Assembly (NCBI GenBank): GCA_035772785.1
Contig: JAOCPU010000048.1
Location: 232,099-296,098 of the forward strand
Direction of reading: 5' to 3'
Origin: Phlebiopsis flavidoalba
Taxonomy: Eukaryota; Basidiomycota; Agaricomycetes; Polyporales; Phanerochaetaceae
DNA length: 64,000 nt
A program made the translations under genes and the position numbers. This document shows, piece after piece, positions 1 through 64,000 of this stretch (position 1 is the stretch's first letter; each line of letters begins with the position of its first letter). The notes under the pieces were generated by a model, which ran no database searches, was not told the origin of the DNA, and saw nothing but the letters and a program-made list of their open reading frames with translations.

Positions 1-500
1 CAAGGTCTCACAGTCGTGCAGGTATCACAGAATCAGGTCGGTGCAGTCCGCATTGTGGGTCGTGCGACTTACTGAATGTGTCCTTGTGTCGTTCGCAGGC
101 AGCTGTGGTGTCTGATCCCCAGGTATGGTTTCATTGCAATGTATACATCACAGCAAATGCTGAACTCTCTATTAGAATCAAATTTTCGTGATCAAGAACT
201 CGGGTTTTGTAGCATATGCTGTGGAAGGTTCATACGACGTGCTCGCTATCGTGGATCAGACCCACCTTTCACACGCCATCAAGGACAAGAGACCACCGGC
301 GTGACGCTTGGATGGTACGTCGGCCCTGCAAAATCGAAGTGACACGCGGACTGAGATGTCTTACCTTGTTTAGGACCGACGATATCACCATGCCAAGTGC
401 GGTCAGTGGACAAAAACGCGACTATGTGGTTGCGCTTTTGTGAGTACACCTCCGACCCATGCCCCCGACAATGTTTTTTGCTAAACGAACGAATAGCCTC
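1..500. other. No gene identified
   Basis: The stretch upstream of the SPFH gene may hold its first exons, because the recognisable domain starts abruptly at about 501, but I could not identify an N-terminus. A minus-strand frame (279-677) has two similar phrases, VIAFLQDG and IVAFLSTD, but overlaps the SPFH exons and is taken as a shadow. Confidence 0.3.
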
Positions 501-1880
501 AATATTCCCGCGAACAACTGTGCCATCCTGCAGAAAGGCGATGACTTGGAGCTTCTGCCTGCTGGTCAACATTATATCACCAACACCCGAACGTGACCAC
601 CTGCGCGGCATGTATACTCTTGGAGAGAACCAGAAGGAGATGCCGACAAAAGGACATGTAAGTACGTCTCGTCGCACCCGGAGCTTCCTTCTGACCTCCT
701 GTTAGCTTCACTCGGGATCAAGTCCCTGTCAGCCTGACAATCTATCTGAAATGGTAAGCGCGATGCCTTCGAGGATCGGTTGCATTATATTGACACATTT
801 TAGGCAACTCACAGAGCCTCTGAAGGTACGCTCGGCGATGCCTAAAGAGAATGAGCCCTAACGTGTGTTTTTAGCTGGCAACTCATGGCTACAACACGAA
901 CACACTCCTTACGATGCCTTGCGGGACAAGACTCAGTCGATCCTCACCCAAATCGTCGCACACTGTAAGCAATTAGCACTGTATGAGCGTCCCCGAGTGC
1001 TCATTAGAATTGGCTTGTAGTGGACTATAGCTCTATGGTCAAGCAGAGATCATTGGGGCCTGATATGGATGACGGCTCTGATGCTTCATCCGCTTTTCCT
1101 TGACGCGCTCAGAGGACTCGTGCTATGGACGACCTGCACATGGGCTGCTCTGGATTATGGTATCATTTCTGAAGGATCTCGGTATGTCTTGCCGTCTGGT
1201 ACCTACGTTCCGTTGACTGACGCTCAGTGAAGCTGTCATTGACAGACAGTTCAAGGGAGAGATCGCGGCCACTATGGATAAGTTGACCACCAGGGCGCTA
1301 CAAGCGCAAGTTGAGGCTGCGGTAAGTCAGTCGTCGTCGGTTTTGTGAATGCACTAGCTCATCTGCGACCTCCTAGAACGTTGTATAGGAGGGAGAACAG
1401 CTAACAACGTATCAAGCAGGAAGAGGGCTCGACTCGCTGTTGCTCGTGTTAAGGCGGAAGCACGGAATGTGAGCCTCTCTAGATCAGTCTTCGCGCGGCT
1501 CTTATTAACGCGCCGTTATAGACACAAGCGGATGCAGATGCATATAGCGTTGTCGCAGCAAGCAAAGGCACAGGCTCAGAGCTTCAGATCGAAGCCAGAG
1601 GCACATCAGCCAAGGCAACGCGGCTGGCCGCGGAGGCTGAAAGTTCAGAGGCGGTCAGAGTGAAGGCGGAAGCGAAGCCAGACGCCAGCGTTCTCGACCA
1701 GTTCGCCGCTCGGGAGATGGGAGGCTCAGGAGGACCGAAGTTGCGCGTGTCAAGGCCTTCGGCTCCAGGGACTGTCTTCGTACCGACTGAGGGTATGGGA
1801 GCCCAAATGGGAGCGCCATGGCTACCGGGCTGGCAGCGTCGATGGGGGCTGACTCAAGGAGGGGGGCGATGTACATTTAA
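501..1880 (+). CDS. SPFH/band 7 domain protein
   Basis: A membrane-associated scaffold protein of the SPFH (stomatin/prohibitin/flotillin/HflK) superfamily. Several exons on the plus strand read in order: NIPANNCAILQKGDDLELL, LPAGQHYIT, RGMYTLGENQKEMPTK, FTRDQVPVSLTIYLKW, then TPYDALRDKTQSILTQIVAH and VIDRQFKGEIAATMDKLTTR. This is the domain core: the partly blocked 'DQVPVSL' strand, the (RD)K(TQ)SILTQIV helix and the region before the coiled coil. A long Ala/Glu/Lys coiled coil follows (about 1400-1720), ending in VFVPTEGMGAQMG and a tail that stops at TAA 1878-1880. Introns with GTAAGC/GTACGC/GTAAGC donors lie at about 755, 825 and 964. The N-terminus is not found, so the start is the first recognisable residue. 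At least two frame breaks occur (near 1440 and 1815). Family membership is secure; the exact subfamily is not. Confidence 0.82.
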
Positions 1881-2276
1881 AATCTGGACGTGTTTCTAAA
1901 CTGTCACCATTCTTTTGTGTTTGATAACCCTTATATGCAATCTCTTTCCGGACTCATTTACTTACACTATACTCACACTTATCCCATATACCGAGAAGTA
2001 TACCCAATATTATCCCGCACCAACTTCCAAGCGGCGGACCGTTACTTGCTTCACAATTGCGTGACGGGCTACACACTAGTCGTGACCTAACTCGTCTGCA
2101 ATCGTCGACAGAATTATCAATGTTAACCACCTCCGCCATTGTCTGCAAACCAAACCGACAAGATGGTCGTATACGAAACGACGAAGATGCGACCAAATAA
2201 CTATTGTATATCGAAGCTTGGGACTAGAGTGTACTGGTGTCTGCCAGGTATTGGCTTTTGGTGAGTCTGAGGTTTC

Positions 2277-3142
2277 TTGAGTCACCGTTTCACTGCTATC
2301 CACCCGCTGAAAAAGACTCCCTCGGTGTTGTGTCTAGGTCAGACTGTTTCGCTAGCCTCATTATCCGGTCCATTGGAAGTCAGGCAAAACCAAGAGATTC
2401 CGTCACACGCAACACTCGAAATATCTATACGACCTCTTGCGTCTAGTCCCTGGCACCGAATCACGCGCACTATCGCGACTACCCTCAAGGCAGTCCTCAG
2501 TCCTTCCTTGTTTCTATCACATCATCCTCGTACGCTCGTCAAATTGTCGGGTCAGGCCCTATGCGGAAGCCGAATCTGGTAGCGGGACCGGCTTGGGCCA
2601 TGTCGGACGAGGGTGGCAACGCAAGTCTTGTGGCCAGTCTCGTCAACGCCTGCAGCGCTGCCCTCATCAATGGCAGGCTCTGTAGCCCATGAAAGGCGTA
2701 TAGTATTGCGCTGTCGCAGTCGGTCGCTTGCCAATAAAGTCGACACCCGGCGAACGCACACGATGGTCACTTGGGACCCTCGCCCGAAGTGGAACACTTC
2801 TCATCCCTAGTCGGCGGAGGATGCTTCGTCTTCCATGTTCTCGTATCGGCGTTGCAGCCTTCACAAACCTCAGAAAAGCGTCTCCGACGTACCCCCTGCT
2901 GCATTGATATGGACAAACTACTAAGCCGCAAAGTCCGGGGCGCGATCGAGGATTCTGAGTTTTGCGCAGGCGGAGGACCTGATGCTCCGGGCCATGGCAG
3001 GAGCAAAGCAGGTCTGGAGAGCACTCAAAAGGGGAGGTCTCATCCAACATGAGCAGAGACTGAAGAGATGAAGACTCCCCTCCCGAAAAGCCGTCACGAA
3101 ACCCCATCACCTGAGGTAGACGATGACGAGATGGAAATTTAG
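2277..3142 (+). CDS. RRP46: Exosome complex component RRP46 (RNase PH-like)
   Basis: A non-catalytic RNase PH-fold subunit of the ring of the RNA exosome, which degrades and processes RNA in nucleus and cytoplasm. The plus-strand pieces fit the family in order: FTAIHPLKKTPS, GQTVSLASLSGPLEVRQNQE, IPSHATLEISIRPLAS, LSPSLFLSHHPRTLV, NASLVASLVNACSAALING, PSPEVEHFSSLVGGGCFVFH and a final helix DLMLRAMAGAKQVWRALK. The tail is acidic (SPEVDDDEMEI) and ends at TAG 3140-3142. The GPLEV, HPRT and 'N-A-C-A-A-L' landmarks separate it from bacterial RNase PH. Length (about 250 residues) suits RRP46; MTR3 is the main alternative. It lies about 400 bases downstream of the SPFH gene in the same direction. 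The first codon is uncertain: no ATG precedes the first recognised residues, so a short upstream exon is likely. Several one-base frame breaks are present. Confidence 0.75.
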
Positions 3143-5746
3143 CATATGGTGCGTTTCGCGTTTCCATTCATCTAGCAATACGCTGATACCCTTTAGATGC
3201 ACTATACATTAATGTAATAATGCAACCTCAAACAGACTCTACGTGTAGCGTGAATTTTTCCTGCGCGTTTGTCCTATCTGTTGTGTGCTTGCGAACGGTC
3301 GCGTTGAACTGTACAATGCGTCACTGACTTCTGTACGTCCTCAGCGCACATGATGGACGTCTTTGGTCTCTTGGCTCACATAACATTTCCATGTTCCCCA
3401 GCCGCGGCGGATGCGGTGATAAATGTTGACTCGAGAACAAGGAGTGCTGCCTTTCTTGGCACGGTGAGAAATAGACGTGGGAAGTGTCCACTTCCGCCAC
3501 TACCTACCTCTCAGTGGCCAGTAGCCCCGCTTCTCTTCGTGGTGCATACCACGGCGTGTGCTGTTACTCGCACGGCCCCTAAATGAAGAACCTCGACTAC
3601 CGCCTCGATCCGTCTGCCTCCCGCACTGGATAAGATACGCGCGATTGAGGTTGAGATTTGCGCTTCCTCCTCTCCCTCTGCCTCGTTGCCGCAAGCAACA
3701 CGTTACGCGTTCGACATGCTACACAAATCGAATCCGTCAGTATACTAGCGATGCCGAGTCAGTGTCCATATGACTTCTTGAGTGCGAGTAGGCATACACG
3801 AGGAACCGGCCAGCCCTGCTCACATTGTTCTTGTCGAAGTAAACGGTTGTACGTCACTCTACAGCTCCTGGCTGCAAGTATCTGGCTGTAGCAAAGCTTG
3901 CGAGAGATGCTCATCCGTGAAGTTGTGCTGTCAGGCTTCGCGTAGGAGGTCGACGGCAACCGTAGGCGCGAAGATAATTGCAAAGGTATCGTCATGTCAA
4001 TAGCGCAATTGTACAGTATAAAAAAACCAAGGAATTCAGCCTCATCGTCGGCAGATTTTCAAAAACAGCCACATGCCGAAAATCACCCTTAGTGTACAAT
4101 GGGAATCAAGAACGCTCGACACCGGGAAGCGGGAGCCTGTGGCCACTTCGTTTCTCATTCCACAACTTCCTCATATGGGCTTCAACAACAACCTCCACAG
4201 TGGTGTAGGCTCTGGAATGGGAATTCCTAGCGATCTACGGCTTTTTCAAGCTGCCTGCGCTCATATTCCTGTCTTTGCACTCGCTATATGCCCCTGACGC
4301 CCTGGTGGTTTGACCGTCGCGCCAACTCCGCATTGAAAACAGTTGAGACAGTTGGGTGAGCTGGCCGCTGTCTTTCTCTATGTTCGCTCGCCCCTTCTCC
4401 CTGGATAAGAAACCCATGGCCATTCTTTGCCAGTGTTCCCACCCCGCTACTCCTACATCCTTTCCTCACACACTCTGGCCAGAGGCCAAGCTGCCTGGCA
4501 ACGTAACCTGCTGTAGACCCAGTCAAGACCGAGCGCAAAGTGTGCGGCAGGTGGGTGTGTGTGGTGCCGTTACGTTGCGCGGTTCTGATTCCACCCGTGA
4601 GGTGGCTTGGATTGTCGGTAAGTGGGAAGACTCTTCCTTGGGGATGCACGCGACAAATAGATGGTTCCTCTTTCTTTTAGAGATACCTAGGATAGGAACT
4701 GAGTCGTGTGTGTGTTGAACTACCTTCCGGACTCCCCCTTGAGGTTAGTAGTTCCCTTCGTTGGCGGTGAATACGCAATGGTCTAAATCTTGAAAATCAG
4801 CCGTTAACCATAGACTCAAACAAAAGGGGGGAAGAGACCGAATTATATGCGGTCCGAAATTCTCGAACAAAACACGGCGTCCTTAACGGATGGAACACGC
4901 GAGCCGACATGTTCTCCCTTGTTCCATATTTCAATCATAGCGTCGCATCCACGCGGCATACCCAGCGGCGAGCGTCGCAGGCCCGCAGCATTCTTCGCTC
5001 GGTTCCGTTCCGTCCTTGGTAAGCCGTTAATAGTGGGTCGGACAGATTGTCGGCGACATCGTCCTGCCTACTACAACGGTCGTCAGCCTTGGGCAACTTT
5101 CGGCTATGCATCGCGTGAAGCGCCCTGGGAATGGACCTCGTGGCCTGGGATGCGAGTACACTTAAATACACATCCGCGCGTCAACCTCTCGTCCCAGCCT
5201 GTTTCCGCCTTCCACTCGCATCCATTTCAACGCCTTGTCACGCAACTTGTCTGGGCTTTTGCTTGCCACATATGAGTAGATGCATGCGACACGATCTTGA
5301 GGTTGTCTTTGTCTCGTACCGTATTTCACAGGATTTGGACCTTCTATTGCCCGATGTGTAGATTCTTGGAGAACGCGTAGACACCGACCACGATTCATCT
5401 TCTCCGACTGGATGTGGCGTAACCTGAGGCGGAACACTTGTTATGGCGACACGGGCCCTGGTGCCCTCGAAATCAGGTCCACTCCTAATTCGCATGTCTC
5501 CTACTCAGCTCGTGGCTCTATGGGATACGTGTTTTCTGACATCGTTTGTGGTGGCTCTCGGTCATTCAGGAGTCCCGCTCTTCGCCACAATTCGCGCCGG
5601 AGTGGGGGTGGGGACCCAACCCTCGGAAGGGGCGGCGCCGCCGTATCGGAATCGTTCATCTCCTAGCGGGGTCAACATGGGTACGGCACCTACGCCTGTA
5701 TCGTCAACACACTCCTATAGAAAGCGACACTTCTTAGATCGCAGTA
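3143..5746. other. Unresolved region
   Basis: No family could be recognised. At 3625-4000 plus-strand fragments such as KIRAIEVEICASSS and ATRYAFDMLHKSNPS look like coding sequence, and at 5440-5690 a hydrophobic plus-strand stretch (LVALWDTCFLTSFVVALGH) is suggestive. I could not join them into a gene. The ORFs here are short and overlap on both strands. Confidence 0.3.
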
Positions 5747-6574
5747 GTGGGTAGCGCGTATGACGTCGACCCGCAGTCGACATCGTTCTTGCTCACCTTC
5801 CTACATCACGGGTTCGGGGAAGCGGGCGGATCAATGCCGCCTCCCGCCATCCCGCATCATCCCATCGCCATCGCACATCAACCCCCCCGCCCACCGCGCT
5901 CCGTCCGCCTCCCCGAGCACCACGGGTCTGGCTCACCTCGCGTCTGATGTTCGATGCTCTGTGTCCGTTCTACGGGAACCCTGAACGCAACCACCTCCTC
6001 GGACACGCTGCTCGCCGGTGTGCCCTTCTGTGTTCGACTCTCCGACGCTGGACGTTCGACATCAGCATTCCTCTGCGCTCACTCACACCCACGCGCGCCC
6101 ATCTGGGCTCTTGTGCTTCTGGACGCGCTCCCACCCCGCCTTGGCGCCCTCTGAGATGGGGGGCCTTGTTCTGCTCAAGCTGCCGATGCCCGCGGGTGCC
6201 GTTGTCCCAGTGACGACTGCGAACGCGGTCGAGATCTGCGCTGGCTGGTGCCCCAGCCGCTGTCCACGCCGCGCGCGCTTCTGCGGAACGCACTGGGCTC
6301 GAGCCCCCGCGTCGTCCACGCATCGCGCATGACTGTGGGCCCCATGCCGGGGGGCCTGCCCGGTTACGTGAAGCCGAGCGTCCCCTTGTCCTCAGAGGGC
6401 CAGCCGCTGCTCGTGCTCGGTGATAGGCCTGGTCCCAAGGCTCCCCACACGTGTGTGTCGCACGTGGAGGCCTCCGTGAGTGAGTACCTTACCCTGGCTG
6501 AAGACTCTGCCTTGTGGTGGACGTTGTTGCTCCCCTTCCCGCGTGGGGTTTGGTATTGCCGGACTGCGAACTAG
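5747..6574 (+). CDS. Unrecognised Pro/Ala-rich protein (possible gene)
   Basis: I do not recognise this protein. Four overlapping plus-strand frames can be chained into one Pro/Ala/Leu-rich product: MPPPAIPHHPIAIAHQP, then VPFCVRLSDAGRSTSAFLCA, then MGGLVLLKLPMPAGAVV, then MPGGLPGYVKPSVPLS and QPLLVLGDRPGPKAPH. The mixture of short hydrophobic strands and loops looks like a folded alpha/beta protein rather than random translation, and GC content is raised relative to the flanks. A resemblance to fungal FIST-domain proteins crossed my mind but is not strong enough to name. The 3' end at 6574 is the stop of the last frame. It would run toward the HMG-box gene, which lies on the other strand. 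Confidence 0.3.
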
Positions 6575-7089
6575 CGGACGGTCGAAAAAAAAAAGAATTA
6601 CGGCCATCGTTCAAGCAAGCTTTCACTCTCGCGGTGTAAAATTGAAGCATCTATGCATTTTGGCAAAACGCACGCGAGAAATGAAAACGACTCGCTAAGC
6701 TATTTACAAGAAGGGTAGTTATGCAATAAACAAGAAGGCGAAACCAAGAAATAACCGATAATAGTAAAGGTAAATGGGGATTGTCTTTGAGCTTTTTCCG
6801 GCCCACGGGGATATTGATACAACAGTACAGACACAACAGATAGACCGCCGCCGGCGAGTAGCAGGAGGAGGAAATACAGTAAGAGTTACAACAGCTTCAG
6901 GTGCAAGGTGAATGTGTCGCGCAAATGGCCGGCCGTGCGCGCGCCGTAGGCTCCAGCGCAGCGCGTGTGCAAGGGTCGAGTGTGGTGGTGGTAGGGTTGT
7001 GGCGTGGGTGTGTGATGTGGCGTATTCCGGGAGGGCTTAGCCCGTGACGTCACGGCTCGGCGCGCGCTCACAGAAGTACCGCGTTTTAG
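6575..7089. other. Convergent intergenic region
   Basis: AT-richer sequence between the possible plus-strand gene and the 3' end of the minus-strand HMG-box gene. It contains a run of ten A at about 6585-6594. I see no gene, though the last residues of the HMG protein could extend into its right part. Confidence 0.4.
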
Positions 7090-8587
7090 GTGGGAACGGA
7101 CGCCTCGAAGGACACGGCGCTAGGAAATCCCCTCAGTACGACGCGGGCGGGGCGCGCCGGCGCCCCGCAGGACGGGTACTCGAGCGCGAAGTCAGGGCGT
7201 CATGTGCGCGAAGGCGGAGAGGGCGGTGGTGCTCGTATCCCTCGAAAAGTCGAAGGTGTACTCGAACTGCGAGGGGCGAGTGTGTGGGGTGGCGATCCGG
7301 GGCGCCGAGTGGGGCATGGGTGAGTAGATCACCTGATTTGTCGCTCGGTGTGACCCAGGCATGCTTGTCATCTGCGAGCTGAAGGAGTCGTAGAATTCCG
7401 AGTACTGGAGGTTCACGGGGTGTCGTCCATTGAGGAAAACATCTCGCTGGTGGTGATGGTGCATGACAGGGGAGACTGCTGCGAGGAGAAATTTGAAGCC
7501 GTCAAAACTGTGTCTGGATAGAGAGGCAGACCGTATGGGTCGCATTGTGGCGGTATCGGGGTCCGGCGATGTTGAACTGAAAGAGAATGTGGAGAAGTCC
7601 TGAAAAGGGGGGATCAGCTGAGTGGCACAATCTCACTCTCGCGTGGAAACATCTCTACGGAAAAAGGACAAAAGGATTGGTTTCAGTGAATGGCGTCGTA
7701 GTGGGTAAGGAGAGGAAGGGGTGGTACACAACGATCCGTCGGATTCGGAAGACTCGTAATCTGATTGCGACCCCGTTGTGGCGTTCGGTTCTGGCGTTGA
7801 CGTTCGACGTCTCGGGCTGGCTGCTCATCGCGCGGAGCTTGGCGGAGGCGCTGGTGGCGGCGAGGAAGGAACGGCGGGTTCGAGTGCTCAGTGTCGGGCG
7901 CAGGCGCAGACGAGGACCGTCTGAAGCTGCGTGCGGTGATGGGTGTCCTCGAACCGCGTCACGATCTCGGGCACGTGGTTGGGCGGTCGAACTCTGCGAT
8001 GGCCGCGTCGAGCTCGGCGCCCTTCTTGCCCTCGACGAGCAGCTCGGCGATCTTCTCGCACCGCTTGAGATCCTTTGGGCCGACCTCGCGCACCTTGCGT
8101 TTCTCCGCCGCCTTGCCCATGTGGTGTGCAGCGGGCGGAAGGCGTACTGGGGGAAACTTGCGCTTGTGCTCGTCGAGCGCGGCCTTGGCCTTGGAGTGCC
8201 AGATCTGGCGCTCTTCGTGCGGAAGGTTCTGCCAGGTGAGTCCGATGATCTTCGAGAGCGTGCTGTGGTTGGTCTCGGGGGGGGACCCCCCCCCCCCTCG
8301 GAGGAGACGTGCTGGTTCTTGATGAAGGAGGAGCGGAAGAGGATGAACGCGTTGGGCGGGCGAGGTATGTGGTTCTCCGGCTTCTTCTTGGCGTGGGCGG
8401 CACGGCGCGACGAGGAGGGGGCATCGGCGGTTGGGGGGGGAAGAGCATGGACTCGGCAGGAGGATCCTGGGGCGAGGGTGGGTCGAGGTAGGTGCCCAGG
8501 AGTGACGGTGGGTGCGAACGCGATGCGGGGGCTGAAGACGGCCTCCATCGAGGGAGACCTCTTGAGCTCTGGGCGCATCAGGCACAC
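7090..8587 (-). CDS. HMG-box (MATA_HMG type) transcription factor
   Basis: A sequence-specific DNA-binding protein of the basidiomycete HMG-box group. Starting at the ATG at 8587, a disordered Pro/Ser-rich N-terminus (about 65 residues) leads into the box: IPRPPNAFILFRSSFIKNQ, then TNHSTLSKIIGLTWQNLP, then HEERQIWHSKAKAALDEH and KRKFPQYAFRPLH. A conserved helical stretch follows, with VREVGPKDLKRCEKIAELLV and GAELDAAIAEFDR, then VPEIVTRFED. The C-terminal part is low-complexity and rich in Tyr/Pro/Ser/Gln (7192-7545: QYSEFYDSFSSQ and similar). The box is split by a long G/C run at 8277-8297 and by a frame break near 8130; both fall where only GTCGAG and a few bases are expected. The C-terminal limit is uncertain. 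Related proteins include mating-type and pheromone-response factors, but this one need not be at a mating locus. Confidence 0.85.
8277..8297. repeat. Back-to-back G8-A-C12 run inside the HMG box
   Basis: On the plus strand eight G, one A and twelve C follow each other. On the coding strand this is twelve G, T, eight C, where the protein (SSE-V-ETNHST) needs only GAGGTCGAGACC. Both the GG and the C of that short motif appear stretched. The tract is self-complementary and could form a hairpin. It shifts the reading frame inside the DNA-binding domain. Confidence 0.8.
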
Positions 8588-11554
8588 TCATCAGCGACGC
8601 TGGGGGCGACGAGGAGAAGGATATGCGCGTACCTTTGGCTGCGTCTCGCTTCGAAACTCGCGTGCGTTGGGCCAGGCATGGCGACACGCATTTAGGGATC
8701 TGCAGGAGGCCTGCGACGCGGGGCGAATTGATAGGGGAGGAAGGAAGGGGTGTCGCAAAAGAGGACATGGCGGGGGTGATTACATACAACTATATACGCA
8801 AGGTCAGATTGCTTGTGGGACAACATGGGTCGAACTCCGATGCGAGCATGGCCAACCAATCCTTCCATAACGAGGCGGTGTGTGGATTCTCCCCCCATCA
8901 CTCGTGGTCATAGGGCCAATCGCCCCGCATACCGTTGCGTCCCATCACTCGCGCTCCCTCGACCCACCGAGCGTATGCAGCACATCACGCCCAGAACAAG
9001 GGCATTCGCACGCAGAACAGAGTTCACAAAAATAGCCTCCGCGTTCGCCTATCTCGAGGGGTGCGTGCTATTACATACGCGCGTCCATTCGTGCACAACA
9101 ATGCGTGAATCACGTATGTAACTCGATGCACTATTCTGTATGCCGGCCAGCGGCGGCGTCGGGGGGTTCTGTGTTTACGAGAGATCCCACTGCGAGAGCA
9201 ACACCCAGAGCGATGGTTTCTGGGCAGCGAGGAGCGGGCGCGCAGGGGCGCAGGGAAGGTGGATGGCAGAGGGTGAGACGAGCGCCATGCGTATGCCGAC
9301 TCGCGGGGGTAATTCCGCACGTCGGCTTAAACCCGCGCGCCATGGACTGCATCTTCACAAGACCTGGGGGGGGGGGGGGCCCGTGCAGGATAAGCCCGCA
9401 TCTCAATCATCCGAACCATCTTCCATGGGGGCCATAGAACCTCGATGACGACCCATGCCTCCCGTCGTACGACGCCAGTCAGCCCGTGATCGGTGTCCTG
9501 CACGCACGCTGAATATTTTGTGCATTTTGCCGCACGACCGCGCCGGGCCGCAGGGTGGCGGCGGCGGTGGCCCTCCGGGCGCCTGGCTAGTAGCTATCAA
9601 CAAGGATCAGACGGAGCGCATGATGCGGAAGCCAGGCCCAGAGTCTGATCGCCGATGATCGATCCTGGGCAGGGCCGACATACGATGCTTCCGGTCCCGC
9701 TGCAACATATGCGGATTCAGCAACCTCAAAGGCGAGGAGTGATGCATGCCCCACAGCGGGCAGGAGCTCCCAGCGCACCTGGCGACAACCTTGTCCCCTC
9801 CCAAGGCAGCCCTTGTACTCGCAATCTTGGATCTGCAATCTCGCTCAGATAGCGCTATATCCGCTGAGATTGGGGGCGATGATCCAACCCACGAAAACAC
9901 GTTCACGGTGGGGCGTGACCGTGCTCATCCTCGCGCGATCTCCACAGGGGTGGGACGGCAATGAGCAGTCATCCTACCGTGTTCTCACCCCCAGCTCTTA
10001 CGAGAGACTGCTTAATTCCAGCTCGGGCGGAGCCCAACAGTAGCTCACATGGCCGAAAGGCAATTTGGGGTGGGTTTTTTGAGTTATCAGATAGGTCGCT
10101 CTGCCATACCATACCGAACGCATGCTGTTCCCATACAAGGTCACCGGGTCTGTGGCTTCTGACGCCATAGCTCCTGCACAGGGTAGATACCAGTGGCCGA
10201 TACCGCAGCTCTATGAGGCAGTCGTTGTATCTTGACGGGTGCAGAGGGTCGCTCGGGTCGTTGGAGTCGAACAGTCTCTCTGAGAAAGCATCACCACATC
10301 CAAATGACGGCCCGCCTGCGTACTGAACTGGTCGGAGTGCGGCGGAAGGGCGAGCAAGCTTTCAAACACGTCCCTCGCTGCGACCATCACAATTAAACCG
10401 CCAGCTCGACGACTTCTAGCACCGCGAAGGCGCGTTCTGCAGCTTCGACGTGCGAGCCGTCAGACGCGGATCGACCTTCATCCGCCCCACGTCGCCGGCG
10501 AACAGGCAAGGCAGCAGAAAAGCCCTGCGCGTCGCAGCGCCGGGGCTTCGTTCAGTTTTCGCCCTGCCAACAGGGCGCGTTCACCCACAGCCGGACGAAG
10601 CGTGTCCCGAGGCTGTGAGGAGAACTTTGAGCAGCCGCACAGCTTTTTTGAGGATACACGCACGCGCAGCCGCTGCCCGACGCCGGCACAGCGTGCTGGT
10701 GGCGTTCTTGGTGCGTTCATTTCCGACAGCCCCGAGGGTGGAGAGCAGTCGAGACCATGCGGGTCGCGTCGTTGGGAGGGGTTGAGAGTCGGCTCAGCTT
10801 GGTGGAGCTGCCACGTACGCCTGATAGTACTCATTAATTTTTAGAACGAGTAACCCAGCAGCGAGGGACGCACCAACCCATTTTCCTTCGCATACAGGTC
10901 GACCGCCTCCCCCCCCCCCCGTAGCCCTCCCGCCGAGCGTCGATCCGGCCCGCGCCCACCTTCCATCCCATGGGCCTAGTCTAATCCGCGCTTGGACCGC
11001 CAAGCACCCCCGGGCGGCGGGCCCCCCCCCCCCCCCCCGTCGGGACCTCACGACCACCCCCCCCCACGACATAAAAATACTAACAAATGAATAACAATTT
11101 GCCCTCGATAATACTAGACTGCAGCCCACCCAGCTATAGCTCTTGTACCCAGACGGGCGCGAGCTCATTTACCGCTGCCCGACGGCACGGCAGGGGACGC
11201 CTAGGATAAGGCACACGGCAGCCTGCGGGAATCGTTGTAGGTCGTATCGTGGACAACTGGACGACGCACCGAATTTTCCGCGGTACTCACGGCCGCAATC
11301 TTTTCGCTTCGAAGGTGGTCCGGGCGGGCCGCTGACGACTACGGCGGAACATATGTCATGATACGAAAATCTCTTGTTTCTTCATTGCAAGTACCGGACA
11401 GGCATGGTCCACAAAGCCCGTACGACCGTACACGTGTATCAGAAACCCACTACCGACATCGGCCCACCTGCGCACCGCCTACGAACACGCCGTTAGCCAG
11501 CCAAAAAAAAACCCCAAACCGCCCGCGGGGGCAAGCGACAGGCACCTTTGAACC
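8588..11554. other. No gene recognised; several long G/C runs
   Basis: Short ORFs on both strands but no conserved protein. Notable are mononucleotide runs: G14 at 9366-9379, C12 at 10909-10920, C17 at 11022-11038 and C9 at 11057-11065. The part next to 8588 should contain the promoter of the HMG-box gene. Confidence 0.4.
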
Positions 11555-12007
11555 CGCTAGGCCGAGGGGGGGGTGGGTACACATAGCGTCCGCCTCGATC
11601 CTCAACCTTCATCTCCGGCGAGACAAACCGCTGCGCCGACGATCATCGTCGCCGCAGGCCTCACGTCGCCGAAGACCTCCTGACCGCGGCGCCGACGCGC
11701 TCTCCGCGTCCTCGTTTCCGCGCCCCCACGAACATCCGCACGCGCAGTGATGTCCTCGCGCCGCCGCCGACGGCGCAACACCGCTGGCCGGGCACGATCT
11801 CGGCGAGCGTCGCCTGCGTCTGCTTGCCGTACGCGCACTCCGGGTGCCAGCAGCGCGCCGGATGTAGCCTCTCCGGCGTGGGGTCGATACACGGAGGGTC
11901 GTGCCGGAGACGAAGATGAACGGTCCGCGGCGCACGGCGCGCGAGTATCCGAACTGGGCTTCGTTACGGGTTTCCGGTCTGGAAGTTTTTTCTGGGCGGT
12001 CGGTCAT
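11555..12007 (-). CDS. RidA/YjgF/YER057c/UK114 family protein
   Basis: A small homotrimeric enamine/imine deaminase-type protein (RidA superfamily), which hydrolyses reactive 2-aminoacrylate-like intermediates released by amino-acid-metabolising enzymes. From ATG 12007 the product begins MTDRPEKTSRPETRNEAQFG, then YSRAVRRGPFIFVSGTT, the canonical first strands. Later frames give DITARADVR, the strand following the trimer interface, and VFGDVRPAATMIVGAA, the signature region where an Arg-Pro binds the substrate carboxylate; then FVSPEMKVEIEADA in a third frame. Total length, about 150 residues, fits the fungal family. At least three frame breaks lie between 11640 and 11900. The last codon is not certain because a G/C-rich tract (GGTGGGGGGG) follows directly. 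Confidence 0.75.
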
Positions 12008-13843
12008 TGTAAGTTAGCTGCTACGAAGCTATGAATGTATTCTATCGAAAAAAAGATGAGTGACTTCGATACCGCTCGCCCACGAGAAAAGATTGCATGT
12101 ACACACACCTTTTCAAAACGGCTGACCCAGGCGTGCGGCGGGAGTGAATGAGATTAGCGTGCTGCTCGCTATACCGGGCACGAATGTCGTGACAGAAACG
12201 ATGCGCCCCGACTCAGCGAGGAACCGGCGAGTCAGCCGCCGCGCTAAGATGAGTCACCATCGTTATGCCGGACGGTGACAGCGAGTGACGGCTGTGATTG
12301 GCAGACCCTGGTGGCAAGAAAAAGGTCGAGGGTCACAATTCAGAGAGAAACGCTAGAGGTCAGGGCTGCGCTCACCAGCCGACTCGTCGCGTGTGCCTAG
12401 TCAAATATATCGTTGATCCCTCGCCGAGAACGCGTTCCTCTCCACCGCCTCTGCGCACCGGCGCGGGCAGGAGCGAGTCAGTCGATCGCCCCCGTCGGCG
12501 ACGTGACGGATCACATCAGCGCGAGCCGGACCGGCGGCAGGTCAGCCCAAGGTCAGCCGAACCGAACCGACTTGTGCTGCGCTGTGTATATCCCCGCCAT
12601 ACTTGACAGCGTGTTTGGACTGCTGACAATTTCCGTCAGGGACCTTGACTTGACTGGTAGATTTTGCCCGAATGCCTTTCTTCTCGTGGCTGACCACAGT
12701 CGCAGCTGCAAGCTCACGTCAGGTATCCCAGGACAGAACCTAGAACATGCTATTTCACGTCCATGTCATCCGGGGGTGCAGATTACTCGTAGCGATAACC
12801 TTGTCTTACCAGCCAGATCGTGCGCGTTGTTAGGCCAGATAGAGACAGCTCTGTCTGCGCACCCGAGGACGACCAACAGCGCCAGCGTGCTCCACGGTCG
12901 CAGCCGAGGAGCGTCAAGATAGCCCGCCGTCGCAAGGGGCGTTGGCGGCGCCGAGCGGTGGATATGTACAGTCAATTACCGGCCAATGAGACACCCCCAC
13001 CACTGATACACCAGCCTTTACATGACGAAATAAATATTTAAAATAACAAAAAATTTGTAATAGTATGAGGAATACACTGATCTTTCATGGTCTGAAAGCA
13101 CGATGTGCAACAGCAAAGGAGCTATGAGAAGCAAAGCCAAAAGGTGGGTTTTTCAAAATTTGGCAGAGACGCTTCGATTTTTTTGGGCTCTGCATGTTGC
13201 TTTCGGCTCATCTCGGAAACTTGGTATAATGATTTGAGACAGTACTAGGAAGTCATCCCGCTCATAGTGGTGTTGCTACTCCCTCATATCATGCATACCG
13301 GGCATCCGGATGGCAGGAGGTGAGGGTGTGGGTTGGGCGCCCTGACGAAGAGTGCGAGTAGAGGCGCTGGACGCTGAGTGCCATCAGGCCACGTTTTTGA
13401 TTGATCGAGCTGCCATATACGGGTGTATCATAGGGTGGTACACCCCTCTTTCCACATCATTTGTCCGGCATCGTTCTGGCAGAGTAGAAACATCTTCATT
13501 CCACCCTATTATATTTACAGAGGTACTGGACACACATCCCAATATTGCTATACAAAAATCTTCTCAAGCGGATGCCCACACGTTGCACGGCGCGGCGAGC
13601 TCAAAAATTGGGTGTATCAGTGGCCGGTGATTGACTGTATGGGTAGTACGACGGCGGGAGTACCATGTGCCTTGATGGCGGCATATGGAGGCCCACAGAT
13701 CTCCGCTACGTCTTGGTATGTTATGCGCCTGACAAGGAAGGCATGTTATTGTTAGCGGAGGGTTCCCAGCGTCGGACTGGCGACACTGTCTGGCGGGAGA
13801 TCGCAGCGTGCCTGTGCGTACGCTAGGACTGGCTGCGAGCTCG
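12008..13843. other. No gene recognised
   Basis: The longest frame (12413-12922, plus, 169 codons) has no recognisable motif and a mixed composition. A pair of AT-rich stretches around 13030-13060 and 13150-13190 looks intergenic. I see nothing definite. Confidence 0.35.
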
Positions 13844-16407
13844 CTAGTGGGGCTGAGCGCAGTCGTTTATCAGCGCACGTTGGACGTCCTTATGGCTGAA
13901 CGGGACTGATCTCGCGTTTCGCTCGGGAGCCTCCCGCGCTGGCACAAGAGCAGCAGCCTGGACGTCAAATGAGAGTGTTGGCGGCAGGTGTTTCAGCAAC
14001 GTTAGACAGGAATGGGCCGTTTTGAACCGTTTGGGGCGGCTGTGAGCACGCGATTGCATGTGCTACGCTTTCGTGCAGTCGGGCAGACAATAACGGGATG
14101 CATGTGAGCCGGTCAGTCCCAGTACGGGCGTGGGCTATTGTGAAGCCATTGTAACAGGCGCCGTCAGATTTGTAACGGGAAAGCTCTTCCGGTAGTCGCA
14201 GTGCGAGGGCCTCGTCGGTGGGGTCCATGAAGAGGTTTACCCTACGATGTTATTGCATATTACAAAGTTCTAGGCAGAGAATAGGCTGAAATCGTGTTTG
14301 ATGTTGGAAGAGTATTTCTGATGCAATTTTGTCGGACGACCGACCTGTGCGCCCTATTCTCAAGTATTGGTGACTTGGAGGCTAGTAGGCTGACGGTGAG
14401 GAGGTCCGGCGGGAGTACAGTACTGATAAAAGATGTTGTGAAGGGCTAGGGCATTTTCTGGGTCTTCCATTGGAGGAGACATCCACTTCCATTCTGACGA
14501 GGCGGAGCTGAAAGTTAATACACATGTCAATGTCTTCACGCGTGATCAGCAGTCAGCCAATAGACGTCTGACGAGACTTCGCCGTAGACATTGATGGAAA
14601 AAGCTGACGGCGGGAACCTCGCTGGCGTCAGCCCAATGAGAGATGGGATAATGAAATGTGCTTCCGAGCCTGAGCGCCGTTTGAGCAGACGTCGTCAGCC
14701 CAAGGCCAGTTGGTCCTAAGGATGATAACCGCAAGGTGCAGAGAAAAGGGAGACGAGGCCTTGATGAGCAAGTCGTCCGTGTTTTCGGCGGTTTTGATAG
14801 GCTGTGTCTTTACCAACGCGCCTCATGCCGGTGAACACACTTTGGGATACTATGGACACAGAAGCTGTCGGTTCGAGGCGAAGCTGGTTAAATCGTGGGC
14901 GTGGACGTTACGTTCACTTGTTTAGTGGTCAGTTTGCAACATAAGGCGGAGTGCTGGAGGTACGGCCAACGCTTTTCATTCTGTTGGCTGACATTTGTGT
15001 CGAAACGTTGACACCCATATGGAGCAGGTTATCCCGTGAGGCCAGTATTATGATCGACATACGTGCTCGTAGAATGAATAGAAGCTCCGGCTGAGGTGCT
15101 CCGGCCTAGAAACTAGCCTTGTATACGAAGGGCAAGGAAGAAGTCGTCGCCGAATATATGCGTCGCGGTTGAAGTTCGAAGAGGCGCAGCCTGAGGTACG
15201 AGGCGTTTTATCATGTGGCTGACGCGGTTAGCCCGCGCAAGACGTGTTCTCGACGCCAGGAGGCTGACCAAGCGGCTTGAAACCTCCCCTTTGCGAAAAA
15301 AAGGTCGTTTCTAGCCGATTTAGTCGTATGCTACCGGAGGGCTGACCGCGTTGGGTTGAAAACCTTGTGCAGGCGTTCCAAAAGCTTGCCCAAAGCCCGC
15401 GAGAGACGCCGATGGAACATATGCCGGAGTCACTGTTGACGAACTGTGAAGTTTCGGGCACGCGACGAAGGACGTAGCTTAGAGTGGGTTTGTGGCCTAA
15501 TTGAAGTACTCCTGCGAGAAAACGCTAGCCGTTTTCCGGTCATGGGCAGGTCTCAAAGCCTCGTCAGCTATACGCCAATCCGGCGTGGAGGGTTGCTAGT
15601 AGGGGAAAGGATGCTAGTTGTCGTCATAAGATAGGAGCGGGGCAGAGGCCGTGTTCAAGAGGTCAAGGTGGCTGACTCAGAGGCGGTGGGGCATGTCAGT
15701 GTATGTACAGTTTGTCTTCGGCGACTGCGGACCGCCAGAGCCAGACGATGGCGGGCACAAGTTTGCTGATCCTACGAGCGACAGGAACAAGGACGTAGAG
15801 TCACAGGTGCTGTTTGGCGTAAACAGGGTTTGGCTGACGATGACTGGCCACAGCGGCTCGCGAGAGATCCGTAGGGCGCCAAGGAGGAGAGCCAGTAGAA
15901 CAGGATAAGGGAGACGTACACGCTGAGGGAGCCGCCGCAGACGTCCTGAACGACGACGACGAGCCTAGTGTGGCGCAACCTCTAGCCTCCAGGTTCCCGT
16001 TCGAGGAGTCGAGTCTTCGATGGCGACATCTGACCTTGGGTGTGTAACAAACGGCGTTTTAGTGTTAAGCGGGCGAGGCTGGAGGGACGATGTGGCTGAG
16101 GGTGGTGGAGGAGGAAAGACGAGAAAGAGGGAAAAAGCTGCAGAGAGCTGGAGTTTTATGCCCGTTCGTCGAAGGCGGCGAACGAGGCGAGGCATGCAAA
16201 CATTGGTCAAACAAACACCAACAATTTCCCGGATCGGGAATGCCGCCGCTGCCGATCACCTTCCGCATTTGCCGCCGGGGCGGGAGCATCGTAGCCTCGT
16301 TCCGTAGCGATCACTCTGGTTGGAGCTGTTCCTGACACCACGTGTGGCAGCGGGGGCAATTGTTTGGCCAGGAAATCAGTCAGGTACTCAACTGGGAGAA
16401 ACGTCAC
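13844..16407 (-). other. Possible low-complexity minus-strand gene
   Basis: Unrecognised. On the minus strand several frames read as Gly/Gln/Pro/Ser-rich text, for example FGTPAQGFQPNAVSPPVAYD, GFKPLGQPPGVEN and RGQPSGSIRLNR between about 15200 and 15450. A frame starting at ATG 14228 (MDPTDEALALRLPEELSRY) looks like folded protein. The short word GTCAGCC (plus strand GGCTGAC) recurs at least nine times between 14380 and 15850 and mostly encodes the 'GQP' or 'SA' of these phrases. This could be one disordered regulatory protein with introns, but the exons cannot be joined with confidence. Confidence 0.25.
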
Positions 16408-16642
16408 TCACACCACGATTATTTCTGGAGTGAATCGCCTTGTGCAAGTCGGCTCACTTGATAGAGCAACGGCGAGCAGTTCCGAGGTATATCGACAGTA
16501 TTGAAAGCAATTTGACAACTTGTATACAACTGGGTATTAAACACATGTAAAAGCACAGAGCATGTTACACAAAAATACAATGGTTCCTGTTACCCAAATA
16601 GATAATCACCCCAGGCGGTCAACACAGATAGAAGCGCACCGT

Positions 16643-17867
16643 TCATAATTTCTTAATCTTCAACTCGAAGTACCCATCCTTCCACCTTTCGCAACCCCTT
16701 CTAGTCCAACCTTTTCCATCAGGAAATCTACACGCTTGACGCCTTTATTCCGCTCCTCAACGTTTTCGCCGCAACGCTGCGCCCATGCGAAAGCAATCGA
16801 ACTCGCGGGCGACTTGATCCATCTCGTTGTTGTAGTAGTCTTCCTGTGTAATCGATGTCATCATCGGCACAGCCCCATAAATCGCCTCAAACATCTCGTG
16901 CAGCGTCACGCCGACGGGGTTCTTCGTTCGCGCCTCGATGGTACCATGGAAAACTGGGGCTGTAGAGGATCATGACGGGGAGAGGCGGTTCGGCATGCGA
17001 ACCGACTGAGGTCCCAGCCGTTCACCGCGCGAGGCAGGTTCAACGAAAACGGACGTGATCCGGACTCTCTCGGAGGTCGAGAAACATGGTCGGAGCGGAA
17101 GAGGAATATCGTATGTATGGTGTTTAGGGGCGACTTTGGGAATACTCAGTGACCCTGTACATTGAATATCAGAAGCTGCATTATGGGGAACGTATTTGCC
17201 CACATACCTCGTCTTGCGGCGGATCTTGGTCTAGGTGAGAGTTTTGGAGTATCGATCCCAGCGCTGCACCAATCGCCGAAGTTTTTCGACATTGAGAAAT
17301 CCGACCTCCATTCCCGTGGGGGGGTCGTTTATCGGTCTCTCTGACAGGCCCTACAGCTCCCCCCTTCCATGACCTGACCCGAGAAAGATCACTTGATCCA
17401 GAGGACGGACTCGAGTTACCCCAGAAAATGGCGTACGCGAGCGTGTTGACGATTGTCGGGAGTACGCTCGTGATGGAGTTCATGGTGCCATACGCTTCGG
17501 GGTAGTCCATTCTCTGCTGCTCCCATCCTGGTGGCGGCTGCTGGGCTGGTTGCACGTTCACCCAGTCGTCATTGCCAGGCGCGACGCTCGTCACGCCGGT
17601 CGGAATGGGTAGTTTGCGTGACTGCTGGCGACGTGCCTGGCCTAAGCCCAGGCATTGGCTGCTGAGGAAACATGGGAGTGCGCAACCTGCTGCCGCTGCC
17701 CACGGAGCCGGGACGAAGCTCCCCATGCCGGAGGATACTGTCCAGCTGACTGGGGGCGGGAGCCATGCCCCAGTATCGGTCGGCGTCCCTGGAGCAGTGG
17801 ACCAGCCGGCATTGCTTGGATGAGAGGCGTACACAGGATCGACAAGCGGAGGCGGCTCGTCAGACAT
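16643..17867 (-). CDS. DUF6699-like protein
   Basis: A basidiomycete protein of unknown function that resembles the DUF6699 group. From ATG 17867 a Pro/Gly/Ser/Trp-rich N-terminus (MSDEPPPLVDPVYASHPSN and on) of about 130 residues is followed by a region with THTYDIPLPL-type strands. Near the C-terminus VGVTLHEMFEAIYGAVPMM and QEDYYNNEMDQVAREF match the typical 'GVT..D....IY' helix of the family. A final strand set, RVDFLMEKVGLEGV then YFELKIKKL, ends at TGA (16643-16645). This strand-helix-strand ending is what I know of the family. Introns are likely near 17120-17250, and several frame breaks are present. The family name is an inference from pattern; gene reality is more certain than the name. 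Confidence 0.55.
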
Positions 17868-18635
17868 GTCAAGGTGTAAAAGACGCAGCGGAGGTGTGGG
17901 GGACAGAAGGGCTATCAGGGGAGCGATAGAGAGGAAAGGAGTGCTCTTTAAATGACGAGATGCCTCGAGGCGGCGAAGTGGCGGTTAGAGGCCTTGAGGC
18001 ACGATGGGCGGAGAAGCGTAGGCAGTAAATCCGAGCTTCCGAATCTGGAACCTTGAAGGATTGCCGCAGTCACTTTGTTTTCCCCACCACATTGCACAGC
18101 CCACCCTTATGCGTCTCCAGTACACCACCGGCTTGTCCAAAGACGGCGCGCATCGGTAATGAAGGTGAGCTTAGATGCGATGTATTGGGACAGACACAAA
18201 CCACCCCAAGGACGGTGTGGGAAGGAGATTGCGCTAGGAGAGAGCGGTGTGAAACCGTGGGTGGTGAGTACCTGCGGGAGTACGAATATTGAGTGGGCCG
18301 TATAGACCCGGGACGAAGATTTGAATGTATATCTCAATTTCACGTATACTGACAGTCTGAAGGGATCCCTAGTGAACCATGGGAATATACAAGCTGTATG
18401 GAAGCTGAAGTTAGGGAATTCGTAGTGCACGCCCGCGACAGAGCGCGACGGTGCACGAGTCCGTCACAACTACGCGGGTAACCGCAGTTGTACCATGCTA
18501 TATCACGTTGCGTCACCCTCGTGATTCGTAGATTGTCTGAGCCTCGGGTTTGTGGTCACGAGTATATTCCACACTACCGACGTACGCTCTCTCGGCGGGC
18601 ACAAACAATGTATTAGTCATCTCTTTATATCTCAC
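17868..18635. other. Divergent intergenic region
   Basis: Lies between the start of the minus-strand DUF6699-like gene and the start of the plus-strand Lunapark gene, so it should hold both promoters. No clear gene is visible; short frames on both strands show no motif. Confidence 0.45.
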
Positions 18636-19927
18636 ATGGTTCTCGTTTGGAACTGGTTTCGTAAGGTATGCTCGCCACTACTTTGTAACAGTAACGAGTT
18701 CTAAACGTTTTGTACTCTCCTCAAGAGTCAGCCGGAAGGACTATGAGCAAGTGCTGCGCCTTGCTGGCCCTCGACATACAGAAACGGCAAGAACAGCTCC
18801 TCCGAGATACGTTCTTGAGGGAGCGTGAAGATCGACACTCCTTTTCTCTGTCGGTACGCAATCGCTCATGGGCCCCTCTACGTTAGTCTTTGGTACACTC
18901 GACGCTCGGTCGCGCACTCTGAGTGGCCATGCGCGCGTAACTCCCAAATTCGAGAGGTCTATCCAGGCGATCCCAGTCTTTATTGGTCCAGATTGTGTGC
19001 GTCTTCTATGCAATAGCTTCCTCTTCACTATCTACATGATGAAACTACACCAGAATACTATTTAGTGATTCGTCGTATCGTACAAATTTGGTACAAACGG
19101 AAAGGTGACCGTGAAGGTGATGGAGGCTCCTATGTTTTAGGTGTGACTTGTGCTGACAGCTACCTAGAGAAACCACTTGAGGTCAGCCTTGCGCAAGCTA
19201 GCAGAGAGAAAAAGAGTGGAAGAGGATTAAGAAGAAGACCAACTACGCGACAGCACTTCGCAATTTTACTTGAACACGCTACGATGAGACGGACTCTCCG
19301 CTCCGCCCGTAGAAAATCCTAGTGCTGGGTGTATTAGCAGTGTGACTCCGCAGAAAGGTCCCGTACCACAGCCACAGAAGAATAGTCACACCTGCATAGC
19401 CCACCAGCCGCGGAGCCCCGCCCCAAATCCCTCCAACACTACAAGCAGCAGTTTTGAATCGTACGTCATCTTCACAAAAATTGTCACTCGAACGTCTTCC
19501 CTTACGCTGGTATATCCAGCATCCCCACACCCCCGGCCACTCGCCTCCTCCGCAGAAAGAAGACGACAATGGCACGACCGGGTCGCCGTGGGGGATGTTA
19601 TTCTCGGCGACGACGAGACAATTACCGCCGACCTCTTCGCGTTACGCCTTGATCTGTCAGAAGTGCTTCGCCCATAATGGGACTAGTGAAGGAGAGCGAT
19701 TGAGGAGGAAACTCGTACGTTGCTTGTGTTATAGCCCCTATAAGTAAGCGCTCATTGCGGTCTCAGAATATTCTTGTCCGAAATGCGGCTATTTCAAATC
19801 CCTCGCCCCGAACGCTACGCCAAAGCTCGTCAAGGTGCGACGTACGTCAGTTTCTCCACCGTCGCCTCATCGTCGGGCCAGACCTTTGGCCTCCCCACCG
19901 CTTCGAGCAAGCCCGGTCAAACGCTGA
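18636..19927 (+). CDS. LNP1: Lunapark family ER protein (LNP1)
   Basis: An ER membrane protein that stabilises three-way junctions of the tubular ER network. The first exon starts at ATG 18636 (MVLVWNWFRK) and ends at a GTATGC donor. The next gives SRKDYEQVL and then LDIQKRQEQLLRDTFLRERE, the typical cytosolic coiled-coil start. Two hydrophobic segments flank a short loop (18850-19020; WAPLYVSLWY, then FERSIQAIPVFIGPDCV), followed by VIRRIVQIWYKRKG. A Pro/Ser-rich linker leads to the Lunapark zinc ribbon: RYALICQKCFAHNG at about 19640 gives the first CxxC. After a 50-nt intron YSCPKCGYFKSLAPNA at about 19775 gives the second. The intron thus splits the zinc ribbon. The stop used here is TGA 19925-19927. 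Frame breaks lie in both the membrane and linker parts. Confidence 0.85.
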
Positions 19928-21083
19928 GATGGGACGATTCTGGTGTGTGTGCACATTTTTGCTTACCAATGACGCATTAAGCAGGGAGCAAGGGCTGGGG
20001 ACGGCGGATGGCGACGGGTTGTAGGACACTGTTATCATCACTGAGCAGTGTTTTCAGTATGTATGTATTCATCAGGAGCTACGTCTACTGCCCTATGAAT
20101 ACCTGGCGTTAATGGACTTTCTTAGTGGACCTTCGTCCATTCACGATTAGTTACGCTTTACAATTGACAACGCTATAAACGCCGCGGGCACGAGGTGGTG
20201 CTTTGGAAGTGCCGAGGCGTTGGGAAATGCTGTACGTAGTAGAATTCAAGCGAACGATGGTCTGGGACGATCAACAACACGAAGAGCTGGCAAGTGCTCA
20301 TAAACATAACGTACTCACTACACGCATCCAATTAGCCAAGTCACCTGACAGTCAGCGCTATTTCCCAAGCTTTTACCTCCGAAAGAACCGGGTACATTCC
20401 TTGGCACAAAAACTTCGTGTGGCTGGAAAACCACAAGGTCCTGTTTCCAAACTTAGAGGGAACTGTGTATTGCGCCAGGTGCAAAACGTGGAGGTTGCGG
20501 TGTTACGCCGCAGTCAAAGTTAACCACTGGTCGTAGCTGGTGTAGCGTCACGGATTCTACATGAATTCAACAGCTCCACATTGACTATGGTTCTCATTCC
20601 TCGCAGTAATGACGAGCGATCATAACTCCGAGGTAAACGCCGCACCATCTCCCGTTGGCTTCGCGCCCCCTTCTCGCCCCGTCCGCCCAAATGGGGATCC
20701 AACATTCCACATAACTTTCGGATGCGAACTCTGGGCAGCGAGAGCCAATAGCACTACGCTCCGACCACACGGAACTCGCCCCTCGTGAGGATTGGAACTA
20801 GTTTTTAGCCTCGAATACCCATACAGTAACCTACCATGCAGATCAACCAATCCAAGACAGGTGCCCTGCAGACGACTGCTACTGCTTGGCGCATAGGCCA
20901 CCCTTGTCTTGCTACTAGCTCTAAGGGGTTACGGATAAATACTGGGAATCCTTCGCTCTTCACTCTCCATCACTCACTCCATCCACTCACTCTCAACATC
21001 TCCTCACCAGAAAGCAGCAGTTCTCAAACCACTCAGTCTCAGACAAGCCACAACATCCTTTCCACTTCTAACACTCACCGAAA
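19928..21083. other. Intergenic region with 5' region of the next gene
   Basis: A 106-codon frame at 20203-20523 has no family match. From about 20945 to 21075 the plus strand is rich in C and T (CTCACTCCATCCACTCACT-like), a frequent feature just upstream of fungal start codons, and an AT-rich GATAAATAC lies at 20933. I take the right part as promoter and leader of the enzyme gene at 21084. Confidence 0.4.
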
Positions 21084-22581
21084 ATGCTCCGGTCCTCGAT
21101 CGCTGTCGAGACCTCGAGCCCACCCGTGTCATCCCAACCATTCCCAATCGCTTGTTGTGCAGCTGCCTGAGCTTCTAGAGTCCTCGCCTCGCCGGACCTT
21201 TTGGCTTGCCCGACGCCTCAAAGGCGAGCTAGGCCGTGATCTCACTACAATGCTGAAAGCCCACCTCGACCCGAAGAACGTACCTAGTTGAGGGGCCCCC
21301 TCTCTCTGGACCCACCATGCCTACCCGCCTGCGCCAAATGCTAGCCAGGCCCGGCCAATGTGTGGTGCGGTAGCACTTTACACGAACTATTCCGGCGATC
21401 TATGAATCTCACTGTTGCTTCAAGTGTGCCCCTGGTTTTGGCGACGAGGTACATTCAGTGCTCGCTGCGCGCTCGAAGCCGGCCTTTTCAACTGCTCTGT
21501 ACGCAGAGCGTTAGCTACGCCTAAATTTACCACGCCTTCAGGGATCGCGAATGACACCTTGGCGATACTCGCAGACTGCGCCGCCACCACACCGAATCAG
21601 CGTCTCGGCCATGCACCCGAATTTTGGCCTATCACGTGTACCCTCAACGACTTCGTCGAAGCACCCCCCGCTCACTCGCACCATGCACGCTTCGCTCGAC
21701 CCCCCCCCCACAGCTCCCAGTCATTGGCCGATGCCGACCAACGGGTAGTGATAACTCCTTCATCTTTTTCTCAATCGGAGCTGACCCATCGGACAATAGC
21801 TTCGTGGCCCCGCCATGGTTTTGGGCGCGACCACCCCCCCGTCACCAAGTACATCCGCGCCGGTCTCGATTGCCTGCCACATTGAGGACCAAGTCCAGAC
21901 CAAGCGTTGCGGTCACTTGATGGGCAAGCAGCCGTTTGTTCTCCCGTGAGGAGTTCATCACCCGCATCCGCGCTTGCAGTCATCGCTCGCGACTCCGTTC
22001 CGGGAGGCTCGGACTTTGTGAGTATTGCGACGATCTGCGCGAAGGCCTAGCCGCTGACAGCGATAAAAATAGGTTGTCATCGGTCGCACGGACTCCGCTA
22101 AGGTGCTCGCATGGAGGAGGCGGTCATCCGTCTGAAGCTCGCTGCCGATGCCGGCGCTGACGTTTCTGCTTCATCGAGGGTGTCAAGGACCGCTGAGCTC
22201 CTCAAGGACCCGTTGCCGCCATTCTCTCGCGCCCCAAGTCCCGTCCTCGTCAACGTCATATCTCTGGGCGGTCTCACTCCCTCCTTCACTTGCCAGGAAG
22301 GCCGAAGACATGGGTGCCAAGATCATCAGTACGTTTTCTTTACTTCCGCATCCACATACAGATGATTGTGACCTCCACCAACAGTCTTCTGCCCTCGTGT
22401 CTTGCGTCGCTGGGCGGTTCACGGTATCCGCGCTGCCATGCGCTCGCTCAAGAAGACCGGCACCGACTGGACTTCGCCGCGCAGGGCATGGACCCGAAAG
22501 CATTCTTCGAAGTCATGGGCCTCAACGAGGTCGTCACTCTTGACGCGCGTGCAGGAGAGCAAAGCTTTCGAAGAGGTCTGA
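21084..22581 (+). CDS. Isocitrate lyase/PEP mutase family enzyme (oxaloacetase-like)
   Basis: An enzyme of the isocitrate lyase/phosphoenolpyruvate mutase TIM-barrel superfamily, which makes or breaks C-C or C-P bonds next to a carboxylate using Mg2+. From ATG 21084 a short leader is followed by TMPTRLRQMLARPGQCVV, SARCALEAG, a broken 'LDPTTPVIADAD' region (metal-binding acidic cluster, interrupted by a C10 run at 21700-21709), VTKYIRAGL, and then QTKRCGHLMGKQ at about 21898. This KRCGH is the catalytic-loop signature with the active cysteine. SREEFITRIRA, MEEAVIRLKLAADAGAD, PVLVNVIS, GGLTPSFTCQEA and QGMDPKAFFEVMGLNEVVTL follow, ending AFEEV and TGA 22579-22581. Length, about 350-400 residues, fits fungal oxaloacetate hydrolase and 2,3-dimethylmalate or methylisocitrate lyase-like members; sequence alone does not separate these activities. 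Confidence 0.82.
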
Positions 22582-23139
22582 GTCCGTCTATCTGCGCGCT
22601 CCTTCTTCTTCTCTTGGGCTTTGTGATACTAGATCTTCGCTGGCACTGTTATAATTAGATTACATTAGCTTACCATCTCCTGTACTATCCCTGTACCAGT
22701 GATACCTCTCAATCGTACATGTTCAGAAACCGTTCAAGTTTGCTATTTGTCTGATCAGCCCATGATGGTCCTACTCCATATTGTAAACATCTCGAGATGT
22801 GTAGAGGTAATCGCATTCAACGGGACCCCAGAATGGATCATTCTTATAAGGGGCCGGGCTCACCTGAGTGCTGGCTCGATATCTATACAGATCGCGAAGA
22901 TCGTGTACCATCGGCTACTTGTAAGTTGTTGCCCACTGAAGCAGAAAATCAAACATGTGCCAAGAGTAGTTGAAAATATGTTGAAATCCAAGAGTCTGTT
23001 AGACCTGGATTCCCAGCTCCTAGATATTTCAATTCCAATAGTTCCAAAGTGCGCAAGTGACGCTGAACCTGGGTGGGTGCCGGATGTACTAAAGAAAATG
23101 GAGCCAAAAGCAAAAAGTTATATACGTAACTATGCTTCG
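22582..23139. other. No gene recognised
   Basis: A 163-codon plus-strand frame (22699-23190) runs through this region and into the tRNA, so it is unlikely to be a gene. The run of A at 23113-23117 serves as Pol III terminator for the minus-strand tRNA. Confidence 0.45.
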
Positions 23140-23211
23140 TACACCGAACGGGAATCGAACCCGTGCCGCTTGCTTGGAAGGCAAGCATGATAACCACTTC
23201 ACCATCGGTGT
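23140..23211 (-). tRNA. tRNA-Gly (anticodon UCC), copy 1
   Basis: Read on the minus strand from 23211, the acceptor ACACCGA pairs perfectly with TCGGTGT. The D arm contains GTGAAGTGGTTATCAT. The anticodon stem CTTGC/GCAAG encloses the loop CTTCCAA, giving anticodon TCC. The T arm is ACGGG-TTCGATT-CCCGT with the standard B box GGTTCGATTCC, and the discriminator base is A. There is no intron and no encoded CCA. A TTTTT stretch about 24 bases downstream on the minus strand (plus 23113-23117) can terminate RNA polymerase III. Confidence 0.95.
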
Positions 23212-24266
23212 TTTTATTTTTCCTGTCTATCTTTGCCCTTCACTGTTTCAACCACTTCTATCTTTTTCAAAACGCACATCTACTGTATGATGATTTGGAA
23301 CACTTTGATGAAAAAGTCTGTGACTGCTTTTCTGCCGCTGTTTGAGTCCAGTCAGAAGTGACATTTATATACAGCAAACTCAATTAAGTACTACATACTC
23401 CAAACTCAACACGGCTACCAAATGTAGATGCAGGATCGCTTTACGGTTAAGAATAACCATTGTCAAGTATAGTGGTATAGATTAAGTACGCGGTGACGAG
23501 CACTGCATTGGCACTGCAGTGTAATGCGGTACCTAGTCGTTAGCTCTAAGTCACTGTTTAGTTTATTTACGAAAATGCCCAGAAATTAGCGTTAACTGTT
23601 TATAAACAGCGAAGTAAGCAGTTTCTACATCTGTATGAAACCTTCCACAGTATCAAACTGCTTGTAGGCACTTAATATCTGCAATGTACTAAGCTCAACA
23701 CGGAGCGATGAGCGAGGCGCAAACGATGGGCGTCTAATTATTATACCCAAGACGAGGAGGCGGCTGGAGGCGAGATCATCCATGCACGTCTTGCAATACC
23801 TCGCATAATTCAAGTAATAGCAATCATAGAGCAGGTAGCTTGCTATTTCCCGAGGGTCGTTTCCTGTAGAGTACTTACTCCTATACTAGTTCAGTGCATG
23901 GCGCTTAGTACCAGGCTGAGCGGGAAGTTGTCGCCCAGCCGTGCCTCCTCTCGTCATTTGCCTCGGGTATCACAATTGGGTGTCTCGAGCAGGCGTAAAT
24001 TGCGATACATGGCCAGCTGCCAATATAAATTCGCTACAGCCCTCTACGGGGGCCGATTTCTAGGACAAGAGCATATACTGTTGAGTGTACTGTCCATAAA
24101 GTGCTTACAACTGTTTACTGTTTATTTACAAAATTTCTGTAAACATGAACTCAACACTTGAGTCTTGGAGTTTTAATAAGCCCGTATTCAAAATTCAAAT
24201 GTCCATCCCAAAACTGTAAAGCTCACAAACGAAGTAGAAAAGATGGAGAATGCCCGATCACAGAAG
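23212..24266. other. AT-rich intergenic region between tRNA genes
   Basis: AT-rich, with short ORFs only. The phrase AACTCAACAC or a close variant recurs at about 23399, 23690 and 24147, and GTTTATTTAC occurs at about 23560 and 24120, so parts of this spacer may be old duplicates. No protein or RNA gene was recognised. Confidence 0.4.
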
Positions 24267-24339
24267 TACACCGAACGGGAATCGAACCCGTGCCGCTTGC
24301 TTGGAAGGCAAGCATGATAACCACTTCACCATCGGGTGT
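24267..24339 (-). tRNA. tRNA-Gly (anticodon UCC), copy 2 with one extra base
   Basis: Identical to copy 1 from the D arm through the 3' acceptor strand, with the same TCC anticodon and B box. The 5' acceptor strand reads ACACCCGA where copy 1 has ACACCGA, so one extra C bulges the acceptor stem. TTTT on the minus strand at 24237-24240 could terminate transcription. Either a sequencing indel (common in this window) or a slightly damaged gene copy. Same strand as copy 1, about 1.1 kb away. Confidence 0.85.
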
Positions 24340-24844
24340 TTACGGTTGGTTCCTTACGTTAAATATTGATACTATTATTTAGTCTTTCTCGTTCATGTGA
24401 CGGTTCCATTCGAAGTTGCTCATGTTTATGTAGTCGCTACGTGCAGTCTGCACACTCAGAGTAGTCGCTCACGGCGTGAGTATCTTTTTGACCATAAAGC
24501 TGTCGAAACACATTCTCAGACCCCACTGAATGTCACATAACGTCATTTGTGACTAGCAGAAGTGAACGTGGGTGTGCCCTGATTCAACTCAGGCTTGTGC
24601 TTCTCACTACACTTCTCTAGGGACCTGATCAGATTTCACATCACACAACCGTCATCAATGGGCGGAATAGGGCTTGCGTGTCACTGCATGGCCGACGCGT
24701 GACGTTCTGTACTACTGACAGGCATCTAAGCGTACGAGCGATATGAACCGCGCATCATCGTGCACGTTGACCAGAAAAGGGTCGACCAAGCCGTTGCTCC
24801 GTTGGATTTGCTTTCCAGCTTATGTAACCCAAGATGACCACAGG
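24340..24844. other. No gene recognised
   Basis: Spacer between tRNA copy 2 and the promoter at 24845. It contains no ORF of note and no recognised motif. Confidence 0.4.
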
Positions 24845-24852
24845 TATAAAAA
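24845..24852 (+). promoter_or_regulatory. TATA box
   Basis: TATAAAAA lies 60 bases upstream of the ATG at 24912, with a C/T/A-rich short leader between, a normal spacing for a TATA-driven fungal gene. It serves the amidohydrolase remnant. Confidence 0.55.
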
Positions 24853-24911
24853 CTGAGGGTACGAGGCTTCGTTGAGAGGATCCCGGTTCTCATACACGAT
24901 CCATCGTCAGC

Positions 24912-25342
24912 ATGCCCACTTATCTACTCACAGGGGGTATTGTGGCAACTGGCGCGTCACTCTTGGTTTAGGGTATATATGCTCTCTTGAGGCAATATTT
25001 TGGTGGGACTAACTCTGAGTACCCAGATATGACGTCGGTGATTTTGGTGATGCACAAGGGCACAAGGACATAATCGATATCGCCCGCTCCATCCCCGTGG
25101 CAATCATCACGGCTCATGTTGTTTCTGGACCGCGGATCCTCACGTATCAAGAGAGAGGCCTCCTTGGCCCGGACGTTGTGCTTTCGCACTGCACAGAGCT
25201 TGCCAACCACACTGAACCGGATGATGAAATGTGGGCGGCGATGAAGAAAAGCGGCGCTTCAATTGCCTCGACTCCCGAGGACGAGATGGGCATGGTCACA
25301 TGTTTGCCCAATGTACTTGTAAAACGGTATTTGTTGCCGTAG
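24912..25342 (+). pseudogene. Amidohydrolase remnant (internally deleted)
   Basis: Fragment of a metal-dependent amidohydrolase (cytosine/guanine deaminase and imidazolonepropionase superfamily), enzymes that hydrolyse C-N bonds in cyclic or amide substrates. The first exon after a TATA box reads MPTYLLTGGIVATGASLLV, the usual beta-sandwich start of the family, then stops. The next recognisable part, about 110 bases later, is DIIDIARSIPVAIITAHVVS and LLGPDVVLSHCTELANHTE, then MWAAMKKSGASIASTPEDEM, from the second half of the barrel with the H of 'SHCTE' as metal/substrate ligand. The roughly 200 residues that should lie between, including the HxH motif, are missing, and the C-terminus after MGM is lost. 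It ends only 66 bases from the convergent aldo/keto reductase. This is more than single-base noise, so I call it a pseudogene. Confidence 0.65.
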
Positions 25343-25407
25343 CTTCTCCGTTCACACACCAATCAATGCAATCTTGTTTAAAGTCTCCTTAACATTGGGG
25401 TCGCGAC

Positions 25408-26896
25408 TCACAACATATTGTACAGACGAGTCGCAGTCAGCTGCTTGATACAGCAAAAATTGACATCTACTTCGACAAGCTTCGGAGTATCAACAAGTGA
25501 GAGAATTATGCGCCGCGGCATTGGCAGGGATGTTGGCAACATCCTCTTGCAAAGCCTTACGAATGGTCAAAGATTCTTCCTGCGACAGCGAAACCTTCAA
25601 GGACGCTAGGTTCTCCTCGAGGCGCACTAACACATTCCTAGCATCAGTTCTCCGTCACCCACCATGTCTCTAGAGACTTACCGAGATCTTTGTCGTCCCC
25701 CCCCCCCCGGAATAGGGGATCACGTCGTCGCCTTGCGCAAGGGTAGCCTAAGCGAGTGAGAACCTGCGCAGTGTTTTGGCTCACATGCTTCGCACTTCGA
25801 CGTCGGCGAGCGCCTGGATAAGAGCTTCTGAACAATCGGCCTGGTTCTCTTCTTGAAATGTTGGGGAACGGCACGGCCTTGCGTATTTCGGAAATCCGCT
25901 GAGCGCGTTTTTATCCGGCTACAAGGTGTACCGTCAGGTTTGAAAAGCAAAGACAGCCGAAAAAGTGCCGCATACGATAGTTCCCGTCAGCAGGACACGC
26001 GTCCGAGTGGGCTGTATGCGACGAGCGTGATGCCACGCTCTTTGCAGGCTTGGTAGATGCCGACTTGCTCTATATCGAGCGTGAACGCAGCGTACTCAAA
26101 TTGTGGCGGCCGCAATAGGGTGCACGGCGTGCGCACGACGGAGAGTGTCTACGGAGCACTCGGAGATGCCGAGATACTTGACTTTTCCGGCTCTGAAAGT
26201 GAGATGAGCACAAGTTCAATAAGAGATGCCGTCACGAAGGTCACGCACTTGACTGCCTCTGCCATTGCAGCAATAGTGAGCTAAGTAATAATTAGGCTAG
26301 GAGACATATAATAAGCTATGGACATGCCTCGATGGGTACCGTGGGCGTCGGGACTGGCCGTAAGTTTAGCTTAAGCACGACTGCCGTCATTGGGCGAGGA
26401 TAACACACACCGATGAAGGTACCACAAATCAACCTGGTCAACCCCGAGCCGCTTCAGCGATTTATCAAGCGCTTCGCACACATATTCGGGGGTGGCCTTG
26501 ATAGATATGGCGCTGCGGGATCGTTCGTCGTGACGAACCCAAACTTGGTCGCGAGGAAAATCTCATCGCGTTTTCCTGTACGCTTGAACCTGGAATTCGG
26601 ACGTCTATCGAAAGCTGCTTCTGCAGCATGTGCAAAGTGACGTACCATTTACCAAGGAGCTCCTCGCTGTCGCCGTACAAATCTGCCGTAGTCCCAGAAG
26701 CGACATCCCTTCTCGTAGGCTGCGTCAAGGACCTGCGTAGGAGTGAGGGGATTTATCATATAAATTGGCACGTCAGCGTACCGCGAAACGCTCCTCGTCG
26801 GGCTTGATGGGGCCGTAGAAGGTGGACAGACCCATGCATCCGTAGCCCAGCGCACTGACGTCGGTCGAGCCGATCTTGCGTGTTGGGTAAGGACAT
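25408..26896 (-). CDS. Aldo/keto reductase, copy 1
   Basis: A cytosolic NADPH-dependent aldo/keto reductase of the single-domain TIM-barrel type that reduces aldehydes and ketones to alcohols. From ATG 26896 the frames give [31 protein letters not shown], an intron, [28 protein letters not shown], an intron, [19 protein letters not shown], then [17 protein letters not shown] before a donor. These supply Asp and Tyr (D-x-ADLY), Lys (ATK) and His (YLH) of the catalytic tetrad. The C-terminal NADPH-binding 'DDVIPIPGT' is present but its PG codons carry a run of twelve C on the plus strand (25697-25708), shifting frame. It ends with [11 protein letters not shown], then VDTPKLVE. It lies head-to-tail with copy 2, about 1 kb away, and points away from its promoter region at 26.9-27.9 kb. 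Confidence 0.88.
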
Positions 26897-27906
26897 CTTG
26901 GGTGAGTATCTGTGAGTAGTAGCTGAAGCAAACTGAGATAAATGGGCAATGGTGCTGAGACCCCTCAGCGAGTTTGGGGCCTTATATACTATCTCGCCCT
27001 CTACAGCTTGATGCGTGTACGCGGTTCAGTAATGCCATGACCGTACATGCTAGCACACATGCGGACGGCTAATCTTCCCGCCGCTTCTGCGTTCGCGTCA
27101 TGGTCTGACTGTGAAAACGGCGGGCGCAGTCCCACGACGAGGCTTCTTCGCTGTTTGCGATAGAGCCGCACCGTCGCAAGGAGCGAGTAAGAAGTATGTG
27201 CCGGACGCGGGACAGCGTATATTGGCGCGGCTCGCAGACGCGTTCAGCCGGCGGGATACGTGCTGCAAGTGACGAAGTCGCGAGCAACGTCGGGAAAATG
27301 TGGTATGCCGAGCGGTCGGGAAATACGACGACATTGGCATGGCGGTAGCCTGTGAGAGTCTTCGATGAGTGTCTGGACTTCGTTAGAAAAGTCATTCACT
27401 TACCTTTCAATCAATCAAGAGCTACGCATTAAGCATGATTTGTCTTGATTTAACCCTCACTTAGCTGGAAGAGAATTTAGAGCGTGCACTCAGAGACAAC
27501 CAGTTGGTCGCTGCAGACAGGTGACGTCGATAAGCGCCGCCCCAGGGCGAGGGAGATGACTAAGCGATGATTCCCTGAAAAGTCATATAATGTACTAGTC
27601 TGCGCTGTGTAAATGTGTCGAGGAAACGTTTATTTAAGTTTTGCGAGTATGTAGTGGACAAGTATATGATGCACATTTGTTTCGCGCGTTTATTACTTGT
27701 TTATCCCAGGATCAAGTTGAATAAACGCAGCATTGATTTGACCCCAAAGCGCAGTAGATATAGGACCTGGGCCTCACTGGTTCTCACTCATCACCACAGC
27801 ATGATATTCCTCATCGCATAATTCAGAGTGTTCTTGGTCGGTCAGATGGGCTGAAGTTGGTTGCGAGCCAATCGACAACAATAGTACTTAACGACCGTCT
27901 GTACGT
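26897..27906. other. Spacer between the two aldo/keto reductases
   Basis: Promoter region of reductase copy 1 and 3' flank of copy 2. A 108-codon minus-strand frame (27069-27395) has no recognisable motif. No other gene seen. Confidence 0.45.
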
Positions 27907-29594
27907 TCACATCTTGGGGGTGTCAACAAAGTGGAAGGCGCTGTGAGCCGCAGCGTTGTTGGGAATTTTTGCAATATCTTCAGCGGCCAAGCGTATAGCT
28001 GAGCACTCCTCTGGAGTTAGCTTGATCTTCAAGGACGCAAGATTCTCTTCGAGGCGCTGTGGGTCGGGACTTCGTGTCAGCTCCCAAGTTCTAGAAAAAC
28101 AGGATCCCGTGCGATGACCTACAGAAATCTTGGTTCGTCCCAGGAATGGGAATCACGTCGTCGCCCTTGTGCGAGCAACCACGCTAGAGACACTTGAGCT
28201 GGGTTCGCGCCATGCTTCTCGCCGATACCGCTGATGGTTTGAACAAGCTTCTGTATGAGGCCCTGGTTTTCATCCTGGAACTTGGGGTACGGCACGACCT
28301 TCCGAATATCGGTGTCGTGGAGGGCTTGCTTGTCCGTCTACCTTTCACCGTTAGAGTGATCGCAGTATGAGCGAAAATTATCCCGCACCAATTGTTCCAG
28401 TGTGTCGCAAATTTCCCCACGGGCTCACGAGAAGACCGTCTCAAGGACGTCTCAACGTAATAAACGCCCATAGCCGATGTCTCTTGAGACATCAAAATGA
28501 TGTCGGGGGACGAGTCTCAGAGGCCCTCAAAGGCCCTCAAGGGCCTCTCAACACGGTCTCAAGGGCGTCTCACGAGCTCTCATGAGATATTTTCGTACTT
28601 CTCAGTGAGACCGAATCTCTCAACTGTCTCACGAGCCCCTCACAAGCGCTCATGGTCTCCCCCCAAGATTTGCGACATGAGCAGACCACGCCCGAGGGGG
28701 CTGTATGCGACTACAGCGATACTCAAGCTCCTTGCAGGCTTGATAGATACCGACTTTTTCAATGTCAAGACTGAAGGCTGCATATTCGAATTGAGCGGCC
28801 GCGATGGGGTGCACAGCGTGTGCACGCCTGAGGGTCTCCTCGGAACACTCGGAGATGCCGATGTATTTGACCTTACCGGCCCTAGAGAGCTGAATGAGCC
28901 CGGTAACAAATGAAGAATCGCGTTCAAGACATACTTGACAACCTCAGCCATTGCACCGACAGTGATCTACGCGATGATTAGCCTGACGGATTGTATAGTG
29001 CGGCTAAAAGACGTGCCTCAATGGGTACTTTGGCATCAGGACTGTGACAGAGTCAGCCTCAGCACGACACTACCCTTAGCTCAGGACGATGTTTCCTCAC
29101 CGGTGAAGATACCATAGATCGATTTGCTTAACTCCAAGTCGTTTCAACGAGTTGTCAACCGCCTGGTGCAGGTATTCAGGGGAGCCGTTGAGATCATAGC
29201 CTACGACTGAGCCCGGGCTTGCAACAAACCCGAACTTGGTGGCTAAGAAGATTTCGTCTCGCTTTCCTGTGCGCTTGAACCTGAAGTACGATTTGAATAT
29301 TTATGATGACAGCGCGGGAGGTTAAGGCGGCATACCATTTACCGAGAAGCTCCTCACTGTCGCTGTAAAGGTCAAGACGAGTCCCAAAAGCGACAGCCTT
29401 TTTTCGTATGCGGCATCCAAAGACCTTGATATATTAACATTTCAGAAACAAACGCTACAAAAATTTACGAAGTCGCATACTTTAAAGCGCTCCTCATCAG
29501 ATTTGACGGGACCGTAAAAGCCAGACAGACCCATGCAGCCCGTAGCCCAAGGCGCTGACATCCGTGAGCCAATCTTGCGCGTGGAGAAAGGCAT
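27907..29594 (-). CDS. Aldo/keto reductase, copy 2
   Basis: A tandem paralogue of the gene at 25408. From ATG 29594 it reads [30 protein letters not shown], an intron, then the LDAAYEK region, [13 protein letters not shown] Lys strand, [17 protein letters not shown] before a GTGAGG donor, an 'AHAVHP' helix, [52 protein letters not shown], the NADPH-binding [29 protein letters not shown], and ends FHFVDTPKM with TGA 27907-27909. All catalytic residues are visible. It differs from copy 1 by an extra repeat-rich insertion of about 250 bases between MSQI and the FQDEN exon, probably inside an intron. Fewer frame breaks than copy 1. Substrate is unknown. Confidence 0.88.
28430..28655. repeat. Degenerate TCTCA repeat cluster in reductase copy 2
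   Basis: About a dozen spaced copies of TCTCA or CCTCA, often as GGGCCTCTCA, GGTCTCA or GTCTCACGAG, lie between the exon ending MSQI and the next exon. The cluster has several short palindromes. It is absent from the equivalent intron of copy 1, which is only about 90 bases long. Confidence 0.7.
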
Positions 29595-32060
29595 CTTGGG
29601 AGACGTTGTTGGGTCGTGGAAGGGGAGTGGAGATTGGAAGTATAGGGATGGCGGACTACTCACTGTGTCTAGGGGTTTATAGACGGTCCTCGCTCCTACT
29701 CTTGCCGCACGTATGTGCTCGCAAGTAGGCGGCATAGTGACAGGAGCCATCATGCAGACATACGCGACCGATTTCTCGCACGACCGCGGTATTTTTTGAC
29801 TCCCCAAGAGGCTGTATCGATGCACAATGGCGCAGACGTTCGGTTATTGCTCCAAGAGTAGTCTAATGGAAGCAACAACCTGTTAACCCGGTCACCAGAT
29901 ACACCAGATCACGGCGGCATCTAGTCAACTCGAGTGGACGCGTCAAGTCGGCAGAGTACACCTGAAGTACATATCATTGCAACGAAAAGCAACTTTCGGG
30001 AAAGGCGGAATCCCGATTTTGTCGGGAATAGGCAAGCGCAGGAAACTGAAGGATTACTGCGGGTTAGAGCGTATACGAAGTCCTATACGTATCAAATTAG
30101 GGTGACCTTTTCAACGCATAACTTGCATTTTGTTGAATGGGTGGTAGGGACGAGTCTGGTTCATCTGGTTGGTTGCGCCCATGTTATTCGGCGAATGCCG
30201 AGAGTGGCATGGACTAAGCAATGGGCCCGAGGCCCCGACGCGGCCACTCAAAACGCTTTGACAGCCTCGAGCTCTGCTCGCTATGACATTCTTTTCCGAC
30301 ATCACTACTAGTCGACTAGTCACTCGCCTAGGGCGTACGGTTTCTACATCACGCGGACAAAGAAAATTGAGGGCAACCCGGTGCAATGCCTGCTCACGAA
30401 GTTTTTTTTTTTTTTTTATAGCATGCAGTAGAGGCCCGGTGCATGACGTACACCCCAGCCAGCGTACCAGGCCCACGCAGCGATGGAATGTAGAAAAGTA
30501 TTCTTCTTGTCTATGAATGGCGGACGATTTGCAACACGTCTCGCCTGTGTTGAAGGCAGTTATGGTCAGTACACTACGTCCGATATGTCTCCCAGTCGAT
30601 TGCCTACGCCTTGATTTGAGAGTGGGACAGCAGGGCATAGCGCATCCTCGTTTCGTGCGGCGGCCCGAGCCCTGCCAGACTTCGCCATGGCAATGCTCGG
30701 CGATCGTGAATACTTGTCACTTGGCCGCGACCCACACAGTGTGCTCATCGCAGCTTCCGAGTGTCGTCTATGCAAGCTGTCGCACAAACAATAAGAGATT
30801 TGAGTCTCAACGTCTTGATTTCCAGCTGCGCGGCTTCCATAACATCTCGGACGTAGCCTTCTCCGAATTGAATCGTGGGTCGCCTCAATAACAATGCACT
30901 TGACCTTGTGAGACCCGTTTTATCAGAGACCTTCCTCGCCGCCTAGGCCTTCACAAACACTTCTTCGACACGATTGGACCGGGCAGAGGTGCGTCACAGG
31001 TACCTCCACATACGAACCTTTTTATGAATACCAATTTTAGGTCTGATGTGAGATGATGTCAAGTAGATCCGGGACGCCTTCTAGGGTTTCCCTGCCATTG
31101 TCTCGCATTCGCGCTCATGCGGCAGTCCGACCCAACGATCTCCGAAAGGCAACTCTCTTCCGCACGAAGCCCAAACCTCAATTCAACCCTGAGCGAAACA
31201 GCGCGGGCCCCTGACTACTGCATTTCCAGTTTCCCGGTCACATCCACGTCGCGACGCAGCGCGCGGCCTAGAAATGAACGCAGAGAGCTAGGGGATGGAC
31301 AAAATAAGATGAACGTGTACATAGGCTCGGCCAACCACACGGCCCTCCCGTGCGACCGCCATGCCCAGATACTCGAGGCGAGGTCGCGCCGCGAACCCAC
31401 ACACCCTCGATTGGGCGGCCGTCCTCTTCGGACGGCTACGGCGTGCGCGAGCTGCGTGCTCGCTGTGTGCCATGTTTTCATGGCACTGCGCGATATGCCG
31501 CGAGACGACCGCGCTTCGTGGCTCGAAACAGCATCGGTATGAGATTTATGTTCTTGTTTTTTACACATCTATTCACAATTCGCGCGCAGAATGGGCCAAT
31601 GACGGACAAAAACCCTGAGGAGGCGGCCCTCTTCTACGAATCGCAGGATGTCGTGGGGGCTGGATCCCTCGTTCGCACTAGTCCCCTCAATGATACCGTG
31701 CGAATGGATTACACGTCGCGTATTCATGGGGCACAAAACACAGGTGTCAGGATCATACGGCGATAAGTCAGTAGAGAACTACCTGAGCGAGTATAAGGGC
31801 ATACCGAGAATACGGACGGCAGAATCTTGCAGATACGTAGACGTCGGCTCGATATCCTGTGTACATTACTCTTTGCGAGGCAGAATATTCACGGGCAGCT
31901 TCGCTATATCTGATTTTCGAATGTTTGTTAAATTTCGTAAGATCGTGACTAGAAATTACATGCATATAATGCTAAGGATATAGCGCGAGAGGTGACAACA
32001 CAGATCATGTCGTAAGGGTATCACGAATCAAGCAGGGAGAAAAATCACAACAGTAGCACG
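29595..32060. other. Unresolved region with one possible plus-strand exon pair
   Basis: A GTATGA...CGCAG intron at about 31537-31590 joins a preceding exon ending LETAS to an exon reading NGPMTDKNPEEAALFYESQD (31591-31765), which looks like real protein but is not recognised. A run of T lies at about 30402-30417. Upstream of 29594 should be the promoter of reductase copy 2. Nothing else could be named. Confidence 0.3.
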
Positions 32061-35000
32061 TTAGCAAGGCCGTTCTCGCCTCTCAATACCGTACAACCCC
32101 CCACCTCAGAGCTCCCTGACCTCCCCACGGTCGTTCGGCGGCGCACCGCTGACATCAAAAACATGTCCCTTCCCATCCATCTTCGCCCCCCTTCAAGGAC
32201 TAACCTCAATCCCCGCATCCCCGAATCGCACGCTACTCTTCCACCGCCAGCCCAAGCTCGTCCTCAGGACCAACTAACACCACGCCGCTGCCGGCTCGGA
32301 CGCTCGCAGGGTGGTTAGGTAGAACTCCTCGGGCCCTCGTCCTCGCCACACGGCTTGATGTCCGGCGGGTTTCGCCGTGTGCGCGTCCTCGGCCTTCGCC
32401 CTCTTCCACATCGGCGGACTCTGCGTTCGCGAGAACGGGTGATGAGCCGCGGAGGCTTTGCCCTCCTGGGGCCACTGCCCACCAACAGAGCGAATCCCAC
32501 GATCGAACGAGCCTTCTCGGGTGTTTGCTTTTGGAGGTCCTCGACGTCCCGGGCTTGAGCGCGCCCTTACCCATGACTAATTGTTGGTCTAAGTCGGCGG
32601 TCTCTGCTTCGTCGCGGAGGTCTTGCTCGCGCGTGGCACAGGCGCGCGTTGCGTCAGACGCCGCCTGTCTGATCTGCGAGACTGAGAGGAAGCAGAGTGG
32701 ATGAGCGGGCCGTGAGGAGTTTGTCTGATGATCGTTTGGAAGAATATCTAGATTTGATGTCAGCCAGTGTCTGGGTGTATGCGGAGGCGAGGAGCAACTT
32801 ACCGTGAATGCGGGGGCGATCATGCAAACAATCATGAGCCGGCGCCCTCCGGAATCGCACTCGCATCTCCATGTCTGGTCCTCGCGAGGAAGAACAGCGC
32901 AAGCGAGACAGACTATTTGCGGATATACATGCCCCACAAAGATATGTTGCATCTTGCATCGCGAGTGGGAACGAATTAGACCGCCAGTCTCGCCGGCTCT
33001 TCGGCTGCTCAACTCCATCATGCCACAGCGAAAATGATACTTCCAGATAGGTGGTTAGAAGAGGAAGAACGAGAAACACGCGAGACCGTTGATGACGTGA
33101 TACGACTCGACGCTATGATCGAGTATGTTTCGAGCGCTGGATTAGATCGACGATGAGGAGTCTGACGCTTCCAGGACCAAAGGGTATCCCCAGTTGACGT
33201 TCGGTAAAGGCAGTGTACTTGATTTGTAGATCAGAGCGTCGAACTGGGTACTGCCGAGGATGAAAGAGCTTGACGTAGTAGACCAACAGAACGTACAACC
33301 TGTAGGAAGCCTGAGGCGCGTACGGAAGAGACCTTGCAGAATGATGTAGGTGAGCCGAAGAAGTTCGACGCCTTTGGGTAGCTGCTGCGCGAGCAGAGTA
33401 TAGGGACCGAGGCTGGGTTGTTCACGAGGCCGGGTAGAGCGGCGATGATACCAGAAGAGAGGGTGACGATGAGGACAGGAGTGCTATCTGGCGGCCATTC
33501 AATGAGTATATGCGCCTGGAAGATCACGAAACTACACCTACCAAAAACTTGGGAACAAGAAATATCTCGTCATCAAGCTCAGCTCAACACCAGTCTTAGT
33601 CGGGTTCCATCCCTCCAAGCGATTCCGTCAACAAACTCAAGGGACCACGATCCCATCTCATGGGAACAGGCCATCATCAGGATGGCGAGGGCAACGGGAG
33701 GCAACGGATACCGGACGATCCCGATAACCGATGACGGTGTTCCGCCCAGGCTTGTTCAACCAACTCAACCAGTTCCCCCAGTTGTAGGTAAAAAAAATTG
33801 GCAAGCGATCTCCCCGTGGATGTTTCGACACCGCACCCCCGACAAACCGCGACGGGGAACGCCCAGAGGATAATAAGCCGAGCGTAATGGCCCATCGCGA
33901 AATCGCGCAGGTTAAGGATACGCGCCATCGTACGTCGGTTTGAGATTCAGGTTCGCCCAAAATGACGTCCTACACGCGCGAAAAATGAGGGGTTCGACAC
34001 CCATCTGGCGGTCGGCGATGCTGTTAGGTGAGAGTGGTGGCGTGAGTGTGACTGCTCGGACGAGGTGGGCGTTTCGAATCTGACGATTGACACATGATGA
34101 ATGGCGTCTGTTCAGGCGGGAAGAGATTAGCGTCCTGTGATTGGCGTGGGCTCGGGGTACCATGGTTTTGAGCGGGGGAGCGGGGGCATCGGGGTGGTTC
34201 TGTTCTCCGGAGGCGGGAGCACCTGTGGTGGTCTCACAGGATGACTTGTGCTGTGGTGCTTCTTGATGTACGATGCTGGGGCTAGACGGTCTTTGGGCGG
34301 GGAGCGCACGGCGGTGCTTGTCCTTGAGTTGCAGCGGACCCACTTCCCCGGATCTCGACACAACTTTCTGGCGCTGAGCCCATACGATGGAGTGTCGCTT
34401 CTGCACCAATGAGATTTAGGAGATAGAATGGCATAAACACCAGCTCACGGCGAAGCGAGAGCGAATGATGTAGTGTGGGGTTTGTTGGCCATTTCGGAAC
34501 AGTATGTCTGCGTCTCTCCCCTGTCGCAGAGAGTTGTATGCGCTCATTATCTGTCAATCTGAAGGGTTCGGCGTTCAACGGAGTCTATCATCCATTCTGG
34601 GCGAATTGAGATTGTGAGTTTCCCCTTCTTTGCTTGCGCCCTGGGGTTCGCATCGGGCCTTGTCAACTGTCACTGAACAAACCATTCAACATGCTTAGCT
34701 AGTGCTTTGTTAATTAGAGTTGTCTCGGCATGCTTTCCGTGACGCTTCTCGAGCTAATTACCTTGAGACGGCGTTCGTACAAGTTCGGGGCATATAACCG
34801 TTGCAGGTCGCGGTTTGAGCCAGACCTTAGCGACAGGCTCGCCCGAGAGATGGCGAATTCGCTAGAGTAGTGAGTGCCCCCCCTTTCCCCCCCCTCCCCT
34901 CCCCCCCCGGCAGTTTAACGTAATCCTTTTCGCAACGAGCGACTCCCGTCCCCTCCGCCACTCAGTGACCCCCCGGTACCTCCTGAGGTATCCCCCCGCA

Positions 35001-35728
35001 CATGAGCACCGTGCCGCCTGTGCAGACTGCGCCCGTACTCGGTGAAGAGATAAGCCACCGCTGACTAGTGTTGATGAAGTTGGCCAATCTCGTGCTTGAT
35101 ATTCAACCAACACCCAGAATGTTGAATCCCAGGCCAGAATAAGAGGGCTGCTATTCGGATCTCCCCAGCCAGACCGCTATCGTTCTGATGTTGCCAAAGC
35201 TGAGCTTCGTCAACAGACCAGAGCGGTTGGTGGACTGAGTGTCCGTTGATGGAGTGGACGCCGCCCGAAGGGAGGGAGAACGATGACATGATGAGAGATC
35301 CAGAATGGGTGTATGAAGACAGCGCGAGTGATCATGCGAAGGACGCCGTACAAAAGAAGGAGGCGTCGAGTCCATTAAACTCTCTTTTAATCTGTGGAAT
35401 AGTCTTTCACGGAAACCGGCAAGTGGCCAATATTGCAATATGTTGTGAGAGGAGTGGTGGATGCTCGTTTCCTTGCACGTTGATTAGTAACGCGAAAGGG
35501 GCTAGTTGCGACGCGGCGACTATACGAATCACCCCTACCAGACGGGGTGTACATAGGTTCGTGGTTGGTTGGGTGATATGATTGCTGGAAAGTATGGGTA
35601 CGTACAAGCGGGGAAGACGGCGCAGTTTCGATACGAAGGACTGCTGCGATTGAAACCCGAGAGCAGCCGTGAAAGTGCTCGTTGAAGCACTCGCGGCATC
35701 GTCGATCATGGGTCCAGACGGAACGCAT
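32061..35728 (-). CDS. CSC1/OSCA/TMEM63-type channel, copy A
   Basis: A multi-pass membrane protein of the hyperosmolality- or stretch-gated cation channel family (yeast CSC1/RSN1, plant OSCA, animal TMEM63). The N-terminus has a Ser/Thr-rich tail before the first helix (ASASTSTFTAAL at about 35650). Downstream frames give LNLRDFAMGHYARLIILWAF (about 33880), then NNPASVPILLAQQ-like and IFQAHILIEWPPDSTPV (33400-33520), a stretch with VVYYVKLF and YKIKYT (33250), TTYLEVSFSLW (33040), then the family's 'QHIFVGHVYPQIVCLACAVL' (about 32940) and 'LPLSLAD' (about 32690). The cytosolic C-tail with VVLVGPEDELGLAVEE continues past 32233; a stop at 32061 is likely. Frame breaks are numerous. Both ends are estimated. 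Copy B lies upstream on the same strand. Confidence 0.78.
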
Positions 35729-37288
35729 CCCTAGAGACGAACAGATAGGTCAGCTTAGGGCGAGGAGGGGGAGAGTGCTGTGGCGCACGCACATCTCCAG
35801 ACGGAGGAGGGGGGACGGGGGGGAGGCGAGGAAAGCAAGTCGCGGTTGGCCGTATTTACATAGGGCAGGGATCAGTCAAATTGACAAGGGACCCATCCAG
35901 GAGCCAACCACGGCCGTGCGTTGCGAGTAACTGGGCCGATCGGATTTTTTCCAAGCCACCCTGGTCAATGAAATCGTTACCGATTTTGCAACCCAATTGC
36001 CTCCTTGGGCCTTCGCATCACAAAACACGAAATCGTTTGTGACGTCAGCCTACCTGTCGCCCGCCGCGTTCGCCGCGTCTTCCTTGTACCTCTTCTTCTC
36101 CGTATCCACGACGAGGGTAACAAGCCAAAACCAACTCGGACGGAGCCGACGCACACAGGGCGGAGACCCGCATGCAAGCTGTGCTGTCACCTAGTCGCAA
36201 CTCCGCCCGCTAGACCCCTGGTGGTGCTGTAGAAGCGCCGCGATTCCGTTTTCGCTGCCACGTCTTCCGAGCACTCGGCAGTGCCGCATTAAGAGGCGTG
36301 CGAAGCATCGCGACGCGGGGCTATGAGAAGACTTTCTGGTACGTCGGGAGATACTTGCAGCGCCAGTAAGTGCTGGACAGTTCAAGGACCGGTACACTGC
36401 CTCTCGAGATCAACGCCCTGACGACGGGCCCAACGGAACTTCAAAAACAAGGCCTCAGTCGTCATGACGGCCTATCAGATTGAGTGGGAGGGCCTTGGCT
36501 CAAACGCGTGCTGGGTAATTGGACGTTCGATGGCCGGATGGCAGACCTGGGCGTGCACGGCTATGTGCTATCTCGCCGCTATGCGTAGCAGTGCACTGGT
36601 CTTTGATCCTTCAACATTATTTGGATCCTGGTGCCGTTTTGGGACCTGGAAAATGGCAGTTTCGGACCCTCGTCCCAAAAGCACAGTGTCTACTTCTTAG
36701 AGGACTGTTGCTGTCCCGAAATGGCGACGTCGATATCCTGCTTGGCCAACTGCTGGCAGTGGTTATGTTTTCGGATTAAAACGACCCGGGGCTCAAGTTC
36801 AGATATATATAATCTTTCAGTATCGGAGTAACTCTATGTAGGGAACAATTTAATACATACATGGCTGCATCTTAGGTGCGAGTTAAGCACTCACGAGGAG
36901 AAAAGAGCGACAAGGGTGGCACAAAAACCACCCCTATCTCCCGCCAGACGTGCCGATCCCGAGAATCGTCATATGTGGACCACCGCCGTCGGCTAGCGGC
37001 TCAACTTGATTCAAGCTCGGATTGAAGCCATACGCGAGAGCGCCGGTCGATAAGCGCCACATTTACGTCCGTGCCATGTCGCGATTTTGAGCAAACCTGA
37101 GAAATTCGTAAACGGCTGTTTTCATGAAAGTCGTGTTCGATGGAAATACAAACAGATGGATGTAGCACGGAAATAGATAATAAATGACAGGGTTGAACAG
37201 CTCTGGAGGGCCATGGAAGAATATACCGCATGCTTAGGAAGTCATTCGCAACCTTGCCCGCAGCCATCACAGCTCCCGAATCTCACCA
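35729..37288. other. Spacer between the channel copies; possible plus-strand coding
   Basis: Plus-strand phrases such as NWTFDGRMADLGVHGYVLS (about 36500) look like coding sequence but match no family I know. The stretch 36191-36245 (CGCAACTCCGCCCGCT and on) resembles 41046-41100, which lies at the same position relative to copy B, so the duplication that made the two channels probably included this neighbour. The left part should hold the promoter of copy A. Confidence 0.35.
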
Positions 37289-40200
37289 TCATGGAGGTAG
37301 ACACGTCGCTAAAATCCGGACAAGGACCTGAGCCTCGGTACATAGTCGCGCCTCTCTGAAGCTAACGTCAATCCCGACTCCCTCAACGAAATTTTTTTGC
37401 ACGACTCCTCGCGCCTGCCGCCCAGGTCCCGACTCGTTCCTTTAGTATTCCACACGATCCACACGGTGGCCCGCATAGTCGCCGGCGGGGTTGATTAAAT
37501 ACTTCCTTCGGTCCTTACGTCACTCATTGATGGTTAGACTTACCTCCCGATGCCGGCGCCGTCACAGTACGCGGATTCTCTGTCTTGACAACTTCGAATT
37601 CACAGGGTCCCTCGGGTCCCTTGCCCTTGCCCTTCCCGCTTGACGAGCTGCCCACCGAGACGCGCCGCGCCTGCTCTTCGCCAGTGAGCTCCTCGACCAT
37701 TGCAGTATCTTTGATGCTCTTTTTCTCGTCGGTTACCGACGAAATGTCGGATACGCGCAGCTCTTGTTCGGCCCTGGCGCGATTGGCGTCGAAGCCGCCG
37801 AGTCGGTCCGCGAGACTGAGTGGCAGGGAGTGGATGAGTGGGCCATACGAAGCGTTTAAAACTATGTGGAACCACGCCTATGAAGTGATCAGTTAGGGGC
37901 GATCGCACGGGAGCTCATACGGGCTTACCGTGAAGACAATGAGAACGACCATGAGACCGCCCTCCGGAAGCGCGCTGGCCTTCTTATTTTCGTTACGTCT
38001 TGCGATGAAGGAAAACAGAGCTGCGAGGCAGACCTGCTGGATAAAACATTCCCTCACAAAAATTCGCTGATCTCGCAATCGGGAAGAACACAGCGCCCAC
38101 ACCTCGTCGCTGCTCTTTTCATTCGGCTGACCAATGTTTGAGCCAAGAGAACTTGGTACTTCCAGAGATTATAGAACAGGGAAGAACGAGAAGCAGAGCG
38201 AGGCCGTTGAATAATGGGGCGAGATAGACCGACGTATGGATGAGGAGATTACGACGATTGGAGAGTGTTGTTGCGAGGCCTAGTGTACGCAACCCTTGGA
38301 GACGCTGGGGAGTGGTGTATTTGATGCCTTATGTAAATCGAACGGGGGTTTGGGTGCGACCAATGGAGATAGGGCCTAGTACGTAAGTACGAATGCGATG
38401 GAGAATCGTTTGTAGAGAACAGCCTGCGGCCGTACCCGAGATGCCCTTGAAGCGTGAATGTAATGTGAGGAAGAAATTTGGAACCCCTGTGGCAGATCTG
38501 CACTGCGCAGAGAGTCTGGAGCCATGTTCCACGATATTCTTTTAACTTATACTAGCCGGGAAGGGGCTGGGCGGGCAATGATAAAAGGACGAAAGACCAG
38601 GGTGGAACGACAAAGAACGGAATGCTACGACAAGAAGTCCACATATCACGGTCCAAGATGAGAATGAGGAGCTCGAAAACTTTACAAGAACTTTTGGGAA
38701 TAGGAAGTATCGAGTTCATGAAGGACCTCAGCTCCGGATGGCAGTACTTCCGTGGGGGGGGACCTGCGGCTTAGCCCTTCCGTAATCGAATCTCAAACGG
38801 TTCATCCAAATATGATCGGGCAGGATCATCATCTGCATCAGCTCCGCGAGCAGGACAGGGGGCAGGATACAACCGGAGATGATGCATATAGCCTCCGGTC
38901 CCGATATTGTTCAGCCAATGCAACCACTGTATATGTGCAGGCGAGGGAATGGATGATGTTACGTACACCGGCCTCCGATGAAAGCGACGGGCGCGCGCGC
39001 GGGCGACGGGGATGGCCCCAGAAGAACGATCAGCCCGACACGTAATGCTCCACGAGATGAACGGTGCGGTATGCGGGCCTCGTAAGGGTTCAGGGGGAGG
39101 CCCGAGGGTTACCTCCCATATATCCAGTCCGCAGGGTCACTATGTTCAGCTCGCGGTCGGCAATGCGGTATGGAGCATGATGCGTGAGTGCCTGCGCGGC
39201 GAGATGGGCAGCGATCTCGGCGTGTTGAAGAGGATGAAGCGCGCTGTTGAGCGGCGGGTAGGTCTGCTGATGCGAGCCGGGCTTTGCTTGCAGAACGCCG
39301 TTGGGATCTTCGTCGTCAGAGGCGGCGTCCCTCGTTCTCAGCGGCTGAGGCGGACATGTCCTTTGCGAGCGTGCGACCCGGCGGTCTTTCAGTAGGGCAG
39401 AGAGCTCGACGATCTCGGCACGGGCCCATTCGATCGAGTCGACCTTCTGGCCGACGAAAGGAAGAGAGTATGGGATAAGGCCGAGGGGGAGACGATGAGT
39501 TGGACGCTTAGTTCGCGGGACGAATTGTTCGGCCAGAGAGACGTTGCGTTCGGTATCAGCGAGCGATCCGTCTGTGAGAGCCTTCTCGTCACCAGCCGAA
39601 GACGTCTTCTCAGTTGTTCTTCCTCCTCAACTCCGCCGCAGGTTTTGAGCAACGTCGTCCTCAGCACTTTCAAGTATTGAGAATGCTTCCATAAGACGCT
39701 CGTATATGAGAGGCATGTCTTTGACGGTTGCGGTGATCCAGACCTTGGCGATCCCGCCGGGGAGAGGTTCATACAGTTTAACGAGAGCTCGCCCTCGGTG
39801 AGATATCGCTGTGGCACTCCGCGTATGAGCACCGTACTGGCTTGAGCAGACCTGGAATATTCGGGGGAGATGAGCCAACGCTGCCGCTCGTTGATGAAGT
39901 TCTGCATCTCCATTTTGACGATATACCACACCCAGAAGGTGAACAGCCATGCGAGGATCAGATGCGGCTCCATATCGACCCTGCTTACTGGGCGCGATGT
40001 TGCCGAAGCTGAGTCGATCGAGCCCTGTTCTTCCCTCGACGAAGGTTTGGACGGAGTTGACGGGGAGGAGGGACGATCCACGATATGATCCAAATGGGGA
40101 GGAAGAGCCGCGTCATCATGCGTTAGAAAGTGTACATAGAGGTATGCATCGAGGCAATTCACTTCCTTGATTTTCGTGTAATCTGCGCGGAAGACTGAGA

Positions 40201-40569
40201 TGGGCCATAGCAGGATACCCCCGCGGCATGGGCTGTGCTCGTTTCCTGGCGAGACGTGAGATGGAGATTGCTATGCTGCATAGTAGACTTACTCTTCTGG
40301 AGGAACATAGGTCCGCGGCTGGTAGACAGCAGGGACAGTAATGGTCGCACAATCGTGAAGATACCGATTTCGATCCAGAAGACTGCTACGTTGAACACCA
40401 ACGCAGCTGTAAACGTACTTGTCGAAGCACTCGTTGCGTTGGTGATGGTCGAGCCACTCGAAGCAGCTGTGCCCGTCGCGGTACTGGCACCGGCAGTTAC
40501 GGTACATAAAGCATTCGTGATGCTTGATGTAGGCCTATGTGTCGTGCAGACATTAGTTGCAAGTGGCAT
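37289..40569 (-). CDS. CSC1/OSCA/TMEM63-type channel, copy B
   Basis: A tandem paralogue of copy A and better preserved at the N-terminus. From ATG 40569 a Thr/Ala/Ser-rich extracellular tail leads to STSTFTAALVFNVAVFWIEI (first helix), then PAVYQPRTYVPPEE. NCLDAYLYVHFL and HLILAWLFTFWVWYIVKMEM form the next helix pair, followed by the cytosolic RRM-like loop with STVLIRGVPQRYLTEGEL and VWITATVKDMPLIYERLMEA. Further pieces are GSKFFLTYITLQGISG, TPVRFTYIR-like, QVCLAALFSFIARRNE, SALPEGGLMVVLIVFT and the C-tail VKTENPRTVTAPAS before a GTAAGT donor at about 37540. A last exon with GVGIDVSF ends near 37289. Function is inferred from family: calcium-permeable, osmotically gated, in plasma membrane or endomembranes. 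Confidence 0.82.
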
Positions 40570-42196
40570 GTAGAGAGGAAGACGACATACATCTTGGGTG
40601 TGAACGACACAGGAGGAGGAGGAACAAAAGACTGAGCGAGCAGAGAGTGCATTCGAAGAGAGTTCGTGTTCCGAAGTTGTAAGTTTTCGAGACCTGGAAA
40701 AGTGGCCAAGTATGCACTAGGGCGTGTGGTCTGGCAAGGTTGTCATCAGCATCCTAGGAAAGGGTCCTATTCAGTCCGAGCGCGAAGCTTACCACGCCGT
40801 CAAGGAGGATGCACACAGATCGGGCTGCTTGGCTAAGCTTTCGACGCGAGGTTTACGTCCTGCTCAAACCTCTCGCGTTCCTGCTAGTGTTCATGCTGTG
40901 TACATAAATCGCACTACAAGCATTCGCGCCACACAATATTCGGCCACATCTTCGTGCCATCGTTCATGGACGAGCCGTGGTCAGCTGTCGACTTCGGATG
41001 AATGGAAGACGATGGTTTCATGTGAAAATAGCGCTGTCATGGTCCCGCAACTCCGCCTGCTGGTTCCCTGGCGGTCGCAGAAGCACTTCGCCATTGCAGC
41101 TATATTTCAATGTGCTCTCCAGACCACAGGGACTTGGCTTGTAGATCTTCTGTAGTATCATAGGATTAGTTCACGAGTGTCGACGAAAGCTTATCTTTGA
41201 CAATGAAACAAAATCAGAGGAACATTATGTCGCTAAAAAAAAAAGCCGTCGCCTCGGAATTGGCTTCAATTCTTGGTGGTTGATCGACAGGCGCATTAAA
41301 CTCTGTTGTAGACTGTGGTAATTCGCTCAGATTTGTAACTATTGATGTATGGACAGTGATGGATGACAAAAACGTACAGTAGTGCTTTCCCATTGTGTGC
41401 ATTACATGTGGGAAATGATTTTTCTTGCAGCTCTTGTGGGACGGTAGAGCCTGACGTAGTTTGGGATCCTCCACGAAGAGGCCTGTTTCGTCGCAGAGTT
41501 TTCAACTCTAGTAGAGCCGCCGAAGGTTCATGTGACCTAGTTCAAGGCTTTGAATTCGTTGTCAGTATGATTCGTGGTCGAGGCAACCCAGATCCCTAGA
41601 AAATAAGGGAGCAGCCGCCCTGCTGTTTTTGATACTGACACGACCCAGAACAGGAGGGCGACACCCATCTTTTTGAGTCGTCTTCTTTGAGAGTAGTTCT
41701 GTAACATTGAAAAAATTTCAGCCTCACACCTCTGAGCGCGTTTTATGTGGAAAAGGCTGTGAAGCCAGTATTCCCAACAGGTTTGATAGTTTATAAGCTG
41801 CGAAGCGGTCGAAGATGGTAGGTCAAGCGTGTGCAATCCCACGCGCAACTGAACAATGACAGGGCCTAAGAGTCGAGACTTCAAGACGAAATCGCCCAAA
41901 GCTGTCATCGGCGGCCGGAATATTCCGTATGTCGATCAAATAATCGCATCACTTAGGGCAGGACGCCCGAGTTGCGTATTTTGCTCTTTCAAGTTGCGCC
42001 TCTCGGACAAACGAATGAAGTACACAACACTGCAATCGATAAAATTCATATAGTACATGGTATTTTTTTTTGTGTTTAATGGTCCTTTTTATGAAAGACG
42101 CTAGTCCTATCGCAGGTTCCAAGTCGCGCGCCCGTGTGTCCGAGGGCTGATAACACAAACATTCAGGATACTGGACACAGATACCTTTGTAGGTGT
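40570..42196. other. Unresolved region
   Basis: Upstream of channel copy B and downstream of the mini-exon gene. A plus-strand frame at 40724-41155 (WSGKVVISILGKGPIQ and on, ending QTTGTWLVDLL) looks coding, and its 41046-41100 part resembles 36191-36245. A minus-strand frame at 41537-41908 has a hydrophobic patch. Neither is recognised. Confidence 0.3.
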
Positions 42197-44274
42197 TCAG
42201 TCGAGCTCTTCCAGGCTGAGACGATCGCGAGAGCGTTCGCGACTGTCTCCGTGGCGGCGGCCTATATCTTATGGTAAGTATAAGCCCTAAGTGTATCATA
42301 AAAGACTCACGAGTCAAATCACCAGATGCACGGCGGTCGCGAGAGCGTTCACGACTATCTCCGTGTCGACGGCCTATGAACTGTCAGATCAGGTAAAAAT
42401 ATCCAGAGTGGCGACTCACGAGTGAGCTCCTTGAAACGTCACGGCGGTCCTGGATCGCTCACGACTGTCGCCGTGGCGGCGACGGGTGAGCTCAGCCACC
42501 TCCCGGCGGCCTTGAGAACGTTCGCGGCTGTCAACCATGTCGGCGACCTTTAAAATCAACGTTAAACCGAAAGCTCCTCTAAGGCCTGTTGTGAGGACTC
42601 ACGGCCCAATTCGGGGACATCCCTGCGGTCACGAGAGCGTTCTCGGCTGTCTCCGTGCCGGCGACTCTGAACAAACTTGTTCAGACGTGGCTGGACACAC
42701 ATGGATTCAAAATGGTTCATACGCAGAGTCAGGTCAACAATTTCCTCACGGCGGCCACGGGCCCCCAACGTTCGCGACTGTCACCCCCCGTGCCTGCGAC
42801 CTACAAAACGCTATGGTTAATGGCTTAACCTCTGTCATCCAATTACAGAAGGAACCCACGACGTGAGCTCGCGCTGTCTTCTCGGCGATCGCTGGAGGAA
42901 CGCTCTCAGACTGTCGCCGTGCCTGCGGTTTGCTCTGGAGACTGGTTAGATCGTCACCGAACTCTAAACGGCGTAACTGCCTACTTGTCAATCCTTCGGT
43001 CTCCCGACGATCCTGGAGCGCTCGCGGCTGTCACCGTGCCTGACGACCTACGAATGGTTCAACATATCGTGAAATACTCTTCTCTTTGGCCAAACTTACG
43101 AGCAAGCTCTACGGCGTCACGGCGATCATGGGATCTTTCGGCGGCTGTCACTCGTGCCTGCGGGCTACCACACGATGAGTACGGAAGATTCGCGATCAAC
43201 TATGCCTCGTGGTAGACTTACGAGCAAGTCCTTCCTCGCGCCTGTCGCGACGGAGCGCTCGCGACTGTCGCCGTGCTTGCGACCTGCAATCCCCTTGTTT
43301 AATACGGGTTTTGTTGCCGTCTCAACGTTTTCGAGTTATTTTTACGGGTCAAGTCCACACATCATCGCGACGACCGCGGGATCTTTCACGACTGTCTCCG
43401 TGCCTGCGACCTAGTCCAGTCACCTTAGGAAGCCGAGCACGATTTCACAAAGGGTCCCTAGTCCCGTATATTTGCTTACAGGAGTGAGACCAGTCGACAT
43501 CTCCTGCCAAATAACAACCGGTCCCTGGAGTGGACTATCCTATACTATCGCCGTGCCTGCGACCTGTGCTCACCAAGAGCGTTGGTTCATGGATTCCCCT
43601 TCAACTTCAACGACACTTACGAGCGAGCTCTACCGTCTCGCGGCGGTCTCGAGATCGTTCACGACTGTCTCCGTGTCTGCGACCTGATAGACATTACCAT
43701 CGAGATCAAAGTATACAAAAACTTCCCCACTCACGAGTCAGGTCCGCCTCGTTGCGGCGATCGTGCGATCGCCTCCCGGGCTATCGCCATGCTTGCGACC
43801 TAAATGAAAGGTAAGTAGGCTTGCATGAATCCGGAGTGGAAAACCTTACGAGTCAGCTCTGCAGCCTCCTCCCCCGGCGACCTCTGGAGCGTTCGCGGCT
43901 ATCGCCGTGGTGGCGACCTTGAGGATTTATGGTCATACAGAGTCAGGATTTACTCCAGGAGGAATATGTACGAGCAAGCTCGTCGGTATCATCCCTTCGA
44001 TCGCGCGAACGTTCTCGATAGCTCTCCGTGCCTGCGGCCTAGCAATCGCTGAACATCAGGAATCTTCCCAGACGCGAGTCAATATCACTCACGAGTAAGG
44101 TCCTCGACATCGGCGACGGCCTTGAGACCGCTCTCGGCTATCGCCGTGCCTGCGCTCTGCCAGTCATTTGTGAGTACCAGTGTTAGAGCTCATTGAGGAG
44201 CCCAACGGACTAGTGATTTCTTCAACTTCTCGGCGGCCTCTGGACCTCTCACGGGCTGTCCCCGTGCCTACGAG
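42197..44274 (-). repeat. Exon-intron tandem array, about 18 units of 110-125 bp
   Basis: Each period contains the conserved exon and a diverged intron. Approximate exon positions are 44211-44274, 44095-44158, 43972-44039, 43850-43918, 43735-43800, 43621-43683, 43480-43564 (degenerate), 43347-43411, 43218-43284, 43098-43167, 42990-43049, 42861-42929, 42726-42800, 42603-42666, 42420-42547 (double), 42311-42373 and 42197-42261. Exons keep the core GGCACGGNGACAG while introns share little beyond their splice sites, so selection acts on the exons. Confidence 0.88.
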
Positions 44275-44515
44275 CTGCCCGAGCCGCACAATGAGTGCAA
44301 CTCTTGTGATCATGTATTGCAGAGTGCTCACCGGTCAAATCAGCTGCAGCCAGTTCAGTCCTTGCGGCAAGAGCATCGACTGCTGCACGCAAATACGGAT
44401 GGTCAGTGGTAGGTGTGCACCCCCTGAAGGTATCTTACCATCGCCGGGACTGCGGAACTGCTCTGGCGCAGACGGCAGAAAGGAGTACAAAGAAGTAGAG
44501 CACAGAAGAACGCAT
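42197..44515 (-). CDS. Secreted repeat protein encoded by tandem mini-exons
   Basis: Not a family I recognise. From ATG 44515 exon 1 encodes a good signal peptide, MRSSVLYFFVLLSAVCARA, ending at a GTAAGA donor (44438). Exon 2 (44332-44382, 51 nt) encodes VDALAARTELAAADLTG. Then come about 18 copies of a 63-nt exon, each separated by a 45-65-nt intron with GTGAGT/GTAAGT donor and TAG/CAG acceptor. All these introns are phase 1, so every repeat exon is a symmetric 21-codon block: RRRHGDSRERSRDRR, four variable residues, then (D/E)LT or ELA. Units at 42311-42373, 43621-43683 and the terminal 42197-42261 are free of indels; the last ends LEELD and TGA. Two units (42420-42547) are fused in frame without an intron. 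Most other units need one base added or removed. Predicted length is about 420 residues, very basic, with dibasic RR in each unit. Exon 1 is one base out of phase with exon 2. Confidence 0.85.
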
Positions 44516-47236
44516 GATGATATGTTGCTGCTTGGAGGTGAGTTTGCTAGAAGTTCGAGGACTTGAGGGGAGATGCGCTGCGTGAGTGCTCTTATATACC
44601 CTTGCTCGAATCTCTGATATGGGCCGGACGTACCTGGCCCTTTCGTCGCATATAGGATGTGCACAACCACATCTCTGTCTACCTTTTTCTCAGGCCCAAG
44701 GGCATTAATTCGTACGGAAGCTAGGTGGAACGACAAGCGGAGCGTTGAGACTCGCAATAATATCCGTACACTCGTGGGATATCGATGACTCTGCTCTACG
44801 CATAGTGAGTGCTGTTGTTCATGATCTTATTGCGCCATCAACTGGGTCGTGTGAGGCGTTTGAGCTGACTATTGCTGCGCTAGGCTTGGCTTGTTCAACT
44901 CGGCCTCGAACAGGATGGTAAAAATGGTAGTATTTGGGAGTAGCTTCTCCACAATCGATACTCTATTTGACTGACGGCTTTGCACCCGAAACAGACGGTA
45001 GAACGAATCCTGAGAGAAAAAATGCTAAAGACGGATCGAACACCCATGGGACCTGCGCCACAAGGAAACGACGGAAGCATTCTGCCCGTTGTACATCATC
45101 TTTGGCATGCTTCAGGGAACAACGAGTGAGAATGTGGAGACAGGCCGCAGCAAGTGGGTGAAAATATGCAGTCCAAATCTGACCGAAGCTAGCTGGCGTG
45201 AGTCCAACGCTCATAGCCTCCGCCGCGGGAATTTCTGGGGCCCATGAGGGAGAAAACTCCCTACGGTAACTTTTTCCGCTGGCAGGAGCTTCAAGTATAA
45301 TTGAAGCGCAGCCAGAGGAGCTAAGGCGTATGGCTACTATAATTCCTTTGGCATCCTGTGGGGGTACGAGGCAGTACAGCCTAGGGGCCGGATGCGCCTG
45401 GGTCATGAGATTACGAAATGCTTTTCGCTTGAACCTGATTTCTTTGTGTATGCGCACGCAGTGCGTTCGACAAACTCGTAGGCGTAGGTGGGTCCCTGTC
45501 TCATGACACCCAAGCCACTGTTACATAGTTTGCCGGCGGGAGCCCACTCAAACAGAGGAACAAGGTGGGGTGTGGCTCCTACCTCGAGCCCTTGCACTGG
45601 CTATCAACAACATTCTTTGATTATAGTACCAAGAAGTCGATGTGAGACGATCCGCACAGAAGTCGGTTACTTACTCGAAATATGCTTTTGCTCTCACTCG
45701 GGGCGCCTCTATCATACGCACAGTATTCTCACTCCGAGGAGTCGTTGGTGGCCCGCAGCTTCGGATGTAACCAAACGACTATTACCGGTACTGATTTCCC
45801 ATGAGGTGATCGCGCGGCAAATATGTTCGGTTGTCACATTGTTGGATGAATAGACTTGGGTCAGGTACAATCGGGGGATGCGTCTACCTTGTCAAATCAA
45901 TAGCTAAGTTTCGTGATATGGGGGTATATATCGATAGAAGCCTCAAATTACCCCAAAGTCGACCGCATATGCAGTGCCAGTGCTTGTTTCAGAATACTTT
46001 GGCTTGAACAATCTCACAAAATGCATATTCTAAGGCGGATACAGCGCTCAGAGTCCACACTCGGTTTGTCTGCGCAGGGCTGTTTTGAGGGGTGTTGACC
46101 GCATGATATGCCAAACTGCGAAGTCGCGTGTCAGGGTTTTTGTCGTCACGTATCAAGAGTTGAACGTGTTTAGAACGTGCTGTTCGGTTAGAGCTCAGGA
46201 AGAATCATGCAGTCATTAGACGTCTGCATAGTATTAGCCCGAACACTGAACTCACAAACTTGCGGTATAATCGATAGCGTCTAGTAAGGTAGCCCGTCCG
46301 ATAACGAAGAATTGGACAGGCTCCGCGAGGCGCACGTTGCAGAGACGTGGTTGATCCACGAAGGCGATGTTCGCTTGAATGAGCTCCTGCAGACAGCCGA
46401 AGATGTAAACAGAGTTTACGGAGAGACAATCCCATATGCCCCACTCATACTTAGTCGAATTATTGAACCCCTTCGACCACACAATTCACAACATCGGCGC
46501 CAGGGTTTGTGGGCAAAAATTACGTGAGAGTGAGACAGGTAGAGCTTGCAAGAAATCGTGTGATGCGTCCGACCCCTGAGCCGTTCGATGTACACGAGTT
46601 CCTAAACACGCGTGATAACGCAACGCCTGGTGGTAGTTGATGATGCTCGTCTTATACAGTCACGGTAAGGGTTCCGATCTTGATGTATAGGGTTTGACAC
46701 GTGTCAAGGCCTGTCAGGGGTCCTATGCGCGTTCGCGCAGAATCCCGATCGCCAAGTTTATCGGGTCCGCCACATCTATGTCTCGGCGAACACGACAACA
46801 ATCGTTGCTGCTACGGCTATTGACGAGAATGTCCACAGCGGATCTGCATCTATGGATGAGCTGCTAGGGTTTGATGTACGCGCTGCCTGGTGTGCTCTCG
46901 TGAAATACCGCTCAAGCCTGACTACGTTCCAAAGCATCGATGGTATTTACTGTGCTGCAGCATTTCGAATTTCAGTGCAGCTGACACTGTGTCGTAGCCT
47001 GCTGCATATCTGCAATGCGGATAAGACATAGGTAGTCTATCCTCTCGTAGCATTGTGCGACATGTTCTATTCTAGTAGGTCGTTGCGCGTGCGTGGTCCC
47101 GAACACGGGCCTGCCTACCGGATCGTCTTTCATATCGGTGGAATCTATGTACGCCCATCTGACGCTGTGTTACGCAACCCTTTGGCTCCTCGGCTGGCTT
47201 GTATCGAGTGACTGATGTATCCCGGACGCTTACTCA
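44516..47236. other. Unresolved region
   Basis: Fragments that look like protein are present but unrecognised: plus strand 46305-46460 (REAHVAETWLIHEGDVRLNE, then ETIPYAPLILSRI) and plus strand 46755-47025 (HIYVSANTTTIVAATAIDEN, then DELLGFDVRAAWCALVKY). The longest minus-strand frame is 44963-45457. Just left of 44516 on the minus strand should be the promoter of the mini-exon gene. Confidence 0.3.
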
Positions 47237-50200
47237 GTGACGGGTGTTTATAAGCAAGGAGGTTGCGGCTTGTCGTCTCAACTTACTGCCCTCGAAATGG
47301 TACTGCATCGTCGACACCCGTACTCAGGTGCCTATAACACGCTCCCTCTTTTCCAATCGCAGTCGCTGCGCAAAGGATGGAATCCGACGGGTTTATTATA
47401 CAAGCATTCCCTCCGCGTCCATCTCCCATAGGCCATAGGACATCCAGCCCCCATTAGCATCTGTCATGGATATGGTCCTGTTTCGAGAAGGGGGAGCCAC
47501 AGCGGGTCAAGACGCCCGACTCAGAGATGTTCACAAACCAATTCCTCGCAATCCCGCACAAAAACGTGAGTGTTAAGTGGTTGCATCTGAGTCTGACCTT
47601 TCGAGCGTTTACCACTGCGACCCAACATCTGTAGTTTGCCACGGTACGTGGGGACGTCCCGAATTGTTAGCCTGACACTGAGCACACCTATCTTCATGGA
47701 CTGTATCAGACGTTCGTCAATCTGGGAAGAGTAATGATAGTATGTTCACCCGCTCGGCCCTCATTGCATTAGCTCCATCTGATCATCGCAATCCGTCAAG
47801 TATATCCTAGCACACAACTGAGAGTAAATTCTCTCTCGCCCACGAGTTCGCGCTCGGGAGCGCGAGGAAAGAAGGAGGCCTTAGCTGGCTTGGAAACCCT
47901 GGAAACGCCTCTGACCGGCGGGAAACAGTGTCACAACGACATATGGCGGATGCACCCCGGTACATATCTCGTGAAGGCGGGTTCAGTTTTATATACTTGG
48001 GATACTGCCCGCACAAATTCAGTTTGCTCGTAGCGAGCTTCCCAAGAGCTCCCGACGGACTCCTTCCCCGATTATATGTTGTGAGCACGATGGCACAGCC
48101 GATCCGATTCATCCGACGCGGGCTCAGAGGAGATATTTTTCCAGAGATATTTGCGGACGCGACGTTACCTGCGTGGGTGAAAAGTCCCAGCAAGAGACAC
48201 CACGGATTCCCTTTCGACCAAATATAGTGGCTTGGCGAGATGGGATTGACGTTAGTGATGGATATAATGGCAAGGGCTTGGGAAAGCATTTCCGTATTTG
48301 TTTTGTGGAGAGCGAACTGGCCCTCTCGGGCTCCTGGATATGATGCAAAGGCGTTAGGGAGCATCTCTGTGTGCCAAGTAAGTGGTGATTATGCCGGTTA
48401 CATATAGTCTCTCAATCTCCTTCCCGAGTGCGTACTGTTCAGGTGGTTCCAGGCATGCAGCAACTAATCTCAACAACATCCCAGAGCCAAGTATGGCGAC
48501 CTGATTTGTGCATACACGAAACCCAAAACTTTTCGCCCAGGGATTGTTGGAAACGAATGGACACGAACCGTCTTGGACAGCTTCGAATCCTCGCAAGTCC
48601 AAGCAGTCCAACAAGTGACTTCGGGCGATCTCGACGGAGATGGCGTGGACTTGAATTTCTTGTGGCTGTGGCGGACAGCGGAAACCTCGAAAAAAAACGG
48701 GCGTCTGGGCCTACAAGTGTATGTTTCACTTCTTGGATATCCATGATTTCCTCGCACTCACGACTTTTTCTGAACAGTTCGACCATCTGACCATAGCACG
48801 TTTACCAAGACCAAGCTCAACAGTAAGTCCACTACCCGCATAGCGGTGGCAAACTTTTGCCCCACATATGGCGGCCTTGTAAGCACGCTCTATGGCATGT
48901 GTCTGATTGCTCTTGGCTCAATGCTCAACGCAGGACTTCGCGACAACGGGACCCTTGTAGCCACACGGGTACCGCTTGGCGGGGCGGCTCCATAGATACT
49001 TTCCTTTCGACTGGTATCCTGGCAGCAAGGCTCGACCGCGAGGTGCTTTTCCGGGTAGTGGCCCCGGAGGCCCCTCATTTTACCGCCATTATGCCTTTCC
49101 TGGAGGTTTAACGGGATTAGGCTGAGTCCTTCTCGTCATTCCACCAGAGACAACCGTTGCCATCCGATGTTGTCCCTCGGACTCCTCGGTGCAAAAGTGC
49201 TCTCTGGGTCGTTGAGGGTTGGTGAGGAAGGTGATGACCCCCGCGATTTGGCCCATGCGGATCGGCTCGCTCAAGGTTTCACCCCTCACGAGCGGGTGTA
49301 TGGGCGGCACGATTTTTGTTATCTCAAAGCCCCTATCGCCTTCTCTGCCGTGTCCCAACCTTTCGCCTTCACCGACGTCGACGAACAATTTCCTCCCGAG
49401 GCTCCTGCAGACGTCCAGAGCTTTGGAGTTCAAAACTGGAGTCGAATACCAGAGCTCTACGAATCTTCCCGGTGGACCCCCAGGTGTGATTTGCGTTCAC
49501 ATGTTTCGTCCATGGGTGACTTACCTCATTCATCAGCCGCCGAACATCGACTTCTTCAGGCTCGTCGGCTTTCATGTACACCTCGGCGGCGACACCCTAC
49601 TCAAGAATATGTCGTTTTGAATTGACCGCTACCAAGCCTGTACCTCGACCGGTTTCGACAATCGCCTAGACCAGTCTATGTGCGAAATACGAGCTTGCAT
49701 CGTCAAACGCTACAGACATGCGGGATGGCGGTCGCTATTTGTCCCGGATTCCCAGTTCAATCCATACCAGCCAGACTTATCGCATACCAAGCTCATAAAG
49801 ATGGACAGCCTCGACTGAGCATGGCGCATTGTGGCGCATCACACGGGATGGACTACCAAGGATCAGAGCCAACGAACACCTGTTGATTATCCTTGGACAC
49901 AGTGCGTGCCATTAGCCCGATCTATACTTGTAGCTAAATCCGTTTGCAGGTTGGATGCCGGAGTCACTCCAAGCGAAGTCCCAGCATTCTGACATATTCT
50001 ACAACCTTCCAAATTCCCCCTCTTTCATGACCTTTTCCTCCGAGCCCGCCTCAAATCTTTAAACAGCTGCGCACCGATCGCGGTTACATAATTCAGCTAG
50101 CACGCGTAGGTCGAAACGACCCCATTGGTCATATGCTCGCCCTCCCAGGGGCCATCCCGTCGAAGGCACGCCAGCTATTGCCGTGCCCTCCTGCCAATCC

Positions 50201-50689
50201 TTCAACGAAAGTAAGTCCACATTCTTCGAGATCACCGCTGTAGGATGTTAACGCCGCACCCCATCAGTGGATAATCAGCCCGGTGTTGGGGCACGGACAT
50301 GTATGAAATCTCGCACAGCGCGACACAGGTCTTCTGCTGGGGTCAAGGTGGCCCCTTTCGCACACCAAGGCATGGTAGGTCTCAGTAGACCCGCTGCCAT
50401 GGGGCTTACAAACAAGATTCTCAATATCTCAAGATGAGCACGGCAATTACTGTGAGCAGGTTAGCTAAACGAATTTGGTCGAAAAACTGACGGGGACGGT
50501 GGAACATAAAGTTTCCGCTTAAAAAACGTCCCAAACCCGCGATGGCGACCACGACCCTGTTTCTCGGCGTACGTTTTTTAGCACCATTGTTGAACGAAAG
50601 ACAGTCCCCCGAATGATCAGGGTTATCCCGTGAGTCTCCAATTCCAACCGGACACACGTGGTGCTGAGATCCACATGATTGGTTACTGA
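47237..50689 (+). CDS. Aldos-2-ulose dehydratase (FG-GAP type)
   Basis: A homologue of fungal aldos-2-ulose dehydratase, which converts 1,5-anhydro-D-fructose to microthecin and glucosone to cortalcerone, antibiotic pyrones made by wood-decay fungi. The pieces follow the family from end to end: NTLPLFQSQSLRKG and DGFIIQAFP (N-terminus), SWLGNPGN, VSGDYAGYI, DLICAYTKPKTFRPGIVGNE then WTRTVLDSFES, the FG-GAP calcium-loop repeat TSGDLDGDGVDL, GVWAYKCM, TFTKTKLNSKSTTRIAVANF, FLSTGILAARLDREVLFRVV, APHFTAIMPFLEV, KVLSGSLRV, FRLVGFHVHLGGD, MCEIRACIVKRY, VPDSQFNPYQPDLS, VDYPW, TCMKSRTAR-like and RPAAMGLTN. A stop at 50687-50689 follows TRGAEIHMIGY. Full-length members have about 900 residues, which fits 3.4 kb with introns. 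Frame breaks are frequent, and the start codon is a guess. Confidence 0.78.
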
Positions 50690-51396
50690 TCGCCAAATCC
50701 TTAGGTCGTTCTCAGGCTAGGGCTCAGCGAGATCAATCGAGGAACCTCATTCCTGGTCGCTTACTTACTCCGATTGAGCGATAGAAAGAGTCCTATTATT
50801 CCATTAAATGTTGTGAAGGCGTACGAAACTCGATGAGTCTTAGCATGAGCTGCGTTATGGCATCAAAGGCTTTTGTCATTCTAAATATACTGCCTTTTCT
50901 TTCCCACGAAGCAGACAAAACACCACTCGATTATCAAAAACAGTTGTGTCCCTTTGCAGGAGCCATATGTTTATTCCACACACTACCGCCGGACCTGTTC
51001 GGAGAGATCCTACCGCCACATTCCATTTCCGCTAACCGAATGAATCGTGTGAGTCAAGGGGTCCTTACAGGGCTAGCATTCTGTATTATATATACAGACG
51101 CGAGAATACCGCTCCAAAGAGTGTCACGTATGTAGGCAACATATATAAAAAACCGACACATGTCTTTGAGGTCTACCATTGCCTATGCAAACGGTCACAT
51201 CACACATTCCCCAGCTGCCCTGCTCGTATCCAGCACCGGTTTTAGCGCAGGCTGAGAATGTCTCCCGACAGCGATGCCTGCTGGTAATCCGTGTCTTCGT
51301 GAAATCGTCTCTTTCTCTTGCTCATCACCAAGTAGGGAGCGAGGCGCAGCAACACACAAAACTCAGCTCAATAAAAACGAGGCTTTCAAGAAAGAG
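50690..51396. other. Intergenic region
   Basis: Contains a 100-codon plus-strand frame (50833-51135) without recognised motif. The right end should include the promoter and perhaps first residues of the flavin monooxygenase. Confidence 0.35.
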
Positions 51397-53012
51397 AATC
51401 TGCGTCATTGGTGCAGGTCCTGCAGCCTTGGCGCTCTGCAGATCATCACGGAAAGTCCACAGTATAAAGCCCGGGTCTGTTGGGAGCCTGTAGCGTTCGA
51501 GGCTCGAGAAGACATAGGTGGTGTTTGGTAGCTGGGTTCGCGTTAGCGTCGTCTCAACTCTGCTGACGGTTTATCTGGTTAGGCTCCCCGCGCCGCCCCA
51601 TTGGCGACCCGCCATGGACCCCGATGTACGACTCGCTCACAACAAACCATCCACATACCACCATGGCCTATCGGTTTTTTTCGTTTTCCCATTTTCCTCC
51701 AGAGACACCTCTGTTTCCGCACGCACCCGTTGTGCTGAAATATCTTCACGATTACACACCTCGCATTTCGACCTACACCAGACATATCAAGCTCACGTAC
51801 ATGTCAACCACTGTTCGTCTGGTAGACTGGGATCCGGATCTTGTCCCAGTGGCGTGGTGCGTACGAGCCCAACCGACACTTCGACAGACGATCCCGGTGA
51901 AGAGGAGATTTTTTTGACCTCGTCATCGTTGCAAATGGCCATTATAAACAAGCCGTACTACCCACCCACACCGGGATTGTCGGCTTGGGTTGAATGTTGG
52001 AAAGGCCGTTCATGTCGGCATGTGTACCGACAGGCGCACTACGTCGTACCGACAGGCCCCCTGTGAGAGGACCGTGCTTGTAGTGGGCGCCGGCCCCAGC
52101 GGGGAGGGATGTCGCTCGAGAGATGACCGCCGTCTGCAAAACCGTCATCCACTCTTATGCAGACGCTCCCAGCGACACTCCCAAGGACGACGTACTCCAG
52201 CCGCGACCCCGCATCGTCGAGTTCTTGGACCCTGCCCAGGGTCTCGTTCTCTTTGCGGACGGCACAACTACATCCAACGTCTCGCACTGCATTGTCGCGA
52301 CCGGGTAACGAGCACTCGCTGCCCTTCCTCCCACCGACGATCCTCGAACGCGGCTTTCCCCACCCACCCTTCCCTCCGATCCCTTCAAAGCTCTACAACT
52401 CCGGACTCCACGTCTTCTCTTCCCGCTCGCCAAGCAGCTCTTCCCGCTCACGACCGCCTTCCCGCCCTCGCGCATGTGCTTCCTCTCGCTGCCGTACTAC
52501 GGCGCACCGCTGTGCTTCGCCGAGGCGCAGACACGCGCGATGCTCAAGGTGTTCGCCGACCCGGACTCGCTCGACGCCTCGCACACGAGGCGAACGAGAT
52601 CGCAGCGCGCCTCGAGCAGCTGCGTGCGGAGACGGGAGACGACCCGCGGGCGGTCGCGCGGCTGTGGCACAAGATGGGGCGTCGAGCAATTTGAGTACCC
52701 GCGACGAGCTGCATCGATTCGTTGGAGGAGAGTACACGAAGCTGAAGTACGTGGTACCATCCTGGGTGGGTCGAGGTGTGGAGAAACTTGGAGATTTTGA
52801 GGGCCGAGTGGAAGGAGCTGGTCAGGATTGGCGAGGCGGACAGGTGGGTCTGTGGCGTGGGGGTCGATCTGGAGGCGAGAAAGGCGAGATGGAATGGGTT
52901 GAGATGACGCGGAGGGTTGCTTGCAGAAAAGAGCGAACGCGCGTCAACAGTTGCAAGCGTCGCTGGAGCCCGTAATGTCAATGAGCAGATTCTGAATCGA
53001 ATATTGTCCTGA
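51397..53012 (+). CDS. Flavin-containing monooxygenase-like protein
   Basis: A FAD- and NADPH-dependent monooxygenase of the FMO/dimethylaniline monooxygenase-like family, which oxygenates nitrogen, sulfur or carbonyl substrates. The FAD-binding Rossmann motif is ICVIGAGPAALA (about 51400), followed by the FMO 'FEAREDIGGVW'. Then come LYDSLTTNHPHTTMAYRFFS, FDLVIVANGHYN-like (51910), a broken FxGxxxHxxxY region (GRSCRHVYR, about 52010), the NADPH-binding TVLVVGAGPSG (52068), IVEFLDPAQGLVLFADGTTT, HCIVATGYEHSLPFL (the C-terminal ATGY motif), MCFLSLPYYGAPLCFAEAQT, and ANEIAARLEQLRAETGDDPR. The C-terminus ends near TGA 53010-53012. The first residue is not fixed. It converges on SEC20, with about 210 bases between the two stops. 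Confidence 0.82.
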
Positions 53013-53225
53013 CGGTGGCTTTCTGGGGGAGCTTGATGGTGTTCGGTGACGCCGGTTAATGGGCCGTGAGTGAGGGAGAGATGGACAAAAGTAGAACGGG
53101 GTCGGAGGTGGTCGATGGATGAGGTTGGTATGGGGAGCTAAAGACTTTGAGATGAGAGACACGATTTTTAACACGCACTCAATTTCGCACGTGCGAGTTA
53201 TAGGAGAGCCAATGTTATTGCCGAA

Positions 53226-54694
53226 TCATAGCTCATCGTGTACATTCGATGCAGGTATCTGAGTTGTATCCTCGGGAGTGACGTCGCTTGCCGTATCACC
53301 AATCGCTCGCATCGGCATCAGGTAGCGAATCTTGGGTAGGGGTCGCCGATGGGGGTGCAAGCTCGCTTGTTGCAGGCTCGGGCGAAATAGAGGCCTCCGA
53401 ATCGCGGTTTTCAATGTCGTTCTGAGATGCAGATTCTTGTGTAGGAGTTGCCGAAGGTGATATGAGCTCCAGCACACTTGTCGTGGGCTCTGGTGCCGGT
53501 TCGAGTATAGCAGTAGACAAAACGTCTACACTCGAGGCTGGCAGGCCTGCCGAGCTTGAGGCGGATACCGCAGCGGCAAGGATGGATGAAGTGACCGTCA
53601 CGATGACGGATGAGACTGCGGCCGTAACGTCTGTGGCAGAAGCGGTGAGGGCACCCTTCTCCATGGCGTCAGCGACGTTCATCGTGCGCGGCGCGGGCTT
53701 GCACTCGAGGAAGACGAGGGAAGGAATCTTGTCCACCAGAACGCAATCCGGAGGCTCTTGTCCACCCAGTCTTTTGCTTGAGGATGAAGAGAACGACCAA
53801 TATGAAGAACAGAAGGGCAGCGAGAATGAGTAATCGGTCCAGCCAGTCGGATTTCTCGAGTGCTGTTATGAGGTGTTTTGAAGGTAACCATGAAACCGTC
53901 GAGGACGTCATGAGTGGACGAGGCAGACTTCAGGGAAGCCGTCGATTGGTCTGAGTTTGATTGTGTTAAAATCATAATTTGCGAAGCAGCTTCTGTTTCA
54001 TACCAAGGAGCTGTGTTGACAGTACAGACTTCTCCAATTCACCCTGCATAAGTGCAATGGTCCGCTGAAGGGCTTCGGTGACGTTGTTACTGGTCGTCAT
54101 AAGCGCATCCTCGCTGAGACCAACTATCAGACCGTATCGTACCAGAGTAAGGTAATAGAAACTTACGCGACTTTTTCGCTCAGATTCTGCTTCTCCCTCA
54201 CTACAGACGAGCGGAGGAGCTCTTCGCGATTCGACGCGCTGCTCGCGTCAATAGCACGCTTCGAGGCGAGTAGGGCCGCCCTCGAGTCTTTCTTCAGACT
54301 TCAACAGCCAATGTCAGAGCAACAAACTGTGCATAAGCGTAACAAACGCACCTCGTCAGTAGTACTAACTTGCGTAATACCCGTCCACGATCCGCCTCAG
54401 CTCTTTCCGATTCCGCTCGCCATGCTGGTCATCTACAGCAAACGTCCAACGACTATTCAGATTACCCAAGCCCACCACCACAAAAATCTCAACCACAACC
54501 ACACCTCGAGTTTACGAGCAAACAGCTCAATACCCTCACGAATTTCCGCCGCATACTGCTGTTGCACCGACAGCGGGCCCTTGCACGTGCGCAGGCGGGG
54601 GATCTGGAAGTCCTGCAGGTCCTTGTGTCTGCGCTCGAGGTCTGCGATGGTGTTTGTTGCTGCGTCGTCGAATGTGGTCGGGAGGGGAGTGCAT
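53226..54694 (-). CDS. SEC20: SNARE protein SEC20 with C-terminal HDEL
   Basis: An ER-resident SNARE of the Dsl1/Tip20/Use1 complex that receives Golgi-to-ER COPI vesicles. From ATG 54694 the N-terminus is DDAATNTIADLERRHKDLQ, then QDFQIPRLRTCKGPLSVQQQ and AAEIREGIELFARKLE before an intron. Later exons give SRAALLASKRAIDASSES, REELLRSSVVREKQNLSEK, the SNARE-like helix NVTEALQRTIALMQGELEKS, STHDVLDGFMV, SKHLITALEKSDWLDRLLIL, then the membrane anchor AALLFFILVVLFILKQ (about 53800). A Ser/Ala/Thr-rich lumenal tail of about 150 residues follows, with PSATPTQ occurring twice. After one frame shift near 53300 it ends IPASNVHDEL and TGA at 53226. HDEL is the ER retrieval signal also known at the end of yeast Sec20, which supports both the identity and the reading across the indel. 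Confidence 0.9.
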
Positions 54695-55124
54695 GGTGGT
54701 ATGATTGGGAGATGACGACAAGAGGCAAGCTGCAGGTCGGTCCCTCGGGCGGGCCTCCACGTGTATAAGCGCGCGTGATGATATACGCCACAACGGGCGT
54801 CTGGTGCAACTCTCGAGTTTCGAGACGAAGGTTGCCGACTGCATGACCAGAATATCGGCGTGAGCCTCCGAAAATAAGATGCTAAAATTATCACTAATAC
54901 AGTCAGCCTATATGGGTCCGTTCTTGGGAATGGGAGACACAAATCGCCGCATACGGTCACGTGTAGCGTGCCTACCAATCAGACGCGGCATTCATGATTT
55001 GAGGCGTGAGCGAACGCGTAGAAACTGTGGCCCCACTGCAACACTTCGATTGCTATCTATAATACAATTGCGAATATCCAAGAACAAAATAACACATATT
55101 TACTGTCCATACTTCTATTTAAAT

Positions 55125-56564
55125 TTAATGACGTTCCTGCATTTGATAAGCAAGACGCTCAATATCAATCCCATTTCTCCCCGCTTCCTTCTCCACGTCA
55201 TCTCCCTCGCCCACACTGGCCCCCACAGCCGCATCTCGCCCACCCTTGGTACAAAGCGCGATCCAGTGCTCCTGTATGACAGTGAGCGTGCGCGAGCTGA
55301 CGCAAGTCGCGGTGTGTCCGTCCTCGGGGCCATCGGGGTCGTCGAGCGGCGAGGGGAGCGTGACGTCCTGTGTGAGGTAGGTGTTTGTGTGGTATTCCTT
55401 GGACGCGCGGACGAGCATGGCGGAGAAGATCATCCCGATGGCGGGGCAGATCTGCGCAGGGATGTCAGTGCGGTGGGAGGCGACCGGGAGTGTTGGAGAC
55501 GTACGGGGTTAAGCACGACCCAGATGTGAGGGATGGCCGAGGACGGTTGTGACGATTAGGAATATGAGAAGGCCCGAGTAGAGTCCCGCTGGCGCCGTTT
55601 GTCAATACAAGTACGCTTGAGGGAGAAGAAAGGAACCCACCAGACTCGATGATGACCGCGAGAATGCCATATATGCGCACGCCGGCAATCGCGCGGCCGT
55701 GGACTTGGCGGTGGATGTTTCCATATCCGAAAACGCGATCATTACTGTGAAAAGAATTTAGTTCTCGTTCAAAAAAGTGGAAGAAAAACGCACAAGTGCA
55801 TAGTACATTGAGTACTAGGGTGAGGATGTAAAAGTTTGTCACCCGGATAAGTAGCTTGTGGACCATGGGTATGTCACCTGGTCCTATGGCTGTAAACGTT
55901 GCCATGGACCACGCGGCTAGCCCTGGAAAGCGGTTAGTGAGAATCCGAAGCTAGGCACAAGGAGACGACTTGCCAATATCGGCAGCCCAAAGTATAAATG
56001 GGACCAAGGCATCCAGTAGTTGCGGCCGTAAATGGCAAAGACGCGGTAGACCTAGAAAGCGGCGTAAATATTTAACTTTGGAAAGAAGCTGGGAACTGAC
56101 AAAAACAATGTCCGAGACGAGCGTGAGTACGACGTATGTCGTCGTCTTCGCGACGCGCGTGGGCGAGCTGAGTAGTCCGTAGTAGATTTCCGGCTCGTTC
56201 GGAACGTCAGTGTGTGACGTGAATGGCTGAATGCTCGACCGCTCTTAGTATGTTGAGTATAACGTGCTGTGAGGCTATTAGCGTCGCGCATAGCAGAGCG
56301 AGGATGAGGATGCGTACCGCCGTAATGAGCCCGAAACATCACGAATGTCGTCACAAGGAGATACCAGACGTTTTCTCCCGTCGCGGTACCTGCGGTAGAA
56401 GACCTTGAGGCACTGGAAAGAACACTAGCAGGTACATCCCTGACGAAGCAACGTTAGCGTTAGCGGCGGCCTCGTGCGCGTGATCGCGCGTGCCCGCGCA
56501 CCGTAGCAGGGCGGGCCGCGAGCAGCGTCCCGACGAGCTCCGCCGTTGCGACGGAGAGCGGCAT
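55125..56564 (-). CDS. Seven-helix membrane protein, fungal, function unknown
   Basis: A multi-pass integral membrane protein of a large basidiomycete family that I know only as uncharacterised. From ATG 56564 the first helix is PLSVATAELVGTLLAALLYG. Next come FVVTTFVMFRAH (about 56345), a helix near VTLTLVSDIVFVYRV (56070-56130), YGRNYWMPWSHLYFG (56000), LAAWSMATFTAIGPGD (55900), HKLLIRVTNFYILTLVLNVL, VRIYGILAVIIESGG (55640), and ICPAIGMIFSAMLVRASKEY (55430). A cytosolic tail of about 90 polar residues ends DIERLAYQMQERH and TAA at 55125. The IYG-N-YW pattern before the fourth helix and the 'ESG' in a late helix are family landmarks. Introns occur between most helices. Receptor or transporter roles are both possible. 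Confidence 0.8.
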
Positions 56565-57962
56565 TGCGTTCGCGCGTCGTCACAGGCCAGCGTGGGCGGT
56601 CGAGCACTCTCGCGGCGGCGGGCCTGGGGATGTGGGGCAGCGTGTCGGCGGGAGCGGGGGAAGAGATCCTGGCATGGCGACCTGCCGTCGGGTGAGGGGC
56701 GTATTATAGATCAGAATACGGACAACCGTGGGTACGGGTCTGCAATTAAATGCAGATGTTGACAGTGCGGACTCGTTAGCTCCGCGCTTGGCCTCGGCTA
56801 AGAGAGAGAAGCAACCAGGGTTCCCGGTGGGGATGTAGCGCCACATTGCTGCCATGGATTCCGAATACGACGATGAGTTGCATTGCGTCACATTGCTAGG
56901 AAGAGCGAGCAGAAAGTAGTGGACAAGTGAAAATTTGTAGGCTGGGAAGTGGGTTGTCCAAGAGCTGGGTCGGCGAAAATTAGGAAAGCGAACAAGTCAA
57001 AGTTTGAGCTTGTCGCACCACAACTATCACATCATAGGTCTTGCATGGAGAGGTGAACACCGCGGCGCGCGTAGTGGTAGTCGGTGTCTTGACGCGTCGC
57101 CCGAGTCAGCGCAGCGCCGCGGGCGGCAGGGCTGATGGCAAACACAGAAATTGATCCGCCACGATGTCTTGATGCGCCTCTTCCGCTTTCTTCTGTCCCG
57201 ACTCCCGACCTGGCTGCTTGCGTAATCAAACTGAGTGCAACACCAACTCCGACATTTTCAAGGCTCCGCGTACCCTTTTCTTTCTTCCCACCATCAAATG
57301 CACATTACACGTTCACCTAGCGTACGTGGAGGTCGCGCAAGATGTGGCCCGCGAGCGTCCGACGAGCACGCGTCCGACGGTCTCTAGCATGCATTGCGCT
57401 TCCCGTTGTACAGGCTGCGCCGCGACGTCTAGCAGAATGCGCACCGCGCCAAAGATTGTGCATAAATCTCGAGGTGCCCCGGCTCTAACAATCTTCTAGG
57501 CTATAGCGCTGACATCCATCGTCTCCAGCTGCCAGACAGCATCATCATCATTCCATCTTTTCTTCGGGTCACGCCTGCCTTTCCACTCGCGGCACCGAAC
57601 CTACTCGCTTCGTCCCCGCTCTCCTCTCGCGAACAAGCACGACGCCGCGCCATCTCATTCTCGCCTCCGCGTCGCGCTACTACGCGCAGTCAAGCATCGC
57701 AGGATGTCTGCACTAGTCCACCGTTGACGACACAGTCAACTCTCAGCTCGTGCGGTATGAAGCCTATTTGCGACCCTTTACATCTTTTTTCCCGATTTCC
57801 ACGCATTTCTAAATATTACATACGGCGCCGGGCACTCTTCATTCTTTTCCTGCCAAACCCTTGTGCGCGACGTTCGCGCTTTTTACATCCAGCCCGATGG
57901 TATAAAAAGCCCTGGTGTAGGTGGCCCGGTCGCGCACGAGTGTCCTTGCTCCCGCCCTCGCG
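56565..57962. other. Divergent intergenic region
   Basis: Lies between the start of the minus-strand seven-helix gene and the plus-strand adenylate-forming enzyme. C/T-rich stretches at 57520-57700 and a TATAAAAAG at 57900-57908, about 60 bases before ATG 57963, suggest the promoter of the latter. No gene recognised. Confidence 0.5.
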
Positions 57963-59984
57963 ATGGCCTCTCAGTATCCAACAATTGGCTTTCGCTCTTC
58001 CTCCCGACGCTCACCATTCATGCCGACCGCCATCCATCCTTCGCCCCTACCTCAGCTCATCCCCAGAACCCGTTTTGGGCACACGACTACCTTTCAAGAG
58101 TGGGCTCGCCGACCTCGCCGCGCTCACGCAGCACTACCGTACCACTCTGGGTCAAGCTCTCACACCCGGGGATATCATCGGCGTGTGGTACGTGATCTCC
58201 ATTTCCAGATAAGCACGGGCTGACGTATACACGCAGGCTCACGGGGACGCAAGGCAACTTTCCGACCTCCTGCATATATGCGCGCTCGCGAGCGCGGGCT
58301 TCGTGCCGCAGCTCTTCAGCAGTGTCTTCACACCTGCAATGGTCGTCGCGCTACTCAAGGCAAGCGCTGCAAAAGGTGTTGTCCGCGATCCGGACGCGTG
58401 TCCCGACGCGTCGTTATGTGTTGTGCCCGTGTGGGATGCTCTGACTGAGAGATGAGATATGTGCACTGGTCGATGGAGAAGAGTTGAAGGAAGAGACTCT
58501 AGTGCCGGTGCGCGAGCGGGATATATGCGTGGTTTTTCACTCGTCGGGCACTACAGCCGGCGTACCGAAGCTCATACCTACGACTCATCTCTCCATGAAG
58601 ACTTTCATCCAACATAAATTCCCCGACTGTCTCATCGGCGAGCACGACGCGTCGTCGCTTATGTCTATAATAGGTTCGCGCCATCAACCTCTTTTGGACT
58701 GCCCTAACTGACCCTTCCTAGTCTCGGTAGTCTTGCTCACATTGGCTCCTTCCAATGTACCCTTTTCCTTCCTATCTTTCTACTACCAGTACTGACAAAA
58801 CATCCTAGGCTTCATTGCCACATCAGTATACGGCGCGTGGTGCACCGTGCAAGCGTCCTCGATGGCCATGATACCCGCTGAGCTGCTGCACATGGTCCGC
58901 GCGTGCGGCCTTACGAGTCTCGTGCAGTACGGCACGTTCGTCTCAGGCGCATATACGCGCGGCCCAGGCAAGCGCGGAGGTGTTGCGACGTGCTCAAGGG
59001 CCTTCGGCAGGTGTGTATACGGGTGTGGCGTTGCCCGCCGAGGACGAGCACTGGGCGTTGGAGCACGGCGTACGATTGAGGCGTATGTATGCTGGCTATA
59101 TGCGAGGGGTTGATAACTGATGATAATATTCTAGATGATGTTCGGAACTACTGAGACTGGTATCACGAACTCCGACGCCCTAAAAAGATCGTCTGCTTAC
59201 GTATCTTGTAGCCCCCTTATTGGGTCGCAAAGCCTGGAACAGGCAGAGCCCGCTCGTACTGCACACCTGCGCGGGCGCATCACCCATCTTCATCCCCTAC
59301 AATCCCTCCTTACCGCTACGCTCCCAGCGCTCCGACGGGGAGTCTCCCTCTCCTAGATTGCCACCTCTAGACGCGACCCGCCCCCCACTCTACGAGCTCA
59401 CCGTTGCAGGTACCGCTCCCGACTGCCCGCCGCCTCCGCTCTGCAGCGCCGATGGACACTGGCACACCCACGACCTCTTCGAGCACGTCGGCGACGGTTG
59501 GATTCACCGTGGACGCGCAGACGATTGGATTAAGACTGTACCGGGCTCGTCGACACGCGGTGCGTTCTCTTGCTTATTTCTTTCTTCTGAAAGGTAGAGA
59601 CTGAGGGTGTGTAGAGCAATTGAAGAGCGCGCAACGCGGAGCACCTTACGTACGCGATGCGCTAGTCGTCGGGGAAGGAAGGCTGCATCCCGCGCTTATT
59701 GTCGAGGCAGACGAGGGCGCGGACGATGTTGCGCGAGGGGTGGTTACGCATCTTGCTGGAGATGGTGGTGCGTTGTTTCCATATGAGCGCATCCATGATT
59801 CGCGGTGGGTGGTGGTCGTGCCTTCCGGTGGAATCGTAAGGACGCTAGGGAGAGGAGTGAGAAGGGGAACGCTAGGTGCGCTTTGTCATACGCAGCGTCA
59901 CTGTCGTATGCTCAACTGCCGGCCCTTAGACGCAGAGCGACGGAGGAGAAGTTCAAGGCCGAGATTGATGTAATCTATACATAA
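57963..59984 (+). CDS. Stand-alone adenylate-forming (AMP-binding) enzyme
   Basis: A member of the ANL superfamily (acyl/aryl-CoA ligases, NRPS adenylation domains), which activates a carboxylic acid with ATP. The N-terminus has TTFQEWARR, then LTQHYRTTLGQALTPGDIIG, matching the opening helix and 'GDVVGVWLTG' strand. The P-loop-like core motif is VVFHSSGTTAGVPKLIPTTH (about 58530). Further motifs are ASSMAMIPAELLHMVRACGL, GVALPAEDEHWALEHGVRL in frames near 59030, MFGTTETG (59138, the adenine-pocket motif), ELTVAGTAPDCP, HTHDLFEHVGDGWIHRGRAD and DWIKTV (59460-59535, motifs A7/A8), and YVRDALVVGEGRLHPALIVE. It ends KAEIDVIYT with TAA 59982-59984. There is no carrier (phosphopantetheine) domain or reductase domain after it. 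Substrate is unknown. Confidence 0.85.
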
Positions 59985-60115
59985 TACTCTTCTTTTTCAA
60001 TTCAGCTGTGATGAAAGTCGTACCGAACCGCAGTGCCCATATCTTCGCGAGAGACACAGATGTCTTCACATCTTGGAGATAAGTTGTAGGACCGACCATA
60101 GCTCCCTATGCCACT

Positions 60116-60517
60116 CTATAAATCGCCATATATCGTCAGGTTATGCAGTGCGTCGATAATCCTTTCAAGCATTTTCTCGTCGCCCTGACTGAATCCCGTG
60201 TAGCTCGAATACCAAACACCGCCAAGGTCGTGCGTCTCGTGACCTGGTGGCGGTGCATACCTGGTCGCGCACCCACGAGCTCGATGTACTGTTTGTGAGT
60301 GTGCCCTCCACGTAGAGCGCGCTGCTGTGTGGCAGATACCGTCCTGGTTCGGCACTCCGCTCGACGAGGCATCGCACACGAACAAATCAAAGTGTGAATA
60401 CTGCAAACGCAAGCCATAAGTGAGAACTTTTATCCAGCCTTGAATTATAACACATCCAGCTAATGCCACAACTAAACCAGCGTAAACGAGAGTCTTCACA
60501 TTCGTGCGAGTCCTCAT
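60116..60517 (-). CDS. Small membrane-anchored protein, unrecognised
   Basis: An open frame of 133 codons starting at ATG 60517. MRTRTNVKTLVYAGLVVALA and GCVIIQGWIKVLTYG form a positively charged start and one hydrophobic segment of about 20 residues, the pattern of a signal anchor (type II) protein. The rest (QYSHFDLFVCDASSSGVPN and on) has no motif I recognise. It converges with the adenylate-forming gene, 131 bases away. It could be the first exon or a fragment of a longer enzyme; the frames around 60300 suggest a break. Confidence 0.4.
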   Translation of the reverse strand: MRTRTNVKTLVYAGLVVALAGCVIIQGWIKVLTYGLRLQYSHFDLFVCDASSSGVPNQDGICHTAARSTWRAHSQTVHRARGCATRYAPPPGHETHDLGGVWYSSYTGFSQGDEKMLERIIDALHNLTIYGDL

Positions 60518-60939
60518 GCGTAGTAAGCGAGGATAGGGCGCACGGTCATCTCGACGACTTGTAGTTCAACGAGAAACAGGTCTTTGAGCTGAAGGCCGTC
60601 GCGCCCAATCCTCACTCTCACTTCGCTCTCTTTCGAGAAAGGTGTACCCTTGATCATAATGTTCAGTACCTTTGCAAGACGGTGTAAACACAGATGTTGG
60701 TAGCCCTCACCTTCTCTATGAACAATTTGACGAATCTTGCAGCATCATACACCGCCTTTGTTCAATGTGATAGGCAAATTCTTCGAGGTTGCATGCAGTT
60801 GCCTATGGAAGCATGGATAACCGTCGGTCTGGAACAGCAGGGCTGGTTAGTATCTTGTGCGTATAAAAAAGAAAAAAAGGTATGCATCAGCAGTACATAT
60901 AGCATGCCTCTAATTTCCAGGAAAACTTAAGGGCCGGGC

Positions 60940-61928
60940 TGATCCTTCAGACGTTCTTGGCCATCGTCGACCATATATCTCCCACATCCTTGAAGGATGG
61001 TCGCGAGATCAACAAGACTAGCCGTTCCGGTGCTGTTGGTTACTTGTACTGGCTTGCGGAAAACATCCGAATAACATTCTTGGGGATGCTTGTAGTTGTT
61101 GGGGATACGATGCTATGAAACAGTTATGACTGAGGGTTCCTTTATTGGTGGTGTAGTACCTACCAAAGATGGTTCGCCCACGGGGAATGACAAAGCGGCC
61201 AAGGCAGCATTAGCTTCGGAGGGAGAAGACACAACAGCCCGCGTTGATGTTTGCAAGAAGATTTGATTGCACAGAGTTGAGGGGCGTAACCCGAGAGGGG
61301 GAGAGCGAAGGCATCACTGGAAGTGAGGATATAGTCGGCGAGGAGTGAACAGCGAGCTGCCGAGCAGCAAGGTGTCATCCAATGACGCCTCGAAGAATGC
61401 AGATCTCCACTCAGCGAACACGGGTTGCGGAATGGTGAGGGCGGTAGGTTGGTCAGAACTCAGTCGGGGCGAAGGCCATGTCTCAAGCTCAAGAGGGGGG
61501 TGGGGGTGTTTGGAACGCAAGGCGACTTGGAGGCTAGTTTTATGGAGACATTTGCATATCCATGGCGGCATATCCGTTGTGTCAATGCCGTACGCTGTAA
61601 CCAATGAGTCGAGTACCTGAAGTAAAGCAAACAAGGGAGGACGGCTGCGAAGCCAATACTAACGCGTCCCGGCGGGGGTGTCAGGTCCAGCAACGCATTA
61701 GCGCGCCACATTTTGGGGGACGGGCGAGCGCTTTTGAACTTTCGCCATCAGATCGGCCTTCTCCATTTGAAATGCCGCCAAAATGGGAAGTCCTTCGTCC
61801 GGGAGCGGCCGAGTATTGGCCGCCGGAGGCCTTGGTGGCCAACTCTCCACCGATTGTGGCCTGTCCTGACTGTAATTGTGCGAGGGAGGACGCACGTGAT
61901 AAATCATGCTAGGCCTAATTATGCCCAA
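60940..61928 (-). CDS. Unrecognised minus-strand gene
   Basis: Several minus-strand frames read as natural protein but I cannot name them: LAAFQMEKADLMAKVQKRSP, DSLVTAYGIDTTDMPPWICK, VFAEWRSAFFEASLDDTLLL then GSSLFT, YILTSSDAFALPLSGYAPQL, SFPVGEPSLVGTTPPIKEPS and VTNSTGTASLVDLATILQG. Reading order is consistent from 61928 to about 60980, with frame changes like those of the recognised genes. Start and end are not determined. Confidence 0.35.
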
Positions 61929-64000
61929 ACTGCGTCTCCTCTACTCTCACGACGGGCGAAGTAGAGCTGACCGTAGTAGAGTGGACCCCACAAATTGACT
62001 GTCCAGGATCGGCTTATGTAAGGGCCATCAATCCCCCCTCACACACTGCACAAGTGTCTGGTAGAGCGCATTTGGTAACACAAGTAGTGTAGCACGCTAA
62101 TGAAAGCATCTGTGGTGTCATATAATATACATTGAATGATGATCCCCATTGATTCAATACAGAGATGAGACATATTTGGACCAAAAACCGATTATATTCA
62201 AATATCTAGGTGTATTGGAAGAACATTTCAGCGTTCCTACAAGGAAATGCGCTGTATATAGGCATTAAATGCACACAATTACTTCTACACACTATTCTAT
62301 ACATAAAGAAGACGTTCTGCCTGTACTGAGGGGAGGGAGGATGGTATAGAGAGGGCGGAGGTGCTGAGGAGGAGGCGGATATGGCGGGGACTCTACTTCT
62401 TTCAACTTAGCCTTACCCGATGCCGCAAAATCCTACCGATTCCCAAGATGGTGCATGGCTTCGCTTTGATTTCCGTACATGGCCCACCTAACGCTAATCT
62501 CCTTAAGAAGTTGCACAACACTTTGTATTCATGCGGATATCTTGGCCAGGCCAATTTGGTCGTTGTGGATGTGTAAGAGCCTCAAAATCTGTGGTCGCTG
62601 TGATTCCACATTCAACAGATTTGATCACAGATGCTGCTATGAAGCGGGAGCTTGAAGGAAAATATTTCGTGGTCAAAAAACTTGGGTTAGATGTGATGGC
62701 AGTTGGTGGACTAATTTTGGGCCAAGGTCTCGTGCGTGACGAAGATGAATAAGAGGGCGGCGACGAACAAGAGGAGGATGACGAGGTTGAGTAGATTTGC
62801 ATTCTGATGTACAGATGTACACAACACTGCTTAATAATTTCGAGCTCCTGTCTGAGAGTACAAGTGCTCATGTAACTGTTCTCTCGCCTTCCATCTCTTC
62901 CTCTTCCACACGCCTTGGCCCCTCGCGGTGGATGGCCCTCGACAATGTGCCAGTAGACGGCGCACCAGACGGGCATTTTGGGGATCAGCTGGCCTTCACG
63001 ATGCGTGGCCTACCTGCAGCTGCGGGGTCTAACGTTGATGCTGAGGGGGATGCTACCTCCCCAGGGAAGTTGGTGGAGGCTGATGCTGTGGGATAGGGAG
63101 CGGCAGCAGTGGTGGGGGCTCAATCTTTTAAATTAAACGCGGCCGCTCCGCGAAGCTCGTCCTCGTGCCCCGGCTGTGAGCAGCACCCCCTCGACAAGCA
63201 CCGACGATTAACCCGGGCACGCGGCGGTGGGAGGAGGCGTGAAGTTCTAGACCGCCGCGTGGGGCTCTCTTCGTGCAGTGCAGCCGTTGTGCAGCGCACA
63301 CTGCGCCATCTCAAAGCCGAGGAACGTCGCGCCGTTCGAAAAGGGCGACCTGTGCGTTGCTGTCAGTGTAGTTCGTGGACGCAGAGGGGAATGCTGCATG
63401 CGTCCGAATTAGCGTCGGACCTGAGCCCCCGCGCACAAAGAAACGCGACGTGGCCCTAGCTGCGCCAGACCTTGCGCACGACGCAGTCGAGCGCATACGC
63501 GTCTTCCCGCCTGTCCGTCCTGCCCAAAGCCGTCCGTCTGGGGCGCCATTAGGGCTGGGTGGGGCTGCATGAGCTGCTTGTACGCCCACAGAAAGAGCAG
63601 ACCATGGTCAAGTCGTGAGCCACCGGCAATGGAACACATCAGCGGACACACGGCCACCAGGTGGCCACACTCGTGAAAGCTCATCGTCGGAGTTATCAGC
63701 GCAACTTGCGCCATCGAACCCAAATCGCTTATGCGCGTGTTGCTGCTGGCACAAGACCTCAGGCGTGCGTGTGGGGCTTAGGACAGTTCAGTATACTGCT
63801 TGGAAATACAATTGAGCTCGTTTTTGACTATTTATTATTAGCGTTCAGTTGTGTATGCATGGCTACGGAGCCCAGACTGGCATAACTCTATGCAGGGCCG
63901 CTCATTCGGCGTACAGGGGCACATTGACAACGTGGAATAAGGAAGTTACACTGCAACTACCGATGCACGAGACGGACTGCGGCAAATGCAGATAGCTATC
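61929..64000. other. Mostly unresolved; one hydrophobic minus-strand segment
   Basis: AT-rich to about 62330. At 62711-62800 the minus strand encodes NLLNLVILLLFVAALLFIFV followed by THETLAQN and a stop, which looks like a C-terminal membrane anchor; the preceding exons were not found. From 63100 the sequence is GC-rich with overlapping frames on both strands (63109-63459 plus, 63409-63723 minus) and no recognised family. Confidence 0.3.

Follow-up and report, generated by a model that had tools for sequence, protein, structure and literature searches.

A minus-strand gene between positions 44515 and 42197 of the window (the whole stretch of DNA analysed, 64,000 nucleotides) is built from a signal-peptide-like exon 1, a short exon 2 and 18 units of about 63 nt (Table 1). 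The unit is conserved as protein: strongly in its core, less at residues 12 and 13, and weakly in its spacer. We give roughly even chances to the following interpretation: this is one gene of a Polyporales-type mushroom, its product is a secreted precursor of the kind known as KEX2-processed repeat proteins (KEPs), and most of the frame breaks that it displays are assembly errors. The KEP kind of protein is already known, the one-unit-per-exon gene is a variant of it, and the unit itself is unnamed as far as our searches reach. An earlier, sequence-only reading of this DNA left out both the layout of KEX2-processed repeat proteins and the broken state of the units as assembled.

Layout of the repeat array

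The sequence-only reading had counted about 18 units, and we find 18 of them at ~42.2-44.28 kb on the minus strand, with template and profile scores above those of shuffles. With the first template, of 41 nt, unit scores range from 9 to 31, compared with a maximum of 8 in five shuffles and of 12 at the best site in the window beyond the array; this last value is exceeded by 16 of the 18 units, the exceptions being those at 43561 and 42798, with scores of 9 and 11. A 63-column profile, which was trained on the same units, gives them scores of 33-85 versus at most 17.6 in 60 shuffled stretches.

Table 1 Features of the gene, listed in the direction of transcription.
Feature	Position in window	Strand	Basis
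TATA-like box, ~77 nt upstream of the ATG	44592..44598	-	read from sequence
Exon 1: ATG, signal-peptide-like MRSSVLYFFVLLSAVCARA, followed by donor GTAAGA	44439..44515	-	signal peptide by eye
Exon 2: VDALAARTELAAADLT, phase 1 end, tail like the unit tail	44332..44382	-	read from sequence
Unit 1, one indel, ends approximate	44211..44275	-	profile alignment
Unit 2, one indel, start approximate	44093..44155	-	profile alignment
Unit 3, indels	43972..44038	-	profile alignment
Unit 4, one indel	43850..43917	-	profile alignment
Unit 5, indels	43735..43799	-	profile alignment
Unit 6, indel-free, RRRHGDSRERSRDRRETVELA, first R spans proposed splice	43621..43683	-	profile alignment
Unit 7, most diverged, lowest profile score (33), several indels	43496..43563	-	profile alignment
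Unit 8, indels in spacer, none in core	43346..43410	-	profile alignment
Unit 9, indels	43222..43283	-	profile alignment
Unit 10, indels, start approximate	43100..43165	-	profile alignment
Unit 11, two opposite indels	42985..43047	-	profile alignment
Unit 12, several indels, without acceptor at the predicted place	42860..42929	-	profile alignment
Unit 13, three longer insertions, two of them G runs	42726..42800	-	profile alignment
Unit 14, indel-free, RRRHGDSRERSRDRRDVPELG, first R spans proposed splice	42603..42665	-	profile alignment
Unit 15, one indel, fused without intron to unit 16	42484..42547	-	sequence and profile alignment
Unit 16, second half of the intronless fusion, indels	42420..42483	-	sequence and profile alignment
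Unit 17, indel-free, RRRHGDSRERSRDRRASGDLT, first R spans proposed splice	42311..42373	-	profile alignment
Unit 18 (last), open, ends EELD then TGA, position 15 is L	42197..42261	-	read from sequence

The consensus unit is 63 nt long and in phase 1 at both ends: the consensus exon ends on one base of an arginine codon, a C in 15 of the 18 units, and the next exon supplies the other two bases, which keeps phase 1 throughout. Units are spaced 110-153 nt apart, and 16 of the 17 junctions between them are intron-like. Fifteen of the 16 proposed inter-unit introns are 46-62 nt long and one is 85 nt; GT is present at the predicted donor of 14 of them, and AG at the predicted acceptor of 12, or of 15 if a shift of one base is allowed. 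The 63-nt exon with phase 1 at both ends and flanking splice signals, as originally read, thus holds for the consensus and for most, not all, of the junctions. The remaining pair of units (42547-42420, spacing 64 nt) had been noted as an intronless fusion; its sequence indeed runs continuously through the expected junction, and this lends independent support to the junction proposed elsewhere. The stop codon claimed for the last unit is likewise present, as TGA at 42199-42197.

Introns have diverged and exons have been conserved, as had been claimed: alignment of introns with each other scores -0.09, against -0.11 for one shuffle of each, and that of exons 0.30. Neighbouring units resemble each other no more closely than distant ones do (0.31 vs 0.30), so no recent burst of duplication is visible. 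Tandem Repeats Finder gave no report at the array locus, probably because the introns are unlike one another.

At the 5′ end, visual reading of exon 1 suggests a basic n-region, a hydrophobic VLYFFVLLSAV and a cleavage-like site, ARA-V. The end of exon 2 shares a DLT pattern with some of the units. As assembled, the junction of exon 1 with exon 2 is one base out of phase, which counts against the KEP interpretation. The secreted, arginine-rich protein of about 420 residues that had been predicted fits the anatomy of the locus, with a putative signal peptide judged by eye, but no single open protein of this kind is encoded by the sequence as assembled.

Conservation of the unit as protein

Across core codons 2-15, single-base differences from the commonest codon are synonymous in 87 cases and nonsynonymous in 7, where chance would give a synonymous share of 25%. 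This relation is reversed when those columns are read in either of the other sense frames (7:88 and 18:78 synonymous to nonsynonymous), and the two results together indicate that the units have been selected as protein, in agreement with the earlier claim. The six tail codons that form the spacer give 18:21. These counts come from 250 core codons, 130 of which are the commonest codon; the 26 that differ from it at two or more bases (13 encoding the same residue, 13 another) were set aside, two gapped codons were dropped, and inserted bases were left aside in all selection counts. The four units with an open frame, taken alone, give 12:1. Identity of the core to the consensus is 0.93, 0.93 and 0.57 at the first, second and third codon positions; the earlier description of the units as near-identical is not confirmed.

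If the repeats were conserved non-coding or antisense DNA instead of coding exons, their frame breaks would be harmless, and one of the antisense frames does yield an apparent excess of synonymous differences (74:22). That frame shares the variable third positions, which accounts for its ratio; the other two antisense frames give 6:89 and 3:91, and the signal of the sense frame is much stronger. The splice sites, phase, stop codon and signal-peptide-like start also fit the minus strand. A non-coding or antisense repeat was accordingly rejected on the frame test, and we leave it next to no probability.

The residue pattern of the unit is uneven. H4, G5, D6 and E9 are present in all 18 units, as are R2 and R14. 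R3 is found in 15 units (two others have K and one H), such that R2 is followed by R or K at position 3 in 17 of 18, and R15 is found in 16, as is the R14-R15 pair. R1 occurs in 16 of 17 units, its first base being assumed from the end of the preceding exon (C in most). Once inserted bases are disregarded, each of core residues 2-11 and 14-15 is kept in 15 or more of the units counted. Positions 12 and 13 are less constant, R at the former and D at the latter each occurring in just 12 of 18 units; as both would belong to the peptide proposed below, this counts against the KEP interpretation. The spacer consists of six variable, mostly acidic residues.

Broken frames and the state of the assembly

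The statement that every repeat unit is a complete symmetric exon does not survive alignment: the profile alignment leaves 3 of 18 units free of indels (4 of 18 if the open last unit is counted, at whose stop end the alignment sets one insertion/deletion pair), and in 10 of 18 the net length does not preserve the frame. Relative to the consensus, 52 bases are inserted and 9 are missing across the 18 units; both counts derive from a profile alignment of our own, and a few of the indels are artefacts at unit boundaries.

Similar changes are found in genes elsewhere in this assembly. Actin has about 376 residues. On another contig (C102:40600-42600), the actin gene has gained bases at 7 of 7 places over ~1128 coding nt, once by three bases; the places were chosen by eye against the residues expected of actin, and one may hold two separate gains. 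In the HMG gene of the window (7600-8850, minus strand), two gains and one loss disrupt the frame within 345 nt, and a long G/C run makes up one of the gains; these were counted against a Daedaleopsis relative, another species, and the largest length difference could partly be real. Nine of the ten indel events in these two control genes are gains. The assembly is insertion-rich, and protein annotation built on it needs read-level checking, as the gains in actin show.

Baseline noise of this kind is insufficient to explain the array. Over the 756 nt of its core we count 22 indel events (29 per kb); the two control genes together have 10 over ~1473 nt (6.8 per kb), so that the array exceeds them about fourfold (P ~3e-8, Poisson, with the control rate taken as known). 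This density counts against assembly noise alone, and the excess may reflect either mis-polishing of similar units or real decay. We considered in this light that selection maintained the gene until recently and that it is now decaying in this strain, a scenario for which the indel excess and the ten frame-breaking units speak. Substitutions tell against it: the 13 units with a core indel show 63 synonymous to 5 nonsynonymous differences, those without (five units) 24:2, and the ratio is 42:6 in the first nine units and 36:0 in the last nine. So little substitutional decay in indel-bearing units favours a cause that is technical or very recent, and actin and HMG display the same kind of change. 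We prefer assembly error as the explanation of the frame breaks, with recent decay as the alternative, and regard a recently decayed copy as rather unlikely.

Frame changes were also seen in other genes of the window. About 2-3 kb from the array, a gene with matches to RSN1_TM and PHM7_cyt below the curated cut-offs (38000-40800, minus strand) contains some, to which unrecognized introns could add. A gene matching PF00562 seems, by eye, to have about three; it has no close reference and stands outside the indel rate. Long C runs at 10897-11035 may, like the G runs of the array, be artefacts of assembly.

Proposed processing and comparison with known systems

Under the KEP interpretation, the signal-peptide-like start would take the protein into the secretory pathway, where, in each unit, KEX2 would cut behind the dibasic sites (residues 1-3 and 14-15). 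Cleavage would free from every unit a conserved peptide, made of HGDSRERS and two residues that vary more (most commonly RD), together with a short linker, the variable and mostly acidic spacer; one precursor would supply as many as 18 copies of HGDSRERSRD or of near variants. The gene may have grown by duplication of an exon together with its intron, with units gained or lost without breaking the frame. The described layout of KEPs comprises a signal peptide, repeats, and KEX2 sites between the repeats, according to the parts of the sources drawn on here (PMC6339444, PMC7329392, PMC9769878). Several near-identical internal repeats are present here, as 18 units once inserted bases are set aside, and dibasic sites of KEX2 type lie between them. 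The match is a weak test, since a unit with 8 arginines in 21 residues will contain dibasic sites whatever its function.

The same composition would suit a protein that is never cut: a secreted or delivered, putatively disordered, mixed-charge repeat protein that makes many weak contacts or binds polyanions or the cell wall, and in which repeat number would set binding strength. R, S, D and E abound in the consensus unit, which includes a conserved RS-like stretch. SP7-like effectors, as described in the part of PMC11333574 used here, have a signal peptide and hydrophilic, imperfect repeats with an intron ahead of the first one, and how they bind SR45 depends on the number of repeats. That account reports SP7-like proteins from Glomeromycotina only (PMC11333574), whereas the host here is Polyporales-like, and conservation drops sharply from core to spacer, as suits a linker between cut sites. 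We consider an uncut protein, the main rival interpretation, fairly unlikely.

The host was placed with the HMG gene, whose translation retrieved 513 proteins at E <=0.001 among 687 candidates. Its best named matches among the 120 listed are from Daedaleopsis, Trametes, Lentinus, Dichomitus and Ganoderma, genera which we take to be Polyporales, with Jaapia (92%) and Agaricus (89%) lower; the best are mostly at 92-100% over 50-68% of the 56 residues. By these sequence matches the host is Polyporales-like, and the protein collection evidently covers its relatives. Searched against that collection at two query lengths, the unit shared words with one candidate each time and had no match at E up to 10. 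The search requires exact five-residue words and predicted proteins, and mini-exon genes are perhaps poorly predicted, so this negative is weak evidence of absence. Two units against Pfam and one unit against the PDB, each at E up to 10, gave no match, which accords with the earlier statement that no named family has this unit.

No second locus was found in the same genome with a degenerate DNA pattern or a 22-residue unit search: the pattern, at up to 2 mismatches, hit 14 sites, 9 in the array and 5 elsewhere, and a backward control pattern also gave 5, while all 4 places returned by the unit search lie within the array. A k-mer scan of the window for a second array produced one other peak above the null, in the 1500 nt that start at ~10980, which was discarded when a repeat finder returned C runs and one two-copy family there. 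When 20 more reading frames from the window were scanned with Pfam, two matches resulted, the HMG box and the sub-cut-off RSN1_TM. The window also carries two tRNA-Gly (TCC) genes on the minus strand, ~1.1 kb apart (23139-23211 and 24266-24339; Rfam and ARAGORN, Gly by ARAGORN).

Among the literature matches listed, no paper describes this unit or a KEP with one unit per exon, although absence is not thereby proven. Neither PMC6339444 nor PMC7329392 uses the word exon or intron in its main text, and PMC9769878 uses neither exon nor introns. The array is a clear case of an exon-per-repeat precursor of secreted type in a mushroom fungus, in which protein-level selection can be measured within one gene. 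Genes made of 60-nt exons are probably easily missed by gene prediction, and the fungal KEP count may consequently be too low; Basidiomycota average 5.30 KEPs per strain in the survey data cited (PMC7329392). Exon skipping, or gain or loss of a single exon, is predicted from the symmetric consensus exons to keep the frame, in line with the earlier reading. The gene could, in a version that we hold to be very doubtful, be a splicing-controlled peptide dispenser: each released peptide would have its own symmetric exon, and dose and mixture would be tuned by exon inclusion and by single-exon gain and loss. No such dispenser was found for fungi among the literature matches listed, and whether splicing sets the number of peptides per precursor has become a testable question.

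SP7-like effectors have a secretion signal, to which the signal-peptide-like start read here by eye would correspond, and they resemble the gene in the imperfect hydrophilic repeats that follow and in the intron preceding the first of these. They differ in having 6-11 repeats and in coming, as far as the cited part of the source reports, from Glomeromycotina only (PMC11333574), another host group; the HMG gene of our window finds its best named matches in Polyporales, and the comparison is by description, the signature being given only as a figure. With that family reported from Glomeromycotina only, membership of it is not supported. SP7-like effectors are described as acting on plant splicing factors by many weak contacts, and in the same source the common origin of aphid bicycle effectors is traced by exon-intron structure (PMC11333574). 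Micro-exon genes (MEGs) of schistosomes are outlined in PMC5825161 as encoding secreted products from short symmetric exons, with alternative splicing proposed. Most MEG coding sequence lies in symmetric exons of 6-36 bp; the consensus exons here are symmetric too, but are ~63-nt copies of one unit, and since schistosomes are flatworm parasites the likeness is convergent at most. For the bicycle effectors, we know of no sequence or lineage link to the array.

The closest comparison remains that with KEPs, peptides derived from which have been detected in Coprinopsis cinerea, as the consulted part of PMC9769878 relates. Like the KEPs of Agaricomycetes and other fungi, the gene combines a signal-peptide-like start, many repeats, a conserved core between dibasic sites and a variable spacer. 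It differs from them in its 18 copies, in an arginine-rich consensus core without Tyr, Trp or Cys, for which no sequence relative was found, and in its arrangement of nearly one unit per exon.
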